Shown piece after piece: positions 1-64,000 of a stretch of 64,000 bases of DNA (positions are counted from its first letter, which is position 1; each line of letters starts with the position of its first letter). Origin of the DNA: Kocuria rhizophila DC2201. Lineage in GTDB: Bacteria; Actinomycetota; Actinomycetes; Actinomycetales; Micrococcaceae. A program made the translations under genes and the position numbers. Below the pieces are notes generated by a model. The model was given only the letters and a program-made list of their open reading frames with translations. It was not told the origin of the DNA and ran no database searches. The stretch covers positions 1,674,001 to 1,738,000 of the forward strand of contig NC_010617.1 in assembly GCF_000010285.1 (NCBI RefSeq), written 5' to 3'.

Positions 1-591
1 GCCGTAGTGATCCAGGTGGTCCGGCTCCACGTTGGTGACCACGGCCACCTCGGGGTGGTAGGCCATGAACGAGCCGTCCGACTCGTCGGCCTCGGCCACG
101 AACCACTCGCCGGCGTCGAAGCCCGCGTTCGCCCCGAGGTCCGCCACGTGGGCGCCGATGGCCCACGAAGGCCGCAGCCCCGCGGCGCGCAGGGCCACGG
201 CGGTCATGGAGCTGGTGGTGGTCTTGCCGTGCGTGCCCGCCACGGCGATCACGCGGCGCCCGTGCATCGCGGCCGCGAGCGCCTGCGAGCGGTGCAGCAC
301 GCGCAGCCCGGCCCCGCGCGCGGCGGCCAGCTCCGGGTTCTGCTCCCGGATGGCGGTGGAGACCACCACCGTGGAGGCACCGGCCACGTGGGCGGCGTCC
401 TGGCCCACGAACACCGTGGCCCCGAGCGACTCGAGGTCCCGCAGCCCCGCGGAGTCCTTCGCGTCCGAGCCGCTCACGGGCACCCCGCGCGCGAGCAGAA
501 GCCGGGCCACAGCGGACATCCCCGCCCCGCCCATGCCGATGAGGTGCACGCGGCCCAGGGCGTGTGGGTCGAGCGGTTGCTGGCTGTTCAC
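1..591 (-). CDS. murC: UDP-N-acetylmuramate--L-alanine ligase, N-terminal part (cut by window edge)
   Basis: MurC adds L-alanine to UDP-MurNAc in the cytoplasm, the first amino acid of the peptidoglycan stem peptide. The visible 197 codons show the N-terminal nucleotide-binding Rossmann start (HLIGMGGAGMS, about residues 16-26) and the ATP loop GTHGKTT (about 119-125), both typical of MurC. The start is a GTG at 591 preceded by AGGAG six bases upstream. The gene lies 28 bp after murG and is the last visible dcw gene; the rest runs off the left edge, where ftsQ and ftsZ would be expected from related genomes. Confidence 0.96.
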   Translation of the reverse strand, partial: MNSQQPLDPHALGRVHLIGMGGAGMSAVARLLLARGVPVSGSDAKDSAGLRDLESLGATVFVGQDAAHVAGASTVVVSTAIREQNPELAAARGAGLRVLHRSQALAAAMHGRRVIAVAGTHGKTTTSSMTAVALRAAGLRPSWAIGAHVADLGANAGFDAGEWFVAEADESDGSFMAYHPEVAVVTNVEPDHLDHYG

Positions 592-619
592 GGTGGTCTC
601 CTGGGGAAGGGGGTGGGGG

Positions 620-1753
620 TCAGGCGCGGGCGGCGTCGAGGGTCAGGCGGGCCATCACCTGGGCGGCGTCGCGCACGCCGTGGGCCGCCGAGGCCCGGGC
701 CATGCGGTCCAGGCGGGCGGTGTCGGTGACGAGCGGTGCCACGGTGTCCCGGTAGAACTGGGGGGTGAACTGGGCGTCGGTGACGAGCTGCGCTCCCCCG
801 GCAGCCACGAGGGAGCGCGCGTTGAGGGCCTGCTCCCCGTTGCCGATGGGCAGCGGGACGAACACGGCGGGCAGTCCCACGGCAGCGACCTCGCACACCG
901 TGGCGGCGCCGGCGCGCGCGACCAGCAGGTCCGCGGCCGCGTACACGGTCTCCATGCCGTCCACGAACTCGGTCTGCACGTAGTTCTCGGCCCGCAGCAG
1001 CTCGCCGTCCGGGGTGCGGACCTCTTTGGTCCGCCCGGTCACGTGCAGCACCTGGTAGCCCCGGCCACCGATCTCGGAGGCGACCGCGGCCACGGTACGG
1101 TTCATGGACTGGGCCCCGGAGGAGCCGCCCGTGACCACCACGGTGGGCAGGTCCGGCTGCAGTCCCAGGGCCAGCCGCGCCCGTGCCCGGTGCGCGGCGC
1201 GGTCCAGGGTGGCGATCTCCTCCCGCATGGGCATCCCCACCACGCGGGCCCCGCGCAGCGGGGTGTCCGGGAACGCGGTGGCCACCACGGACGCGAAGCG
1301 CGCGCCCACCCGGTTGGCGATCCCGGGCCGGGCGTTGGCCTCGTGGATCACCACGGGGATCCGACGCCGCGCGGCCGCGAGGTACACGGGCGTGCACACG
1401 TAGCCGCCCACGCCCACCACCACGGTGGCCTGCTGGGAGTCCAGGATCCGTCCGGCCTGGTGCACAGCGGTGGCCATGCGGCGCGGCAGGCGCACGAGGT
1501 CCACGGATGGCCTCCGGGGCAGCGGCACGCGCTCGATCAGCTCGAGCGGCACGCCCGCTGCCGGCACGAGCCGGGTCTCCATGCCCGAGGCCGTGCCCAC
1601 GGCGCACACGCTCACGTCCGCCCGGGCCTCCTGGATGGCGCGGGCGATGGCCAGCAGGGGGCTGATGTGCCCGGCGGTGCCGCCGCCGGCGAGCACCACG
1701 CGCGCGGAGCCCGCGCGCTGGGGGCTCTGTGCCGGACCGTGTTCGGACGTCAT
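620..1753 (-). CDS. murG: MurG, lipid II-forming N-acetylglucosaminyltransferase
   Basis: MurG transfers GlcNAc from UDP-GlcNAc to lipid I at the inner face of the membrane, making lipid II. The 377-residue protein has the glycine-rich acceptor-site loop GGGTAGH (about residues 23-29) and a C-terminal UDP-GlcNAc domain with GGSSGAQ near the middle, as in the family. Length is normal. Its ATG overlaps the ftsW stop by four bases (ATGA), so translation is probably coupled to ftsW. Confidence 0.97.
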
Positions 1754-3111
1754 CGGCGTCCCCTTCCTGATCGACTCGTGAGGCGCTCACGCCACGGGGT
1801 GCGCGCACCGCGGGAGCCGTCGTCGAGACCCTGCTCGCGGGCCTCCTGGGCGTCCAGGATCTGGTTCGCGGCGGTGCCGGGGCCCGTCGAGCGCACCCGC
1901 ACGGTGCGGGGCACGCGGGCGAAGGACATCACTACGCCCACGGCCGCCATGGTCATGAGCAGCGCGGATCCACCGTAGCTGATGAACGGCAGGGGGATGC
2001 CGATCACGGGCAGCAGACCCGTGACCATGCCCAGGTTCACGAACGCCTGGCCCACGATCCACGTGGTGATGCACGCGGTGGTGATGCGCACGAACGTGCT
2101 GCGGGTGCGCGTGAGGATCCGGGCCATGGCCACGACCACCACGATGAACAGCACCAGGATCATGGCGGTGCCCACCAGCCCGAGCTCCTCCCCGATGATC
2201 GAGAAGATGTAGTCGTTGTGCGCCTCGGGAACGTAGTTGTACTTGAGCCGTGACTGGCCCAGCCCCACACCCCACCAGCCGCCGGTGGCCAGCGCGTTGA
2301 GCCCCTGCTGGGCCTGCCAGCACGCGTCGGTGGCGCCGCAGTCCCCGAACAGCCAGCCGGTGATGCGGTCCAGGCGGTGCGGGGCGATGGCGATCAGCAC
2401 GAGTCCGCCGCCCACGGCCAGCACACCGCCGGCCGCGAAGATCTTCAGCGGTGCGTGCACGAACCACAGGGCGGCGGCGTAGATCAGGCAGAAGACGATG
2501 GCGGTGCCGGCGTCCCCGCCGGCCAGCACCATGGCGGTGGGCAGCAGGAAGCCACCGAGCGAGGGCCACAGCGCCTTCTTCCAGTCCGTCTCCACCTCGC
2601 GGCCCTGCTTCGCGAACATCGCGGCGAGCCACAGGCTCAGCGCGAGCTTGGCGAGCTCCGAGGGCTGCACGGACTGCCCCCCGACTACGAGCCAGTTGCG
2701 GTTGCCGTTGACCTCGCGGCCCAGCGGGGTGAACACGAGGGCGGAGAGCAGCACGCTGAGCCCCCACAGCGGCCAGGCGGCCCGGCGGAAGACCTGGGTG
2801 GGCACGAGGGAGAGCCCGAACATGGCCAGCAGCCCCAGCACCGCGAACATCACCTGCTTGCCGAACAGGGAGTACGCGGAGCGGGAGTCGGAGATGGACT
2901 CCACCGCGGAGGCGGAGAGCACCATCATCACGCCGATGCCGGTGAGCAGGATCACCGAACCGGCCAGCGCGTAGTAGGAGTGGAACAGCGGCCCGTCCGT
3001 GAGCTGGCGCCACAGCCCCCGCAGCCGGGTGCTCAGGGCGGTGCCCGCGGGGGACGCGGCGTTCTCGGGGGTCTCCGGCGTAGCGGCGCGCCCCTGGGTG
3101 CGCGTGGCCAT
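1750..3111 (-). CDS. ftsW: FtsW, SEDS-family septal peptidoglycan polymerase
   Basis: FtsW is a polytopic membrane protein of the SEDS family that polymerises lipid II at the septum together with the class B PBP FtsI. The 453-residue product begins after an open frame that extends far upstream; the ATG at 3111 is chosen because it overlaps the murD stop (TGATG) and starts the expected hydrophilic N-terminus. About ten hydrophobic segments follow. Family motifs are visible: VNGNRNWL in a loop, PSELAKLAL, the [16 protein letters not shown] segment, and [14 protein letters not shown] near the C-terminus. Confidence 0.97.
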
Positions 3112-4652
3112 CAGATCCCCAGCTCCTCGTGCACGCTGCGGATGAACGCGTGGCCGCGCTCGGCGTAGTCGGAGAACTGGTCCATGGACGCGGCGGCCGG
3201 TGCCATGAGCACGGTGTCCTGCGCAGCGGCGTGCTCGTGCGCGAGCCGCACGGCGCGGCGCATCGCCTCCTGGCCGTCGGCGGGGTCCCCGGCCGCGGAG
3301 TCGGGCCCCGCCCCGGGGGTCGCGTGCAGCACGGGCACGTCCGGGGCCAGGCGCGCGAGCGCGTCGAGCAGGGCGGCGTCGTCCGTGCCGATCACCACCA
3401 CCGCCCTGAGCCGCTGCGCGTGGCGCGCCACCAGCTCGTCGTAGGTGACCCCCTTGGAGAGCCCGCCCGCGATCCACACCACGGGGTCGAACGCCGACAG
3501 CGAGGCCTCGGCGGCGTGGGGGTTGGTGGCCTTGGAGTCGTTGATCCAGCGCACCCCGTCGGTCTCGGCCACGAGCTGGATGCGGTGGTCCCCGGGGTGG
3601 TGCGCGCGCAGTCCGTCGCGCACAGCCTCCGGCTCCACGCCCGCGGCCCGGGCCAGCGCGGCGGCGGCCAGGGCGTTGGCCACGCCGTGGCGGGTGGGGA
3701 TGGGTCCCGTGTCCGAGACCGATCCCAGCTCCGCGGCGGTCCTCGCCCGGTCCGCCACGAACGCCCGGTCCACGAGCAGGTCCTCCACGACCCCCACCAT
3801 GGACAGTCCCGGGTGCTGGGTGGTGAAGCCCACGGCGCGGCAGCCCTCGACCACGTCCGCCGCCTCCACGAGCTCCTCCGCACCGGGCTGGTCCGCGTTG
3901 TACACGCACGCCACCCGGGTGTTCTCGTACACGCGGGACTTGTCCGCGCGGTAGTTCTCGTAGCTGCCGTGCCAGTCCACGTGGTCCTCGGCCACGTTGA
4001 GCACCGCCGAGGCCAGCGGGGAGACCGAGTGCATCCAGTGCAGCTGGAAGCTCGAGAGCTCCACGGCCAGGACGTCGTACTCCACGGGGTCGCGCAGGGC
4101 GTCCAGGATGGGGGTGCCCACGTTGCCCACCGCTACGGCCTTGAGCCCCGCGGCCTGCAGGATCGAGGCGGTCATCCCCACCGTGGTGGTCTTGCCGTTG
4201 GTCCCGGTGATGCACAGCCACTCGGGGCTCTTGCGGCCCTCCCGGCGGTTCACGCGCCACGCGAGCTCCACGTCCCCCCAGATCTGGATGCCCTCCTCGC
4301 GCGCGGCCGTGAGCAGGGAGCTCGTGGGCCGGATGCCCGGTGACGTGACCACGAGCTCGGGGCGCTGCCCGGCGACGTCGGGAACGGCGGCCATCGCGTC
4401 CGGTCCCAGCACGACGTCGCTCGCGCCCACGATCTTCAGGGTGTCCGCGCTCTGCCGGTTGCGCTCGGTGTCCCCCGCGTCCACCACCGTGACCTTCGCC
4501 CCGAGCTCGATCAGGGTGTCCGCGGCGGCGAAGCCGGAGACCCCGATGCCCGCCACGACCACGCGCAGGCCGGCCCAGGGTGCGTCCCAGCTGGTGAGCC
4601 CGGCGAGCCGGGGGGTGTCCAGGATCGGGTTGTCGTTGCTCGCGTGCATCAT
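3111..4652 (-). CDS. murD: UDP-N-acetylmuramoylalanine--D-glutamate ligase
   Basis: MurD adds D-glutamate to UDP-MurNAc-L-Ala in the cytoplasm. The 513-residue sequence has the N-terminal Rossmann domain (VVVAGIGVSGFAAA), the central ATP loop GTNGKTTT (about residues 147-154), the ELSSFQL block and the C-terminal ligase domain with WINDSKATNPHAAE. It is slightly long for MurD because of an alanine/glycine-rich insert before the last helix. Two adjacent ATG codons are possible starts; the difference is one residue. It is 78 bp downstream of mraY and its stop overlaps the ftsW ATG. Confidence 0.97.
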   Translation of the reverse strand: MMHASNDNPILDTPRLAGLTSWDAPWAGLRVVVAGIGVSGFAAADTLIELGAKVTVVDAGDTERNRQSADTLKIVGASDVVLGPDAMAAVPDVAGQRPELVVTSPGIRPTSSLLTAAREEGIQIWGDVELAWRVNRREGRKSPEWLCITGTNGKTTTVGMTASILQAAGLKAVAVGNVGTPILDALRDPVEYDVLAVELSSFQLHWMHSVSPLASAVLNVAEDHVDWHGSYENYRADKSRVYENTRVACVYNADQPGAEELVEAADVVEGCRAVGFTTQHPGLSMVGVVEDLLVDRAFVADRARTAAELGSVSDTGPIPTRHGVANALAAAALARAAGVEPEAVRDGLRAHHPGDHRIQLVAETDGVRWINDSKATNPHAAEASLSAFDPVVWIAGGLSKGVTYDELVARHAQRLRAVVVIGTDDAALLDALARLAPDVPVLHATPGAGPDSAAGDPADGQEAMRRAVRLAHEHAAAQDTVLMAPAAASMDQFSDYAERGHAFIRSVHEELGI

Positions 4653-4730
4653 GACCGGTGCTGCCTCATCCTCGTAGGGAACGTGCGGGTGGCGGGTTCA
4701 GGGGTGGTGTCCGGGCTCCGGACGACGGTG

Positions 4731-5864
4731 TCAGTGCAGGGCCTCGGCCCCGGGGAACGCGCCGCCGTTGTGCAGCAGCCAGTCCCCGTAGAACACACCG
4801 AGCGCCGCGGCCACGAAGAGCCCGGCGATCACCCAGAAGCGCACCACGATGGTGACCTCCTGCCAGCCCTTGAGCTCGAAGTGGTGCTGCAGGGGCGCCA
4901 TCTTGAAGATGCGCTTGCCGTGGGAGAGCTTGAAGTAGCCCACCTGCAGGATCACGGACATGGTGATCACCACGAACAGCCCGGCGATCAGCACGAGCAG
5001 CAGCTCGGTGCGGGAGAGCACGGCGAACGCGGCGAGTGCGCCGCCGAGCCCCAGCGAGCCGGTGTCCCCCATGAAGATCTTGGCGGGCGAGGTGTTCCAC
5101 CACAGGAACCCGATGAGCGCGCCCACCAGGGCGGCCGCGACGATCGAGAGGTCCATGGGGTCCCGCACCGCGTAGCACGCGGCCTGGGCGGCGTTCTCGC
5201 ACAGGTGCCCGGCCTGCCACAGGGTGATCAGCATGTAGCCGCTGAACACCAGGATGGAGGCCCCGGTGGCGAGCCCGTCCAGCCCGTCGGTGAGGTTCAC
5301 GGCGTTGGTGGTGCCCGTGGCGATCAGGTTCACCCACACCACGAACAGGATCAGGCCCACCACGGGCCCGGCGAACGCGAGGTCCACGCCGGTGTCCCGG
5401 GTCCAGGAGATGGCGGTCGAGGCCGGGGTGTTGCCGGCGGCATCCGGGAAGAACAGCACGAGCACGGCGAAGGCGCTGCCGATAGCGCCCTGCAGCACCA
5501 TCTTCCCGGCGGCGGTGAGCCCGAGGTTCTGCTTCTTGGAGATCTTCTTGTAGTCGTCCAGGAAGCCCACCATCCCCATGCCGAGCATGAGCCCGAGGGC
5601 CAGCAGCCCGGAGAGGGTGATCCCCCCGTTCTCGGGCCACGCGAGCACGCTGATCAGGTGGGTCACCAGGTAGGCGGCGACCACCGAGAGCAGGATGGCC
5701 ACCCCGCCCATCGTGGGCGTGCCCCGCTTGGTCTGGTGGGAGGTGGGGCCGTCGTCGCGGATGTACTGGCCGTAGCCGTGGCGGGCCAGGACCTTGATGA
5801 GCGCGGGGGTCCCGAAGATCGAGAACACGAGACCGAGCCCCGCTGCCATGAGCAGTTGAATCAT
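4731..5864 (-). CDS. mraY: Phospho-N-acetylmuramoyl-pentapeptide transferase
   Basis: MraY moves phospho-MurNAc-pentapeptide from UDP to undecaprenyl phosphate, forming lipid I in the membrane. The 377-residue polytopic protein contains the family signatures: TKRGTPTMGG in the first cytoplasmic loop, FLDDYKKI, NAVNLTDGLDGLATG and, near the C-terminus, the HHFELKGW block. The open frame continues well upstream, but the ATG at 5864 gives the usual hydrophobic N-terminus (MIQLLMAAGLGLVFS) and sits 5 bp after murF. Confidence 0.97.
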   Translation of the reverse strand: MIQLLMAAGLGLVFSIFGTPALIKVLARHGYGQYIRDDGPTSHQTKRGTPTMGGVAILLSVVAAYLVTHLISVLAWPENGGITLSGLLALGLMLGMGMVGFLDDYKKISKKQNLGLTAAGKMVLQGAIGSAFAVLVLFFPDAAGNTPASTAISWTRDTGVDLAFAGPVVGLILFVVWVNLIATGTTNAVNLTDGLDGLATGASILVFSGYMLITLWQAGHLCENAAQAACYAVRDPMDLSIVAAALVGALIGFLWWNTSPAKIFMGDTGSLGLGGALAAFAVLSRTELLLVLIAGLFVVITMSVILQVGYFKLSHGKRIFKMAPLQHHFELKGWQEVTIVVRFWVIAGLFVAAALGVFYGDWLLHNGGAFPGAEALH

Positions 5865-5869
5865 GGGGC

Positions 5870-7348
5870 TCAGCCCTTCCTGTCGTTCGAGTCGGCGCCG
5901 TCGCGGGCGATGCGGTCGCCCAGGTGATTGAGACCGGCGGCGTTGGAGGATTTCAGCAGCACGATGTCCCCGGGGCGCAGCACCGCGCGCAGGTGCTCCT
6001 CGGCGGCTTCGGCGTCCGGGACCCAGAGGGCCTCCTCGCCCCAGGAGCCCTCCAGGGTGGCCGCGGTGTACACCGGGCGGGCGAGGTCGCCCACGGCCAC
6101 AACGTGGGAGATGTTCAGCCGCACCAGCAGCTGGCCGAGGTCCGCGTGGGCGGAGATCGTCTCGTCGCCCAGCTCGTGCATCCCCCCGATCACGGCGATG
6201 GTGCGCCGGGGCGGGTGCTCGGCGTCCCCGCGGCCCAGCTGGGCGAGGGTCTGCAGGGCGGCCTTCATGGACTGGGGGTTGGCGTTGTAGGCGTCGTTGA
6301 CCACGGTGACGCCGTCCGAGCGCTCGGTGCGCTCCATGCGCCACCGTGAGCGGGCGCCGGTGCCCTCGAGCCCCGCGGCGATCCGCTCCGGCGCCACGCC
6401 CGCAGCCCACGCCACGGAGGCCGCGGCCAGCAGGTTGGTCACGTGGTGCACGCCGATCAGCCGCGAGTGCACGGGGAACGCGGAGCCGTCCGGGAAGTGC
6501 AGGGTGAAGGACGGGCAGCCGTCCGCCCCGGTGGTGACGTCCTCGGCCCACACCCGTGGGTCCTCGTGGCCGGGGTCGTGGGGTCGGCCACCCTGCCCGA
6601 AGGAGACGACGCGCGCCGTGGTGCGCTCGCGCATGGGACGCACACGGGCGTCGTCGTCGTTGAGCACCGCGGTGCCCTCCGGCGCGAGGCACTCGACCAT
6701 CTCGCCCTTGGCGCGCGCGATGTTCTCCACGCCGCCGAACTCGCCCGCGTGGGCCGATCCGACGCACAGCACCGCGCCCACGTCCGGGCGCACCATCTCG
6801 CACAGGTAGCGGATGTTGCCGATGTGCGTGGCGCCCATCTCGACGACGAAGAACTCGGTGTCCTGCTCCGCGGTGAACACGGTGAGCGGCACGCCCACCT
6901 CGCCGTTGTACGAGTTGCGCGGGGCCACCGTGGGCCCCTCGGCGGCGAAGATCCCGTGCAGCAGGTCCTTGGTGGTGGTCTTGCCCACCGAGCCAGTCAC
7001 GGCCACCACGGTCACGGGGTGCGCCGCGCGCAGCCGCTGCAGCACGTGGCTCGCGAGCGCGCCCATGGCCTGCACCACGTCCGCCACCACCACGCTCGGG
7101 TAGGGAGCGCCGGTGTCGTCGAGGACCTCGCGCTCGGTGAGGTTCAGCACGGCACCGGCGGCCGCGGCCTGCGGGACGAACGCGTGGCCGTCGGTGGTCT
7201 CCCCGGGCTTGGCGACGAACAGGGTGCCCGCCGTGACCTCCCGGGAGTCCGTGGTGACCGAGGTGGCGCTCACGCCGTCCGGGTCCGCGACGCTCACGAG
7301 TCGGCCGGAGACGGCCCGCGCGAGCTCTGCGGCGGTGATGGGGATCAT
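5870..7348 (-). CDS. murF: UDP-MurNAc-tripeptide--D-alanyl-D-alanine ligase
   Basis: MurF adds the D-Ala-D-Ala dipeptide, completing the cytoplasmic pentapeptide precursor. The 492-residue product shows the Mur ligase order: N-terminal UDP-binding domain (TSVTTDSREVTAGTLFVA), ATP loop GSVGKTTTKD, a NSYNGEVGVPLTV block and the C-terminal NDAYNANPQSM segment characteristic of MurF. The ATG at 7348 overlaps the murE stop (ATGA). A GC-rich in-frame extension upstream is antisense-like sequence inside murE and was excluded. Confidence 0.97.
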   Translation of the reverse strand: MIPITAAELARAVSGRLVSVADPDGVSATSVTTDSREVTAGTLFVAKPGETTDGHAFVPQAAAAGAVLNLTEREVLDDTGAPYPSVVVADVVQAMGALASHVLQRLRAAHPVTVVAVTGSVGKTTTKDLLHGIFAAEGPTVAPRNSYNGEVGVPLTVFTAEQDTEFFVVEMGATHIGNIRYLCEMVRPDVGAVLCVGSAHAGEFGGVENIARAKGEMVECLAPEGTAVLNDDDARVRPMRERTTARVVSFGQGGRPHDPGHEDPRVWAEDVTTGADGCPSFTLHFPDGSAFPVHSRLIGVHHVTNLLAAASVAWAAGVAPERIAAGLEGTGARSRWRMERTERSDGVTVVNDAYNANPQSMKAALQTLAQLGRGDAEHPPRRTIAVIGGMHELGDETISAHADLGQLLVRLNISHVVAVGDLARPVYTAATLEGSWGEEALWVPDAEAAEEHLRAVLRPGDIVLLKSSNAAGLNHLGDRIARDGADSNDRKG

Positions 7349-8985
7349 TTGCTCTCCTCCGTGTGGGCGTGCAGCTGCGCCAGGGCTTCGCGCAGCTCCA
7401 CTCGATCGTCCAGGGGCACGTCCACCCCGGCCACGTCCTGCACGGTCTCGTGGCCGCGCCCGGCCACGATGACCGAGTCCTCGGCCCGCGCCATCCGCAC
7501 CGCGGTGCGGATGGCCGTGGCCCGCGGGGCGATGACCAGCACGTCCGTGGCGCGCGCACCGGCGGCCACCGCCTCGCGGGCCCCCGCCGCCACCTGCTCG
7601 CGGATGGGTGCGGGGTCCTCGGCGTGGGGGTCGTCGTCGGTGACGATCACGACGTCCGCCTCCTCGGCGGCCACCCGGCCCATCACGGGCCGCTTGCCGG
7701 TGTCCCGCTGACCCGTGGCGCCGAAGACCACGATCACCCGGCCGTCCTCGGGGTCCACCGAGCGCAGCGCGCGCACCAGGGCGTCGGGGTTGTGGGCGAA
7801 GTCCACCAGCGAGGTGGGGCGGGTGCCCACGAGCTCCATGCGACCGGGCACGCTCGCGGTGAGGGGGTCGTGCTCGTCCAGGGCCCGCTGCAGGGTCTCG
7901 AGCTCCACCCCGGAGTCCAGCACCATGAGCACGGCCAGGGCCGCGTTGGCCACGTTGAAGTCCCCGGGCAGCCCGGTGTGCACGCGCAGCTCCCGGCCGT
8001 CCCGGTGGCGCAGCACGAACGCGCTGCCGATCCCCCGGCGCGTGAGCGAGCGCAGGGTCCACTGGGCGGCGTCCTGCCCGCGCTCGGCGTCCTCGCTGCC
8101 CCGCAGGGCCACCGTGGTCACGTTCGCGTCCCCGAGCTCCTCCCGGGCCCGCCGCGCCATGGCACCGCTCCACGGGTCCTCGTCGGAGAGCACCACCACC
8201 GCGCGGCTCGTGCGCTGCCGCGTGAACAGCTGCGCCTTGGCCTCGAAGTACTCCTCCATGGACCCGTGCAGGTCCAGGTGGTCCTGCGTGAGGTTGGTGA
8301 ACCCGGCCACGCCGTAGTGCACGCCGTCCACCCGGTGGAACTCGAGCGCGTGGGAGGAGACCTCCATGGCCGTGGCGGTGATCCCCCGTTCCCGCATGAG
8401 CGCGAGTAGCGAGTGCACGTGGGGTGCCTCGGGCGTGGTCAGCCGCGAGGGGATCGGGGTGTCCCCCGCGAGGATCTCGATGGTCCCGATCAGCCCGGTG
8501 GTGTGCCCGAGCGCCCGCAGGATCGCGGTGGTGAAGTACGTGGTGGTGGTCTTGCCGTTGGTCCCCGTGACGGCGAACAGCTCCTGGCCGGCCTCCTCCC
8601 CCGGGTGCGAGTCGTAGACGGCGGCGGCCACCGGGCCCACCCAGGAGCGGGGCTGCTCGCTGACCAGCACCGGCAGCGACACACCGGCCTCGTCGAGCAG
8701 CCGCTCCCCGGCCGGATCGGTGAGCACGGCCACGGCACCGGCCGCGGCGGCGTCGGCCGCGAAGCGCGCACCGTGGACCTGCGCGCCCGGCAGCGCCGCG
8801 TAGAGGTCCCCGGGTTGCACCTCGCGCGAGTTCAGGACCACGCCGGTGACGGCGCCCACCAGCCCCGACGACGCCGCCCGCACCCGGGCGCCCGTCAGGC
8901 GCGCGAGCTCCTCCACCGTGTGCGGGACGGGACGCGACGGACGCATGCTCTGCGCGTCGGCTCCCTCTGGGCCAGATGCCACCAT
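7345..8985 (-). CDS. murE: UDP-MurNAc-tripeptide synthetase, probably L-lysine adding
   Basis: MurE adds the third, cross-linking amino acid to the stem peptide. The 546-residue protein has NSREVQPGDLYAAL in the UDP-binding domain, the ATP loop GTNGKTTTT and HNPDALVRAL in the C-terminal part. In the substrate-binding loop, diaminopimelate enzymes carry DNPR; here the equivalent reads DDPH (within VTDDDPHAEDP), so lysine is more likely, as in Kocuria and Micrococcus walls. The ATG at 8985 is chosen because GAGGA lies about eight bases upstream; ATG 8946 is an alternative. Confidence 0.95.
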   Translation of the reverse strand: MVASGPEGADAQSMRPSRPVPHTVEELARLTGARVRAASSGLVGAVTGVVLNSREVQPGDLYAALPGAQVHGARFAADAAAAGAVAVLTDPAGERLLDEAGVSLPVLVSEQPRSWVGPVAAAVYDSHPGEEAGQELFAVTGTNGKTTTTYFTTAILRALGHTTGLIGTIEILAGDTPIPSRLTTPEAPHVHSLLALMRERGITATAMEVSSHALEFHRVDGVHYGVAGFTNLTQDHLDLHGSMEEYFEAKAQLFTRQRTSRAVVVLSDEDPWSGAMARRAREELGDANVTTVALRGSEDAERGQDAAQWTLRSLTRRGIGSAFVLRHRDGRELRVHTGLPGDFNVANAALAVLMVLDSGVELETLQRALDEHDPLTASVPGRMELVGTRPTSLVDFAHNPDALVRALRSVDPEDGRVIVVFGATGQRDTGKRPVMGRVAAEEADVVIVTDDDPHAEDPAPIREQVAAGAREAVAAGARATDVLVIAPRATAIRTAVRMARAEDSVIVAGRGHETVQDVAGVDVPLDDRVELREALAQLHAHTEESK

Positions 8986-9106
8986 AGAAATCCTCTTCGA
9001 ACCTGTCTGCGGACGAACCCCGTCCACCCGGGCCGGTGAGCCACCGGTCGTTGCTGCTGCCTGGCGCCGTGCGGCACCGCGGGCACCGTGCGTCTGCACC
9101 GGAAGT

Positions 9107-10960
9107 TTATCCCTGGGACTCGTCCCGGCCCGGCGGGGGCCAGGTCTGGTCCAGGGCGTTGGTCGGCGTCACGTCCTTCTTGAGGTTCTCCGGGACCTGC
9201 ATGGGCAGCTTGGGGCCCTGGGTCGTGGAGGGCGCCACGTTGTAGTGGTGCAGCACCTGGGACATGATCGTGGAGAACGTGGAGGTCACGCCCACCGTGT
9301 GCACGTCGCCCTTGGGCCGCTGCATGGTCACGGCCACGAGGTACTGCGGGTCCTCCATGGGAGCGACACCCACGAAGGACGTGGTGTAGCCGTCGTAGCC
9401 GCCCTTCTCGCTCGGCGCCTCCGCGGTGCCCGTCTTGCCGCCCACGCGGTAGCCCGGCACCGCCGCCTCCTTGGCGCCGCCCTGCGTGACCACGTTCTCC
9501 ATCACGTCCAGGGTCTGCTGCGCAGCGGACTCGGAGATCACCTGTCGGGGCTCGGGCGCCTGCGGGGTGCTCACGGTGCCGTCCGCGGCCGTGGTGCTCT
9601 CCACGATGCGCGGCTCGATCTGACGCCCCTTGTTCGCGACCGCCTGGAAGATCGACGCCGTGCGCAGCGGCGTCTGGGACACGCCCTGGCCGAACAGCAC
9701 CGTGTACTCCTGACGCGCATCCCACTGGTCCGCGGGCGTGAGGATCCCCGTGGACTCACCGGGCAGCTCGATGCCCGTGGACGAGCCCACTCCGAAGCCC
9801 TCGAGGTTGTCGTGACGCGCCTGCTTGTCCATCTTCGAGCCCATGATCACCGTGCCCGTGTTCATCGAGTCCGCGATGATCCCGGCCACGGTGCGGTTCT
9901 GCGCCCCGTGGTCGAACGCGTCCGTGATCTTCTCCGAACCGATCTGCAGGTACGGCGGCACGGTGATCTGCGTCTCGGGGCTCACCAGCCCCCGGTCCAG
10001 GGCCCCGGCGGCCGTGGCGATCTTCTCCGTGGACCCGGGCTCGACCGCCTGCGTCACGGCCCGCGAGGAGAGGTCCTCCGCCTTGGCCTTGCCCGGCACG
10101 TTCGGATCCACCGAGGAGGTGTCCGCGAGCGCGAGCACCTTGCCGGTCTTCACGTCCAGCACCACCGCCGTGCCCCACTCGGCCTTGAGCTGCTTGGCGC
10201 GCTCGCGCACCGCCTGCTCCGCGAAGAACTGGACGTCGCTGTCCAGGGAGAGCTTCACGTCCGAGCCGTTCTGGGCGGCCTTCTGCTCCTGGGGCGCCAC
10301 GGGGATGCGCACGCCGTCCCCGGAGATCTCGAAGCGGCGCTCGCCGTCCGTGCCGCGCAGCGAGGCGTCCTGCGTCTGCTCGATCCCCCCCAGGGCCTCG
10401 CTGTCCCCGCCCAGGAACCCGACCACGGAACCGCCCAGGGAACCGTCCGGGTAGCTGCGCTGGAACGTGGGCTGGCCGTAGATGTACGGCAGGTTCAGCT
10501 CGCGCAGGGCGTTGTACTGCTCCGGGGTGACACCGCGCGCCACGTAGTTGAAGGTCTTGTCCCCGTCCAGGGCCTTCTTGACGTCGGTGTCCTTCATGCC
10601 TAGCGCGTCGGCGATCTTGTACACCGCCTGGGTGGGGGTCACGGTCTGGGTGGAGCCGTCCTTCTGGGGCACCGCGACCTCCGTGACCGCGGACTGGTCC
10701 ACCGTGATGTCATAGCGCTGCAGGGTCCGGGCGAGCACCGTGCCGCGCGTGTCGGTGATCTCACCGCGCACCGCCGGGATCGGCTCCACCAGGGTGCGCT
10801 GCGCCGCCGCGGCGTCCGCGCGCCCCGCGGGGTCCAGGCCCTGCACCCAGAACAGCCGTCCCATGACCAGCAGCAGCAGCACCAGCAGGACGGCGATCCC
10901 CACCTGCATGCGCGTGTAGGGCCGGAGCAGGCGGTTCCTGCGCGCGGGTGATGCTGGCAC
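9107..10960 (-). CDS. ftsI: Class B penicillin-binding protein FtsI (PBP3), septal transpeptidase
   Basis: This is the septal D,D-transpeptidase that cross-links the FtsW product. The 617-residue protein has a short basic N-terminus, one membrane anchor (about residues 19-39), the PBP dimerisation domain, then the catalytic domain with STEK (S310 nucleophile, K313), SMN (365-367) and KTG (509-511). All three catalytic motifs are intact. It sits between ftsL and murE, the standard dcw position; 121 bp separate it from the chosen murE start. Confidence 0.97.
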   Translation of the reverse strand: MPASPARRNRLLRPYTRMQVGIAVLLVLLLLVMGRLFWVQGLDPAGRADAAAAQRTLVEPIPAVRGEITDTRGTVLARTLQRYDITVDQSAVTEVAVPQKDGSTQTVTPTQAVYKIADALGMKDTDVKKALDGDKTFNYVARGVTPEQYNALRELNLPYIYGQPTFQRSYPDGSLGGSVVGFLGGDSEALGGIEQTQDASLRGTDGERRFEISGDGVRIPVAPQEQKAAQNGSDVKLSLDSDVQFFAEQAVRERAKQLKAEWGTAVVLDVKTGKVLALADTSSVDPNVPGKAKAEDLSSRAVTQAVEPGSTEKIATAAGALDRGLVSPETQITVPPYLQIGSEKITDAFDHGAQNRTVAGIIADSMNTGTVIMGSKMDKQARHDNLEGFGVGSSTGIELPGESTGILTPADQWDARQEYTVLFGQGVSQTPLRTASIFQAVANKGRQIEPRIVESTTAADGTVSTPQAPEPRQVISESAAQQTLDVMENVVTQGGAKEAAVPGYRVGGKTGTAEAPSEKGGYDGYTTSFVGVAPMEDPQYLVAVTMQRPKGDVHTVGVTSTFSTIMSQVLHHYNVAPSTTQGPKLPMQVPENLKKDVTPTNALDQTWPPPGRDESQG

Positions 10961-11045
10961 GATGTTCCTCGATTCCTGGGTGTCGGCGTGGGGCGGCCAC
11001 CTCCGGTGGGTGCTGGATCCGGTCCGGACGCCCGGACCGAGGGGG

Positions 11046-11657
11046 TCAGTGACCGGGGGCGCGCTGCGAGGGCGCGGGGATCGAGCCGCCGTTGAGGTCC
11101 CGGGCCTCGTCCGCCTTGCGCTGCGCTTCCCGCTCGGCGGTCTTCTTCTCCGCCTCCTCCTTGGCGCGCTTCTCGGCGCGCTCCTCGGCGGCGGCGCGGT
11201 TCTTCTGCGCGGCGTCGGAGCCCTTCATCTCGGCCGGGGGCACGAGGATGTTCTGCGGATCCGACTTCTGGGCGGCGTTCTCGGGAGGGGTCACCGCGCC
11301 GGTGGCGAGGTCCACGCTGCCGACGTCCTTGGCGGGCACCATGCCGAGGTCGTTGGCGCGGGCCGCGAGGTTCTGCGGGGCGGAGTCGGCCTCGATGTCC
11401 TGGGTGAGCGCCTCGTTCTCCTGGGACAGAGCGCGCTCCTGGCCCGTGAGCTCCGTGAGCTCGTACTGGCCCTGCGTGATCTGGATGTTGAGCAGCAGGA
11501 TCCCCACGAGCGCTGCCGCCAGGGCGAGGGTGCACATCACCACGGTGGAGACCCTGCTCCGGCGCGCCGCGCGGCGCGGGACCACGGACAGGGGCCGGCG
11601 CGGCGCGCCGTCGCCGGGCTCCGCGGCCGGCGACCCGGTGCTCGCCGCACTGCTCAT
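11046..11657 (-). CDS. ftsL: FtsL-like divisome protein with a charged C-terminal tail
   Basis: Small bitopic protein in the ftsL position between rsmH and ftsI. The 203 residues comprise a proline/arginine-rich cytoplasmic start, one membrane segment (about 36-58), a short periplasmic coiled coil (about 60-90, [16 protein letters not shown]) and a long tail. The tail ends in a strongly charged Lys/Glu/Ala-rich helix (about 148-187). Ordinary FtsL proteins are near 100-120 residues, so the tail is an extension. The ATG overlaps the rsmH stop (ATGA). Identity rests on position and topology, since FtsL sequences diverge quickly. Confidence 0.85.
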
Positions 11658-12637
11658 CGCGCGCTCCCTGGTGTCGTGGTCTCCCGCAGCCGCTCGACGG
11701 CCCGCAGCCGGGCGGAGGCGGCCCGGGGGTTCTCGAGGGTCTCCTGCTCGTCCGCCCGCTCGGCACCCCTGGTGAGGACCTTCAGCACCGGCTGGTGCTC
11801 GGGCAGCTCCACGGGAAAGCCCCGGGGCGCGGTGGAACGGGCGCCACGGGCGAACTCCTGCTTGACGATTCTGTCCTCCAGGGAGTGGTAGGACATGGCG
11901 ATGACACGCCCCCCGACCCTGACAGTTTCCACCGCCGCGGGGATCGCGCGCTCCAGCACGTCGAGCTCCTCGTTGACCTCGATCCGCAGCGCCTGGAAGG
12001 TCTGCTTGGCGGGGTGGCCCTTCTTGTGCTGCGCGGCCGCCGGGACCGCCGAGCGCACAGCATCCACGAGCTGGGCCGTGGTGCGCAGCGGGGCGTCCGC
12101 CCGGGCCGCAACGATCGCGCGCGCGATGCGCGGCGCGAAACGGTCCTCGCCCCACCGGAAGATGATGTCCCGCAGCCGCGCCTCCGAGTACTCGTTGACC
12201 ACGGTGTATGCGGAGAGCTCGGCGCGGGAGTCCATCCGCATGTCCAGCGGCGCGTCGAACGAGTAGGCGAAGCCGCGCTCGCGCTCGTCGAGCTGCAGGG
12301 AGGAGACACCGAGGTCGAAGAGGACACCGTCCACGCGCTCGACGCCCGCCGCAGCCGCGGCATCGGCGATGTGGTCGTAGGTGGTGTGAATGCTCGCGAA
12401 ACGGGAGCCGAAGCGCTGCAGCCGCCGCCCGGCGAGCTCGAGTGCCTGGGGGTCCCGGTCGATGCCCACCACGCGCAGGTGCGGGAAGCGCTCGAGCATC
12501 GCGTGCGTGTGCCCGCCCATGCCCAGGGTCGCGTCCAGCACCACGGGGGCTTCGGTGTCCAGGGCCGGGGCGAGGAGGTCGAGGCAGCGGTCCAGCAGCA
12601 CGGGAACGTGCCGCTGCTCGGCGGGCGCCTCTTCCAT
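11654..12637 (-). CDS. rsmH: 16S rRNA (cytosine1402-N4)-methyltransferase
   Basis: RsmH (MraW) methylates N4 of C1402 in the 16S rRNA decoding centre using S-adenosylmethionine. The 327-residue protein has the HVPVLLDR start, the SAM-binding loop [21 protein letters not shown], and the C-terminal [11 protein letters not shown] motif. The open frame continues upstream through repeat-like sequence; the ATG at 12637 is favoured by AGGAG six bases before it and by the expected family N-terminus. It lies 446 bp from mraZ, an unusually long gap for this gene pair. Confidence 0.97.
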
Positions 12638-13083
12638 GCCGGGCTCCTGAGTCTGTCGCGGGTCGTGCAAGCGGGGGGTGGGCGGACCGTTGGTCGAACG
12701 GTGCCCGGTGCGGGTCCGGGTCGGGCCGCGCTGGTCTGGACTGGTCTGAACTGGACTGTGCTGGACTGGTCGGTGCTGGATTGCGATGGTCTGGTCTGTA
12801 CCGGTGTGGGTGGGCCTGGGCCGGTGTGGGTGGGCCTGGGCCGGTACCACGTGGGCGGGGGCGCGAGCTGGTGCGCAGCCGACGCGCCGCCGGTGGTGCG
12901 TCCCATTCCGCCGCGGTGCGGGCCCGGATCGCGCTCCCATCCTACGGTGCCCCGGTCACCAGATCCCCATCCGCCACTCGCCCCTCGAATCCGGCCTGGC
13001 TCGGGGGAAGTCGAGTCAGGACGGTGACGTGGGCGGCTGGAGATCTCATGGCCGGGAGCACCGACGGTCCGTGCTGCGGGGCC
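12638..13083. other. 446-bp gene-free spacer between mraZ and rsmH
   Basis: No coding sequence is supported here. The spacer contains the array of 10-bp repeats described separately (12731-12840) and a short inverted repeat, ACCGTT (12686-12691) with AACGGT (12697-12702). An open frame runs through it into rsmH, but its composition follows the repeats and not codon-position bias, so it is not called. No convincing promoter was found. Confidence 0.7.
12731..12840. repeat. Array of 10-bp repeats upstream of rsmH
   Basis: Reading the plus strand in strict steps of ten, 12731-12770 gives four variants of CTGG(T/A)CTGNN. Three degenerate units follow, one of which (12791-12800) returns to CTGGTCTGTA. 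Then 12801-12840 is an exact two-copy repeat of the 20-mer CCGGTGTGGGTGGGCCTGGG. Eleven decamers stay in register. The array lies in the leader of rsmH as transcribed from the minus strand. Confidence 0.85.
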
Positions 13084-13515
13084 CTAGAAGAGCCCGGGGA
13101 TGACCTCCTCCTCGGTCTCGGAGAAAGCCGCTTCCTTCTCCTGCAGGTACTGCTGCCAGGCGGCCGCGTCCCAGATCTCGGCGCGGCTGCCCGCCCCGAT
13201 CACTGCCAGTTCCCGGTCCAGGCCCGCGTACGAGCGCAGGGATGCCGGGATGGTGATGCGGCCCTGCTTGTCCGGAACCTCGTCCGAGGCACCGGAGAGA
13301 AAGACGCGGATGTAGTCCCGGGCCTGCTTGGAGGACAGCGGCGCCGAGCGCATCTGCTCGTGCACCCTGGCGAACTCTTCCGCGCTGAACACGTACAGGC
13401 AACGTTCCTGCCCGCGGGTCAGCACGAGTCCCTCTGCCAGTTCAGCCCTGAACTTCGCCGGAAGGATCAGTCTCGCCTTGTCGTCCAGACGCGGCTCGTA
13501 TGTTCCGAGAAACAT
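13084..13515 (-). CDS. mraZ: MraZ, dcw-cluster transcriptional regulator
   Basis: MraZ is an AbrB-like DNA-binding protein that controls the division and wall cluster it heads. The 143-residue product carries two SpoVT/AbrB half-domains, each with the D-x-x-R motif: [10 protein letters not shown] (about 11-20) and [10 protein letters not shown] (about 81-90). Length is typical. The ATG at 13515 gives the standard [11 protein letters not shown] start. It is the first gene of the cluster, and its promoter region carries MraZ-box-like repeats, suggesting autoregulation. Confidence 0.96.
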
Positions 13516-13555
13516 CGCCACCGCCTCCGCCTCAGGCCAGCCCGACCCTCGTCTC

Positions 13556-13580
13556 TCTACCGCCCTCCACTTTACTCCAC
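13556..13580 (-). promoter_or_regulatory. MraZ-box-like direct repeats
   Basis: On the minus strand three pentamers recur every ten bases upstream of mraZ: GTGGA (13580-13576), GTGGA (13570-13566) and GTAGA (13560-13556). Repeated short G-rich boxes with about 10-bp phasing upstream of mraZ are the known binding pattern of MraZ in several bacteria. The repeats overlap and follow the proposed -10 element, as expected for an autorepressor. The pattern is seen in the sequence; binding is inferred. Confidence 0.65.
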
Positions 13581-13596
13581 TGCGCTCCCCGGTCAA
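13569..13596 (-). promoter_or_regulatory. Probable promoter of the dcw cluster
   Basis: Minus-strand -35 TTGACC (13596-13591), 16-bp spacer and -10 TAAAGT (13574-13569). This would start transcription near 13562, leaving a leader of about 47 bases before the mraZ ATG. It overlaps the MraZ-box-like repeats. Confidence 0.6.
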
Positions 13597-13709
13597 CGCA
13601 TCCGCGCCCTCGGCGGCCCGCGCCGCTCCCCCGTCCGGGCCCGCGGAACAGTCCGAACACGGCACTGGTCTGCGGCGCCGTCGGTGCCGTGCCGGATCCG
13701 GACATGAAA

Positions 13710-13738
13710 GAACTCCCCGGCGACACGTCGGGGAGTTC
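13710..13738 (-). terminator. Intrinsic terminator after the DUF3040 gene
   Basis: Perfect 10-bp stem (GAACTCCCCG with CGGGGAGTTC) and a 9-base loop. On the minus strand it is followed by TTTCAT. It lies 37 bp beyond the DUF3040 stop and upstream of the dcw promoter, so it insulates the two transcripts. Confidence 0.8.
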
Positions 13739-13775
13739 AGTGCTGGAGGGGCCGTGGCGGCCCTGGGTGGGGCGG

Positions 13776-14171
13776 TCAGAGCCCGCCCTGGTTGCGCCTG
13801 TCCCACTTGTCCTCGAGCCCCTGGAGGAAAGTTGAGGACTTCTTCTTGGGGGCCGGACCCGACCCACCGGCGGTGGGGGCCGAGGGGCCGGTGGCTCCGC
13901 GTGCGGTCCTGCTGCGAATGGTGGCCACGTACGTGCCGCCGGCCATGACCACGAATCCCAGGACGCCCACGACGATCAGCTGGGTGGAGACACCCGCGAG
14001 CAGGACACCCAGGCCCACCACGGCCAGGACCACGCCGAGCACCACGTTGCGCATGGACCCCCGACCCTGGACGGTCTCGGTGTGCATACTGGATGCGAAG
14101 CGGGGGTCGTCTTCGTGCAGCTGCTTCTCGAGCTGGGCGAGAAGCTGCTGTTCGTGCTCGGAGAGAGGCAC
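13776..14171 (-). CDS. DUF3040 membrane protein
   Basis: A 131-residue protein of the actinobacterial DUF3040 family, of unknown function. It begins with the family's signature [17 protein letters not shown] and the following DPRFASSM segment, then has two membrane helices (about residues 42-60 and 65-83) and a basic Ser/Lys-rich tail. The GTG start at 14171 is firm because AGGAGG stands five bases upstream. It lies between dinB and the dcw cluster; the same neighbourhood is common in actinobacteria, which hints at an envelope role but does not prove one. Confidence 0.9.
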
Positions 14172-14221
14172 GATTCCTCCTGAGGGTTGAGAGAGCGAGG
14201 CGGTGGCCGTGGGACCGTCCC

Positions 14222-15460
14222 TCACGTACCGTCCAGAATATCCCGTGCCGGGCGGTTTGGCACCGTGGGATCCACGAGTTTCGCCGGGCGCACGGTCCCC
14301 GGCCCGAAGCGGTGGTGCACCCGGTCCATGGCCTCCTCGGCGGCACCCCACTCGGCGTCCCGCCCGTCGAGGCTCAGCTGCAGGGCGTGGTCGGCGCCCA
14401 CGAGCTTCTCCGCACGGATCCCCACGAGGCGCACAGCCTGCGGGCGCCGGCCGAGCGCGTCGAGCAGTCCCGCGGCCTCGGTGTAGAGGTCGTGCGCGGA
14501 CGTCACGGGGTGCCCGAGCGTCCGTGAACGCGAGATGGTGGTGAAGTCCGCGTACCGCAGCTTCAGCCCCACGCGCCCGGCCCGCAGCCCGTGGCGGCGC
14601 AACCGGGCCGCGGTCTCGTGGCACAGCCCCAGCAGCACACGCTTGAGCTCGGCGGTCTCGGAAAGGTCCGTCTGGAAGGTTCGCTCCGCCCCCAGGCTCT
14701 TCTCCTCGCGCGTGGGCGTCACGGGGCGGGGGTCGTGGCCCAGCGCGAGCTGCTGCAGGTGGGAGCCCGAGGCCACCCCCACGAGGGCGTGCAGCCGGGG
14801 CAGCGGTGTCCCGGCGATGTCCCCCACCGTGGCGAGCCCCGCGGCGCGCAGGGTCTCCGAGGTGCGCCTGCCCACGCCCCACAGCCGGTCCACGGGCAGC
14901 CGGGCGAGGAAGGCCCGTGTGTGCTCCGGGGCCACCACCAGCAGCCCGTCCGGCTTGCAGTGGGCCGAGGCGATCTTGGCCACGGTCTTGTTCTCGGCGA
15001 CCCCCACGGAGGCCGTGAGCCCGGTGCGCTGCTGGATGGTGCGGCGCAGTCCGCGGGCGATCTCCACGGGAGGGCCGCAGCGCCGGATGGCACCGGAGAC
15101 GTCCACGAAGGCCTCGTCCACGCTGAGCTGCTCCACCCGGTCCGTGACCGAGCGGAAGATGTCCATGACGATGCGCGAGTAGTGCGCGTACGCCTCACGG
15201 TGCGGCTCGAGCAGCACGGCGGAGGGGCACCTCGCGCGTGCCTGGGACACGGGCATGGCGGAGTGCACCCCGAACCGGCGTGCCTCGTAGGACGCCGAGA
15301 GCACCACCGAGCGCGGCCCGGAGCCCGCCACGATCACGGGCCGGCCGCGGTGCTGGGGGGCGTCCAGCAGCTCGACCCCCACGTAGAACATGTCCATGTC
15401 CACGTGCAGGATCGCGCAGCGCCGGTACTCGCTCAGCTGCTGCGGGCTCGGACCGCCCAT
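14222..15460 (-). CDS. dinB: DNA polymerase IV (Y-family, DinB)
   Basis: DinB is an error-prone Y-family polymerase that copies past damaged template bases. The 412-residue protein has the palm catalytic residues in [10 protein letters not shown] (D21, D23) and SVDEAF (D115, E116), the steric-gate region, a helix-hairpin-helix thumb ([12 protein letters not shown]) and a little-finger domain. The ATG at 15460 is preferred over an upstream in-frame ATG because GAGAGGAG stands seven bases before it. No actinobacterial LexA box was seen upstream. It is 50 bp upstream of the DUF3040 gene. Confidence 0.95.
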
Positions 15461-15690
15461 CCCGTGACTCCTCTCCGTGCGCGCCGCCGTGTTCTCCCGC
15501 GGCGGCGAGCGCGACGACCCCGCCACGGGGCCGACGACACCTCCCACCCTAGGGGCGGGCTCAGACATCCTGGACGGCTCCCGCGCAGTGGTGCCGCTAG
15601 GCTGGTCGGGCCGGTCCGCGGCTCCGCCCGGACGGCACCCGCCGTGACCGTGAGGCCACGGACGCCCCTCCCAGCAAAGGTGCCCCGGAC

Positions 15691-16803
15691 ATGACCCCCT
15701 CGGACCAGCCCTCCGCCACCGCGTCAGCGCAGGACACGCAGTTCCGCGAGGACCTCGACGCCCGGATCCGCGGGTTCTTCGCGGTCGAGCGGGAGCATGT
15801 CACCGCCATCTCCCCGGATGCCACGCGGCTGGTCGACGCCGTCGGGCAGCTCACGGAGGGCGGCAAGCGGCTGCGCGCGCGGCTGTGCCACTGGGGGTGG
15901 CGCGCGGCGGGCGGGGAGGCGGGGTCCGACGTCGTCGTGGCCGCGGCGGCGTCCCTGGAACTGTTCCAGACAGCGGCCCTGATCCACGACGACATCCTGG
16001 ACCGCTCCGACACGCGCCGCGGCAGGCCCAGCGTGCACCGCGTCTTCGAGGCCCTCCACCGCGAGTCGGGCTGGGCGGCGGATCCCGCGCACTTCGGCGT
16101 CAGCGCCGCGGTGCTCACGGGTGACATGAGCCTGTCCTTCGCGGAGCAGCTGTTCGCCGACGCCGCCGCGAGGGTCGCGCCGCAGGCGGGGGCCCGCGCG
16201 CGCGAGATCTTCTCGACCATGCGCACCGAGGTGATGGCGGGACAGTACCTGGACATCCACGCCGAGGTGGCTCCGCCGGCCGCGGAACCCGCGCGGCAGC
16301 TCGAGCGCGCCATGACCGTGCTGCGCTACAAGTCCGCGAAGTACTCGGTGGAGCACCCGGTGGCCATCGGAGCGGCCCTCGCGGGTGCGGACGAGGCGTT
16401 CCTGCGGGCGTGCGCCGCGTTCACCCTGCCCCTCGGCGAGGCGTTCCAGCTGCGCGACGACGTCCTGGGAGTCTTCGGGGACCCCGAGACCACGGGCAAG
16501 CCCGCCGGGGACGACGTTCGGGAGGGCAAGCGCACCGCCCTCGTGGCGCTGTGCGAGGAGCGGGCCACCCCCTCGCAGCGCGCGTGGCTCGAGTCTGTGC
16601 TCGGCAGGGCGGACCTCGCCGGCACCGACGTCGCCCGCGTGCGCGAGCTGATGCACTCCACCGGCGCCCACGAGCGCTCCGAGCAGCTGATCGCGCAGCT
16701 CGTGCGGGACGCAGACGCCGGTCTTGCGGCGCTGCCCACCGGCCCCGTGCCGCGGGCGGGTCTGCAGGCGCTCGCGGACGCGGCGGTCAGACGGGCGCGC
16801 TGA
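15691..16803 (+). CDS. idsA: Polyprenyl (geranylgeranyl-type) diphosphate synthase
   Basis: A trans-prenyltransferase that condenses isopentenyl diphosphate onto allylic diphosphates, supplying chains for carotenoids, quinones or lipid carriers. The 370-residue sequence has the first aspartate-rich motif DDILD (100-104), GGKRLRARL upstream of it, and the second motif DDVLG (256-260), where the last Asp of the usual DDxxD is Gly, followed by GDPETTGKPAGDD. Chain length cannot be set with confidence; the residues before DDILD include no obvious bulky block. It stands next to the Rv2175c-like gene as in mycobacteria. Confidence 0.93.
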   Translation: MTPSDQPSATASAQDTQFREDLDARIRGFFAVEREHVTAISPDATRLVDAVGQLTEGGKRLRARLCHWGWRAAGGEAGSDVVVAAAASLELFQTAALIHDDILDRSDTRRGRPSVHRVFEALHRESGWAADPAHFGVSAAVLTGDMSLSFAEQLFADAAARVAPQAGARAREIFSTMRTEVMAGQYLDIHAEVAPPAAEPARQLERAMTVLRYKSAKYSVEHPVAIGAALAGADEAFLRACAAFTLPLGEAFQLRDDVLGVFGDPETTGKPAGDDVREGKRTALVALCEERATPSQRAWLESVLGRADLAGTDVARVRELMHSTGAHERSEQLIAQLVRDADAGLAALPTGPVPRAGLQALADAAVRRAR

Positions 16804-16870
16804 CGGTCCACCTGCGGAAGGGACCACCCGGCTCCCCCACCGCGACGAGCGCAGCGGGGCACTCGGCAAC

Positions 16871-16894
16871 GGCGCGCCCGTGAGACCGCGCGCC
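16871..16894. terminator. Possible bidirectional terminator between idsA and the Rv2175c-like gene
   Basis: A 7-bp perfect stem, GGCGCGC (16871-16877) with GCGCGCC (16888-16894), and a 10-base loop lie between convergent stops. There is no T run. Confidence 0.4.
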
Positions 16895-16923
16895 GGTGGG
16901 ACGGGGCGCTCAGCCGCGCCGGG

Positions 16924-17316
16924 TCACCAGCCGAGGGCCTGGGCGCGGCGTCGCACCTCGGTCTTCTGGCCGCGCCGCAGGGCGTCGATCGGGCGCCCGG
17001 GCAGGGACTCGTCCTCGGTGAACAGCCAGCGGATGGCCTGGGCGTCCGTGAACGCGGCGTCCCGCAGCACGGCCACCGTGCCCTTGAGGGAGTCCACGGG
17101 GTGGGCGCCGTCCATGAACTCGGCGGGCACCACCCGCACCCGGTCCTCGGGGCGGCGCACCTCCAGCAGGGAGCCGTCGTCCATGAGCCGGTGCACCCGG
17201 GTGATCTGGATGTCCATGGCCTCTGCGATGTCCGGCAGGTGGGTCCACTCGCCCACCAGGGCGTCGAGCTCGGCGAATTCCTGCGGCGTGAGATCGGTTG
17301 CGTAGTTCACGGGCAC
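16924..17316 (-). CDS. Rv2175c-family winged-helix DNA-binding protein
   Basis: A 130-residue protein of the Rv2175c family. In M. tuberculosis the homologue binds DNA and is a substrate of the neighbouring kinase PknL, which reduces its binding. Here the N-terminal helix-turn-helix (about residues 12-50, LPDIAEAMDIQITRVHRLMDDGSLL) and the family's C-terminal helical block (DAQAIRWLFTEDESLPGRPIDAL) are clear. Threonines at positions 7 and 10 are candidate phosphosites, by analogy only. It lies next to the LysM/kinase gene pair, transcribed away from it. Confidence 0.88.
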   Translation of the reverse strand: MPVNYATDLTPQEFAELDALVGEWTHLPDIAEAMDIQITRVHRLMDDGSLLEVRRPEDRVRVVPAEFMDGAHPVDSLKGTVAVLRDAAFTDAQAIRWLFTEDESLPGRPIDALRRGQKTEVRRRAQALGW

Positions 17317-17463
17317 TACTCTGCCACGGCGCGGCGGCCCCCGCAGAACGGCCGGGACACCTGCCGCGGGGTGCCCGTCGGGTAGCCTGGGGGCACCGTG
17401 CGGCGCCTCCGCGGCGCCATGGATCGTCCCCCTTCCCCCTCATCAGAGACAGGTGTCACGAAC

Positions 17464-18585
17464 ATGCCGGTTGAGCCGCCCCAGGACCGTTCCCCCCGCG
17501 CCGCGTGGTCCCGCCGTGCCGCTCAGGGCTCCGCGGCCGCGCTCGCGGCGCTCACCGCTCTCGGCACGGTCGACGCCGCCCAGGCCGCACCCGAGGCACC
17601 CCAGACCGTTCACGTGGCCGAGCAGCAGCGGCCGGACCACGTCACCGTGGCCGCGGGCGACTCGCTGTGGTCCCTGGCCACGTCGCACGGCGTGGGCGTC
17701 AAGGAGCTCATGGCCGTCAACCGGCTCCCGGCCCACGGCATGATCCGCCCCGGCCAGCGGCTCGTGCTTCCAGGGACCTCCGCGGCGCGTCAGGCGCAGC
17801 CCACGGCCCCCCGCACCTCCCCCGGCGCCGCCACGGACGACGCCGCCGGTGCGCCGGCCGCACCCCGCTCCGGGACCGCGGCCCGTCACCACTCCGTGCG
17901 CGCCGGGGACACCCTGTGGGACCTCTCGCAGCGCTGGGGGGTCAGCGTGGCGGACCTCATGGCGGCCAGCTCGCTCTCCGCGGGCGAGGCGCTGCGGCCC
18001 GGGCGCGTCCTCACCGTTCCCGGCGGCGCCGAGCGGCAGGCGCCCGCGGCGTCGTCCGGGACGAGCACCCCGCGGAAGGCGCCCGCCGCGCGCAGTGCCG
18101 TGGGTGGCACGTTCGCAGGACGCAGCTACCCCGCCGAGGTGGTGGCCTCGGCCAACGCGCACCACGCCGCCCTGCGGCAGCGCCAGGTGCCGCCGCCCGC
18201 GCAGATCCGCGAGATGGTGGCCGCCACCGCCCGTGAGATGGGAGTGGACCCGGCGCTTGCGCTCGCCCACGCCGCGCAGGAGTCGGGGTTCCGCCACGAG
18301 GTCGTGTCCCCCGCGGACGCCGTGGGCACCATGCAGGTGGTCCCCTCCGCGGGGCAGTGGGCATCCGGGATGGTCGGCCGTGACCTGGACCTGCTGGACC
18401 CGCAGGACAACATCACGGCCGGGGTGGCGATCATCCGGGAGCTGCAGCACCGGGCGCCGTCCAAGCCCGTGGGCATCGGCGCCTACTACCAGGGTCTGCA
18501 CGGCGTGACCACGTACGGTATGTATTCCGACACCAAGGCATACGTCAAGGCCGTGAGCTCACAGGAACGGAAATTTGCCCAGTAG
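17464..18585 (+). CDS. Secreted LysM lytic transglycosylase-like protein
   Basis: A 373-residue exported wall-active protein. It has a signal peptide (about residues 1-41, ending DAAQA), a LysM peptidoglycan-binding domain (59-102), a low-complexity linker, a second LysM (142-186), a further linker and a C-terminal SLT-type domain (about 246-365) with the catalytic glutamate in AQESGF (E273) and the GTMQVVPSAG block. The ATG at 17464 is chosen because it starts the signal peptide; a GTG at 17398 is possible. Its end overlaps the following PASTA kinase gene, so the two are probably co-translated. Confidence 0.9.
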   Translation: MPVEPPQDRSPRAAWSRRAAQGSAAALAALTALGTVDAAQAAPEAPQTVHVAEQQRPDHVTVAAGDSLWSLATSHGVGVKELMAVNRLPAHGMIRPGQRLVLPGTSAARQAQPTAPRTSPGAATDDAAGAPAAPRSGTAARHHSVRAGDTLWDLSQRWGVSVADLMAASSLSAGEALRPGRVLTVPGGAERQAPAASSGTSTPRKAPAARSAVGGTFAGRSYPAEVVASANAHHAALRQRQVPPPAQIREMVAATAREMGVDPALALAHAAQESGFRHEVVSPADAVGTMQVVPSAGQWASGMVGRDLDLLDPQDNITAGVAIIRELQHRAPSKPVGIGAYYQGLHGVTTYGMYSDTKAYVKAVSSQERKFAQ

Positions 18586-20446
18586 CAGCATGAACGACCA
18601 CCGCGTAGGGACCCTGCTCGAGAACCGCTACCTGGTGCTCCGCAGGATCGCCCGCGGGGGCACGGCCGCCGTCTACGAGGGCCTCGACCAGCGCTTGGAC
18701 CGGCCGGTGGCGCTGAAGATCATGCACCCGCACTTCGCGGACGACCCCCGTTTCGTGGCGCGCGCCGAGCGCGAGGCCAAGGCCGCCGCCCGCCTGCACC
18801 ACCCGGACGTGGTGGCCGTGCTGGACCAGGGCCGCACCGACGACGGCGTCCTGTACCTCGTGCTGGAGTTCGTGGACGGGCCCACCCTGCGCGAGGTGAT
18901 CACCCGCGAGGCCCCTATGGACGCCCACCGCACCCTGGACCTGCTCGTGCCCGTGCTGCGCGGACTCGCCAGGGCCCACCGGCTCGGCATGGTGCACCGG
19001 GACGTCAAGCCCGAGAACGTGCTGCTCGCCGAGGACGGCCACGTGAAGGTCGCGGACTTCGGCCTGGCGCGCGCGGTGGACGACCACACGGCGAGCACCA
19101 CCGTGCTCGGCACGGTGGGCTACGCGTCCCCCGAGCTCGTGGGCGACGGTCCCGTGGACCAGCGCAGCGACGTCTACGCCGTGGGGATCATGGCCTACGA
19201 GATGCTCACCGGGTCCCGCCCCTACACGGGCACCGCGCTGCAGGTGGCCAACGCCCACGTGAGCCGGGACGTCCCCGCCCCCAGCGGCGTCGCGCACGGG
19301 GTGCCGCCCGCCCTGGACGAGTTCGTGCTGCGGGCCACCGCGCGCGACGCCTTCCACCGTCCCGCCGACGCCGCCGCCCTGCTGGACCTGGCCCTCGCCA
19401 TCCGACGCACCCTGCCCGAGCGCTTCGACCCGCCGTCCCTGCGGGAGGCCGCGACCGACGTCCTCCCCGGGGCCCAGGGCGCACTCGGCACGGACGACCG
19501 GCGGAGCTCCGTGGGGGACGCGCCCACCGAGGCCATGAGTCAGGGCGCCGGGTCCGCGGCCGGGCCGGACGAGGCACCCACCGAGGCGATCGGCCGCACC
19601 GGCGGCGAGGACCGCACCGAGGCGTTCCCCGCCCGGGACCACGGCGGAGCGGCACCCCACCGGCCCATCCTGCCCGCGTACGACCCCGATGCGACCGGCA
19701 CCGTGGCCACCACCCAGGTGGGGTCCACGGCCCACCGCGCCCCGGACGAGCCGAGGGTGCGGCTCAACCCGCAGCCGCGCCCGCTGCCCGTGGCGGTGGC
19801 TGCTGTGGTCTTCGCCCTGCTGCTGGGCGTGGCCGCGTTCCTGGGCTGGTGGCTCGGCTCCGCTCCCGGCACGGCGTCCGCGACCGTTCCGGACGTCGTC
19901 GGTCAGGAGACCGCCGCCGCGGAGCGCGCCCTGCACGCCGCAGGAATCTCGAACGTGGGGGTCCGTTCCACCACCAGCAGGGACGCAGCGGCCGGCACGG
20001 TGCTCGACACGGACCCCGCCCCGGCCGCGACCGTGCGCGGCATCGAGCAGGTGAACCTGGTGGTCTCCTCCGGTCCCGCCCGCGTGGACGTCCCCCCGGT
20101 CACGGGCTCCGCGGAGGAGCAGGCGCGGGGCGCCGTGAGTGCCGCGGGACTCGAGACCGGGGAGGTCACCCGGGAGTACTCGCAGCAGCCCGAGGGAACC
20201 GTGCTGTCCCAGGAACCGGCCGCCGGCGCGAGCGTGGAGGAGGGCACCCGCGTGGGGCTCACCGTGGCCACCAGCACGCCCCAGGGCCCGCCGCCCAGCG
20301 TGGTGGGCCAGGACACCGCCTCGGCGCGCTCCACCCTGGAGGACCTCGGCTACACCGTGCGGATCGACTCCCCCGTGGGCTCGCACCTGGACCGCGTGGT
20401 GCGCCAGCGCGAGGACGGCACCACCGTGGTCCTCACCGTGCTCTGA
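18575..20446 (+). CDS. pknL: PknL/Stk-type Ser/Thr kinase with PASTA repeats
   Basis: A membrane Ser/Thr kinase. The 623 residues comprise the kinase domain (about 19-285) with ATP-lysine ALKIM (K48), catalytic HRDVKPEN (D143) and DFG (161-163), and activation-loop threonines in TASTT (172-176). A linker carries APTEA at 316-320 and 334-338 and RTEA at 347-350. One membrane helix (405-428) and three extracellular PASTA units (about 436-502, 505-570, 573-623) follow; these bind muropeptides or lipid II in relatives. The TTG at 18575 follows AGGA by eight bases and overlaps the upstream gene; ATG 18590 is an alternative. Synteny points to PknL. Confidence 0.93.
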   Translation: MPSSSMNDHRVGTLLENRYLVLRRIARGGTAAVYEGLDQRLDRPVALKIMHPHFADDPRFVARAEREAKAAARLHHPDVVAVLDQGRTDDGVLYLVLEFVDGPTLREVITREAPMDAHRTLDLLVPVLRGLARAHRLGMVHRDVKPENVLLAEDGHVKVADFGLARAVDDHTASTTVLGTVGYASPELVGDGPVDQRSDVYAVGIMAYEMLTGSRPYTGTALQVANAHVSRDVPAPSGVAHGVPPALDEFVLRATARDAFHRPADAAALLDLALAIRRTLPERFDPPSLREAATDVLPGAQGALGTDDRRSSVGDAPTEAMSQGAGSAAGPDEAPTEAIGRTGGEDRTEAFPARDHGGAAPHRPILPAYDPDATGTVATTQVGSTAHRAPDEPRVRLNPQPRPLPVAVAAVVFALLLGVAAFLGWWLGSAPGTASATVPDVVGQETAAAERALHAAGISNVGVRSTTSRDAAAGTVLDTDPAPAATVRGIEQVNLVVSSGPARVDVPPVTGSAEEQARGAVSAAGLETGEVTREYSQQPEGTVLSQEPAAGASVEEGTRVGLTVATSTPQGPPPSVVGQDTASARSTLEDLGYTVRIDSPVGSHLDRVVRQREDGTTVVLTVL

Positions 20447-20468
20447 GCGCACGCACCCGCACACGGGA

Positions 20469-20512
20469 CGGGGCCCGCCGGGGGCACCTCGCGGTGCCGC
20501 CGACGGGCCCCG
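20469..20512. terminator. Bidirectional terminator between pknL and aroG
   Basis: Two nested stems lie between convergent stops: outer CGGGGCCCG (20469-20477) with CGGGCCCCG (20504-20512), and inner GGCACC (20483-20488) with GGTGCC (20493-20498). It can fold on either strand. Confidence 0.75.
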
Positions 20513-20531
20513 CGTCCGGGCCGCGTCCGGG

Positions 20532-21926
20532 TCAGTTCTGGGCGGAGAGGTACTCCGCGACCAGGAACGCGATCTCCAGCGACTGCATGTGGTTCAGCCG
20601 CGGATCGCACAGGGTCTCGTAGCGCTCCGCGAACGAGGACTCCGCCACCGGGTCCGAGCCGCCCAGGCACTCGGCGACGTCGTCCCCGGTCATCTCCACG
20701 TGGATGCCGCCCGGGAAGGTCCCCAGCTCGCGGTGCACCTCGAAGAAGCCGCGCACCTCGTCCACGACGTCCTCGAACTTGCGGGTCTTGTACCCGGAGG
20801 GCAGGGACACCGTGTTGCCGTGCATGGGGTCGGTGACCCACACGGGCTTGGCGCCGGAGGCCTCCACGGCCTGGATCACCGGGGGCAGCTTCTCCCGGAT
20901 GTTCTGGGCACCCATCCGGGTGATGAACGTGAGGCGGCCGGGCTCGCGCTGCGGGTCCAGCGCGTCGATGAGGCGCAGGGCATCCTCACCCGTGGTGCCC
21001 GGACCGAGCTTCACGCCGATCGGGTTGCGCAACCGCGAGAGCAGGTCCACGTGGGCACCGTCGAGATCGCGCGTGCGCTCGCCGATCCACAGGAAGTGGG
21101 CGGACGTGCCGTAGGGCAGGTTGGTGCGGGAGTCGATGCGCGTCAGGGCGCGCTCGTAGTCGAGCAGCAGCGCCTCGTGGCCCGCGAAGAACTCGGTGGT
21201 CTTCAGGGCGTCGAAGTCCGAGCCGCACGCGGCCATGAACTTCACCGCGTGGTCGATCTCCCGGGCCATCGACTCGTACCGGGCGTACGCGGGGTTGGCG
21301 GCGAAGCCCATGTTCCAGGCGTGCACGCGGCGCAGGTCCGCGAAACCGCCCTGCGTGAACGCGCGGATCAGGTTCAGCGTGGACGCGGAGGTGTGGTAGC
21401 CGCGCACCATGCGCTTGGGGTCGTGGACGCGGGACTGCTCGGTGAAGTCGAAGCCGTTAACCATCTCACCGCGGAAGGAGGGCAGGGTCACGCCGTCGCG
21501 GGTCTCCTCGTTGGAGGAGCGGGGCTTGGAGAACTGGCCGGCCATCCGGCCCATCTTCACCACCGGCAGGGACGCGCCGTAGGTGAGCACCACGGCCATC
21601 TGCAGCAGCGTGCGCACGCGCCCGGAGATCTTGTCCGCGGTGGCGCCCGCGAAGGTCTCGGCGCAGTCGCCGCCCTGCAGGAAGAACGCCTCGCCGTTGG
21701 CCACCTGCGCGAGGCGGGAGCGCAGCCGGTCCACCTCGCCCGCGAACACGAGCGGGGGCACCGCGTTGAGCTCCTGGATGGAGCCCGCGAAGTCCGGGTG
21801 CTGCGCCCACTGGGGGTGCTGCCCGATGGTCTTGTCCCGCCACTCGTCCAGCCCGGGGTAGTCCGCGGCGCTGGGCGAGGGGGTCATGACGGATCGGAAC
21901 TGATCGGACAGGGTTTCGGCACTCAT
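20532..21926 (-). CDS. aroG: Class II 3-deoxy-7-phosphoheptulonate (DAHP) synthase
   Basis: Catalyses the first shikimate-pathway step, condensing phosphoenolpyruvate and erythrose 4-phosphate. The 464-residue protein is the plant-like class II type: FFLQGGDCAETF near residue 82, YGASLPVVKMGRMAGQFSKPRS, the HLLWIGERT-like FLWIGERTR block and a C-terminal DPMHGNT motif. Length fits the class. It follows plsC by nine bases on the same strand. A TAGACT hexamer and GGAG both lie just before the ATG, so it could have its own near-leaderless promoter as well as read-through. Confidence 0.97.
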   Translation of the reverse strand: MSAETLSDQFRSVMTPSPSAADYPGLDEWRDKTIGQHPQWAQHPDFAGSIQELNAVPPLVFAGEVDRLRSRLAQVANGEAFFLQGGDCAETFAGATADKISGRVRTLLQMAVVLTYGASLPVVKMGRMAGQFSKPRSSNEETRDGVTLPSFRGEMVNGFDFTEQSRVHDPKRMVRGYHTSASTLNLIRAFTQGGFADLRRVHAWNMGFAANPAYARYESMAREIDHAVKFMAACGSDFDALKTTEFFAGHEALLLDYERALTRIDSRTNLPYGTSAHFLWIGERTRDLDGAHVDLLSRLRNPIGVKLGPGTTGEDALRLIDALDPQREPGRLTFITRMGAQNIREKLPPVIQAVEASGAKPVWVTDPMHGNTVSLPSGYKTRKFEDVVDEVRGFFEVHRELGTFPGGIHVEMTGDDVAECLGGSDPVAESSFAERYETLCDPRLNHMQSLEIAFLVAEYLSAQN

Positions 21927-21935
21927 TGCTCCAGT

Positions 21936-22790
21936 CTAGGCCGTGGGCGCCGGGCCGCCCTCATCGGTTTCCTCGTGCGACCGCCCGTGCAGCCGCGCGC
22001 CGAGGCTGCCGGCCTGCTGGGACACGGCGTCGGTCACGGAGCGTCCCCTCTCCCGCGTGGCCTGGGCGACCTCCCGGGCCTGCGCCTTGAACGAGGAGGT
22101 CTTCTCCTCCGCGAGCCGGCGCTTGTGGTCCGCCGCATAGACGTCCGCGGTCTGCTGGCCGGAGAGCTCCGCGATGGCGGCCATGATCTCGTCCGTGACG
22201 CGGCGCAGGGTCGCGTGGTCCCCGTGCTGGGACATGAGGTGGGAGAAGTCCATGGGGGCCCCGAAGATGGTGGTGATGCGCGCGCGCCGGGGGTCCGGGA
22301 ACCGGGAGCCCAGGGGCTGCATCGTGTCCGTGCCGATCATGGCCACGGGGACCACGGGTGCACCGGTCTCCAGGGCGAGCCGTGCCACGCCGATCTTGCC
22401 CCGGTAGAGCCGTCCGTCCGGCGAGCGGGTGCCCTCCGGGTAGATGCCCACGAGCTTGCCCTCGGCCAGCGCCTGCCCGCCCGCGCTGAGGGACTTCGCG
22501 CTCGCGCTGCCGCCGCGGCGGTCCATGGGGATCTGGTTGATGGCCTTGAAGAACGCCGCGACGATCCGCCCGCGGATGCCGGGGGTGTTGAAGTACTCGG
22601 ACTTGGCCAGGAAGTAGACCTGCCGCGGGACGGCCACCGGCATGAAGATCGAGTCCGGCACGGACAGGTGGTTGCTCGCGAGGATCGCGGGTCCGTGGGC
22701 GGGGACGTGTTCCAGGCCGATCACGGTGGGTCGGCAGACCATGTTGACCGCGGGGGCCACCACGTAGTTCCGGAGGAACATGTACACCAT
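21936..22790 (-). CDS. plsC: 1-acyl-sn-glycerol-3-phosphate acyltransferase (PlsC family)
   Basis: Transfers an acyl chain to lysophosphatidic acid or a related acceptor in phospholipid synthesis. The 284-residue protein has the acyltransferase motifs NHLSVPD (N40, H41, D46) and YPEGTRS (E119-T121), with a hydrophobic N-terminus for membrane association. The C-terminal 60 residues are charged and likely flexible. The ATG at 22790 has GAAAGGG about 11 bases upstream. It matches the Rv2182c position near aroG in mycobacteria, and is 9 bp upstream of aroG here. Confidence 0.9.
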   Translation of the reverse strand: MVYMFLRNYVVAPAVNMVCRPTVIGLEHVPAHGPAILASNHLSVPDSIFMPVAVPRQVYFLAKSEYFNTPGIRGRIVAAFFKAINQIPMDRRGGSASAKSLSAGGQALAEGKLVGIYPEGTRSPDGRLYRGKIGVARLALETGAPVVPVAMIGTDTMQPLGSRFPDPRRARITTIFGAPMDFSHLMSQHGDHATLRRVTDEIMAAIAELSGQQTADVYAADHKRRLAEEKTSSFKAQAREVAQATRERGRSVTDAVSQQAGSLGARLHGRSHEETDEGGPAPTA

Positions 22791-22919
22791 GAGCGCGAGC
22801 CCTTTCGTCGACGTGCCGGGTGCGGGCCCCGGCGGCCCGTCCGCGCGGTGCGTGCCCGGCCCCGCACGGCCCCGGGCGATTCTCTCATGCGCCGGACCCG
22901 GGGCTGGCACAATGGCGCC

Positions 22920-23711
22920 ATGTCAACGCAACAGCCAGACCACGGTCCCCTGCACCTGCCCGGAACGTCCTCGGTGGGTGTCCTGGTGCTCCACGGCTTC
23001 ACGTCCACCACGGCGTCGGTGCGGGACTGGGCCCGCGCGATCCACACGGCCACGGACGACGCCGGGGCGCACCCGGGCGTGAGCGTCCCCTTGCTGCCGG
23101 GCCACGGCACGCAGTGGCAGGACCTCGCCGAGCAGAGCTGGCAAGCGTGGCGGGACGCCGTGGACCGCGAGTACTGGCGGTTGAAGGAGCACCACGAGCA
23201 CATGGTCGTGTGCGGGCTCTCGATGGGCGGCGCCCTGGCCCTGCACACCGCGGAACGGCGCGAGGTGGCCGGGGTGCTGCTCGTGAACCCCGCGCTCGCG
23301 CTGGTGAACCGCGCCGCCCGGTTCAGCCGGGTGCTGGCCCGTGCCGTGCCGTCCCTGCCCGGGATCGGCAGCGACATCCGGCGGGAGTCGGTGCTCGAGT
23401 CCGCCTACGACCGCACCCCGCTGGCGGCCGTGGCGCAGCTCAACGTGCTCATGCACCGCACGGCCAGGATGCTGCCCGCGGTGACCGCCCCCGTGATCGT
23501 CTTCCGCTCCGAGGAGGACCACGTGGTCTCCGGGACCTCCGCGGACCTGGTGGCGCGGCGCGCCACGGGCCCGGTGCGCGTGGTCCCCCTGCCGGACAGC
23601 TACCACGTGGCCACCCTGGACCACGACGCCCCGCTCATCGAGGCCCGGTCCCGGGACGCGGTGCAGCGGATCTCCCGCGGTGAGCCGTTCCTGCCGGAGG
23701 TCCGGGAGTGA
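22920..23711 (+). CDS. Alpha/beta hydrolase, monoacylglycerol lipase/carboxylesterase type
   Basis: A 263-residue alpha/beta hydrolase of the Est30/monoglyceride lipase kind. The oxyanion-region HGF (25-27), the nucleophile elbow GLSMGG (S101), the acid in SEEDH (D200) and the histidine in DSYHV (H229) form a complete triad. No signal peptide is seen, so it is probably cytoplasmic. There is no Shine-Dalgarno-like sequence; a CACAAT hexamer ends six bases before the ATG and the message may be leaderless. Its stop overlaps the next gene's start (GTGA). Substrate is unknown. Confidence 0.88.
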   Translation: MSTQQPDHGPLHLPGTSSVGVLVLHGFTSTTASVRDWARAIHTATDDAGAHPGVSVPLLPGHGTQWQDLAEQSWQAWRDAVDREYWRLKEHHEHMVVCGLSMGGALALHTAERREVAGVLLVNPALALVNRAARFSRVLARAVPSLPGIGSDIRRESVLESAYDRTPLAAVAQLNVLMHRTARMLPAVTAPVIVFRSEEDHVVSGTSADLVARRATGPVRVVPLPDSYHVATLDHDAPLIEARSRDAVQRISRGEPFLPEVRE

Positions 23712-24121
23712 GCGACCGCGAGCCCTCGCAGGACCCGTTCGAGAGGATCATCCGCGCCAACACGTGGGACGACGTCCCGCGCGACGACGAGGACATGGAG
23801 CCGTGGGCCGAGGACTTCGAGTGGGACGCGGCCCAGCAGCCGCCCCAGGAGATTCCCCGTGAGCTCGCCGAGGAGGACGGCGACGCCGCCTACGACCCCG
23901 ATCCCGGCCCCGTGACGAGCGGGATCTCCCCCGGCATGCTGCGCGCCCTGAGCGCGGTGCTCGCCGTGCTCGTGGTGATGCTTGGGCTGGCCGCGCTGCC
24001 GGGCAGGCTGCCCGCCCCGGTGTGGGCCGCGGGGATCGCGGCCCTCGTGGGGGCCCTGTTCCTGGTCTTCCGGGCCCTGCCCCGGGACTCCCCCCGGGAC
24101 GACGACGGCGCCGTGCTGTGA
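23708..24121 (+). CDS. Small acidic membrane protein, unknown function
   Basis: Unrecognised 137-residue protein. The first 75 residues are acidic and tryptophan-containing (DDVPRDDEDMEPWAEDFEWD), followed by two membrane helices (about 79-97 and 103-122) and a short charged tail. The GTG start overlaps the hydrolase stop by four bases, so the two are translationally coupled. Similar acidic two-helix proteins occur beside this hydrolase in related actinobacteria, as far as I recall, but no role is known to me. Confidence 0.82.
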   Translation: MSDREPSQDPFERIIRANTWDDVPRDDEDMEPWAEDFEWDAAQQPPQEIPRELAEEDGDAAYDPDPGPVTSGISPGMLRALSAVLAVLVVMLGLAALPGRLPAPVWAAGIAALVGALFLVFRALPRDSPRDDDGAVL

Positions 24122-24249
24122 TCCGGGGTCTCACACCCCGCCCACCCGGCTCGGACGCGAGGCACGACGCGCCCGGGTCCCCGCCGCCGCGCCGGTCCGG
24201 GGCCGTGGCGCACGGCGCCGGTTTGTATGGACACGTCCACGGTCGGCAT

Positions 24250-24269
24250 GGTGTGAAGGTGAACACACC
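24250..24269. promoter_or_regulatory. Inverted repeat beside the -10 region of fadD
   Basis: GGTGTG (24250-24255) and CACACC (24264-24269) form a perfect inverted repeat with an 8-bp spacer. The hexamer TAAACT (24271-24276) next to it is a good -10 element, placing the repeat where a repressor would block the polymerase. No clear -35 is visible. A TetR- or FadR-like operator is possible but unproven. Confidence 0.45.
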
Positions 24270-24306
24270 GTAAACTGAGACGGAATCTCGCCAGGAAGGT
24301 ACTCCC

Positions 24307-26115
24307 ATGAGACGCGTCAGCGCCCCGGCCATCGTCGATCCCCTGCCGTACCCGGGGATCGCGCACATCCTCGAGGAGCGTGCCCGCACGCGTCCGGACC
24401 TCGTGCTCTACACGATCCTCGCCAAGGGGCGGGAGCGGGACGTCACCGCCCGCGAGTTCCGCGCCGAGGTGGTGGCCCTGGCCCGCGGGATGGCCGCGCA
24501 GGGCATCCGCCCCGGGGACCGCGTGGGGCTGCTGAGCCGCACCCGCTACGAGTGGACGCTCGTGGACTTCGCGCTGTGGTGGCTCGGTGCCGTCCCCGTG
24601 CCGGTCTACGACACCTCCTCCCCGGACCAGATCGCGTGGATCCTCTCGGACTCCCGCGCCACCGCGGTGTTCGTGGAGTCGGACGAGCTCGCGCAGCGGG
24701 TGCGCGAGGCGGACGGGATCACGGCGTTCCCGGCCGCGCAGCGCATCCGGGTCTTCGACACGGACACCCCGGAGCTCTCGCTCGAGGCCGTGGTGCAGGC
24801 CGGTGCCGGGCGCGAGGACCTTGAGACCCCCTACGACGGCGTGAGCCTGGACGACGCCGCCACGCTCATCTACACCTCCGGGACCACCGGGCCGCCCAAG
24901 GGCTGCGAGCTGACCCACCGCAACTTTGTGGCGTGCTCCCAGAACGCCATCCCCGTGGCCGGTGAGCTCATGCACGAGGGCGCGCGCACCCTGCTGTTCC
25001 TGCCGCTGGCCCACGTGTTCGCGCGGTTCGTGGAGGTCACTTCCCTGGACGCCGGCATCGCCCTGGCCCACACCCCGGACGTCTCCCAGCTCATGGACGA
25101 CCTCGCCCGCTTCAAGCCCACCTTCATCCTGGCGGTGCCGCGGGTCTTCGAGAAGATCCTGGCGGGAGCCCGTTTCAAGGCCCAGGCGGGATCGCCGGTG
25201 AAGAAGCTGATCTTCGAGCGCGCGGTGGCCACGGCGGCCGCGTGGTCCAAGGCCTCCCAGCAGGGCCGGGTCTCGCCGTGGCTCGCGGCGCGCCACCGGC
25301 TCTACGACAAGCTGGTCTACTCCACCCTGCGGGAGGCCATGGGCGGCGAGGTCCGCTACGCCGTCTCGGGCGGCGCGGCGCTGGGCGAGTACTTGGCCCA
25401 CTTCTTCAACGGCATCGGCGTGTTCGTGGTGGAAGGCTACGGGCTCACCGAGACCACCGCTCCCATCTCCGCGAACGTGCCGAGCATCAACCGGCTGGGC
25501 ACCGTGGGCCACCCCATGCCCGGCAACGAGGTGGCCATCGCGGAGGACGGCGAGATCCTGGTGCGCGGTGTGAACGTCTTCGAGCGCTACAACGGGCTGC
25601 CGGAGAAGACCGCCGAGGCCTTCCGGGACGGCTGGTTCGCCACCGGGGACCTCGGGCACCTCGATGACGAGGGGCTGCTCACCGTCACGGGGCGCAAGAA
25701 GGAGATCATCGTCACCGCGAGCGGGAAGAACGTGATCCCCACGCAGCTGGAGGACCCCATCCGGGCCTCCGCCACGGTGGGCCAGATCATGGTGGTCGGG
25801 GACAACCGGCCGTTCGTGGCCGCGCTGATCACCCTGGATCCCGAGACCCTGCCGAACGTCCTGCCCACCCTGGGCCTCGACCCCGGGCTGAGCCTCGCGC
25901 AGGCCGCGCGGGAACCGGCCGTGGTGCACCACGTCCAGCGCATCGTGGACCACGCCAACACCAAGGTCTCGCGGGCCGAGGGCATCAAGGCGTTCCGTAT
26001 CCTGGACCGGGACCTCACGGTCGCGGACGGCTATCTCACGCCGTCCCTGAAGCTCAAGCGCGCCAAGGTCACCGAGGACTTCTCGGACGTCATCGAGCAG
26101 ATCTACACGAAGTAG
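24307..26115 (+). CDS. fadD: Long-chain fatty-acid--CoA ligase (FadD15 type)
   Basis: Activates long-chain fatty acids to acyl-CoA through an acyl-adenylate. The 602-residue protein has the AMP loop YTSGTTGPPKG (about residues 189-199), the VEGYGLTETT block, TGDLGHLDDEG and the C-terminal GRKKEIIVTASGKNVIP segment, the classic bacterial FACL order. AGGAAGG lies about eight bases before the ATG. An inverted repeat overlaps the likely promoter. The neighbourhood matches Rv2187 (fadD15) following the Rv2182c region. Exact chain preference cannot be told from sequence. Confidence 0.94.
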   Translation: MRRVSAPAIVDPLPYPGIAHILEERARTRPDLVLYTILAKGRERDVTAREFRAEVVALARGMAAQGIRPGDRVGLLSRTRYEWTLVDFALWWLGAVPVPVYDTSSPDQIAWILSDSRATAVFVESDELAQRVREADGITAFPAAQRIRVFDTDTPELSLEAVVQAGAGREDLETPYDGVSLDDAATLIYTSGTTGPPKGCELTHRNFVACSQNAIPVAGELMHEGARTLLFLPLAHVFARFVEVTSLDAGIALAHTPDVSQLMDDLARFKPTFILAVPRVFEKILAGARFKAQAGSPVKKLIFERAVATAAAWSKASQQGRVSPWLAARHRLYDKLVYSTLREAMGGEVRYAVSGGAALGEYLAHFFNGIGVFVVEGYGLTETTAPISANVPSINRLGTVGHPMPGNEVAIAEDGEILVRGVNVFERYNGLPEKTAEAFRDGWFATGDLGHLDDEGLLTVTGRKKEIIVTASGKNVIPTQLEDPIRASATVGQIMVVGDNRPFVAALITLDPETLPNVLPTLGLDPGLSLAQAAREPAVVHHVQRIVDHANTKVSRAEGIKAFRILDRDLTVADGYLTPSLKLKRAKVTEDFSDVIEQIYTK

Positions 26116-26124
26116 CCGCAGCGC

Positions 26125-26170
26125 ACGACGCCGCCGGCACTCCTGCGCGCGAGGGTGCCGGCGGCGTCGT
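26125..26170. terminator. Bidirectional terminator, ACGACGCCGCC stem type
   Basis: A perfect 16-bp stem: ACGACGCCGCCGGCAC (26125-26140) with its complement at 26155-26170, and a 14-base loop. It lies exactly between the convergent stops of fadD (26115) and mtr (26174). One of several terminators in the window that use the same stem core. Confidence 0.88.
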
Positions 26171-26173
26171 CGT

Positions 26174-27598
26174 TCAGTCCGCGCGCTGGCCGGGGACGTC
26201 CAGGCCGAGCAGTGCGTTCTCCACGACCTCCGCGAGCGCAGGATGGATCCAGTACTGGCCGCGCGCCATCTCGTGGGCCCGCAACCCGAAGGACATGCCC
26301 TGGACGAGCGGCTGGATCAGGTTGGACGAGTCCCGCCCGATCAGGTGCGCGCCCAGCAGCTCACCGGTGCGGGCGTTCGCGATGAGTTTGCAGATCCCGG
26401 CGTGGTCCTCCATGGCCCAGCCGTAGGCCACGTCCCCGAAGTCCTGTTCCTTGACCGTGATCCGCTCGTCGTTGCGGGCGGCCCAGTCACGGGCCTGGTC
26501 CTCGGTCATGCCCACGGATGCGATCTGGGGTTCGGTGAACACGGCGGAGGGCACGTAGCGGTGGTCGGTCGCGCGCAGCTCCTGCGGGTGCACCACGTTG
26601 TGGGAGACCGTGCGGGCCTCGGCATTGGCCACGTGCTTGAGCTGGAACGGGGAGCACACGTCCCCGAGCGCCCACAGACCACTCACGGGTTCCCCGCCGG
26701 AAAGCACACGCTGGTACTCGTCCACGGCGAGCAGGCCGGTGTCGGTGACATCCAGGTGGGCGGCCTCCGGGCGCAGGGTGTCCGCGTTGGGGACCCTGCC
26801 CGTGGCCAGCAGGACGACGTCGGCAGTGCCGTCCCAGTGCTGACTGGAACCGTCGGAGGCCTGCGCTGACACCGTCAGGCGGCCGTCCTCGGCGCGCTCG
26901 ATCCCGGACAGCGTCCACCCGAGTTGCAGGTCCCACTGTTCGGCGGCCTCGCGCGTGAAGCGTTCGGCGATCGTGTCGTCGTGTTCGCGCAGCAAACGCT
27001 GCGAACGGTTGAGCTGGGTCACGGATGCGCCCAGTCCGCGGAAGACGTGGCAGAACTCGGCGGCCACGTACCCGCCGCCCACCACGATGACGTCCCGGGG
27101 GAACTCGTCCAGGCGCATCACGGTGTCCGAGGTGTGTACCCCGGGCAGGTCGGCACCCGGCACGTCCGGGATGCGGACCCGCGAACCGTTGGCCAGCACG
27201 ATCTGATCGGCGGTGATCCGCTGCCCGGACTCGGTCTCGAGGACCTTGGGTTCCACGAAGTGCACGTACTCCTGGATCACCGTGACGTTGTCGAGCGACT
27301 CGCGGTACTGCAGCCCGTTCTTCGAGATGGCGTCGATCCGGGCGAAGATCCGATCCCGCATGCCGGGCCAGTCCACACCCTCGATCACGGCGTCCAGGCC
27401 CAGCCGAATGGCGTCCCGCGCCTGGTCCCCCACGGTGGCCGGGTAGGCGTACATCTTGGTGGGGATGCACCCCACGTTCAGACATGTCCCCCCGAACCGG
27501 CCGGGTTCCACGATGGCGACGTCCAGGTCCCGGTACTCGTCCGTGAGGATCGAGTTACCCGAGCCGGAGCCGACAATGATCAGGTCAAAAGATCGCAT
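26174..27598 (-). CDS. mtr: Mycothione reductase
   Basis: Flavoenzyme that reduces oxidised mycothiol with NADPH, keeping the actinobacterial thiol pool reduced. The 474-residue protein has an FAD-binding start (LIIVGSGSGN), the redox-active disulphide CLNVGC (C39, C44), the NADPH-binding GGGYVAAEF block and the C-terminal base HPALAE (H452, E457). The GSGSGN start and spacing fit mycothione reductase better than glutathione or lipoamide relatives. The ATG at 27598 follows AGGATGGGG; ATG 27607 would add three residues. Confidence 0.9.
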   Translation of the reverse strand: MRSFDLIIVGSGSGNSILTDEYRDLDVAIVEPGRFGGTCLNVGCIPTKMYAYPATVGDQARDAIRLGLDAVIEGVDWPGMRDRIFARIDAISKNGLQYRESLDNVTVIQEYVHFVEPKVLETESGQRITADQIVLANGSRVRIPDVPGADLPGVHTSDTVMRLDEFPRDVIVVGGGYVAAEFCHVFRGLGASVTQLNRSQRLLREHDDTIAERFTREAAEQWDLQLGWTLSGIERAEDGRLTVSAQASDGSSQHWDGTADVVLLATGRVPNADTLRPEAAHLDVTDTGLLAVDEYQRVLSGGEPVSGLWALGDVCSPFQLKHVANAEARTVSHNVVHPQELRATDHRYVPSAVFTEPQIASVGMTEDQARDWAARNDERITVKEQDFGDVAYGWAMEDHAGICKLIANARTGELLGAHLIGRDSSNLIQPLVQGMSFGLRAHEMARGQYWIHPALAEVVENALLGLDVPGQRAD

Positions 27599-27621
27599 GC
27601 GCCCCATCCTAGGACCCGACG

Positions 27622-27657
27622 ACGACGCCGCCCGGCGCGGTGCGCGGGCGGCGTCGT
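27622..27657 (-). terminator. Terminator after pyruvate carboxylase, ACGACGCCGCC stem type
   Basis: A perfect 13-bp stem: ACGACGCCGCCCG (27622-27634) with CGGGCGGCGTCGT (27645-27657), and a 10-base loop. It lies 56-91 bp past the pyc stop and upstream of mtr on the same strand. Confidence 0.8.
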
Positions 27658-27712
27658 GCGCACCGGCCCAGCGGACACGGTGGGTGCCGCGGGGCCGGTG
27701 GGTGCGGAGGGA

Positions 27713-30700
27713 CTACTGCGGGTCGATCACCAGCACGAGGTCCCCGCCGCTGACATGGGCGGTGTCCGCGAGCGCGACCCGGGAGACGGTCCCGGCCACG
27801 GGGGCGGTGATGGAGGCCTCCATCTTCATGGCCTCGATCGTGGCCACGGAGTCCCCGGCGGAGACGGTGTCCCCCTCGGAGACGGTGACCGTGACCGCAC
27901 CCGCGAACGGCGCCGCCACGTGGCCCGGCTTGGAGGTGTCGGCCTTCTCGGTCTCCACGGCCTGCGACTTCACGGACTCGTCGCGGATCTCCAGCAGGCG
28001 CAGCTGCCCGTTGAGGGTCACCATCACCGTGCGCATGCCCTTCTCGTCCGGCTCGGAAATGGCCTGCAGGGTCACCAGCAGACGCACGCCCTTGCCGAGC
28101 GAGATCACGTGCTCGTGGTCCTGGTCCAGACCGTAGAGGAAGTCGCGCGTGTGCAGCACGGAGACGTCCCCGTACTTGGTCCGGGAGGTCTCGAACTCCT
28201 TCGTGGGACCCGGGAAGAGCAGCCGGTTGAGCGTGGCACGGCGCACCGCACCGGGCTGCTCGAGCCCCTCGCGGTCCTCCGCCGAGAGCTCCTCGTCCGC
28301 GAGGTTCACGGTGCGCCCCTCGAGCGCCTTGGAGCGGAACGGCTCGGGCCAGCCCGCGGGCGGGGTCCCCAGCTCACCGGCCAGGAAGTTGATCACGGAG
28401 TCGGGGATGTCGAACTTGCGGGGATCCGCCTCGAACTCCGCGGGATCCACGTCCATGCCCACGAGTTGCAGGGCGAGGTCCCCCACCACCTTGGAGGAGG
28501 GCGTGACCTTCACCAGGTGGCCCAGCATCCGGTCCGCAGCGTGGTACATGTCCTCGATGGCCTCGAACTTCTCGCCCAGGCCCAGCGCGATGGCCTGCTG
28601 CCGGAGGTTGGAGAGCTGACCGCCCGGGATCTCGTGGCGGTACACGCGGCCCGTGGGGCTCGTGAGACCGGACTCGAAGGGCTTGTAGATCGAGCGCACG
28701 ACCTCCCAGTAGGGCTCCATGTCGCTCACCACGTCCAGGTCCAGGCGCGTGTCCCGCTCGGTGTTCTCGAGCGCGGCCACGAGCGCGGAGCCCGAGACCT
28801 GCGAGGTGGTCCCGGCCATGGAGGCCGACGCCGCGTCCACGGCGTCCACCCCGGCCTCGGCGGCCGCCAGCAGGGTGGCCAGCTGGCCGCCCGCAGTGTC
28901 GTGGGTGTGCAGGTGCAGCGGCAGGTCGAAGCGCTCCCGCAGCGCGCTCACCAGGCGGCGCGCCGCCTCGGGGCGCAGCAGACCCGCCATGTCCTTGATG
29001 GCCAGGATGTGGGCCCCGGCGTCCACGCACTGCTGCGCGAGGTCGAGGTAGTAGTCCAGCGTGTAGACGGACTCCTCCGGGTCCAGCAGGTTGCCCGTGT
29101 AGCACAGGGCCACCTCGGCCACGGCAGTGCCCGTGGCCCGCACGGCCTCGATCGCGGGGCGCATCTGCTCGACGTCGTTCAGGGCGTCGAAGATGCGGAA
29201 GATGTCCACGCCGGTCTCGGCGGCCTCGGCCACGAACGCGTTGGTCACCTCCACGGGGTAGGGGGTGTAGCCCACGGTGTTGCGCCCGCGCAGCAGCATC
29301 TGGATGGGGATGTTGGGCATCGCCTCGCGCAGCAGGCGCAGCCGCTCCCAGGGATCCTCCCCCAGGAAGCGCAGTGCGACGTCGTACGTGGCACCGCCCC
29401 AGGCCTCGATCGAGAGCAGCCCCGGCAGCAGGTGGGCGTAGGCCGGTGCCGCCGCGAGCAGGTCACGGGTGCGCACACGGGTGGCCAGCAGGGACTGGTG
29501 GGCGTCCCGGAACGTGGTGGAGGTGACCGCCAGCGGCTCGTGCTCGCGCAGGGTGCGCGCGAACCCCTCGGGGCCCTTCTCCTGCAGCACCTGCCGCCAG
29601 CCCGAGGGGACCTCGTGCTGGGACGGGCCGTCGAACGGGCTGCGGTAGGGCTCGTCGCGCTTGTCCCCGGGGTAGTGGGGCAGCTTGTCGCGCGGGTCGA
29701 TCCCGTCCACCCGCTCGCCGTTGGGCTTGTTGACCGTGACCTCGGCCAGGTAGTTCAGCGCACGCGTGCCGCGGTCCGCGGAGCCCTTACCCTTGAGCAG
29801 GTCCGGGTGGTTCTCGATGAAGTCCGTGGCCACGTCCCCGGCCAGGAAGTCCGGGTTGTGCAGCACGGCCTGCAGGAACTGGATGTTGGTGGCGATGCCG
29901 CGGATGCGGAACTCCGCGAGCGCACGACGCGCGCGCAGCACCGCGGTCTCGTAGTCGCGCCCGCGGCACGTGAGCTTCACGAGCATCGAGTCGAAGTGCG
30001 GGGAGATCTCCGCGCCCGCGTACAGGGTGCCGCCGTCCAAGCGCACCCCGGCGCCGCCGGCGGAGCGGTACGCGGAGACCTTGCCCACGTCCGGGCGGAA
30101 GTCGTTGGCGGGGTCCTCCGTGGTGATGCGGCACTGCAGCGCGGCGCCGCGCACCCGCAGGGTGTCCTGCTCGATCCCGAGGTCCGCGAGGGTCTCCCCC
30201 GCGGCGATGCGCAGCTGGGACTGCACGAGGTCCACGTCCGTGATCTCCTCGGTCACGGTGTGCTCCACCTGGATGCGCGGGTTCATCTCGATGAACACGT
30301 GCTGACCCGCGCGCTCGCCGGCGGTGTCCACGAGGAACTCCACGGTGCCCGCGTTGACGTAGCCCAGCTCCTTGGCGAACTTCACGGCGTCGCGGTGCAG
30401 CGCGTCCCGGATCTCGGGGTCCAGCTGCGGGGCCGGGGCGATCTCGATGACCTTCTGGTGGCGGCGCTGCAGGGAGCAGTCGCGCTCGAACAGGTGGACG
30501 ATGTTGCCCTCGTTGTCCGCGAGGATCTGCACCTCGATGTGGCGGGGGCGCAGCACCGCCTGCTCGATGAATACGGTGGGGTCCCCGAAGGCGGTGTCCG
30601 CCTCGCGCATCGCGGCGTCCAGGGCGTCGGGCAGCTGCTCGGGGGTCTCCACCCGGCGCATCCCGCGGCCGCCGCCGCCGGCCACGGCCTTGACGAACAC

Positions 30701-31162
30701 GGGGTAGCCGATCTTCTCGGCCGCGGCGATCAGCGTGTCCCGGTCCGAGGAGGGGTCCGAGGACTCCAGGGTGGGGATCCCGGCGCGGCGGGCGGCCCGC
30801 AGCGCTTCCACCTTGTTGCCCGCGAGCTCGAGGATCTCCGCGCGGGGGCCCACGAAGGTGATGCCCTCGGCCTGGGCGGCGCGCGCGAGCTCCGGGTTCT
30901 CGGAGAGGAAGCCGTAGCCGGGGTAGATGGCGTCCGCTCCGGCCTCCTTGGCCACCCGGATGATCTCGGCCACGTCCAGGTACGCCCGGACGGGGTGGCC
31001 CTCCTCGCCGATGTGGTAGGCCTCGTCCGCCTTCTGGCGGTGGATGGAGTTGCGATCCTCCTGGGGGAAGACGGCGACGGTGCCGGCTCCCAGCTCGTAC
31101 GCCGCCCGGAAGGCCCGGATCGCGATCTCGCCGCGGTTGGCCACCAGAATCTTGGAGAACAT
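27713..31162 (-). CDS. pyc: Pyruvate carboxylase
   Basis: Biotin enzyme that carboxylates pyruvate to oxaloacetate, refilling the citric acid cycle. The 1149-residue single chain has the usual order: biotin carboxylase (GGGGRGMRRV ATP loop, QRRHQKVIEIAP, EMNPRIQVEH), carboxyltransferase (RGRNTVGYTPYP, HTHDTAGGQL metal-site region) and a C-terminal biotinyl domain with EAMKMEA, lysine 1113. The ATG at 31162 gives the standard MFSKILVANRGEIA start. It is monocistronic, with its own terminator downstream. Confidence 0.98.
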   Translation of the reverse strand: MFSKILVANRGEIAIRAFRAAYELGAGTVAVFPQEDRNSIHRQKADEAYHIGEEGHPVRAYLDVAEIIRVAKEAGADAIYPGYGFLSENPELARAAQAEGITFVGPRAEILELAGNKVEALRAARRAGIPTLESSDPSSDRDTLIAAAEKIGYPVFVKAVAGGGGRGMRRVETPEQLPDALDAAMREADTAFGDPTVFIEQAVLRPRHIEVQILADNEGNIVHLFERDCSLQRRHQKVIEIAPAPQLDPEIRDALHRDAVKFAKELGYVNAGTVEFLVDTAGERAGQHVFIEMNPRIQVEHTVTEEITDVDLVQSQLRIAAGETLADLGIEQDTLRVRGAALQCRITTEDPANDFRPDVGKVSAYRSAGGAGVRLDGGTLYAGAEISPHFDSMLVKLTCRGRDYETAVLRARRALAEFRIRGIATNIQFLQAVLHNPDFLAGDVATDFIENHPDLLKGKGSADRGTRALNYLAEVTVNKPNGERVDGIDPRDKLPHYPGDKRDEPYRSPFDGPSQHEVPSGWRQVLQEKGPEGFARTLREHEPLAVTSTTFRDAHQSLLATRVRTRDLLAAAPAYAHLLPGLLSIEAWGGATYDVALRFLGEDPWERLRLLREAMPNIPIQMLLRGRNTVGYTPYPVEVTNAFVAEAAETGVDIFRIFDALNDVEQMRPAIEAVRATGTAVAEVALCYTGNLLDPEESVYTLDYYLDLAQQCVDAGAHILAIKDMAGLLRPEAARRLVSALRERFDLPLHLHTHDTAGGQLATLLAAAEAGVDAVDAASASMAGTTSQVSGSALVAALENTERDTRLDLDVVSDMEPYWEVVRSIYKPFESGLTSPTGRVYRHEIPGGQLSNLRQQAIALGLGEKFEAIEDMYHAADRMLGHLVKVTPSSKVVGDLALQLVGMDVDPAEFEADPRKFDIPDSVINFLAGELGTPPAGWPEPFRSKALEGRTVNLADEELSAEDREGLEQPGAVRRATLNRLLFPGPTKEFETSRTKYGDVSVLHTRDFLYGLDQDHEHVISLGKGVRLLVTLQAISEPDEKGMRTVMVTLNGQLRLLEIRDESVKSQAVETEKADTSKPGHVAAPFAGAVTVTVSEGDTVSAGDSVATIEAMKMEASITAPVAGTVSRVALADTAHVSGGDLVLVIDPQ

Positions 31163-31369
31163 GACTTCCGTTTCCGCACGCCGGACCCGTGGGTTCCCGC
31201 GCACTGGGTGAGGAGTGGATACCTGCCGCCAGCTTACGTGAGCCGCCCCTCCCCCGGGCCGCTTCCGCGGATCGTGTCACGGCCCCGCTGCCGTGTCCCC
31301 CGAAGTACACCCATTAGCATGTAACCGGGCGGCGGCCAGTCCCCCGAACAGGTGACAGAAGGGTGATCC

Positions 31370-32206
31370 GTGCAGATCGTCAGCATCAGCAGCCTCAAGG
31401 GCGGGGTGGGCAAGTCCTCCGTGGTCCTGGGGCTCGCCTCCGCCGCGCTCGAGGCCCGGATCCCCACCCTCGTGGTGGACCTCGACCCCCACGGGGACGC
31501 CTCGACCGCCCTCGGTGTGCACGCCCGCCAGGGTCGGGACGTGGGCAGCGTGCTGCGTCGGCCCCGCAAGGGCGCGCTCGGCGCCGTCGCCGTGGCCTCG
31601 CCCTGGGCCGCGCACCCCATCACGCCGGACACCTCCACCGAGGGCCCCCGCGCGTGGGCCCCCGACGCCGCCCGCACCACGCGCGTGCCGGTGCTGGACG
31701 TGGCACCCGGCTCCGCGGCGTCGTCCCACCTGGACCACGCCTCGTTCAAGCCCCGGGACCTCAAGCGGCTCGAGACCGCGCTGCGCGGACTGGACCGCTA
31801 CGAACTGGTGTTCATCGACTGCCCGCCCACGCTCAGCGCGCTGACGCGGATGGCGTGGGCGGCGTCCCACAAGGTGCTCTCCGTGGCGGAGCCGTCCCTG
31901 TTCTCGGTCGCGGGCACCAAGCGCACCATGAGTGCGCTCGCGCAGTTCGAGGGCTCCCGCGTGTGGGCGGTCCCCGAGGCGGGGGTGGTGGTCAACAAGG
32001 TGCGGGAGGACTCCCAGGAGCAGCAGCACCGCATGGGTGAACTGCGGGAGCTCTTCGGTCCGCTCGTGGTGGAGCCCGTGCTTCCGGACCTCGCGGTGAT
32101 GCAGCAGGCGCAGGGTGCCGCGTGGCCCGTGCACCGCTGGCCCGGCGCCCCGGCGCAGGACCTCGCCGAGCGCTTCACGGCCATCCTGGAGGGGCTCACG
32201 CGCTGA
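31370..32206 (+). CDS. Orphan ParA/MinD-type ATPase
   Basis: A 278-residue P-loop ATPase of the ParA/MinD family. It has the deviant Walker A motif SLKGGVGKSS (K10, K15), DLDPHGDAS, and the FIDCPPTLS Walker B-like block. No ParB or MinC partner and no parS-like site lies beside it, and it is distinct from the second ParA at 51.2 kb. The GTG start has GAAGGGTG just upstream. It is divergent from pyc and convergent with the Rv1830-type regulator. Cargo or partner is unknown. Confidence 0.88.
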   Translation: MQIVSISSLKGGVGKSSVVLGLASAALEARIPTLVVDLDPHGDASTALGVHARQGRDVGSVLRRPRKGALGAVAVASPWAAHPITPDTSTEGPRAWAPDAARTTRVPVLDVAPGSAASSHLDHASFKPRDLKRLETALRGLDRYELVFIDCPPTLSALTRMAWAASHKVLSVAEPSLFSVAGTKRTMSALAQFEGSRVWAVPEAGVVVNKVREDSQEQQHRMGELRELFGPLVVEPVLPDLAVMQQAQGAAWPVHRWPGAPAQDLAERFTAILEGLTR

Positions 32207-32224
32207 GCGCGGTGACGGCATCTT

Positions 32225-32250
32225 GTCCGGCCCTGGGGCCAGGGTCGGAC
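32225..32250 (+). terminator. Probable terminator of the orphan parA-like gene
   Basis: A 12-bp stem with one G-T pair: GTCCGGCCCTGG (32225-32236) with CCAGGGTCGGAC (32239-32250), and a very short loop. It lies 18 bp past the stop codon. Confidence 0.6.
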
Positions 32251-32417
32251 GGTACGCCCGAGTGCTCCACGGCGCCGTCGTCCGCCGCGGCTGCTTGACG
32301 TGACCGGTGGTCGACCGTGGACGCCGGTTTCGGCACCCGCCGCGGCCGGGGTCTTCCCCGCACGGCGATCCGCCGGGCACCAGGGGACGGACGACGCCGC
32401 CCGGCCGGCCCGGTCGG

Positions 32418-33035
32418 TCAGCCCGCGTTCTGCTTCTTGTTCCGCCGCGCGCGGCGCGCGGAGAGCTCGTCCTCCGGGAACGACCCGGCCTCGGCGGCGG
32501 TGTCGAGGGCGGTGTGCTCACCGGGCATCGAGGCGAGAGTGGTCTCGACCTCGCGCCACACCCGGCCCACGGCGATGCCGAACACGCCCTGACCGCCCTG
32601 GACGAGGTCGATGACCTCGTGGGGGGAGGTGCACTCGTAGACGCTCGCGCCGTCGGACATGAGGGTCAGGCGGGTGAGGTCCTCGATGTCACGCAGCCGC
32701 AGCGCGCCCACGGCGGAGCGGATCTGCTGCAGGGACACCCCGGTGTCGAGCAGCCGCTTGACCACCTTGAGCACCAGGATGTCGCGGAAGCTGTAGAGGC
32801 GCTGGGACCCGGAGCCCTTGGCCCCGCGGACGGTGGGTTCCACCAGGTGGGTGCGAGCCCAGTAGTCGAGCTGCCGGTAGCTGATGCCCGCGGCCTTGCA
32901 CGCGGTGGGTCCGCGGAAACCCAAGGTCTCGTCGAGCGCCGTGAGGTCGTCGGTGAACAGCATCTCCTGGGTGCCCCCCGCGAGGGAGGATGCGCTCAAC
33001 CGTGCCGCGTCCAGCGGCAGCTCCGGATTGCTCAA
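32418..33035 (-). CDS. MerR-family regulator (Rv1830 type)
   Basis: A 205-residue MerR-like regulator. The N-terminal winged helix contains ACKAAGISYRQLDYWARTHLVEPT and the SGSQRLYSFRDILVLKVVKRLL segment, followed by a dimerisation helix and a charged tail (ARRARRNKKQNAG). The TTG at 33035 is the start: GAGGAGG stands five bases before it, while an upstream in-frame codon lacks any ribosome site. Its order next to DUF151, FtsR, GarA and GcvH is conserved in actinobacteria, where the group links cell growth and central metabolism. No effector is evident. Confidence 0.88.
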   Translation of the reverse strand: MSNPELPLDAARLSASSLAGGTQEMLFTDDLTALDETLGFRGPTACKAAGISYRQLDYWARTHLVEPTVRGAKGSGSQRLYSFRDILVLKVVKRLLDTGVSLQQIRSAVGALRLRDIEDLTRLTLMSDGASVYECTSPHEVIDLVQGGQGVFGIAVGRVWREVETTLASMPGEHTALDTAAEAGSFPEDELSARRARRNKKQNAG

Positions 33036-33086
33036 GCGTCCTCCTCGTGCATGGGGTGGGAGACTCGTGCCCACCGTGCTCTCCTG

Positions 33087-33115
33087 ACGGTAAACCGCGG
33101 GGTGTGGTGGGTCAA
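33087..33115 (-). promoter_or_regulatory. Strong promoter of the Rv1830-type merR gene
   Basis: Minus-strand -35 TTGACC (33115-33110), a 17-bp spacer and -10 TACCGT (33092-33087). Transcription would begin near 33080, giving a leader of about 45 bases to the TTG start at 33035. Confidence 0.65.
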
Positions 33116-33179
33116 AGACATCGGTCGCGGGGGCGGCCGTGTCGTTCAGCCTACTCCCCTGCCCCACGCGGAGCCCGGA

Positions 33180-33692
33180 TCAGGACTGGAAGTCCTCGGG
33201 GTCCACGTGGTCCAGGAAGTCGCGGAACTCCCGGACCTGCGCCTCCGCCTCCCGCGGGGCCGCCGGGGACTGCTCCCGCAGCTCGCCGTCCGCGCTGAGC
33301 ACGAGCCCGGCCTCGTCCAGCACCGCGGCCGCGCACCGGATGGGGCAGGACGTGCGGGCCGCGAGCGCGAGGGCGTCGGAGGCCCGGGCGTCTACCACGG
33401 TGGCGTCGTCGAGGGACACGGCCGCGTGGAACACGGTGTCCTCCACGGTGTGCACCACCACGCCCGTCACCCTGCGTCCGAGGGCGTCCACGACGGAGAG
33501 CAGCAGGTCGTGGGTGAGCGGGCGCGGCGGCTCGATGCCCTGCAGCGCGAACACGATGGACGTGGCCTCGTTGGTGCCCACCCAGATGGGCAGCCGGCGG
33601 GGGCCGTCGACCTCCCGCAGCACCACCACGGGCTGACCCGTGGGCACGTCCATGCGCACGCCCGCGATCTCCATCCGCACGTCCGCGCTCAC
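33180..33692 (-). CDS. DUF151 / bifunctional nuclease-domain protein
   Basis: A 170-residue protein with one DUF151 (bifunctional nuclease-like) domain covering most of its length: LPIWVGTNEATSIVFALQG near residues 34-52 and the DARASDALALAART helix near 101-114. Some plant and bacterial members degrade nucleic acids; the actinobacterial role is unproven. The GTG start overlaps the ftsR stop by four bases (GTGA), and the order ftsR-DUF151-merR is the conserved Rv1828-Rv1829-Rv1830 order. An internal ATG six codons later is less likely. Confidence 0.9.
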   Translation of the reverse strand: MSADVRMEIAGVRMDVPTGQPVVVLREVDGPRRLPIWVGTNEATSIVFALQGIEPPRPLTHDLLLSVVDALGRRVTGVVVHTVEDTVFHAAVSLDDATVVDARASDALALAARTSCPIRCAAAVLDEAGLVLSADGELREQSPAAPREAEAQVREFRDFLDHVDPEDFQS

Positions 33693-34597
33693 CGGGTGCC
33701 CCCCGGGGACTCGGCGCCGCGGCCTTGCGGAGCCCGCGCGGCGGCGGGGTGGGTGTACGAGGTCTGGGAGCGCGAGGCCCCGGCAGACCGGGACTGCACG
33801 TGCGCCGACTCGTGGTGCGAGACCTGCTCCCGCGGGTGCCGCTCTTGCGGATCCTGCTCCTGCGGGGGCTGGAGGGAGCGGACGGTGTCATCCACCTGGG
33901 TGTGCACCACGGCGGACATCACCGACAGGCACAGGGACGCGATCTCCCGGGCGCGCTGCACCGCCGTGCGCCGGGTCTCGGGGTCCCGCCGGGTGCGCAG
34001 CGGGGACACACTGCCGTCCACGAGGGCGACCACGCGTTCCGAGGCACCCCGCAGCACCCGCAGGTGCCGGGGCTCGATGCCGTAGCCGCCCAGCTTCACG
34101 GCGGCCACCGCCACGGTCAGCGCGTGCTCGTCGAAGGCACCGGAGTGCTCCACCACGAGACCGTGGGTGAGCAGCTCGCGCAGCAGCGGGATGTCCGCAC
34201 CCGAGCGCGCCGCGAGCTCCCGCAGCGAGTACCGCGCGGCGGACTGTGGCGTGGGCAGCTCGCGGGCAGCGTCGTCGTGCCCGTCACGGCCGGGGGCCGA
34301 GGGGGGCTGCTGCCGCTCGGCGCCCCGGGCGGGGTCCTCCCCGCGGTCCAGGCGCTCCCGGATGACCCGCAGCGGGAGGTAGCGCTCCTGCTGCAGGTTC
34401 AGCACCGTGGTCAGCCGCTCGATGTCCGCCTCGGAGTACTTCCGGTAGCCGGACGCCGTGCGGTGGGGGCGCACCAGACCCTGGTCCTCGAGGAAGCGCA
34501 CCTTGGAGGCGGTCAGGTCCGGGAAGCTCTCCTGCAGACGGCGCAGCAGCGCCCCGATCCCCACGCGCTGGGGCTGCGACGGCTCGGTGTTAGGCAT
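33689..34597 (-). CDS. ftsR: FtsR, MerR-family cell-division regulator (Rv1828 type)
   Basis: A 302-residue MerR-like regulator; the Corynebacterium glutamicum homologue FtsR activates ftsZ. The N-terminal helix-turn-helix reads IGALLRRLQESFPDLTASK, followed by EDQGLVRPHRTASGYRKYSEADIERL. A central arginine-rich helix and a long Gln/Arg/Ser-rich disordered tail (about residues 230-302) follow; the tail is longer than needed for DNA binding. The ATG at 34597 lies 8 bp after the garA stop with no clear ribosome site, so re-initiation from garA is likely. Confidence 0.9.
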   Translation of the reverse strand: MPNTEPSQPQRVGIGALLRRLQESFPDLTASKVRFLEDQGLVRPHRTASGYRKYSEADIERLTTVLNLQQERYLPLRVIRERLDRGEDPARGAERQQPPSAPGRDGHDDAARELPTPQSAARYSLRELAARSGADIPLLRELLTHGLVVEHSGAFDEHALTVAVAAVKLGGYGIEPRHLRVLRGASERVVALVDGSVSPLRTRRDPETRRTAVQRAREIASLCLSVMSAVVHTQVDDTVRSLQPPQEQDPQERHPREQVSHHESAHVQSRSAGASRSQTSYTHPAAARAPQGRGAESPGGTR

Positions 34598-34605
34598 GGA
34601 GGAGG

Positions 34606-35049
34606 TCAGGAGCCGTTCTGCACGGAGTGGTAGAACGTGAAGCGGAACTTCCCGATCTGCACCTCGTCCCCGTTCTCCAGCAGCTTGGTGTTCACCCGGT
34701 CCCCGTTGACGTAGGTGCCGTTGAGGGAGGCGTGGTCCACGATCTCGAACGTGGTGCCGCGGCGGATGAACTCGGCGTGGCGCCGGGACACCGTGACGTC
34801 GTCCAGGAACACGGAGCACGCGGGGTGCCGTCCGGCCACGACCTCGTCCCGGTCCAGCAGGAACCGGGCACCGGTGAGACCGCCGTTGGTCTCGAGCAGC
34901 AGGGCGGATCCCGGGGGCAGGGACGCCACGGCGTTCTGCTCGCCCTCGGTGAGCTTGTGGTGCGCGGCGGTGGAGAGCACGTCCGCGACGATCTGGATGG
35001 ACGTGGTCTCCGGACCCGACTGGGAGCCGGAGTTCTCGTGGTTAGACAT
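34606..35049 (-). CDS. garA: GarA/OdhI, FHA-domain metabolic regulator
   Basis: GarA (OdhI) inhibits 2-oxoglutarate dehydrogenase and redirects carbon to glutamate; Ser/Thr kinase phosphorylation of its N-terminal ETTS motif makes it bind its own FHA domain and switch off. Here ETTS is residues 14-17. The FHA domain (about 50-135) has GRH (73-75), SRRH (88-91) and LNGTYVNG (109-116), the phosphothreonine-binding residues. Length 147 is normal. It follows gcvH by 33 bp on the same strand, as in mycobacteria. The PASTA kinase at 18.6 kb is one candidate regulator. Confidence 0.95.
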   Translation of the reverse strand: MSNHENSGSQSGPETTSIQIVADVLSTAAHHKLTEGEQNAVASLPPGSALLLETNGGLTGARFLLDRDEVVAGRHPACSVFLDDVTVSRRHAEFIRRGTTFEIVDHASLNGTYVNGDRVNTKLLENGDEVQIGKFRFTFYHSVQNGS

Positions 35050-35082
35050 GGGTTCCCCTCACCTCACGTGGAGAATGTGCAG

Positions 35083-35469
35083 TTAGTCCAGCAGCTGCTG
35101 GTAGGCCTGGGCGTCCAGCAGCTGGGCGGTGGCGTCCTGGGACTCCACACGCACGGTGAACAGCCAGCCGGCCTCGTACGGGGCCTCGTTGAGCAGCCCG
35201 GGGTTGTCCGCGAGCTCGTCGTTGACGGAGACGATCTCGCCGGTCACGGGGGCGAAGAGGTCGCTCACGGACTTGGTGGACTCGATCTCACCCACCACGT
35301 CCCCGGCGGTGACGGTGTCCCCGACCTCGGGGAGCTGGACGAAGACGACCTCACCCAGCTCGCTCTGGGCGTGGTCGGTGATGCCCACCTTGAAGGTGCT
35401 GTCCTCGGAGAGGTCCTGGACCCACTCGTGCTCTGCCGTGTACGCGAGTTCCGCGGGAATGTTGGTCAT
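35083..35469 (-). CDS. gcvH: Glycine cleavage system H protein
   Basis: GcvH carries the methylamine intermediate of glycine breakdown on a lipoyl arm. The 128-residue protein has the AEHEWVQ start, ELGEVVFVQLP, and the lipoylation site EIESTKSVSD with lysine 66. The other glycine-cleavage genes are not in the window. The ATG at 35469 is only six bases past a TAAACT -10 element (35482-35477), so the transcript is probably leaderless. It heads the gcvH-garA-ftsR-DUF151 run. Confidence 0.96.
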   Translation of the reverse strand: MTNIPAELAYTAEHEWVQDLSEDSTFKVGITDHAQSELGEVVFVQLPEVGDTVTAGDVVGEIESTKSVSDLFAPVTGEIVSVNDELADNPGLLNEAPYEAGWLFTVRVESQDATAQLLDAQAYQQLLD

Positions 35470-35476
35470 GCCGGTC

Positions 35477-35482
35477 AGTTTA
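35477..35482 (-). promoter_or_regulatory. -10 element of a leaderless gcvH transcript
   Basis: TAAACT on the minus strand ends seven bases before the A of the gcvH ATG, the spacing at which transcription starts on the start codon. No standard -35 is visible. Confidence 0.5.
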
Positions 35483-35509
35483 GGGCACGTATGCGGCAGT
35501 AGCACTCAT

Positions 35510-35521
35510 CACACGCGTGTG
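35510..35521. promoter_or_regulatory. 12-bp palindrome in the gcvH/ktrB divergent region
   Basis: CACACGCGTGTG is a perfect palindrome about 41-52 bp upstream of the inferred gcvH transcription start, a usual activator position. It also lies upstream of ktrB, so either gene could be its target. No regulator is assigned. Confidence 0.4.
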
Positions 35522-35653
35522 TGTGGAGCACAACCTTTTCCGGCACCGCCCGCGACCGCGTGCGAACCCGCCCGAGGGGTGCCCCCGGCGCCGCGGCCGG
35601 TGTACCGTGGCTCGGTGCCCATCACCGAGGCTTTCCGCCAAGCGGCCATCCGT

Positions 35654-37054
35654 ATGCAGACGCACCGCTCCCGGATCCGCCGGACCGTGCCCATGATGAA
35701 GTCCCGCCCGGATCCGTTCCACCTCCACGAGCTCACCCCGGCGCGCTCCGCCCGGCTCATCGTCCTCGCGTTCCTGCTGGCGCTGCTCACGGGCACTGGG
35801 CTGCTCATGCTGCCCCCGGCCACGGCGGCCCCGGGCGGCACCGACCTGCTCACCGCGGCGTTCACCGCCACCTCGGCGCTGTGCGTCACGGGGCTGGTCA
35901 CGGTGGACACCGCCACCTACTGGACGCCGTTCGGGCAGGTGGTGATCGTGTGCCTCATCCAGGTGGGGGGCCTGGGGGTCATGACCTTCACCACCATGCT
36001 GGGCATCCTGCTGGCCCGGAAGTTCGGGCTGTCCACCCGGCTGCTGGCCAACGCGGAGACCAAGTCCCGCGGAGGTGCGCGGCAGGTGGTCGCACGGATC
36101 GTGCTGACCACCCTGGTGATCGAGTGCACCGCCGCGGCCGTTCTCTTCCTGCGGTTCCTGCTGCACTACCACTACCCCCCGGGGCTCGCGCTCGCCCACG
36201 GGGTATTCCACGCGGTGTCCGCGTTCAACAACGCCGGCTTCGCGCTGTACTCCCTCAACGTGGTGGACTTCGCGGCGGACCCCGTGGTGCTGCTGACGCT
36301 GTCGGCGGCGGTGATCCTGGGCGGTCTGGGCTACCCGGTGCTCAACGAGCTGCGCCGCCACCTCACCCTGCCCCGCCGGTGGAGCATGAACACGCGTCTC
36401 GTGCTGCTGGCCACACCCGTGCTGCTGCTGGGCGGCACCCTGTTCCTGGCCCTGCTGGAGTGGAACAACCCGGCCACGCTCGGACCGCAGGCGCCGGCCG
36501 TGAAGGTGCTCAACGCGTTCTTCCAGTCCACCATCTCCCGCACGGCCGGCTTCAACAGCATCGACATCTCCCAGATGCACCCCGTCTCGTGGCTCGGCAT
36601 GGACATCCTCATGTTCATCGGCGGTGGCCCCGCGGGCACGGCGGGGGGCCTGAAGGTCACCACGTTCGGGGTGCTGTTCTTCATCGCCCTCACGGAGATC
36701 AAGGGCGGCGCCGCCGTTCCCGTGCTCGGCAAGCAGCTCTCCCGCTCGGTGCAGCGCGAGGCCATCACGGTGGTGGTGCTCGCGACCGGCGCGGTGATCG
36801 GCGGGAGCATGCTGATCATGCTCACGGACACCTCCCTGGGCCTGGACCGCGTGCTCTACGAGGCGGTCTCGGCGTTCTCCACCGTGGGCCTGAGCACGGG
36901 CATCACTGCCACGATCGCCCCGTTCGCGCAGTGCGTGCTCATCGTCCTGATGGTCATGGGGCGCCTGGGCCCGGTCACGGTGGCCGCGTCCATCGCGTTC
37001 GGGCGCCGCCCGCCCGCCTACGAGCTGCCCAAGGAGCGCCCGCTGATCGGCTGA
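35654..37054 (+). CDS. ktrB: TrkH/KtrB-family potassium uptake channel subunit
   Basis: Membrane K+-translocating subunit. The protein (466 residues from this start) has four repeated pore-loop regions typical of KtrB/TrkH: TATSALCVTGL, SAFNNAGFAL, STISRTAGFNSID and SAFSTVGLSTGI, each with the selectivity-filter glycine. Roughly ten hydrophobic helices are present. The true start is uncertain: GTG 35615, ATG 35654 and ATG 35693/35696 are all in frame with no good ribosome site; codons before 35654 look non-coding in third-position use. ktrA follows at 149 bp. Confidence 0.93.
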   Translation: MQTHRSRIRRTVPMMKSRPDPFHLHELTPARSARLIVLAFLLALLTGTGLLMLPPATAAPGGTDLLTAAFTATSALCVTGLVTVDTATYWTPFGQVVIVCLIQVGGLGVMTFTTMLGILLARKFGLSTRLLANAETKSRGGARQVVARIVLTTLVIECTAAAVLFLRFLLHYHYPPGLALAHGVFHAVSAFNNAGFALYSLNVVDFAADPVVLLTLSAAVILGGLGYPVLNELRRHLTLPRRWSMNTRLVLLATPVLLLGGTLFLALLEWNNPATLGPQAPAVKVLNAFFQSTISRTAGFNSIDISQMHPVSWLGMDILMFIGGGPAGTAGGLKVTTFGVLFFIALTEIKGGAAVPVLGKQLSRSVQREAITVVVLATGAVIGGSMLIMLTDTSLGLDRVLYEAVSAFSTVGLSTGITATIAPFAQCVLIVLMVMGRLGPVTVAASIAFGRRPPAYELPKERPLIG

Positions 37055-37203
37055 CTCCCGCCGCACCGACGACGACGCCGCCCGGCCCGGTCCCCTGCCC
37101 CGCCGCGGCGCCGGACGTCGGCCCGGCATCCACCCCGGCCCGCCCACGGCGGTCCGCCAAGACCCGCCCACCGCTGGCACCCACGACCCGAGGAGCACGA
37201 AAC

Positions 37204-37893
37204 ATGTTCGGATCCCACCCCGCAGAGTCCCCCAGCCGGGGCATGTCCAACGCCGTGGCGGTCATCGGGCTGGGCCGCTTCGGCGGCGCCCTGGCCCTGG
37301 AGCTCATGCGCAACGGCACGGACGTGCTGGGCATCGACCACAGTGAGGCCACGGTGCAGCGCTTCAACGGCAAGCTCACCTCGGTGGTGCGCGCGGACGC
37401 CACGGACGAGGAGGTGCTGCGCGAGCTGTCGGTCAACGAGTTCGACCGCGCCGTGGTGGGCATCGGCTCGGACATCCAGGCGAGCATCCTCACGGCGTCC
37501 CGGCTCGTGAAGTTCGGCTGCCCGGGGATCTGGGCCAAGGCCATCACCGAGCCCCACGCGGAGATCCTCACGCAGATCGGGGTGCAGCACGTGGTGAACC
37601 CCGAGAGCGACATGGGCACCCGCGCCGCCCACCTGATCCAGCACCGCATCCTGGACTTTGTGCCGATCGACGAGGGCTACGCGCTGGTGCGCTGCACTCC
37701 CCCGGAGCCCATCCAGCAGCGGCCCATGGACCTGCTCAACGTGCGCCAGCGCCTCGGTGTGTCCGTGGTGGCGGTGTGCCGTCCCGGGGGCCAGTGGGAG
37801 CCCATCGAGCCCGGGACCATGCTCTACGACGACGACCAGATCCTGGTCACCGGCCCCACCCGGAAGGTCGAGCACTTCTCGAACCTGACGTGA
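37204..37893 (+). CDS. ktrA: KtrA/TrkA regulatory RCK subunit
   Basis: Cytoplasmic gating subunit of the K+ channel. The 229-residue protein has an N-terminal Rossmann RCK domain (VIGLGRFGGALALEL near residue 21, with an acidic end at the second strand, GIDHSE) and a C-terminal RCK_C (TrkA-C) domain ending in ILVTGPTRKV. Such domains bind NAD(H), ATP/ADP or, in the C-part, c-di-AMP; which applies here cannot be told. GAGGAG lies about nine bases before the ATG. Confidence 0.93.
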   Translation: MFGSHPAESPSRGMSNAVAVIGLGRFGGALALELMRNGTDVLGIDHSEATVQRFNGKLTSVVRADATDEEVLRELSVNEFDRAVVGIGSDIQASILTASRLVKFGCPGIWAKAITEPHAEILTQIGVQHVVNPESDMGTRAAHLIQHRILDFVPIDEGYALVRCTPPEPIQQRPMDLLNVRQRLGVSVVAVCRPGGQWEPIEPGTMLYDDDQILVTGPTRKVEHFSNLT

Positions 37894-37909
37894 GGCGCGC
37901 CCGGACCGC

Positions 37910-37941
37910 GGCCGCAGGGCTCCTGCCCCCGGCGTGCGGCC
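37910..37941 (+). terminator. Possible terminator between ktrA and the cobW-like gene
   Basis: Outer stem GGCCGCA (37910-37916) with TGCGGCC (37935-37941) and inner stem GGGC (37917-37920) with GCCC (37925-37928) lie between convergent stops. Confidence 0.45.
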
Positions 37942-37995
37942 CCGTCCTCCCACAACCGCCCGCCCTGTGGCGCCCGCTCCCCCGAAAAGCGCCCC

Positions 37996-39012
37996 TCATA
38001 CGAAGCGCGTGAGACGACGCCGCTCGGGTGCTCCGGGCACGCCGTCCCCCGCCGCGCGCGGGAGGGTGTGGAGCAGGGACCGGACCGGGGCGGCGTCGTC
38101 CCGGGCGGGTCCGATGGCCACCACCACCGAGTGCGGCGGTGCGTCCGGGGCCCGGGATGCGCGCTCCACCGTGACGTAGCCCGCGACCGAGTGGGCCACG
38201 AACCGCTGGAGACCGCGCGGGGTGCGCACGTCCACCACGGCCTTGATCCGGTGCACCTGCCGCGGCGGATCCTCCAGCAGGTCCGCGAGCGCGGCGGGGT
38301 CCACGGCGGCGTCGACGTCCAGCGTGGCGGCGCGGTGGTGGACGTGGTGCTCGTGGTGCTCCCGTCCGAGGGGCTCGCCCACCTCCCACAGCGGCAGCTG
38401 GCCGCTCTCGGGCTCGGTGCGCTCGGCCACGTCGAAGAACAGCCGCGGGTCCACCGCCCCGTGGGGCGCCTCCAGCACCGTGGTGTGCGGATTGGCCCGC
38501 AGGATGCGCTCCCCCAGGCTCGCCACGTCCTGCGGGGCCGCGAGGTCCGTCTTGGTCAGCAGCACCACGGCCGCGGCCCTGACGTGCTGCGCCAGGTCCC
38601 AGCCGCCGGACTCCGCGTGGGGCACGTGGGCGACGTCGACCACCTCCACGAGCCCGCCGAAGCGCACGGTGGCCACCGTGCTGCCCAGCACGAGCTGGAT
38701 CAGCGCCGGGGGTTCGGCGATCCCCGAGCCCTCGATCACGATCGCGTCCAGCTCCAGGGCGGGCCGGGACAGGGTGCGCAGGGCGTCGTCGAGCTGGCCG
38801 GGGTCCTCGATGCAGCACAGGCACCCGCCGGCGATCGACACCGGCTCCGCCACGTGCCCGGCCACGAGGGCCGCGTCCACGTTGACCGCGCCGAAGTCGT
38901 TGACCACCACCCCGATCCGCGCGTGCCCCGTGGCCAGCAGGTGGTTCAGCACGGTGGTTTTGCCGGCGCCCAGGTAGCCGGTGAGGATCAGCACGGGAAC
39001 GGTGCGGGGCAC
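37996..39012 (-). CDS. CobW/COG0523-family GTP-dependent metallochaperone
   Basis: A 338-residue G3E-family GTPase of the COG0523 group, which insert or store metals, often zinc. It shows the P-loop GYLGAGKTT (12-20), the metal-binding GGCLCC (C64, C66, C67), VIEGSGIAEP, the base-recognition TKTD (153-156) and a C-terminal CobW_C domain. A histidine run, HHEHHVHH (219-226), is an extra metal site. The GTG at 39012 has AGGAAGGA about six bases upstream. It is divergent from an antiporter by 72 bp. No Zur-like operator was found, so the metal is undetermined. Confidence 0.9.
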   Translation of the reverse strand: MPRTVPVLILTGYLGAGKTTVLNHLLATGHARIGVVVNDFGAVNVDAALVAGHVAEPVSIAGGCLCCIEDPGQLDDALRTLSRPALELDAIVIEGSGIAEPPALIQLVLGSTVATVRFGGLVEVVDVAHVPHAESGGWDLAQHVRAAAVVLLTKTDLAAPQDVASLGERILRANPHTTVLEAPHGAVDPRLFFDVAERTEPESGQLPLWEVGEPLGREHHEHHVHHRAATLDVDAAVDPAALADLLEDPPRQVHRIKAVVDVRTPRGLQRFVAHSVAGYVTVERASRAPDAPPHSVVVAIGPARDDAAPVRSLLHTLPRAAGDGVPGAPERRRLTRFV

Positions 39013-39084
39013 GGGGGTCCTTCCTGTCCGGTGGCCGGGCGGGCCGCAGATACACTCGGGGCAATTCTCGCAACAGGAGGTCCC

Positions 39085-40797
39085 GTGGACGAATTGACCC
39101 TGCTCGCCGTGGCCGCGGTGGTCCTCGTGGTGGCGGTCACCAGCATCTCGGACCGGGTGGGCGTGGCCGCCCCCATCGTGCTGGTGGTGCTGGGGGTGGG
39201 GCTGAGCCTCGTGCCCGGGGTGCCCACGGTCACGATGGACCCGGACGTGGTGCTCAGCGTGGTGCTGCCCCTGCTGCTCTACGCGGCGGCCGTGAACATG
39301 CCGGCCACGGACTTCCGCCGGGACCTGGGGAGCATCACCGCGCTGTCGGTGGTGCTCGTGGTGGTCTCGGCGTTCGCGGTGGGGCTGTTCCTGTGGTGGC
39401 TGCTCCCCGGACTCGGACTCGCCGCGGCCGTGGCCCTGGGTGCGGTGGTGAGCCCGCCCGACGCGGTGGCCGCGACCTCGATCGGCAAGCGCCTGGGCCT
39501 GCCCAACCGGCTGGTCACCATCCTCGAGGGAGAGGGTCTCGTCAACGACGCCACCGCCCTGGTGATGCTGCGCTCCGCCGTGGTGGCCACCTCGGGGGCC
39601 ATCAGCGTGGGCGGGGTGCTCGCGGACTTCGCGTACGCCGTGGTGGTCGCGGTGCTCATCGGGCTCGCGGTCGGCTGGGTGTCCGTGCAGGTCCGGGCAC
39701 GGCTGGACCAGCCCGTGACGAGCACCGCGATCTCCCTCGTGGTCCCCTTCATCGCGTTCATCCCGGCCGAGCACGTGGGCGCCTCCGGGGTGCTCTCGGT
39801 GGTCGTGGCCGGTCTCGTGACCGGCATCCGCGCGCCCCGCCGGCTCTCCTCCCAGGCCCGCGTGGCGGAGCGCACCAACTGGCGCACGGTGCTGCTGCTG
39901 CTGGAGCACGGGGTGTTCCTGGTGCTCGGGCTGCAGATCACCCTGATCCTGGATGAGGTGCACGCCGGAGGGTTCAGCGTGGGCACGGCCCTCTGGCTGG
40001 GCGTGGCGGTCACGGTCCTGCTCTTCGTGCTGCGCCTGGGATTCGTGGCACCCCTGATCGGGCTGCTATCCCGCCAGCAGCGGCGTGCGGCGGGCACGTC
40101 CCGCTGGCTCGACGCCGCGTCGGAGCGCTTCGACGACGCCGTCGCCCGCTTCGAAGGCCACCCGCGGGTCACGGAGAAGCGGGTGAGCTCGGTGCGGCGC
40201 TCCCTCACCCGGCGGCAGGCCGATGCCACGTTCTTCAGCAACGAGGGCGTGGGCCGACGCGGCGGGCTGGTGCTCGCGTGGTCCGGGATGCGGGGCGTGG
40301 TCACGGTGGCCGCCGCCCAGACCCTGCCCGAGGACATGGCCTACCGGCCGCAGCTGATCCTGATCGCGTTCACGGTCGCGGTGCTCACCCTGGTGGTGCA
40401 GGGCGGCACCCTGCCCCTGCTGATCCGGGTGCTGGGCATCCGCGGCTCGGACGAGGAGGAGCTGCAGCGCGAGCTCACGCGGCTGGTCAACACGCTCTCC
40501 GCCGCGTCCCAGGACCTGCTTGACTCCCCCGAGCTGCACCGGGAGGACGGCCAACCCTTCGACGAGAAGACGTTGGAGATGGCGCGCCGGCGCACCCGCA
40601 CGCTTCCGGAGTCGGCGAGCACCGAGACGCTGCGGACCTGGACGTCCGCACGGCAGGAGCAGCAGGAGCTGCACCGCAAGCTCATGGAGGCGCAGCAGGA
40701 CGCCCTGCTGGACGCCCAGGCCTCGGGGGTCTACCGATCCCAGACCGTGGCGGCCGCCCAGCGGTTCCTGGACCAGCGCAACATGATGCTCGACTGA
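39085..40797 (+). CDS. CPA1 Na+/H+ antiporter (NhaP type)
   Basis: A 570-residue monovalent cation/proton antiporter. The membrane part (about residues 1-325) has the family motifs SPPDAVAATSIGKRL and EGEGLVNDATAL (ND carrying the transport aspartate). A charged cytoplasmic region (about 325-395) then leads to a further hydrophobic GMRGVVTVAAAQTLP segment and a C-terminal helical tail rich in Glu/Gln. The GTG start has AGGAGG five bases before it. Ion preference (Na+, K+ or Li+) cannot be read from the sequence. Confidence 0.92.
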   Translation: MDELTLLAVAAVVLVVAVTSISDRVGVAAPIVLVVLGVGLSLVPGVPTVTMDPDVVLSVVLPLLLYAAAVNMPATDFRRDLGSITALSVVLVVVSAFAVGLFLWWLLPGLGLAAAVALGAVVSPPDAVAATSIGKRLGLPNRLVTILEGEGLVNDATALVMLRSAVVATSGAISVGGVLADFAYAVVVAVLIGLAVGWVSVQVRARLDQPVTSTAISLVVPFIAFIPAEHVGASGVLSVVVAGLVTGIRAPRRLSSQARVAERTNWRTVLLLLEHGVFLVLGLQITLILDEVHAGGFSVGTALWLGVAVTVLLFVLRLGFVAPLIGLLSRQQRRAAGTSRWLDAASERFDDAVARFEGHPRVTEKRVSSVRRSLTRRQADATFFSNEGVGRRGGLVLAWSGMRGVVTVAAAQTLPEDMAYRPQLILIAFTVAVLTLVVQGGTLPLLIRVLGIRGSDEEELQRELTRLVNTLSAASQDLLDSPELHREDGQPFDEKTLEMARRRTRTLPESASTETLRTWTSARQEQQELHRKLMEAQQDALLDAQASGVYRSQTVAAAQRFLDQRNMMLD

Positions 40798-40859
40798 GGC
40801 AGCCGGGGCCTGCCCGGTTCACCCGTGGCACCCGTCGCGCTCGTGTTCCAGGCACGAGC

Positions 40860-40880
40860 GGCCGGTCCCGGCCACCGGCC
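40860..40880. terminator. Possible terminator between antiporter and aminotransferase genes
   Basis: GGCCGGT (40860-40866) pairs with ACCGGCC (40874-40880) between convergent stops. No T run. Three nearby copies of TCACGCGCC follow before 40928. Confidence 0.4.
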
Positions 40881-40927
40881 GGACACCACGCCCCTTACCT
40901 CACGCGCCGCGGATCACGCGCCCTGTC

Positions 40928-42130
40928 TCACGCGCCCGCGGCGCCGGGGTCAGCCGAATCGCTCGGCGTGCCCTGAGCGGTCGTGGCGTCCGCGGCCACC
41001 CGCAGCCGGTCCACGGCCTCCACGACGGTCTCCGGTGCGCACGCGAGGTTCATGCGTGCGAAACCCTGCCCCCCGGTGCCGAACGTGGGCCCGGAGGACA
41101 GCGCCACCCGGGCGTGGTCCGCGGCGTGCTCCGCCGGGTCCTCGCCCCACCCCAGGGCCCGCATGTCGAGCCACGCGAGGTAGGTGGCCCGGCCCCGACG
41201 CAGCGTCACCTGCGGCAGCTTCTCGGCGAGCTCACGCTCCAGGAGGTCGATGTTGGACTGGATCACCTCGATTGTGGCGTCCAGCCAGTCCGTGCAGTGC
41301 AGGAAGCCCTCGCGCGTGGCCAGCAGCCCCATGATCCCGGTGCGGTAGGACACCGCGTCCGGCACCGCGGCGAGCCAGCGCGCCATGGGCTCGGAGTCCA
41401 CCACGAACATGGCCGCCTTCAGCCCCGCCAGGTTGAACGCCTTGCTCCCGGAGGCCGCCGCCACCCCGTGGTGGCGCGCCGCCGGGGACACCGAGAGGTA
41501 CGGGGTGAACGTGACGCCCTGGTGGGTCAGCGGCGCGTGGATCTCGTCGCTCACCACATGGGCGCCGTGCTTCTCCACGATCTCCGCGAGCTCGGCCAGT
41601 TCCTCGCGGGAGTGCACGAGGCCCAGCGGGTTGTGGGGGTTGCACAGCAGCACGGCGCGCGCACCGGCGGCCAGGGCGGCGTCGATCCCCGCGAGGTCGA
41701 GGCGGTACGAGGCGCCGTCGTCCTGCAGCGGCACCTCCACCGGGTGGCCGCCGGCCTCGGCGACCAGGGCGTAGAACGGCGCGTAGACGGGCGGGGTGAG
41801 CACCACGCCGTCCCCGGGCCCGATCAGCCGGCGCAGGGCCTCCACGATCACCACGGTGACGTCCGTGGTGTACACGATCCGCTCCGGGTCCGGGCGCCAG
41901 CCCCAGCGCGCGGCCGCGAAGTCCGCGTACGCCGTGGCGGCACCCCGGTCCGCCGTGGCGGCGTAGCCGGTGTCGTTGTTCGCCACCGCGGCCTCGAGAG
42001 CGGCCTTCACCGCGGGCGGCGTGGGGAAGTCCATCTCCGCGATGAACATGGGCAGCACGTCCTCCGCGTAGCTGCGCCACTTGGTGCTCGTGCGACGGCG
42101 CAGGGAGGGCATCTGGTCGGCGGTGGTCAT
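40928..42130 (-). CDS. PatB/MalY-type PLP aminotransferase (probable cystathionine beta-lyase)
   Basis: A 400-residue fold-type I pyridoxal-phosphate enzyme of the MalY/PatB subgroup, which cleave cystathionine or related C-S bonds. Visible landmarks are FIAEMDFPTPPAV near residue 29, the NPHNPLG cofactor-site block, DEIHAPL and the Schiff-base lysine in SGSKAFNLAGLK. AAAGGA stands five bases before the ATG. An upstream small gene lies 27 bp away on the same strand. The reaction is inferred from the subgroup; some members act on other substrates or as regulators. Confidence 0.88.
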   Translation of the reverse strand: MTTADQMPSLRRRTSTKWRSYAEDVLPMFIAEMDFPTPPAVKAALEAAVANNDTGYAATADRGAATAYADFAAARWGWRPDPERIVYTTDVTVVIVEALRRLIGPGDGVVLTPPVYAPFYALVAEAGGHPVEVPLQDDGASYRLDLAGIDAALAAGARAVLLCNPHNPLGLVHSREELAELAEIVEKHGAHVVSDEIHAPLTHQGVTFTPYLSVSPAARHHGVAAASGSKAFNLAGLKAAMFVVDSEPMARWLAAVPDAVSYRTGIMGLLATREGFLHCTDWLDATIEVIQSNIDLLERELAEKLPQVTLRRGRATYLAWLDMRALGWGEDPAEHAADHARVALSSGPTFGTGGQGFARMNLACAPETVVEAVDRLRVAADATTAQGTPSDSADPGAAGA

Positions 42131-42157
42131 GGGGTCCTTTCGGGCGCGCGGCGGGCG

Positions 42158-42631
42158 TCAGGACTGCGTGAGCTTGCGGGCCTGGTCGAGCCGCAGCCGC
42201 TCCAGCGTCCTCTCCTGCTCCAGGGCGCGCGCGTGCAGGTCCCGGAGCATATCCGTGTCCAGCCTGTCGTCCGGGGCCTCCAGGAGCAAGCGCCAGCCCA
42301 GACCCTTCATGTGCACGGCGGCCACCAGGGCCTCCAGCTCTTCGATGTCGGACAGCGGCGAGCGCCGGTTCAACCGCTCGTTCGGCTTGAGCCGAGCCGC
42401 CTTCTCCGCAGCCTTGGCGGGCAGGTCCTTCAGCACGGCGGGCTCCACGCCCACGGCCGCCATGATCCGCTCCAGCGCGGCCTGATCCCGCTCGACCTCC
42501 CGAGCCATCCGCCCCACTTCCTCCCGCACCGTCTCGTCCCCGTGGAACTCGGCCACGCGACGGAACGCGGCTACCCCCCCGGCCGATCCCGCGTGGTGGT
42601 CCTGCAGGTAGGTGGTGATCACGCTGCTCAT
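42158..42631 (-). CDS. Conserved helical protein, possibly ferritin-like
   Basis: A 157-residue mostly helical protein I cannot assign. It begins SVITTYLQDHHAGSAGGVAAF and contains LKPNERLNRRSPLSDIEELEAL, a pattern I recall in uncharacterised actinobacterial proteins. His and Glu pairs in a four-helix arrangement suggest a ferritin-like fold, but no full di-iron motif is clear. GGAGAGG precedes the ATG at 42631. It is 27 bp upstream of the aminotransferase on the same strand and likely cotranscribed. Confidence 0.8.
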   Translation of the reverse strand: MSSVITTYLQDHHAGSAGGVAAFRRVAEFHGDETVREEVGRMAREVERDQAALERIMAAVGVEPAVLKDLPAKAAEKAARLKPNERLNRRSPLSDIEELEALVAAVHMKGLGWRLLLEAPDDRLDTDMLRDLHARALEQERTLERLRLDQARKLTQS

Positions 42632-42928
42632 GGTTCTGCCTCTCCTTCGGTGCTGATGTGTCGGTGGTTCCAGCAAAGCACCCCGCGGGCCCGGTGGCCA
42701 CACCCGGGCGGGTAGCGGTGGCCGCGGACGACGCCGCTGGGTCCCGGCCCAGCGTCACCGCACCCGGGTGCCCCGGCACCAGGAGTCCAGGGTCGCCCCG
42801 GTGCCGGGTGCAGTCCGGGCCCGGCCGCGGTGTTGACGACCGGACCCGGACCGGCGCGTCATACTGGAGGCAGCGCGGCGGGGCACCACGCCCGCGCCGC
42901 GGGCCGCCGCCGCTGATCTGGGGGGATC
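42632..42928. other. 297-bp divergent intergenic region
   Basis: No gene is supported here. It separates the helical-protein gene (minus) and a hydrolase gene (plus). Around 42725 there is an imperfect hairpin built on GACGACGCCGCTGGG with CCCAGCGTC, another variant of the recurrent ACGACGCCGC stem. No clear promoter pair could be assigned. Confidence 0.5.
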
Positions 42929-43696
42929 ATGACACCGGAGACGTTCATCGACTTCACCGCGCCGAACGGGCTGAGCTCGTGGTACCACGTGTGGGACACG
43001 GGCACCGCGGGGATCCTGTACTACTTCGACGGTGACTACTGGGACCTGGAGGACACCTCCATCAACTGGCCGGAGGAGGGCGACCTCGCCCGGCTGGCCA
43101 TTGCCGCGCAGGCGCGGAACCTCATGTTCGTGGCCGTGAACACGCCTGACACGGACGGCCGCGGGGACGGGTACACGTGGTGGGAGGACTGCAAGGCCAA
43201 CGGCAGGTACTTCCGGGCACTGCACGAGCGCCTCGCCGCAACCCACCCGCAGGTGGACGCCTCGACCCTGTGGCTGATCGGCTACAGCGGTGGCGCGGAG
43301 TTCATCACCTACGAGTTGCTGGACCGCGGCATCGAGGGCATGGCCCGCGGCGGAGCGGTCATCATCGGGGGCGGCGGGGCCAACGCGCCGGTGGCCCGCA
43401 AGAAGAAGGCCCGCCCCTGCATCGGCTCCACCGCCATGCACTGGTGGGTGGGCGAGCTGGATGTGGACGGCGCCACGAACCCGCCCGAGTGGAGCGCGTT
43501 GGGTGCCGCCGAGGAGGGCGTCGCGGCGTTCCGGGACGCGGGCTTCGACACGAACCTGCACGTCCTGCCGGGCGTGGACCACTCCGGGTACGACGCCGTG
43601 GCATGCCTTTCGCACGCACTGCCCGCGGTCTCGCGCAAGGCGGGCCTGCGCGCTGCACTGACCGACGGGTGGGTACGGCTCACGCGGGACACGTGA
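42929..43696 (+). CDS. Alpha/beta hydrolase, depolymerase/esterase-like
   Basis: A 255-residue alpha/beta hydrolase. The nucleophile elbow is GYSGGAEF (S120), and GVDHSGYD supplies the likely histidine (H218); the acid is probably within ELDVD (about 176-180). The family resembles poly(hydroxyalkanoate) depolymerase-like esterases but no signal peptide is visible, so extracellular polymer breakdown is not supported. GGGGGG lies a few bases before the ATG. The FetB-like permease gene begins 19 bp downstream. Confidence 0.82.
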   Translation: MTPETFIDFTAPNGLSSWYHVWDTGTAGILYYFDGDYWDLEDTSINWPEEGDLARLAIAAQARNLMFVAVNTPDTDGRGDGYTWWEDCKANGRYFRALHERLAATHPQVDASTLWLIGYSGGAEFITYELLDRGIEGMARGGAVIIGGGGANAPVARKKKARPCIGSTAMHWWVGELDVDGATNPPEWSALGAAEEGVAAFRDAGFDTNLHVLPGVDHSGYDAVACLSHALPAVSRKAGLRAALTDGWVRLTRDT

Positions 43697-43715
43697 GGCT
43701 GGCTAGGCTTCGAGC

Positions 43716-44465
43716 GTGGAGACCCTCTCGGCACTGATGCCCTCGCTCATGGGTGTCGCGGTCCTCGCGGCCGTGGCCACCACCGTCTTCGTGCTCTACC
43801 GCGTTCCGCGGCCGTGGGCGCCGGTCTCGGCCATCGCCCGGGGTGCGGTGCAGCTCGCGGTGATCAGTGTGATCCTCACGGGCGTGATCGGGCAGCCGAT
43901 GCTCATCGCCACCGCCCTGGTGATGATGTTCCTGGTGGCCTCCACTGTGGCCTCCCGCAGGCTCGGTGCCTTCGCACACTGGTGGCCGCGTGTGGCAGTG
44001 TGCATGCTGGCCGGGGTGCTGTGCGCGCTCGTCACCGTGTTCGCGACCGGTGCACTGGAGCTCACCGCGCGCTACGCCCTGGCCATCGGGGCGATCGTGA
44101 TCGGCAACTGCATGAGCTCCACCACGCTCGCGGGCAGGAACTTCCTCGGCTCGGTCGAGGACCACTGGGACGAGGTGGAGGGGTGGCTCGCCCTCGGGGC
44201 GACGCCGCGGCGGGCCACGCTGGACCTCGCGCGGCGCGCGGTGCACGACGCCCTGGTGCCGGCCCTGGACCAGACGCGGACCACGGGCCTCGTGGTGCTG
44301 CCGGGCGCGTTCGTGGGCGCGATCTTCGGAGGCGTCTCGCCGCTCGAGGCCGGGCGCTTCCAGATCGTGGTGCTCGGGGCGATCCTCGCCGCCGGGGCCG
44401 TGAGCGCCGCTCTCGTCACCCTGTGGTCGGGCAGTGTGCCCACCCGGCCGCGGCGGCCCGTCTGA
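43716..44465 (+). CDS. FetB-like (UPF0014) ABC transporter permease
   Basis: A 249-residue membrane protein of the UPF0014/FetB family; in E. coli FetB works with the ATPase FetA and has been linked to iron export. Seven or so hydrophobic segments are visible, plus the conserved IGNCMSSTTLAGRNF and LPGAFVGAIFGGVSPLEAGRFQIVV blocks. No FetA-type ATPase gene lies next to it. The GTG start is six bases after a TAGGCT -10 element and has no ribosome site, so a leaderless message is possible. Confidence 0.88.
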   Translation: METLSALMPSLMGVAVLAAVATTVFVLYRVPRPWAPVSAIARGAVQLAVISVILTGVIGQPMLIATALVMMFLVASTVASRRLGAFAHWWPRVAVCMLAGVLCALVTVFATGALELTARYALAIGAIVIGNCMSSTTLAGRNFLGSVEDHWDEVEGWLALGATPRRATLDLARRAVHDALVPALDQTRTTGLVVLPGAFVGAIFGGVSPLEAGRFQIVVLGAILAAGAVSAALVTLWSGSVPTRPRRPV

Positions 44466-44487
44466 GGCGGCGCACCCCGGGTACGAC

Positions 44488-44530
44488 AAAAGCGGCCCCG
44501 CCCGACGTTTCCGCCGGTCAGGACCGCTTT
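44488..44530. terminator. Bidirectional terminator between fetB-like gene and tRNA-Pro
   Basis: AAAGCGG (44489-44495) pairs with CCGCTTT (44524-44530) around a GC-rich inner loop. On the minus strand it ends in TTTT, five bases beyond the tRNA 3' end, and it also follows the fetB-like stop on the plus strand. Confidence 0.75.
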
Positions 44531-44535
44531 CTCGG

Positions 44536-44609
<74 letters not shown>

Positions 44610-44918
44610 CGACCGTGCTCAGCCCTGGCGAACCAGCGCCGAACACTTGGGATACATTACCCCACCCGGTTCCGATTTTCACATCAGACGCTCCCGCGCA
44701 CCGCGCCCGGCGCTCTGCGGCGCCCCGCACCACCGGAGAGTGCCCAGACCTGCCCGGGGTGACCGGCGCACGGCCACACGACGGGCCCGGTGCGCGCGGT
44801 GGGGCGAGCGTCTGACCGGCACCGCGGCGTCGTCGTTCCCCGCCACCGCTCCCCCGCAGCGCAACGGGCCGCTCCCGGGAAGAACCCGGAAGCGGCCCGT
44901 ACGCGCGAGGCCGGGAAC
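44610..44918. other. 309-bp gene-free region between tRNA-Pro and der
   Basis: No coding sequence or recognised RNA. It holds the der terminator (44864-44900) and, upstream of the tRNA, TAATGT (44659-44654 on the minus strand) as a possible -10 element with a poor -35. The remainder shows nothing I can name. Confidence 0.6.
44864..44900 (-). terminator. Strong terminator after der
   Basis: A 16-bp nearly perfect stem: ACGGGCCGCTCCCGGG (44864-44879) with CCCGGAAGCGGCCCGT (44885-44900), and a 5-base loop. It starts 18 bp beyond the der stop. Confidence 0.85.
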
Positions 44919-46463
44919 TCAGCGCTTGCGCTGGCGCTTCTCCCGCACGCGCATGGTGACCTCCAGCGGGGTGCCCTCGAAACCGAAGGTTTCGCGGATG
45001 CGGCGCTGGATGAACCGGCGGTAGCCGGGGTCCAGGAAGCCCGTGGTGAACAGCACGAACTTGGGCGGCCGGGAGGCCACCTGCGTGCCGAACAGGATGC
45101 GGGGCTGCTTGCCGCCGCGCACGGGGTGCGGGTGGGCCGCGACGATCTCCCCCAGGAACGCGTTGAGGCGCCCGGTGGGGATGCGGCGGTCCCACGAGTC
45201 CAGGGCCGTGTGCAGCGCGGGGACCAGCTTGTCCTTGTGCCACCCGGTCTTCGCGGACATATTCACGCGCGGCGCCCAGGCGACGTGCGCGAGGTCCCGC
45301 TCGATCTCGCGCTCCAGGTAGAAGCGGCGCTCGTCGTCCAGGGTGTCCCACTTGTTGAACGCGAGCACCAGGGCGCGTCCCGAGTCCACGGCCATCTGCA
45401 GGATGCGGACGTCCTGCTCGGAGAGCACCTCGTCCACGGCCAGCAGCACCACGGCCACCTCGGCGCGCTCCAGTGCGGTCTGCGTGCGCAGGGACGCGTA
45501 GAAGTCCGCGCCCTGCTGCAGGTGCACGCGGCGGCGGATGCCGGCGGTGTCGATGAAGCGCCACGGCTCCCCGCCGAGCATCACGATCTCGTCCACCGGG
45601 TCCCGCGTGGTGCCCGCGGTGTCGTCCACGACCACACGGTCGGAGCCGGCGAGCTTGTTCAGCAGCGAGGACTTGCCCACGTTCGGGCGCCCGATCAGCG
45701 CCACGCGCCGCGGCCCGCCCTCGAGCTCGGCCTCGGCCACCTCGGAGAACTCGGGCAGCGCGTTGACGAGGGCGTCCAGCGCGTCGCCGGAGCCCTTGCC
45801 GTGCAGCGCGGACACCGGGAACGGCTCCCCCATGCCCAGGGACCACAGCGCGGTGGCCTCGATCTCCAGCTGCGGGGAGTCCGCCTTGTTGGCCACCACG
45901 ATGATGGGCTTCTTGACGCGGCGCAGCATGTTCACCACGCCCTCGTCGGTCGCGGTCACACCCACGGTCACGTCCAGCACGAGCAGCACGGCGTCCGCGT
46001 TCTGCACGGCCAGCTCGGCCTGGTCCGCCACGCGCTTGTTGATGCCCTTGGCGTCCTGCTCCCAGCCGCCGGTGTCCACCAGGGTGAAGTTCTTGCCGTT
46101 CCACTCCGCCTTGTAGGACACGCGGTCCCGGGTCACGCCCGGGGTGTCCTCCACCACGGCCTCGCGGCGGCCGATCACGCGGTTGACCAGCGTGGACTTG
46201 CCCACGTTCGGGCGGCCCACCACGGCGACCACGGGATCGGGGCGGCGGGCGTCGCGCTGCTCCTCGCCGTCGATCCAGTCCGCGAGCAGCGCGGCGTCCT
46301 CGTCGTCGAGTTCGTAGTCGGCCAGGCCCTCGCGCAGGGCCTGGGCGCGGGCCTCGGCCTCGGTGTCGTCGATCGCGGCCAGGCGCTCGGAGATGTCCTC
46401 GTTGCCCCCGCCCAGCACGGATAGTTCGTAGGAGTCCACCGTGGGCTCATCGGATGCGCTCAT
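44919..46463 (-). CDS. der: Der (EngA), double-GTPase ribosome assembly factor
   Basis: Der carries two GTPase domains in tandem and assists 50S subunit maturation. The 514 residues comprise an acidic N-terminal extension (about 1-76), common in actinobacteria; GTPase 1 with GRPNVGKST (83-91), DTPGVTRDR and NKAD; GTPase 2 with GRPNVGKSS (about 253-261), DTAGTTRDP and NKWD; and a basic KH-like C-terminus ending RQRKR. It starts 2 bp after the cmk stop and is the last gene of the parA-scpA-scpB-rluB-tyrA-cmk-der run. Confidence 0.97.
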
Positions 46464-46465
46464 GG

Positions 46466-47212
46466 TTACCTCGCTTCCTCGGGGGCGTCGGCGCCCGTCT
46501 CGTCGGGGGCCGCTGCGGTCCCCTCGTGTGTCGTGTCCGTGGCGCGGATGACCAGGTCGATCACGCCCTGCACGGTCTGTTCCATGGTCAGTTCGGAGGA
46601 GTCCAGCAGGTACACGCCGTCCTGCGCGTTCATGAAGTCCACCACGGTGGCGTCCTTCGCGTCACGGCCCACCACCTGCGCCTCCAGGTTCGACGACGCC
46701 GCCGCGCCCAGCTGCCGGCCGCGCCGCGCCATCCGGGCCGCCTCCGAGGCGGTGAGCAGGATCCGCACGTCCGCGTCCGGGGCCACCACCGTGGTGATGT
46801 CCCGGCCCTCGGCCACGATGCGGAAGCCGCTGCCCCGGATGATGTCCTGCTGCATCCGCACCAGCACCTCGCGGGCAGGCACGATCGTGGAGACCCGGGA
46901 CACGTTGTCCGTGACCAGGTCCCCGCGGATCGCGGAACGGACGTCCTCCCCGTTGACCAGGATGCGCTCCTCGTCCGGGTCCGTGCCCATCTCCAGCGGC
47001 ACCGTCTTGGTCGCCGCCACCACGGCCTCGTGGTCGTCGAAGCTGACCCCCGAGTCCAGGCACCACCAGGTCACCGCGCGGTACATCGCGCCGGTGTCCA
47101 GGTAGGCGAGCCCGAAGCGGCGCGCCACCTCCTTGGACACCGAGGACTTCCCGGACCCCGAGGGCCCGTCGATCGCCACGACCAGTCGTGCGCTCCCATC
47201 CCGTGCGTTCAT
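46466..47212 (-). CDS. cmk: Cytidylate kinase
   Basis: Phosphorylates CMP/dCMP with ATP. The 248-residue protein has the P-loop [10 protein letters not shown] (about 15-24), [10 protein letters not shown], the EGRDITTVV block and the D-x-R segment before the lid. The C-terminal 25 residues are acidic and probably disordered. Its ATG overlaps the tyrA stop (TGATG). Confidence 0.96.
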
Positions 47213-48330
47213 CACTGCACTACCTTCCAGCCGCGTGTCTGCAGCTCCTCGACGAGGTCCGCGTGCCGGCTCGGGTCCACCGAGACGGTCACCAGGCCCA
47301 CGGGCTGCCCGGGCGAGTGCTCCAGGCGCATGTCCTCCAGGTTGACCCCGATCTCCCCGATCTCCGTGAGCAGCCGGGCGATCGTGCCGGGGGTGTCGTC
47401 CACGGCCACCGTGAACGTGGCGAATGCCTTGGGCGCACCGCCGTGCTTGCCCGGGATCCGGGCCTGACCCGCGTTGCCCTCGGCCATCAGCTGGGCGATG
47501 TCCAGGCGCGCACCGTCCGCCCCGGGGTTCTCCAGGGTGGCGATCAGCCGCTCCACGTCCGCCCGGACCTCGTGCAGGGACTGCACCACCGGCCGCGCAT
47601 TGGCGGAGAGGATCTGCACCCACAGCCCCGGGTCAGAGCCCGCGATCCGCGTGGTGTCACGCAGCCCCTGCCCCGCCAGGGACAGGTGGTGCAGCGGGGT
47701 GTCCTGCAGCCGGGAGGCCAGCAGCGAGGACATCACCTGGGGCAGGTGGGAGATCAGTGCCACGGTCTCGTCGTGCTCCGTGGGCTCCATCATGGTGATG
47801 GTGGCCCCGAGGTCCACGGCGAGGTTCTTCGCGGCGGCCACCGCGGCGGCACCGGTGGTCTCCACCGGGCAGATCACCCACGGCATGGACGTGAACAGCT
47901 CCCCGCGCGCGGCCACCGGCCCGGACTTCTCCCGCCCGGCCATGGGGTGGGTGCCCACGTAGCGGGCGAGGTCCGCGCCCGCGGCACGGACCGCGTCGAG
48001 GATGGGGGCCTTGACCGAGGCGATGTCCAGCACCACCGCGTCCGGGTGCTCGGCGAGCGCCTGGACCACGAGCTCGGCCACCACGTCCGGCGGCGCCGCG
48101 ACGACCACCAGCGCGAACGGGGGAAGCTGCTCCCCCGCGGCGCGCGCGGCCCGCTCGGAGCGACCGGCCCCGATGTCCTGGGCCACGGCCTCCGTGGTGG
48201 GTGAGGCGTCCCGGATGACCACCGGCACACCCAGGTGGCGCAGCCCCAGCCCGATGCTCGCGCCGAGCAGGCCGGAGCCCACCACCAGCACGGGGCCGGT
48301 GCTCGTGGCGATCGCGGGTACCACGCTCAC
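47212..48330 (-). CDS. tyrA: Prephenate dehydrogenase with ACT domain
   Basis: Oxidises prephenate to 4-hydroxyphenylpyruvate for tyrosine synthesis. The 372-residue protein has the NAD-binding Rossmann start (VVGSGLLGASIGLGL near residue 16), HPMAGREKSGP (active-site histidine region), ISHLPQVMSSLLA, and a C-terminal ACT domain (about 295-372, VDDTPGTIARLLTEIGE) that usually binds tyrosine for feedback control. The GTG overlaps the rluB stop by four bases. tyrA between rluB and cmk is a known arrangement in several Gram-positive groups. Confidence 0.94.
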   Translation of the reverse strand: MSVVPAIATSTGPVLVVGSGLLGASIGLGLRHLGVPVVIRDASPTTEAVAQDIGAGRSERAARAAGEQLPPFALVVVAAPPDVVAELVVQALAEHPDAVVLDIASVKAPILDAVRAAGADLARYVGTHPMAGREKSGPVAARGELFTSMPWVICPVETTGAAAVAAAKNLAVDLGATITMMEPTEHDETVALISHLPQVMSSLLASRLQDTPLHHLSLAGQGLRDTTRIAGSDPGLWVQILSANARPVVQSLHEVRADVERLIATLENPGADGARLDIAQLMAEGNAGQARIPGKHGGAPKAFATFTVAVDDTPGTIARLLTEIGEIGVNLEDMRLEHSPGQPVGLVTVSVDPSRHADLVEELQTRGWKVVQ

Positions 48331-49433
48331 ATCCCCACGGACGCGAGCAGGTTGCCCACCTCGGTGTGCGAGAGCTTGCGCACCGTGCCCTGCTTCTGGT
48401 CCCCGATCGCAATGGGGCCCACGTGGGTGCGCGCGAGCTTCTCCACCGGGTGGTCCACGGCGTCGAACATGCGCCGCACGATCCGGTTGCGCCCGGAGTG
48501 CAGCACCACCTCGATGAGCACGTGGCCCGGGGTGGAGTCCACCAGACGGAAGTCGTCCACCTTGGCGATGCCGTCCTCCAGGCGGATGCCCTGCTTCATC
48601 TGGTTGCCGATGCCCTTCTCCACGGGACCGTGCACCTGCACCAGGTAGGTCTTGGGCACCTCGTAGGAGGGGTGCGTGAGCCGGTTGGTCAGCTCGCCGT
48701 CGTTGGTGAGCAGCAGCAGACCCTCGGTCTCCACGTCCAGGCGGCCCACGTGGAACACGCGCTGGTGCTTGCGGGGGTCCAGGAAGTCGCTCACGCAGCG
48801 GCGCCCGTCCGGGTCCTCCATGGTGGAGACCACGCCTGCCGGCTTGTTGAACGCGTAGTACACGAGCTTCTCGTCCGTCTGGATGCGCATGCCGTCCACG
48901 TGGACGGCCTGCAGCGCGGGGTCCACGCGGACACCGAGCTCCGTGACGATCTCCCCGTCCACGCTCACGCGCCCGTCCTGGATCATCTCCTCGCACACGC
49001 GGCGGCTGGCCACACCGGCCTGCGCCATGAGCTTCTGCAGCCGCACGCCGTTCTCGTCGTGGACCTCCAGCCGGTCCACGGGCGGGTTCTTCGGACGACG
49101 ACGACGGTGTGGGCCGTGCTCCTTGATCGCCGAGGCGCGGCGCTCGTACTTGTCCACGCCCGCGAACGCGCGGGGCTTCTGCGGACCCTTCTGGGCGGCA
49201 CCGGCCTTGGGCCTGCCCGGCCCCTTGCCCGCGGGGCCCTTGCCGCGAGCGGCGCCCGGGCCCTTCGCAGCTGAACCCTTGGAGTAGCCGCGGCCCCCGG
49301 CGGCGCCGCCGGAGCCCTTCGAACCGGGGCCGGAGCGGAAGCCGCCCTTGGGGCCCGCCTTGGAGCCCTTGCCCCGGCCCTGGGGTCCGCGGGCGCCTCC
49401 GCCGCGGGATGCGTTGCCGTGTGGTGAAGCCAT
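48327..49433 (-). CDS. rluB: 23S rRNA pseudouridine synthase RluB
   Basis: Converts a 23S rRNA uridine near position 2605 (E. coli numbering) to pseudouridine. The 368-residue protein has a long basic Gly/Ser/Lys/Arg-rich N-terminus (about 1-120), an S4 RNA-binding domain (VRLQKLMAQAGVASRRVCEE), and the catalytic domain with GRLDVETEGLLLLTNDG, whose Asp is the nucleophile, and SGRNRIVRRMF. RluB is favoured over RluE/RluF by the neighbours scpB and cmk. Start at ATG 49433 with AGGA about 11 bases upstream. Confidence 0.94.
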   Translation of the reverse strand: MASPHGNASRGGGARGPQGRGKGSKAGPKGGFRSGPGSKGSGGAAGGRGYSKGSAAKGPGAARGKGPAGKGPGRPKAGAAQKGPQKPRAFAGVDKYERRASAIKEHGPHRRRRPKNPPVDRLEVHDENGVRLQKLMAQAGVASRRVCEEMIQDGRVSVDGEIVTELGVRVDPALQAVHVDGMRIQTDEKLVYYAFNKPAGVVSTMEDPDGRRCVSDFLDPRKHQRVFHVGRLDVETEGLLLLTNDGELTNRLTHPSYEVPKTYLVQVHGPVEKGIGNQMKQGIRLEDGIAKVDDFRLVDSTPGHVLIEVVLHSGRNRIVRRMFDAVDHPVEKLARTHVGPIAIGDQKQGTVRKLSHTEVGNLLASVGM

Positions 49434-49440
49434 GCGTCGA

Positions 49441-50265
49441 TCAGTCCTCAATGTCGTCGAGTTGGTCGGTTCCGGGCAGCAGAGGTGCGATGTCCGGGAG
49501 CTCGTCCAGCGAGCCGAGACCGAGTTTCTCCAGGAAGAGCGGGGTGGTGGAGTAGAGCACGGAGCCCGAGGACTCCTCGCGCTCGTGGGCCGAGAGCAGT
49601 CCGCGCTGCACCAGGGTGCGCACCACGCCGTCCACGTTGACCCCGCGGATCGCGGAGACCCGGGAGCGGGAGACCGGCTGCAGGTAGGCCACCACGGCCA
49701 GCGTCTCCAGGGCGGCCTGCGAGAGCCGCGAGCTGCTGCCCTCCACCACGAAGTCCGTGACCAGCTGGGCGTGGTCGCTGCGCGAGTAGATCCGCCAGCC
49801 GTCAGCCACCTCGCGCAGCTCGAAGCCGCGCACGCGGGTCGCCCGGGGGCGGGCGTCGTCGGGCTGGCCGTCCGAGGCCGACCGTTCATCATATCCGTAA
49901 GGAGCGCCCTCCGGGGCGGGTGCGGGGGTGTTTCCGGTCACGCCGTCGTAGTCGGCCTTGAGGTGTTCCAGGGCGCTGCGCACCCGGTGCACGGGCTCGC
50001 CCGTCACGCGCGCGAACTCCTCCGGGCTCACGGGAGCCGCCGCGACCATGAGCACGGCCTCGAGCGCGGAGAGAAGCTGGTCGCGGGACATGCCGTCGGG
50101 AGACGGCTCGGCCATCGTGGACACCGCATGCACTGACGTCAGTGTGCCCGCTGGTTCCGGGGCTTGAGGGCTGGTGGGTGGCCCTGCGGGGTGCGCGTCC
50201 GCCGCCGGGGCCGTGGGGGGTGTCTGCTCCGCCACGCGGTCATCATCTCCTTCGGTACGGTTCAC
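49441..50265 (-). CDS. scpB: ScpB, condensin accessory protein
   Basis: ScpB dimers join ScpA and Smc in the chromosome-condensing complex. The 274-residue protein has a disordered Pro/Ala-rich N-terminus (about 1-60), a winged helix (SRDQLLSALEAVLMVAAAPVS), an internal low-complexity loop and the second winged helix (SQAALETLAVVAYLQPVSRS) with GVNVDGVVRTLVQRGLL. The GTG at 50265 has AGGAT five bases before it. It follows scpA by 18 bp. Confidence 0.95.
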   Translation of the reverse strand: MNRTEGDDDRVAEQTPPTAPAADAHPAGPPTSPQAPEPAGTLTSVHAVSTMAEPSPDGMSRDQLLSALEAVLMVAAAPVSPEEFARVTGEPVHRVRSALEHLKADYDGVTGNTPAPAPEGAPYGYDERSASDGQPDDARPRATRVRGFELREVADGWRIYSRSDHAQLVTDFVVEGSSSRLSQAALETLAVVAYLQPVSRSRVSAIRGVNVDGVVRTLVQRGLLSAHEREESSGSVLYSTTPLFLEKLGLGSLDELPDIAPLLPGTDQLDDIED

Positions 50266-50283
50266 ACCGATCCTGTCCGGGAG

Positions 50284-51168
50284 TCATTCTCCCAGGTTTT
50301 CGCCGTCCTCGCTCGCTGCGGTCTCCGGCTCGGCGCCGGTGTACTCGCTGCTGAGCGAGTCCGCGGACCACTGCCGGGGCCCGTCCCAGCGCACGAGCAG
50401 CGTGCCCAGCACCTCCTCCTGGTGCAGCCGCACCACCCGGTCCCGGTACATCTCCAGCAGCGCGAGGAAGCGCACCACGACCACCAGCGTGGACTCCGCG
50501 TCCGCGATCAGCTCCCGGAACGCGTGGTCCGCACCGTCCTGCAGGATGCCCGCGAGCACCTCCGCCTCGTCCGCCACCCGCACCTGGGCGCCGTGCAGGT
50601 GGGCGACGTCCACCTCCTGCGGTACGTGGCGCTCCGGGTCCAGCGCCGTCATCGCGAGGTGCGCGAGCTGGTCGGGGGTCAGCGTCCACGTGAGCGGGGG
50701 CAGGGCCGTGGTGATGGCCGGGTCCAGGTCCACCTGACGGGCGATCCGCACGGACTCGGCGGCGAAGCGGACGTTGAGCTGGCCCGCTACCTCCTTGAAC
50801 GCCTTGTACTGCAGCAGCCGGGCGAACAGCAGGTCCCGGGCCTCGAGCAGCTCCACGTCGTACTCGTCCTCGACCTCCCCGCGCGGCAGCAGCCGGGCGG
50901 CCTTGAGGTCCAGCAGGGTGGCCGCGACCACCAGGAATTCGCTGGCCTCGTCCAGCGCCTTGGGCGAGGCGTCCTCCTGCAGCGCGCGCACGTACTGGAT
51001 GAACTCGTCCGTGACCACGGAGAGCGAGACCTGGGTGATGTCCAGCTCGTGCTTCGCGATCAGCGACAGCAGCACGTCGAACGGGCCCTGGAAGTTCTCC
51101 AGCGCCACGGTGAAGCCGCCCTCGGACCCCGTCGGCGCCTTGTCAGGGACGACGACGCCGCCGCTCAC
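50284..51168 (-). CDS. scpA: ScpA, kleisin subunit of the Smc complex
   Basis: ScpA is the kleisin that closes the Smc ring. The core shows VALENFQGPFDVLLSLIAKHELDI at the N-terminus, EFLVVAATLLDLKAARLLP, and a C-terminal winged helix with VVVVRFLALLEMYRDRVVRL. The length is 294 residues if GTG 51168 is used, but that codon lies in the loop of the parA terminator hairpin and has no ribosome site. The GTG encoding V21 (FTVALENF) is an attractive later start because the family match begins there and GAGGGCGG lies upstream. It is 28 bp past the parA stop. Confidence 0.93.
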   Translation of the reverse strand: MSGGVVVPDKAPTGSEGGFTVALENFQGPFDVLLSLIAKHELDITQVSLSVVTDEFIQYVRALQEDASPKALDEASEFLVVAATLLDLKAARLLPRGEVEDEYDVELLEARDLLFARLLQYKAFKEVAGQLNVRFAAESVRIARQVDLDPAITTALPPLTWTLTPDQLAHLAMTALDPERHVPQEVDVAHLHGAQVRVADEAEVLAGILQDGADHAFRELIADAESTLVVVVRFLALLEMYRDRVVRLHQEEVLGTLLVRWDGPRQWSADSLSSEYTGAEPETAASEDGENLGE

Positions 51169-51189
51169 GCGCCCGGGCGGCGTCGTCGT
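51149..51189 (-). terminator. parA terminator overlapping the scpA start region
   Basis: A perfect 14-bp stem, ACGACGACGCCGCC (51149-51162) with GGCGGCGTCGTCGT (51176-51189), and a 13-base loop containing GTG 51168. It begins 7 bp after the parA stop. It is another member of the recurrent ACGACGCCGCC stem group and may act as an attenuator between parA and the scp genes. Confidence 0.75.
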
Positions 51190-51196
51190 GCGTTGA

Positions 51197-52090
51197 TCAC
51201 GGCGCGCCGCCGCGCGAGATGAGCTCGCGGGCGAGCTGGCGGTAGGACTCCGCCCCGGGGTGGTTGGTGGCGAACGCGAGGATGGGCTCGGCGGCCACGG
51301 TGGCGTCCGGGAACTTCACGGTGCGCTTGATGACGGTGTCGAAGACCTTGTCCCCGAACGCGTCCACGATCCGGGCGATGACCTCGCGGGAGTGCAGGGT
51401 GCGGGAGTCGAACATGGTGGCCAGCACGCCGTCGATCTGCAGCTTGGGGTTGATGCGGTCCTGCACCTTGGAGATGGAGTCCACCAGCAGGGCGACCGCA
51501 CGCAGGGCGAAGAACTCACAGATCAACGGGATGATCACGCCGTGCGAGGCGGTGAGGGCGTTGACGGTCAGCAGGCCCAGGGAGGGCTGGCAGTCGATGA
51601 GGATCACGTCGTAGTGGTCCTCGACCTTGCGCAGCGCGGAGGCGAGCACCTGCTCGCGCGCCACCTCGTTGACCAGCTGCACCTCGGCGGCGGAGAGGTC
51701 GATGTTGGCGGGCAGCAGGTCCACGTTCTCCACGTGGGTCTGCTGCACCACGTCCCACACGTCCACGGAGCGGTCCATCATCACGTTGTAGACCGTGAGG
51801 TCCAGCTCGTGGGGATTGGAGCCGAAGCCGGCGGAGAGCGCGCCCTGGGGGTCGAAGTCCACGAGCAGCACCTTGCGGCCCAGTTCCGCGAGCGCGGCAC
51901 CCAGGTTGATGGTGGAGGTGGTCTTGCCCACCCCGCCCTTCTGGTTGACCATCGCGATGATGCGCGCGGGGCCGTGCATGGTGAGTTCCGGCGGGTCCGG
52001 GAACGTCCGCAAGGGGCGGCCCGTGGGTCCTACGGCGTCCGACGCCGCAGCCTGGCTCTGCTGGGGCCTCTCATCACTGGCGTTGCTCAC
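51197..52090 (-). CDS. ParA-type ATPase of the scpAB locus
   Basis: A 297-residue chromosome-partition-type ATPase, matching Rv1708 by context next to scpA/scpB. A flexible N-terminus (about 1-40) leads to NQKGGVGKTT (K51, K56), DFDPQGALS and LIDCQPSLGLLT; PLICEFFALRAVALL follows. No ParB gene is adjacent, so it is not the oriC parAB pair. The GTG at 52090 has AGGAAGG about 12 bases upstream. A terminator separates it from scpA. Confidence 0.93.
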   Translation of the reverse strand: MSNASDERPQQSQAAASDAVGPTGRPLRTFPDPPELTMHGPARIIAMVNQKGGVGKTTSTINLGAALAELGRKVLLVDFDPQGALSAGFGSNPHELDLTVYNVMMDRSVDVWDVVQQTHVENVDLLPANIDLSAAEVQLVNEVAREQVLASALRKVEDHYDVILIDCQPSLGLLTVNALTASHGVIIPLICEFFALRAVALLVDSISKVQDRINPKLQIDGVLATMFDSRTLHSREVIARIVDAFGDKVFDTVIKRTVKFPDATVAAEPILAFATNHPGAESYRQLARELISRGGAP

Positions 52091-52201
52091 GGGCGACGGC
52101 CTTCCTTCCTGGGCGTGGAGTACGGGTCTCAACGCCCTACCCTACCGTCCACGTGCGGCGCGACCACCACGTGCGCGGCGGCGTGCACCGCGTGCGAATG
52201 G

Positions 52202-52238
52202 CGCACGGCACCCGTCGTGGGAGGACGGGTGCCGTGCG
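52202..52238 (-). terminator. Terminator after the dctA-like gene
   Basis: A perfect 15-bp stem: CGCACGGCACCCGTC (52202-52216) with GACGGGTGCCGTGCG (52224-52238), and a 7-base loop, starting 26 bp past the transporter stop. Confidence 0.85.
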
Positions 52239-52264
52239 TGAGGTGTGCGGGACGACCGCGTGAA

Positions 52265-53764
52265 CTACCGCTCGGTGCGCGGCCGGTCGTCGCCGGGACG
52301 CTCCCCGGGGCCCGCGGTGCGCCCGGTCGGGCCGTGCGGCGCGGACGATCCGGCCCGAGCGGCGTCGTCGGGGGCACCGGCGGCCTGCTGGGCGGGCGCC
52401 TGGGCGGCGTGCGCGTCCACGGCCAGCATGGACTCGTCGAAGGGCTCGTCGCCCGAGAGCACGCGCTTCATGCGCGCCTTGTCCACTTCCCTGACCCACG
52501 TGCCGAGCACGATGGTGGCCACCGCGTTGCCCGAGAAGTTGGTGAGGGCGCGCGCCTCGGACATGAACCGGTCGATGCCCACGATGAGGTCCACGCCGTC
52601 CAGCAGGTCCGGGCGGTGGGACTGCAGCCCGGCCGCGAGCGTGGCGATGCCCGCTCCCGTGACGCCCGCGGCCCCCTTGGAGGCGATGATCATGAACAGC
52701 AGCAGCGCAATCTGCTCACCGAGCTGCAGGGGCTTGCCCATCGCGTCGGCCACGAACAGGGCGCCCATGGTCAGGTAGATGGCGGTGCCGTCCAGGTTGA
52801 ACGAGTACCCCGTGGGCACCACGATGCCCACCACGGGCTGGGACACGCCCAGGTGCTCCATCTTGGCGATCAGCCGCGGCAGCGCGGCCTCCGAGGAGGA
52901 CGTGGAGAAGATCAGCAGGTACTCGCGGGCGAGGTACTTCATGAGCGAGAAGATGTTGACCCCGGACACGAGCTTGAGGATGAGCCCCAGCACGAACACC
53001 ACGAACAGGATGCACGTGATGTAGAACGCCACCATGAGCCCCAGCAGCGAGAACACGGCCTTCATGCCGGTCGCGCCAACCACGGCGGCGATCGCCCCGA
53101 AGGCGCCGATGGGTGCGAGCCACATGATCATGGCCAGCAGCTTGAACACGACGGCCTGGAGGTAGCCCACGGCCTTGAGCACGGGTTGGCCCGCCGAGCC
53201 CATGGACTGCAGCGCGAAGCCCACCAGCAGCGCCACCAGCAGGGTCTGCAGGATCTGACCCGAGGTCAGGGCGGAGAACAGGGTGGTGGGGATGATCCCC
53301 AGGATGAAGCCGGCGGTGCCCCCGCCGTGACTCTCCTGCGGGCCACCGCTCAGGGCGGAGGGGTCGAAGTGGGCGTTGGCCAGGTCCAGCCCGGCGCCGG
53401 GCTGGACAATGTTGCCCACCACCAGGCCGATGCCCAGGGCGAACGTGGACATCACGATGAAGTACAGGAGGGCGAGACCGCCCACCTTGCCCACCGTGGC
53501 GGCCTTCGCCACCGAGCCCACACCCAGCACGATGGTGCAGAAGATGACCGGGGAGATGATCATCTTGATCAGCGCCACGAATCCGGTGCCGAGCGGTTTC
53601 AGTGTCACCCCCACGGACGGGAACAGCAGCCCGACCACCACGCCGAGCACCACCGCGGCGATCACCGCGATGTAGAGCCAGTGGGTGCGGTCCCGCTTCC
53701 GTGCGGCGGGTTTCGAGGTGCTGGGGCCACCCGGCGTCGGCTCTGACGCGAGGTCGTGGGTCAT
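52265..53764 (-). CDS. dctA: Dicarboxylate/glutamate:cation symporter (DctA/GltP family)
   Basis: A 499-residue secondary transporter that imports C4-dicarboxylates or glutamate with H+ or Na+. Family signatures are the serine-rich hairpin STSSSEAALPRL, PTGYSFNLDGTAIY and the ASKGAAGVTG hairpin, with about eight helices. Fumarate/succinate versus glutamate cannot be decided here. The N-terminus (about 1-25) and C-terminus (about 440-499) are hydrophilic and low in complexity. The ATG has AGGAG about six bases upstream. It lies just downstream of prpE, suggesting use of C4 acids alongside propionate. Confidence 0.93.
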   Translation of the reverse strand: MTHDLASEPTPGGPSTSKPAARKRDRTHWLYIAVIAAVVLGVVVGLLFPSVGVTLKPLGTGFVALIKMIISPVIFCTIVLGVGSVAKAATVGKVGGLALLYFIVMSTFALGIGLVVGNIVQPGAGLDLANAHFDPSALSGGPQESHGGGTAGFILGIIPTTLFSALTSGQILQTLLVALLVGFALQSMGSAGQPVLKAVGYLQAVVFKLLAMIMWLAPIGAFGAIAAVVGATGMKAVFSLLGLMVAFYITCILFVVFVLGLILKLVSGVNIFSLMKYLAREYLLIFSTSSSEAALPRLIAKMEHLGVSQPVVGIVVPTGYSFNLDGTAIYLTMGALFVADAMGKPLQLGEQIALLLFMIIASKGAAGVTGAGIATLAAGLQSHRPDLLDGVDLIVGIDRFMSEARALTNFSGNAVATIVLGTWVREVDKARMKRVLSGDEPFDESMLAVDAHAAQAPAQQAAGAPDDAARAGSSAPHGPTGRTAGPGERPGDDRPRTER

Positions 53765-53801
53765 GGAGTGCTCCTGGGGTCTCGGGAAGGAACGGACAGA
53801 C

Positions 53802-53836
53802 GGAATCCACCCCGGGCGCTTGCCGGGGTGGATTCC
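53802..53836 (-). terminator. Terminator between prpE and the dctA-like gene
   Basis: A perfect 14-bp stem: GGAATCCACCCCGG (53802-53815) with CCGGGGTGGATTCC (53823-53836), and a 7-base loop. It lies about 97 bp past the prpE stop and 38 bp upstream of the dctA-like ATG, so it could also shape the dctA leader. Confidence 0.75.
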
Positions 53837-53933
53837 TCACATTGTGCGCCCTCGACGGACGCCGCGAGCGCCGCACACGCCGAGCCGGGGCGGACGACGG
53901 GGCCGTGCGCGGGGGCTGGGCGGTGCGGGACCG

Positions 53934-55853
53934 TCAGCGCTTGGGCGCGAGCACCGCGTGCAGGGCCTCCAGCACCGAGTGGTCCTCGATGGTGGAGGGC
54001 ACCGTGTACTGCTCGCCGTCGGCCATCTGGCGCATGGTCTTGCGCAGGATCTTGCCCGAGCGCGTCTTGGGCAGGGCGTCCACCACGGCCACGTCCTTGA
54101 AGTCCGCCACCGGGCCGATCTGCGAGCGCACCATGGTCACGAGGTCCTCGGCCAGCTGCTCCTGGGTGATCTCCGCACCGGTCTTGAGCACCACGTACCC
54201 GGAGGGCCGCTGCCCCTTGAGGGGGTCGTTGACGCCGATCACCGCGCACTCGGCCACGTCGGGGTGGGTGGCGACGATCTGCTCCATCTGCCCCGTGGAC
54301 AGCCGGTGCCCGGAGACGTTGATGACGTCGTCGGTGCGGCCCATCACGAACACGTAGCCGTTCTCGTCGATGTACCCGGAGTCCCCCGTGGCGTAGTAGC
54401 CCGGGAACGCGGAGAGGTAGGAGGAGACGAAGCGCTCGTCTTTGCCCCACAGGGTGCTGAGCGTGCCGGGAGGCAAGGGCAGGCGCACCGCGATGTTGCC
54501 CTCCTCGCCCGGACCCAGCGGCTCCCCCAGCGGGTCGAGGATCTCCACGTGGAAACCGGGCACGGGCACCGTGGGGGACCCCGCCACGATGGGCAGCTTC
54601 TCGATCCCGAACGGGTTGGCGCAGATGGCCCAGCCGGTCTCGGTCTGCCACCAGTGGTCCACCACGGGTACATCCAGCACCGTGGAGGCCCACCTGTAGG
54701 TCTCGGGGTCCAGCCGCTCCCCCGCCACGAACAGTGCCTGCAGGGACGAGATGTCGTGCTGCTTCACGAAGTCCCCCTCGGGATCCGCCTTGCGGATCGC
54801 CCGCAGTGCGGTGGGAGCCGTGAACAGCACCTTGACCCCGTGCTCCTCGACGCGCTGCCAGAACGCACCGGCGTCCGGGGTGCCCACGGGCTTGCCCTCG
54901 TAGACCACCGTGGTGGCGCCCGCCAGCAGGGGTGCGTAGACGATGTAGGAGTGGCCCACCACCCAGCCGACGTCCGAGGCGGTCCACATCACGTCCCCGG
55001 CGGAGACGTCGTAGATGTTGACCATGGACCAGCTCAGAGCCACCGCGTGGCCGCCGTTGTCTCGGACCACGCCCTTGGGCTTGCCCGTGGTTCCGGACGT
55101 GTAGAGGATGTACAGCGGATCGGTGGCCGCCACGGTCACCGGCTCGGCCGGCGCCACGCCGTCCTGCGCCTCGCTCCACGACAGCCACGCCGGCCCGCCC
55201 GCTTCCTGCGAGCGCTCCCGGGCCTCGGCCACCGTGGTGGTGAAGCCGTCCCGCTCGTGGACCAGCACCGCCGACGGCGCGTGCTCACTGATCTGCAGGG
55301 CCTCTTCGATCGCGGGCAGGTACTCGATGCGCCGCTTGGGCTCCACCCCGCCGGAGGCCGTCACGATGGCCACGGGTCGGGAGTCGTCGATGCGGCTGGC
55401 CAGCTCGCGGGGCGCGAACCCTCCGAAGACCACGGAGTGCACAGCGCCCAACCGGGCGCACGCCAGCATGGCAATGACCGACTCGGCGATCATGGGCATG
55501 TAGAGCAGCACGCGGTCACCCTTGGTGACGCCCTGCGCTGCGAGCGCGCCGGCGAAGAGGGCGACCTTCTCCTGCAACTGCGCGTACGTGATGTGCTCCT
55601 GGACCCCGAGCACGGCGGAGTCGTAGATCAGGGCCGTGCGGTCCCCGTGGCCCGCGGCCACGTGGCGGTCCACGGCGTTGACGCACGTGTTCAGCTCGCC
55701 GTCCGGGAACCAGCGGTAGAGGGGTGCGGCGGAGTCGTCCAGGGCACGGGTGGGCGGGGTCACCCACTGCACGGCGTCGGCGGCGTCCAACCAGAAGCGC
55801 TCGGGGTCCTCCACGCTCGCGCGGTAGACGGATTCGTACGTGGGCTGCGGCAT
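53934..55853 (-). CDS. prpE: Propionyl-CoA synthetase (PrpE type)
   Basis: Activates propionate, and perhaps acetate, to acyl-CoA through an adenylate. The 639-residue protein has the AMP loop YTSGTTGKPKG (about 247-257) followed by the VVRDNGGHAVAL sequence usual in PrpE, the WWQTETGW acyl-pocket block, GDSGYIDENG and the C-terminal RSGKILRK lysine that acetylation can control. PrpE is favoured over acetyl-CoA synthetase because of that block and the divergent prp operon. Promoter TTGCCG/TAGAGT lies about 40-70 bp upstream. Confidence 0.9.
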   Translation of the reverse strand: MPQPTYESVYRASVEDPERFWLDAADAVQWVTPPTRALDDSAAPLYRWFPDGELNTCVNAVDRHVAAGHGDRTALIYDSAVLGVQEHITYAQLQEKVALFAGALAAQGVTKGDRVLLYMPMIAESVIAMLACARLGAVHSVVFGGFAPRELASRIDDSRPVAIVTASGGVEPKRRIEYLPAIEEALQISEHAPSAVLVHERDGFTTTVAEARERSQEAGGPAWLSWSEAQDGVAPAEPVTVAATDPLYILYTSGTTGKPKGVVRDNGGHAVALSWSMVNIYDVSAGDVMWTASDVGWVVGHSYIVYAPLLAGATTVVYEGKPVGTPDAGAFWQRVEEHGVKVLFTAPTALRAIRKADPEGDFVKQHDISSLQALFVAGERLDPETYRWASTVLDVPVVDHWWQTETGWAICANPFGIEKLPIVAGSPTVPVPGFHVEILDPLGEPLGPGEEGNIAVRLPLPPGTLSTLWGKDERFVSSYLSAFPGYYATGDSGYIDENGYVFVMGRTDDVINVSGHRLSTGQMEQIVATHPDVAECAVIGVNDPLKGQRPSGYVVLKTGAEITQEQLAEDLVTMVRSQIGPVADFKDVAVVDALPKTRSGKILRKTMRQMADGEQYTVPSTIEDHSVLEALHAVLAPKR

Positions 55854-55898
55854 GACGTCCTCCGGAAGTGGTGCTGGGGCGGGCTCGGGCGTACCGTC

Positions 55899-55927
55899 AC
55901 TCTAGTGTCGCGAGTCACACGCGGCAA
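55899..55927 (-). promoter_or_regulatory. Promoter of prpE
   Basis: Minus-strand -35 TTGCCG (55927-55922), a 17-bp spacer and -10 TAGAGT (55904-55899). Expected start near 55892, leaving a leader of about 38 bases. The left operator (55934-55941) sits directly upstream of the -35. Confidence 0.65.
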
Positions 55928-55933
55928 GGGTTT

Positions 55934-55941
55934 TGTATACA
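55934..55941. promoter_or_regulatory. GntR-type operator, left copy
   Basis: TGTATACA, a perfect palindrome of the kind bound by FCD-type GntR regulators. It lies just upstream of the prpE -35 element and 63 bp, centre to centre, from the second copy. Confidence 0.65.
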
Positions 55942-55945
55942 CAAG

Positions 55946-55965
55946 GCATCCCGATTCCGGGATGC
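55946..55965. repeat. Inverted repeat between the two operators
   Basis: GCATCCCG (55946-55953) and CGGGATGC (55958-55965) are perfect 8-bp arms around ATTC. It may be a binding site for a second regulator or a structural element in the 63-bp spacer. Confidence 0.55.
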
Positions 55966-55977
55966 AGCCCAAAACAG

Positions 55978-56006
55978 TTGGCCTCAACCTGCCGGGTGTA
56001 TACACT
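55978..56006 (+). promoter_or_regulatory. Promoter of gntR-prpDBC
   Basis: -35 TTGGCC (55978-55983), a 17-bp spacer and -10 TACACT (56001-56006). Expected start near 56013, about 22 bases before the ATG. The right operator covers the -10, so the regulator should repress it. Confidence 0.65.
55996..56005. promoter_or_regulatory. GntR-type operator, right copy
   Basis: GTGTATACAC, a perfect 10-bp palindrome containing the same TGTATACA core as the left copy. It overlaps the -10 element of the gntR-prpDBC promoter. Confidence 0.7.
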
Positions 56007-56034
56007 GAAGGAGTTCTACACGTCAGGAGGAGCC

Positions 56035-56694
56035 ATGCGAGCTGGTGAGCGCGCCTACCGCGAGCTGCGCGCGGACATCGTGTCCTGGCGTCTGGTCCCC
56101 GGCCAGGTGCTCGGGGAGGTGGACCTCTCCGAGCGGCTCGGAATCTCGCGCACCCCGGTGCGCGAGGCCCTGTCCCGGCTCACCGCGGACGGGCTGACCG
56201 AACCGCACAACGGCCGCGGCGTCGTCGTCAGCGCGATCTCCTCAGAGGACGTCCGCGCGCTGTACGAGCTGCGGGACACCCTGGACTGCCGGGCCGCCGA
56301 GCTGGCGGCCGTGCGCGGGGACGCGCAGACGTTCCGCGAGCTCGCGGAGCAGCTCTCCCACGCCGCGGAGACGCTCTCCGACGATCCCGACCACGCCGCG
56401 TACTACGCCCTCGTGGACCGGATGGACGCGGAGATCGACGCCGCCGCGGGCAACCCCTACCTGCAGCAGGCGCTGTCGAACGTGCGGCTGCACCTCGCCC
56501 GCGTGCGCAGGCTCTCCACGTCCAACCCGCGGCGCCTGGCCGTGGCCGCCGCGGAGCACGAGGCGATCGCCCGCGCGATCGCCGAGGGCGAGCCCGCCCT
56601 GGCCGTGGCCACCACTCGGGTGCACCTGAAGAACGCGCTCGGCAACGCCCTGCGCACCCCCGCACTCGCCCCGGCACCGCCGGTGGCCTCCTGA
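56035..56694 (+). CDS. GntR-family (FCD) regulator of the propionate genes
   Basis: A 219-residue GntR regulator. The winged helix (about residues 5-70) includes [23 protein letters not shown], and the C-terminal all-helical FCD domain (about 77-210) has the metal/ligand histidines in [11 protein letters not shown] and the final [13 protein letters not shown] segment. AGGAGG stands four bases before the ATG. It is the first gene of the prpDBC operon and divergent from prpE; two TGTATACA sites flank its promoter. 2-Methylcitrate or a propionyl-CoA derivative is the likely signal, by inference from context. Confidence 0.92.
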
Positions 56695-56752
56695 CCCGCC
56701 GCCCCGCGCGGCCCGCACACCATCCCACGACCCGTCAGCGAAAGGAACGCCC

Positions 56753-58285
56753 GTGACCGTCACACACACCGTGCGCACGTACTCGTCCAAGGAGGAGCTG
56801 CCCCGTGAGGAGCAGCTCGCCCACAAGCTCGCCTCCGTGGCCACCGATCCCGTGGCCGTGGAGCCCGAGGTGGTGGACATGGTGGTCAACCGGATCATCG
56901 ACAACGCCTCCGTCGCCATCGCGTCCCTGAACCGCGGGCCGATCGTCTCCGCCCGCTCCCAGGCGCTGTGCCACAAGGTGGCACCCGGGGCCGGCTTCTC
57001 CGGCCAGGGCTCCCTGCTCTACGGCGCCCCGGAGGACGACGCCGCCGTGTCCCCCGAGTGGGCCGCGTGGGCCAACGGGGTGGCCGTGCGCGAGCTGGAC
57101 TACCACGACACCTTCCTCTCCGCCGAGTACTCCCACCCCGGTGACAACATCCCGCCGATCCTGGCCGTGGCCCAGCACGTGGGCAGCACCGGCGAGGACC
57201 TGATTCGGGGCATCGCCACCGGCTACGAGGTCCAGGTGGACCTCGTGAAGGGCATCTGCCTCCACGAGCACAAGATCGACCACATCGCGCACATCGGTCC
57301 GTCCGCCTCCGCGGGCATCGGGACCCTGCTGGGTCTGGACACCGAGACGATCTTCCAGGCCATCGGCCAGGCGCTGCACACCACCACGCAGACCCGCCAG
57401 TCCCGCAAGGGCGAGATCTCCACGTGGAAGGCCCACGCCCCCGCGTTCGCCGGGAAGATGGCCGTGGAGGCCGTGGACCGTGCGATGCGCGGACAGACCT
57501 CCCCCACCCCCATCTACGAGGGCGAGGACGGCGTGATCGCGTGGCTGCTGTCCGGTCCGAAGGCCAGCTACGAGGTGCCCCTGCCCGCCCCGGGCGAGGC
57601 CAAGCGCGCCATCCTGGACACCTACACCAAGGAGCACTCCGCGGAGTACCAGGCGCAGGCGTGGATCGACCTCGCCCGCAAGCTGCACCGCGAGCACCCC
57701 GAGGTCACGGACCCCGCCAACGTGGAGTCGGTGCTCATCAAGACCTCCCACCACACCCACTACGTGATCGGCTCCGGGGCCAACGACCCCCAGAAGTACG
57801 ATCCCACCGCCTCGCGCGAGACCCTGGACCACTCGATCCCCTACATCTTCACGGTCGCCCTGCAGGACGGCGCATGGCACCACGTGGACTCCTACGCGCC
57901 GGAGCGCGCCGGCCGCCCGGACACCGTGGAGCTGTGGCACAAGGTCACCACGGAGGAGGATCCCGAGTGGACCCGCCGCTACCACTCCCTGGACATCTCC
58001 GAAAAGGCGTTCGGCGGCTCCGTGGTGATCACCATGAAGGACGGCACCGTGATCACGGACGAGATCGCCGTCGCGGACGCCCACCCACTCGGGGCCCGGC
58101 CGTTCGCCCGCGAGCAGTACATCACCAAGTTCCGCACCCTGGCCGAGGGCCTGGTGGCTCCCGAGGAGATCGAGCGCTTCCTGGACGCCGTCCAGCGCCT
58201 GCCCGAGCTCAAGGCCGGGGAGCTCGGCCAGCTCAACATCGCCGCGGCCGTGGGCCTGGAGAAGTCGCCGAAGGGAATCTTCTGA
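56753..58285 (+). CDS. prpD: 2-methylcitrate dehydratase
   Basis: PrpD dehydrates 2-methylcitrate to 2-methyl-cis-aconitate. The 510-residue protein belongs to the MmgE/PrpD family: [12 protein letters not shown] near residue 52, the active-site block [30 protein letters not shown] and the [15 protein letters not shown] segment. Length is as expected. The GTG has AAAGGA about six bases before it. It lies 58 bp after the GntR gene and 2 bp before prpB. An aconitase for the next step is not in this window. Confidence 0.95.
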
Positions 58286-58287
58286 TC

Positions 58288-59199
58288 ATGCTGTACACCA
58301 CCGTGACCCCCGCTCAGAAGCGCGAGCGCTTCCGCGAGCTGCTGGCCGCGCCGGAGATCGCCCAGTTCCCGGGCGCGTTCACCCCGCTGTCCACCAAGCT
58401 CATCCAGGAGCAGGACTTCGAGGGCGTCTACATCTCCGGCGGCGTGCTGGCCAACGAGCTCGGGCTGCCGGACATCGGGCTGACCACGCTCACCGAGGTG
58501 GCCACCCGCGCCGGGCAGATCGCCCGCAGCACCGACCTGCCGTGCCTCGTGGACGCCGACACCGGCTTCGGTGAGCCCATGAACGTGGCGCGCACCGTGC
58601 AGGAGCTCGAGGACGCCGGGCTGGCCGGTTGCCACATCGAGGACCAGTTCAACCCCAAGCGCTGCGGCCACCTGGACGGCAAGAACGTGGTGGACACCGC
58701 CACCGCCGTCAAGCGCATCCGCGCCGCCGTGGAGGCCCGGCGGGACCCGAACTTCGTGGTGATGGCCCGCACCGACATCCGCGGCGTGGACGGGTTCGAC
58801 GCCGCCGTGGAGCGCGCCCGTGCCCTGGCGGACGCCGGCGCGGACGTCATCTTCCCCGAGGCCATGGCGGAGCTCTCCGAGTTCGAGCGCATGGCTGAGG
58901 CCCTGGACGTCCCGATCCTCGCCAACATGACCGAGTTCGGGAAGTCCGAGCTGTTCACCCGGCAGCAGCTGCAGGACGCGGGGGTGTCCATGATCATCTA
59001 CCCCGTGTCCCTGGAGCGCCAGGCCATGGGCGCCATCGAGCGGCTGCTCACCACCATCCGTGAGGACGGCACACAGCAGACCCAGGTGGAGAACATGCTC
59101 ACCCGCAAGCGACTCTACGAGCTGGTGGACTACACGTCCTACAACCAGTTCGACTCCGGGGTCTTCAACTTCGAGGTGCCGGGCACCCCGAACAGCTGA
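58288..59199 (+). CDS. prpB: 2-methylisocitrate lyase
   Basis: PrpB splits 2-methylisocitrate into pyruvate and succinate. The 303-residue protein has ISGGVLANELGLPDIGL near residue 50, DADTGFGEP, HIEDQFNPKRCGHLDGK with the catalytic cysteine of the K-[KR]-CGH motif, and MARTDIRGV. The PrpB-specific form of the motif separates it from isocitrate lyase. The ATG is 2 bp after the prpD stop, so the two are cotranscribed. Confidence 0.96.
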   Translation: MLYTTVTPAQKRERFRELLAAPEIAQFPGAFTPLSTKLIQEQDFEGVYISGGVLANELGLPDIGLTTLTEVATRAGQIARSTDLPCLVDADTGFGEPMNVARTVQELEDAGLAGCHIEDQFNPKRCGHLDGKNVVDTATAVKRIRAAVEARRDPNFVVMARTDIRGVDGFDAAVERARALADAGADVIFPEAMAELSEFERMAEALDVPILANMTEFGKSELFTRQQLQDAGVSMIIYPVSLERQAMGAIERLLTTIREDGTQQTQVENMLTRKRLYELVDYTSYNQFDSGVFNFEVPGTPNS

Positions 59200-59205
59200 C
59201 CCACT

Positions 59206-59239
59206 GTTCCCACCCCGCCGCATGTGGTGAGGTGGGAAC
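59206..59239 (+). repeat. Inverted repeat between prpB and prpC
   Basis: GTTCCCACC (59206-59214) and GGTGGGAAC (59231-59239) are perfect 9-bp arms 7 bp after the prpB stop, with a further GTTCCCA half-copy at about 59248. It may be a partial terminator or RNA processing site that sets prpC level, or a regulator site. Confidence 0.55.
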
Positions 59240-59281
59240 ACCCGTTCGTTCCCAGTCCACAGCTGTCGAAGGAGATCAACC

Positions 59282-60421
59282 GTGGCAGACACCGAAATCC
59301 GCAAGGGACTCGCCGGAGTGGTGGCCGACACCACCGCCGTGTCCAAGGTCAACGCCGAGACCAACTCCCTGCTCTACCGGGGCTACCCGGTGCAGGAGCT
59401 CGCCGAGAAGTGCTCCGCCGAGGAAGTGGCGCTGCTGCTGTGGACGGGTGAGCTGCCCTCCGAGGAGGAGCTCGAGGCCTTCCGCACCCTCGAGCGCGAG
59501 AACCGGGCGCTGACGCCCGAGCTCAAGCGCGTGATCGACGAGCTGCCCACCACGTGCCACCCCATGGACGTGTGCCGCACCGCGGCGTCCGTGATCGGCG
59601 CGCAGCACCCCCTCGCGGAGGACAACTCCCCCGAGGCCGAGCTGCGCAAGGCCCAGGAGCTCTTCGCCGTGATGCCGGCCGTGGTCTGCTACGACCAGCG
59701 CCGCCGCCACGGCCAGGAGCTCGTAGAGCCCCGCGAGGACCTCGACTACGCCCAGAACTTCCTGTGGATGGCGTTCGGCGAGGAGGCCGCCCCCGAGGTG
59801 GTCGACGCGTTCCGCGTGTCGATCATCCTGTACGCGGAGCACTCCTTCAACGCCTCCACGTTCACGGCCCGCGTGATCACCTCCACCCTCTCGGACCTGC
59901 ACTCCGCGGTCACCGGTGCCATCGGCGCCCTCAAGGGTCCGCTGCACGGCGGCGCCAACGAGGCCGTGATGCACACCTTCGAGGAGCTCGGGATCCGCAA
60001 GGAGGAGACCGCCGAGGAGGCCGAGAAGCGCGCCAAGGAGTGGATGGACCGGGCGCTCGCGGAGAAGAAGAAGGTCATGGGCTTCGGCCACCGCGTGTAC
60101 AAGCACGGCGACTCCCGAGTGCCCACCATGCAGGAGGCGCTGTTCCGCATGCTGGACCACTACGACCGCCAGGAGATCCTGGGGCTGTACAACGGGCTGG
60201 CCAAGTCCATGGACGAGGCCAAGTCCATCAAGCCCAACCTGGACTACCCCGCCGGGCCCACGTACTGGCTCATGGGTTTCGACATCCCCACGTTCACGCC
60301 CATCTTCGTGTGCGCCCGCATCACCGGCTGGACCGCGCACATCATGGAGCAGCGCGCAAACAACTCGCTGATCCGCCCGCTCTCGGACTACAGCGGTCCG
60401 GACGAGCGTCACCTGTCCTGA
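59282..60421 (+). CDS. prpC: 2-methylcitrate synthase
   Basis: PrpC condenses propionyl-CoA with oxaloacetate to 2-methylcitrate. The 379-residue protein is a short type I citrate synthase form, with GPLHGGANE (first active-site histidine), GFGHRVYKHGDSR (second histidine and substrate arginine) and the IMEQRANNSLIRP C-terminal block. Length and operon context favour methylcitrate synthase over the longer type II citrate synthase; some side activity with acetyl-CoA is usual. GTG start with AAGGAG about seven bases upstream. Confidence 0.94.
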   Translation: MADTEIRKGLAGVVADTTAVSKVNAETNSLLYRGYPVQELAEKCSAEEVALLLWTGELPSEEELEAFRTLERENRALTPELKRVIDELPTTCHPMDVCRTAASVIGAQHPLAEDNSPEAELRKAQELFAVMPAVVCYDQRRRHGQELVEPREDLDYAQNFLWMAFGEEAAPEVVDAFRVSIILYAEHSFNASTFTARVITSTLSDLHSAVTGAIGALKGPLHGGANEAVMHTFEELGIRKEETAEEAEKRAKEWMDRALAEKKKVMGFGHRVYKHGDSRVPTMQEALFRMLDHYDRQEILGLYNGLAKSMDEAKSIKPNLDYPAGPTYWLMGFDIPTFTPIFVCARITGWTAHIMEQRANNSLIRPLSDYSGPDERHLS

Positions 60422-60433
60422 GCTTGGGACACC

Positions 60434-60480
60434 ACGACGGCCCGCCGCCCCTTCACACGTGAGAGGTGGCGGGCCGTCGT
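60434..60480. terminator. Bidirectional terminator between prpC and the carboxypeptidase gene
   Basis: A perfect 13-bp stem: ACGACGGCCCGCC (60434-60446) with GGCGGGCCGTCGT (60468-60480). It lies at the convergent ends of prpC (60421) and the carboxypeptidase (60480). Confidence 0.85.
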
Positions 60481-61460
60481 CAGTACTTTGGGGCCCGCGG
60501 CAGACCCATGTAGGACTCCACCGTCGCGGACCCGCTGTTCTTCAAACTCGTGGCCGTGGCGGTGCCCACGTAGCGCAGGTGCCACGGTTCGTAGGCGTAC
60601 CCGGTGGTTGCGGTGTGCCCGTTGGGGTAGCGCACCACGAACCCGTAGGTGTGCCCGTTCGCGGCGATCCACTTCCCCTGTGGGGTGTTGCCGAAGCACG
60701 GGAGCAGACCGCAGGTGGCCCCGGGGGCGCCCACGTCGATCGCGAGGCCGGTCTGATGTTCGGAGTGACCGGCCCGCGCGGAAATGGTGTCGGCGGTGGC
60801 CTGTCCGTACAGGGCCGTGTACTCGCGGTAGAGGCGCGCTTGGGTGCCGTGGTCGCGGTACCCGCTCACCGGGACCAGCGTGACCCCCTGTGTGGCCGCG
60901 GCACGGCTCATGCGCTGGTAGGCCGCTGCGGCGTCGTCCCGTAGCAGGACTCCCCCGCCCACCGAACGTAACGGAGCCGGGGCGTAGGTGAGCGGGGACA
61001 GCGGGCGTTTCTTGTTCACGACCACGGACACGCTGCGGGCATCGTCGATACCCCGGTACACCCGCGCTCCTCCCTGGGCGGTCCAGGTGATGCGGCCTCG
61101 CTGATAGCGGACCTCGCACGTGCCACCCGTGCAGGTCTCACGCGTCACGGGGTACCCCAGGGCCCCGTGCTCGGAGCCCTCCGCGCGCCACTTCGCCAGG
61201 ATCCCGCCGCGCTGGGCCCGCGCACCGGTCGTGGACGTCCAGTGGATCGTGCCCTTCTGGTACTGCCGATAGCAGCCGCGGTCCCGCAGGCCACAACGTT
61301 CGGCGGACGTGGGCTTGCCCAACCATGCGCCGGGATTCGGCAGGGCGCGGTACTCGTTGTCGATCCCCGCCCCGGCGTGGGCCGGTACCATGCCGCCCAC
61401 GAGCAGCAGCGCGGCCAACAGGGCGGTGAGCAGGGCCGGGCGACGCATGACGGTTCGCAT
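60480..61460 (-). CDS. Secreted VanY-type D-alanyl-D-alanine carboxypeptidase with LGFP repeats
   Basis: A 326-residue exported peptidase that trims terminal D-Ala from wall stem peptides. It has a signal peptide (about 1-29), two LGFP-like wall-binding repeats (about 40-95 and 98-140), and a VanY/DD-carboxypeptidase domain (about 165-300) with zinc ligands in SEHQTGLAID (H235, D242) and EPWH (E291, H294). Cysteines occur as close pairs (56/63, 110/115, 250/255), suggesting disulphides outside the cell. ATG 61460 starts the signal peptide; ATG 61448 is possible. No ribosome site is clear; TATCGT lies eight bases upstream, so it may be leaderless. Confidence 0.9.
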   Translation of the reverse strand: MRTVMRRPALLTALLAALLLVGGMVPAHAGAGIDNEYRALPNPGAWLGKPTSAERCGLRDRGCYRQYQKGTIHWTSTTGARAQRGGILAKWRAEGSEHGALGYPVTRETCTGGTCEVRYQRGRITWTAQGGARVYRGIDDARSVSVVVNKKRPLSPLTYAPAPLRSVGGGVLLRDDAAAAYQRMSRAAATQGVTLVPVSGYRDHGTQARLYREYTALYGQATADTISARAGHSEHQTGLAIDVGAPGATCGLLPCFGNTPQGKWIAANGHTYGFVVRYPNGHTATTGYAYEPWHLRYVGTATATSLKNSGSATVESYMGLPRAPKY

Positions 61461-61688
61461 GAGGCCACGATAGGTGCTGCGCGTGACGCGCGGTAGGCCT
61501 ATGGGCGAACAGCCGACGACGCCGCTCCCCACCCCTCGCGGGCCCGGCGCCCACGCACGGGAGGTCCCGGGCTCCGGGCGGTGCAGCGGGCGACGTCGCC
61601 GGCTCGGTGTGCGGGCGGAACGTCACCCACTCCGTGTGCTGCGGCTCCCGAGGTGGTCGGCTCAGCGTGCGGCCCCGACGCTGCCGGC

Positions 61689-62735
61689 TCAGCGCGCTCG
61701 CGGGTGGGACGTCGCGTAGACCTCGCGCAGGGACTCCACGGACACGCGCGTGTAGATCTGGGTCGTGGCCAGGGAGGCGTGACCCAGCAGTTCCTGCACG
61801 ACCCGCAGGTCCGCGCCGCCCTCGAGCAGGTGCGTGGCGAACGAGTGGCGCAGAGTGTGCGGCGTGATCCGCTCCTCCTGGTGGATCGTGCGCGCGGCGT
61901 CCTTGACCATGTTCCACGCCGTCTGCCGCGAGATCCGCGTGCCGCGAGCATTGAGGAACACCGCCGGGCTCCCCCGACCGTGCCGCGCCAACTCGGGGCG
62001 GGCCCGGATAAGGTAGCGGTCCAGGGCCGCCACGGCGAACGATCCCACGGGCACGAGCCGTTGCTTGGCGCCCTTGCCCGTCACACGGATCAGGGCGAGG
62101 TCCTCATCGTGCAGACCGGCGAGGTCGTCCACGTCCAGCGCGACGGCCTCGGAGATACGCGCACCCGTGGCATACAGCAGTTCGAGGAACGCCCGGGCCC
62201 GCAGTCCCGCGGGTGTGTCCGGGTCCGGGGCGGCCAGGAGGTTCTCGACCTCCGTGACGCCGATGGCCTTGGGCAGCCGCTGCGGCGGCATGGGCGGGCT
62301 CACGCGGGACGCGACGTCCGTGTCCACGCTCGACTCCGTGACCCAGAACGCGTGGGCCCCCCGCACCGCCGCGAGCACCCGCGCACTGCTGCGCGCGGAC
62401 AGGGCCGGGTGGGCGGCGTCGCCCTCGCGGATGCGCCGCACGAACGCCCGCACGTGATCGGCCGTGATGTCCCTGGGCACGCGCACGTGCGCGGCGGTCG
62501 CCGTGAGGTGCTGCAGGTAGCGCGCGAGGTCCCGGCGGTACGCGCTCACGGTGTTCGCGGCGAGTCCGCGCTCGACCACGAGGTGGTCCAGGTATCGCGC
62601 CACGGCCCGCCGCAGTTCCGGTGCGGCCTCCGCCTCGGTCGTCGAGGCCGACGGCGCCGCACCCGCCCTCGGTCCCCCGTCCACGATCGGCAGTGGTTCG
62701 GTGATGGGACCGTGCGACTCGAGGGAGTCGTTCAC
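61689..62735 (-). CDS. xerD: XerD-type site-specific tyrosine recombinase
   Basis: XerD, with XerC, resolves chromosome dimers at dif. The 348-residue protein has an N-terminal SAM-like core-binding domain and a catalytic domain with all residues: Arg in TGARISE, Lys in [16 protein letters not shown] (His and Arg), LGHAS (His) and the tyrosine nucleophile in TTQIYTRV. The GTG at 62735 overlaps the NUDIX stop (GTGA), which favours it over ATG 62762. A disordered N-terminal stretch of about 40 residues precedes the fold. The 228 bp beyond its stop hold a degenerate repeat but no gene. Confidence 0.93.
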
Positions 62736-63388
62736 CCCTCGTGCCGCGGCCGCGAGGTCCATTCGGCGTCCGGTGCGCGCAGCGTGGCCCAGTCCCGGGA
62801 CCGCGCGATGTGCGTGGCGAGGATGCCGAGCGTGGCCGTAGGGGACGTGATCCGCCCGGCCATGACCGCGGCCACGGCGTCGTCGAGGTCCGCGAAACCA
62901 GCCACGATCTCCGCCTCCTCGCCCTCGCGTTCGAACCGCTCGGACTCGGGGACCTCGCTCAGGTCACGGGCCAAGAAGATCCGGTTGGCCTCCGCCGAGG
63001 AGCCTGGCGAGTTGTCGAAGTCCACGAGCGTGTGCCACGTCCGGGCCGTGAGATCCGCTTCCTCGCCCAGCTCGCGCTGGGCCGCCTGCAGCGCGGGTTC
63101 CCCGGACACATCGAGCAGCCCCGCTGGGATCTCCCACATCCGCTTGCGCACGGGGTGGCGGTACTGGTTGATGAGCAGGATCCGTTCCTTCTCGTCCAGC
63201 ACGACCATGGACACCGCCCCCGGGTGCGTGATGAACTCCCGGGTCAGCGGTTCCTCCTGGCCCGCCATGCGGAAGGACTCACTGCACACGTCCCAGATGG
63301 CGCCGTCGTAGACGGTCCGCGAATCCGTGACGGTGTGCGGATCTGGGCGATCCGTCAGCTGCTCGGCGGTGATGCTCGTGTACTCCAC
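62732..63388 (-). CDS. ADP-ribose pyrophosphatase, NUDIX family
   Basis: A 218-residue NUDIX hydrolase of the ADP-ribose pyrophosphatase type (Rv1700 position). The box spans about residues 90-113: [15 protein letters not shown] then RELGEEAD. It has one residue more than the textbook spacing between G and E, as I recall for this subfamily, and Asp where the last Gly is usual. The metal-binding REL-EE core (R105-E110) is intact. It lies 3 bp after pyrG and overlaps xerD, an order conserved in related actinobacteria. Confidence 0.9.
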
Positions 63389-63391
63389 GGC

Positions 63392-64000
63392 TCAGGCCTT
63401 GGCCTGGACGCCCCGGCGCTCGAGAGCGGCCTTGACGAGACCGTCGAAGAGCGGGTGCGGCCGTGTGGGCCGCGAGGCCAGCTCGGGGTGGGCCTGCGTG
63501 GCCACGTAGTAGGGGTGCTCCTCGCGGGGCAGCTCCACGAACTCCACGAGGGTGCCCTCCGGGGAGGTGCCCGAGATCCGCAGCCCGGCCTCGGCCAGGG
63601 CGTCACGGTAGGCGTTGTTGACCTCGTAGCGGTGGCGGTGGCGCTCGGAGACCTCGGTGGCGCCGTAGGTCTCGGCCACCACGGAGCCCTCCGCGAGGGA
63701 CGCCGGGTACAGGCCCAGGCGCATGGTGCCGCCCAGGTCCCCCGCACCCTCGACGAACTGCTTCTGCTCCTCCATGGTGGCGATCACCGGGGTGTCGGTC
63801 TCCGGGTCGAACTCGGTGGAGGACGCGTTGGGCAGACCCACCTCGTTGCGGGCGTACTCGATGACCATGCACTGCAGGCCGAGGCAGAGCCCCAGGGTGG
63901 GGACCTTGTGCGTGCGGGCCCACGTCAGTGCCCCCAGTTTGCCCTCCAGTCCGCGGATGCCGAAGCCGCCGGGAACGCAGACCGCGTCCACGTCGCCGAG
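63392..64000 (-). CDS. pyrG: CTP synthase, C-terminal part (cut by window edge)
   Basis: PyrG aminates UTP to CTP with glutamine. The visible 202 residues are the class I glutamine amidotransferase domain: [11 protein letters not shown], the nucleophile in [28 protein letters not shown] and [10 protein letters not shown], with the HPE of the triad in [10 protein letters not shown]. The synthetase domain lies beyond the right edge. The stop is 3 bp before the NUDIX gene on the same strand. Confidence 0.97.

Follow-up and report, generated by a model that had tools for sequence, protein, structure and literature searches.

The window, by which we mean the whole 64,000-nucleotide stretch of DNA that was analyzed, from Kocuria rhizophila DC2201, a bacterium of soil and skin, contains a prp locus in which gntR (56035 to 56694, + strand), encoding a 219-aa GntR/FCD regulator with a predicted six-helix (VanR-group) effector domain, is followed by prpD (2-methylcitrate dehydratase of the high-GC Gram-positive type, 56753 to 58285, + strand), prpB (methylisocitrate lyase, 58288 to 59199, + strand), and prpC (2-methylcitrate/citrate synthase, 59282 to 60421, + strand), with prpE (propionate-CoA ligase, AMP-binding and PrpE-like, 53934 to 55853, − strand) lying divergently. 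The gene names gntR, prpE, prpD, prpB, and prpC given in an earlier note on this DNA held, as the GntR plus FCD, PrpE-like, PrpD, PrpB, and 2-methylcitrate synthase families were found; prpB and prpC scored above the cut-off, and prpE and prpD below the NCBI equivalog cut-off. In nearly all of the 142 Micrococcaceae loci described below prpD directly follows gntR, and the linkage of gntR to prp genes is that seen for GntR-type regulators of the 2-methylcitrate cycle such as PmiR, which we take to be PA0797, the protein called PrpR.

Two copies of the palindrome TGTATACA, which we call the distal (55934 to 55941) and proximal (55997 to 56004) operators, lie exactly 63 bp apart, as the earlier note had claimed; they are the only copies in the whole window (0.01 expected in shuffles), and the 2,697,540-bp genome holds only one further copy elsewhere. 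The proposal of good −35/−10 hexamers with 17-bp spacers was borne out for both promoters: gntR-prpDBC has TTGGCC (55978 to 55983, + strand) and TACACT, of the TANNNT type (56001 to 56006, + strand), and prpE has TTGCCG (55922 to 55927, − strand) and TAGAGT (55899 to 55904, − strand). Both operator placements could also be read from the sequence, the proximal operator overlapping the gntR −10 and the distal one lying beside prpE with its center 10 to 15 bp upstream of the −35. The T at core+8 of the proximal operator, which is the last base of the TACACT −10, is 93% conserved in the family loci. Over the prpE promoter there is a CRP/GlxR-like site (55904 to 55919) with an 8/10 match to TGTGAN6TCACA. 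The extra inverted repeat that had been noted between the operators is present as a GC-rich element, GCATCCCG-N4-CGGGATGC, at 55946 to 55965, but seven other Kocuria spacers that were checked had no comparable repeat, and because it is not conserved we dropped it as a functional element.

Among 149 Micrococcaceae genomes, a protein search located 142 gntR-prp loci, in each of which two sites were scored with one-mismatch partners allowed. The earlier note had looked to close relatives for conservation of the paired sites and to related prp loci for the same spacing; paired sites were found, and their phasing kept, in 142/142 loci, and the spacing shifted between loci in whole helical turns. 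Center-to-center spacings fell at 51 to 53 bp (n = 17), 62 to 64 bp (n = 92), 72 to 76 bp (n = 22), 83 to 86 bp (n = 5), and 97 to 98 bp (n = 3), the longest being 147, 157, and 159 bp in one locus each. No spacing fell between clusters, the clusters were separated by steps of about 10.5 bp, and 96% of loci were within 1.5 bp of a multiple of 10.5 bp, relative to 32% expected for random integers. These observations strongly support same-face binding and DNA looping, which had been proposed from the window's single pair. When 395 family genomes were searched by pattern, 344 had such a pair, and only a handful matched the reversed pattern. When one operator was imperfect (TGCATACA and others), its partner still lay at 52, 63, or 74 bp, and degenerate operators (TGCATACA, TGTATGCA, and similar) were on phase in loci L071, L098, L105, L106, and L168. 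The automatic table also listed spacings of 15, 22, 47, and 56 bp; on inspection by eye these came from chance one-mismatch matches next to a normal pair, and they were corrected.

As the relatedness of the loci was our main worry, we counted changes of spacing class and obtained at least 17 inside genera and 28 on a GntR tree. With strict scoring, 12 of the 17 within-genus changes deviated from a whole turn by no more than 1.5 bp (binomial p 0.0013); those that deviated further were 76 and 86 bp, which are off by about 2 bp, and 97, 97, and 98 bp, which are off by about 3 bp. A helical period fitted from all spacings gave a best value of 11.7 and was rejected as unstable, because 63 bp dominates; therefore, we used whole-turn deviations, within-genus changes, and one-per-genus tests. 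Two such sites also occur in Microbacteriaceae, Demequina, Cellulomonas relatives, and others, with a usual spacing of 52 bp and mostly without prpE. An exact two-site search across the order returned few pairs outside Micrococcaceae, because one site is often imperfect there, whereas the protein-led search did find them; L235, from Subtercola, had one site only.

The DNA between the operators (55942 to 55996 in the window), which would form the putative loop, is not conserved in sequence; there was no evident similarity even among Kocuria spacers, and no conserved motif between the operators was found in the family loci. It belongs, however, to a family of spacers in which A/T and G/C alternate every 10.5 bp or so. 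In the 63-bp class the A/T content oscillated from about 0.8 down to 0.12, the oscillation did not differ in phase among the 52-, 63-, and 74-bp classes, and its amplitude was 6 to 16 times the shuffled mean. When spacers were folded on helical phase, WW steps ranged from about 0.06 to 0.5 and SS steps from about 0.55 to 0.1. In 135/136 loci and 31/31 genera the A/T peak was displaced by half a turn relative to the operator dyads. The signal was absent downstream of the pair, five-fold weaker but still above shuffles upstream of it, and, for the longest spacings, clear only near the distal site. It was replicated in 35 loci outside Micrococcaceae (per-locus phase R 0.84 and 0.95), was present in 30/30 further genomes of genus g9, and gave a rotational phase R of 0.87 (p about 5e-11) in the one-per-genus set. 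The window's own spacer agreed in phase (6.1), although as a single spacer it was not significant (p 0.17). Atu1419 of Agrobacterium fabrum reads its palindrome through the major groove, which it contacts no more than about 3 bp from the dyad (PMC7797058). If GntR contacts the dyad as Atu1419 does, the major groove at each dyad would face the protein, as would the A/T minor grooves half a turn away, with the G/C minor grooves pointing outward; DNA in a nucleosome, which bends toward its protein, is arranged in this way.

Downstream of the third TGTATACA copy in the genome come a DUF485 gene and then one for a sodium:solute symporter, a gene order typical of acetate/propionate uptake. At this symporter promoter a pair, TGTATACA plus TGGATACA or TGCATACA, was found in 20/27 Kocuria genomes, spaced at 83 to 84 bp (4 genomes) or 94 to 96 bp (16 genomes), which correspond to eight and nine turns. 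The A/T phase inside this pair was 4.7 to 5.8, that is, half a turn, as at the prp locus. The symporter pair was not found in other genera, where one single site was seen, in L278.

The earlier note predicted co-control of the divergent promoters. This is not a general rule, since 43/142 family loci have no divergent prpE within 500 bp and nevertheless keep the phased pair; in L069, L149, and L160 a co-directional upstream reading frame extends to the operator. We concluded from the retention of the pair without divergent prpE that it primarily serves the gntR-prpDBC promoter, which is the constant element, prpE being an added client in some lineages. The CRP/GlxR-like site, at a match of at least 8/10, was found in 66/99 loci with prpE, in 4/43 without it, and in 1.2% of shuffles; its position over the prpE promoter and its rarity where prpE is absent suggest catabolite control of prpE. 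The gntR start codon follows the proximal core by 15 to 16 bp in about 70 family loci, which places TACACT at −12 to −7 of that codon and thus implies a leaderless mRNA. From these distances gntR appears to be translated from leaderless mRNA in about 70 Micrococcaceae loci, for example, L096, L141, and L160.

The regulator itself contains a GntR domain (PF00392, E 2.7e-17) and an FCD domain (PF07729, E 6.7e-21), both above gathering scores, and its AlphaFold2 monomer model (pLDDT 93.7) has six C-terminal helices at residues 70–94, 97–112, 121–138, 141–160, 165–183, and 187–206. Effector domains with six helices define the VanR group of FCD regulators and those with seven define the FadR group; by its predicted fold, GntR is a member of the VanR group of the FCD subfamily in the GntR superfamily. 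The nearest structures were Brucella 7u5q, Atu1419, and P. aeruginosa PmiR, with AlkR(VanR) also among the nearest. For the FCD metal site, which consists of an Asp and three His, D131, H175, and H197 were nearly invariant to invariant, and the usual D..FH His had no counterpart in the PmiR alignment.

A 14-residue recognition-helix stretch of GntR is identical to that of Atu1419, the first GntR tetramer to be described, which binds ATGTATACAT and loops two palindromes 190 bp apart (PMC7797058). The two systems are alike in that recognition-helix stretch, in the operator core ATGTATACAT, in the six-helix effector domain (predicted for GntR), and in having two palindromes in the regulator's own promoter region with one over a −10, as the two TGTATACA-type sites are here. 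The Atu1419 loop was seen by electron microscopy. The systems differ in that the distance between the Atu1419 sites is 190 bp, or 109 bp at a second target, its proposed effector is methylenetetrahydrofolate, its pathway is hydroxycinnamate degradation, and the passages of that source consulted report neither a spacing series nor a bending signal (PMC7797058). PmiR/PrpR (PA0797, PDB 7xp0/7xp1) is a GntR repressor of the P. aeruginosa prp operon that recognizes the motif ATTGTCGACAAT and is probably released by 2-methylcitrate (PMC9765439). Like GntR it is of the FCD type and encoded with prp genes, with 2-methylcitrate as proposed inducer and a GT-N2-AC palindrome; unlike the sites studied here, ATTGTCGACAAT has a CG center, and the passages of the source consulted describe one palindrome upstream of prpR and no loop (PMC9765439). 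The operator core at our locus is GTATAC rather than the GTCGAC of the PmiR/PrpR motif, so that a PmiR-type operator is absent.

We consider it probable that the GntR repressor bridges both phased operators, bends the DNA toward itself, and thereby represses gntR-prpDBC. In the mechanism we propose, the gntR product would be an autoregulating VanR-group FCD repressor, two dimers of which, most likely as a tetramer, would bind the two TGTATACA palindromes on the same helix face; alternatively worded, a GntR tetramer or two contacting dimers would span both operators. The 52 to 75 bp between the sites would curve toward the protein as a tight loop or wrap, the proximal dimer would cover the −10 of gntR-prpDBC and shut that promoter, and bridging to the distal site would raise local occupancy, giving steeper repression and a sharper switch. 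A methylcitrate-cycle tricarboxylate, 2-methylcitrate or 2-methylisocitrate, would presumably release the repressor; an architectural protein may assist, the 52-bp loop being very short. Retention of two operators at whole-turn spacing is as expected of a DNA-looping repressor, whereas the three loci at 97 to 98 bp, about 3 bp off phase, speak against this mechanism, as do the strict within-genus count of only 12 of 17 on phase, the restriction of a clear rotational signal to the neighborhood of the distal site in the longest spacings, the lack of significance of the window's spacer by itself, and a 52-bp loop, which is shorter than usual protein-mediated loops. We also lean toward the view that this metabolic repressor uses a nucleosome-like rotational code, with A/T minor grooves facing the protein, and that evolution has separated its operators by whole turns only (5, 6, 7, or 8, at times more).

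If each site instead independently repressed its own divergent promoter, the fixed distance between sites would simply reflect a fixed distance between promoters. Such an arrangement would suit the window, with one site on the gntR −10 and the other beside the prpE −35, and double sites are known in GntR divergons, separately acting ones being common among those of the FadR type (PMC4494728). However, the phased sites are both kept in the 43/142 family loci and in most non-Micrococcaceae loci without divergent prpE nearby, and independent sites would not shift their spacing only in whole turns or keep the rotational A/T-G/C signal. We therefore regard this reading as very improbable. It is decidedly unlikely that the distal operator is an activator site from which ligand-bound GntR contacts RNA polymerase from upstream on one face, the proximal operator being a separate repressor site. 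The distal center does lie about 52, 63, 74, or 84 bp upstream of the −10-covering proximal one, and for class I activators, too, the shifts tolerated are mainly whole turns; yet this arrangement would not lead one to expect bendable DNA all the way between the operators, equally phased at both, or distances of 147 to 159 bp, and phasing and the same rotational signal are also seen for the symporter pair.

The bend might also be made by HU, mIHF, Lsr2, or a CRP-family protein, proteins of a kind that Actinobacteria have, with GntR dimers that do not touch and phasing that serves a larger nucleoprotein complex. A CRP-like site does lie beside the distal operator in most prpE loci, and very short loops usually need help in bending, but the site is mostly missing without prpE (4/43) while phasing and rotational signal remain, and the operators have no conserved motif between them; we find this explanation unlikely. 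That the spacing is merely inherited, or a matter of chance, and the periodicity an artefact of related sequences draws on the relatedness of the loci, the dominance of 63 bp, and the poorly fixed period. Against this, Kocuria spacers have no evident common sequence, a minimum of 17 class changes occurred within genera, the one-per-genus phase was strongly concentrated, and both features recur at the unlinked symporter promoter. This reading is largely refuted by the one-per-genus test and by the second, unlinked pair, and its probability is close to negligible.

Bridging of both operators by GntR would place this locus beside the loops of LacI, AraR, and other repressors, in which two operators also lie on one helix face and repression depends on helical phase; phased A-tracts favor looping in built constructs (PMC3795714). 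Relative to the LacI and AraR loops, what is found here is a natural spacing series plus a bending signal across about two hundred loci, with the commonest predicted loops only 5 or 6 turns long. Wrapping regulators of the Lrp family similarly place dimers on one face at whole-turn spacing, with the DNA wrapped around the protein, but their sites are degenerate, hold dimers 2 to 3 turns apart, and have an A/T minor groove at the dyad (PMC2995911), whereas here two strong sites are 5 or more turns apart and the spacer A/T peaks lie half a turn from the dyads. In the literature searched, largely that outside the subscription journals, we found no natural series of whole-turn spacings that is coupled to a rotational bending code. 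Very short repressor loops (about 50 to 75 bp) in cells, and the evolutionary tuning of loop-DNA mechanics, have mostly been studied with built constructs; the roughly two hundred loci are a natural series of spacing and bendability around one orthologous regulator and could serve as a test bed for very short loop formation in living cells, with predictions for phase, loop length, bend direction, and strength. If our proposal is correct, these loci would amount to a series of the shortest repressor loops that nature has encoded in sequence, selected for DNA mechanics and not for sequence. The literature searched also gave no characterized propionate-use regulator for Kocuria, Arthrobacter, Micrococcus, Rothia, Microbacterium, or relatives, for which the present work offers a candidate regulator, operator, and regulon.

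Three minor observations came from individual assemblies. Different contigs of G365, of genus g9, carry several TGTATACA pairs with spacings near 52, 62, and 63 bp, and therefore other phased targets or paralogues exist. A contig labeled Vibrio cholerae (WNZI01000064.1, L192) carries an Arthrobacter-type gntR-prp locus and is probably a contaminated or mislabeled assembly. A different double element, TGTATACGTATACA...ACGTATACA, with a fixed spacing of about 51 bp, is present in the genus g9 genomes G009, G314, G352, G359, and G365.
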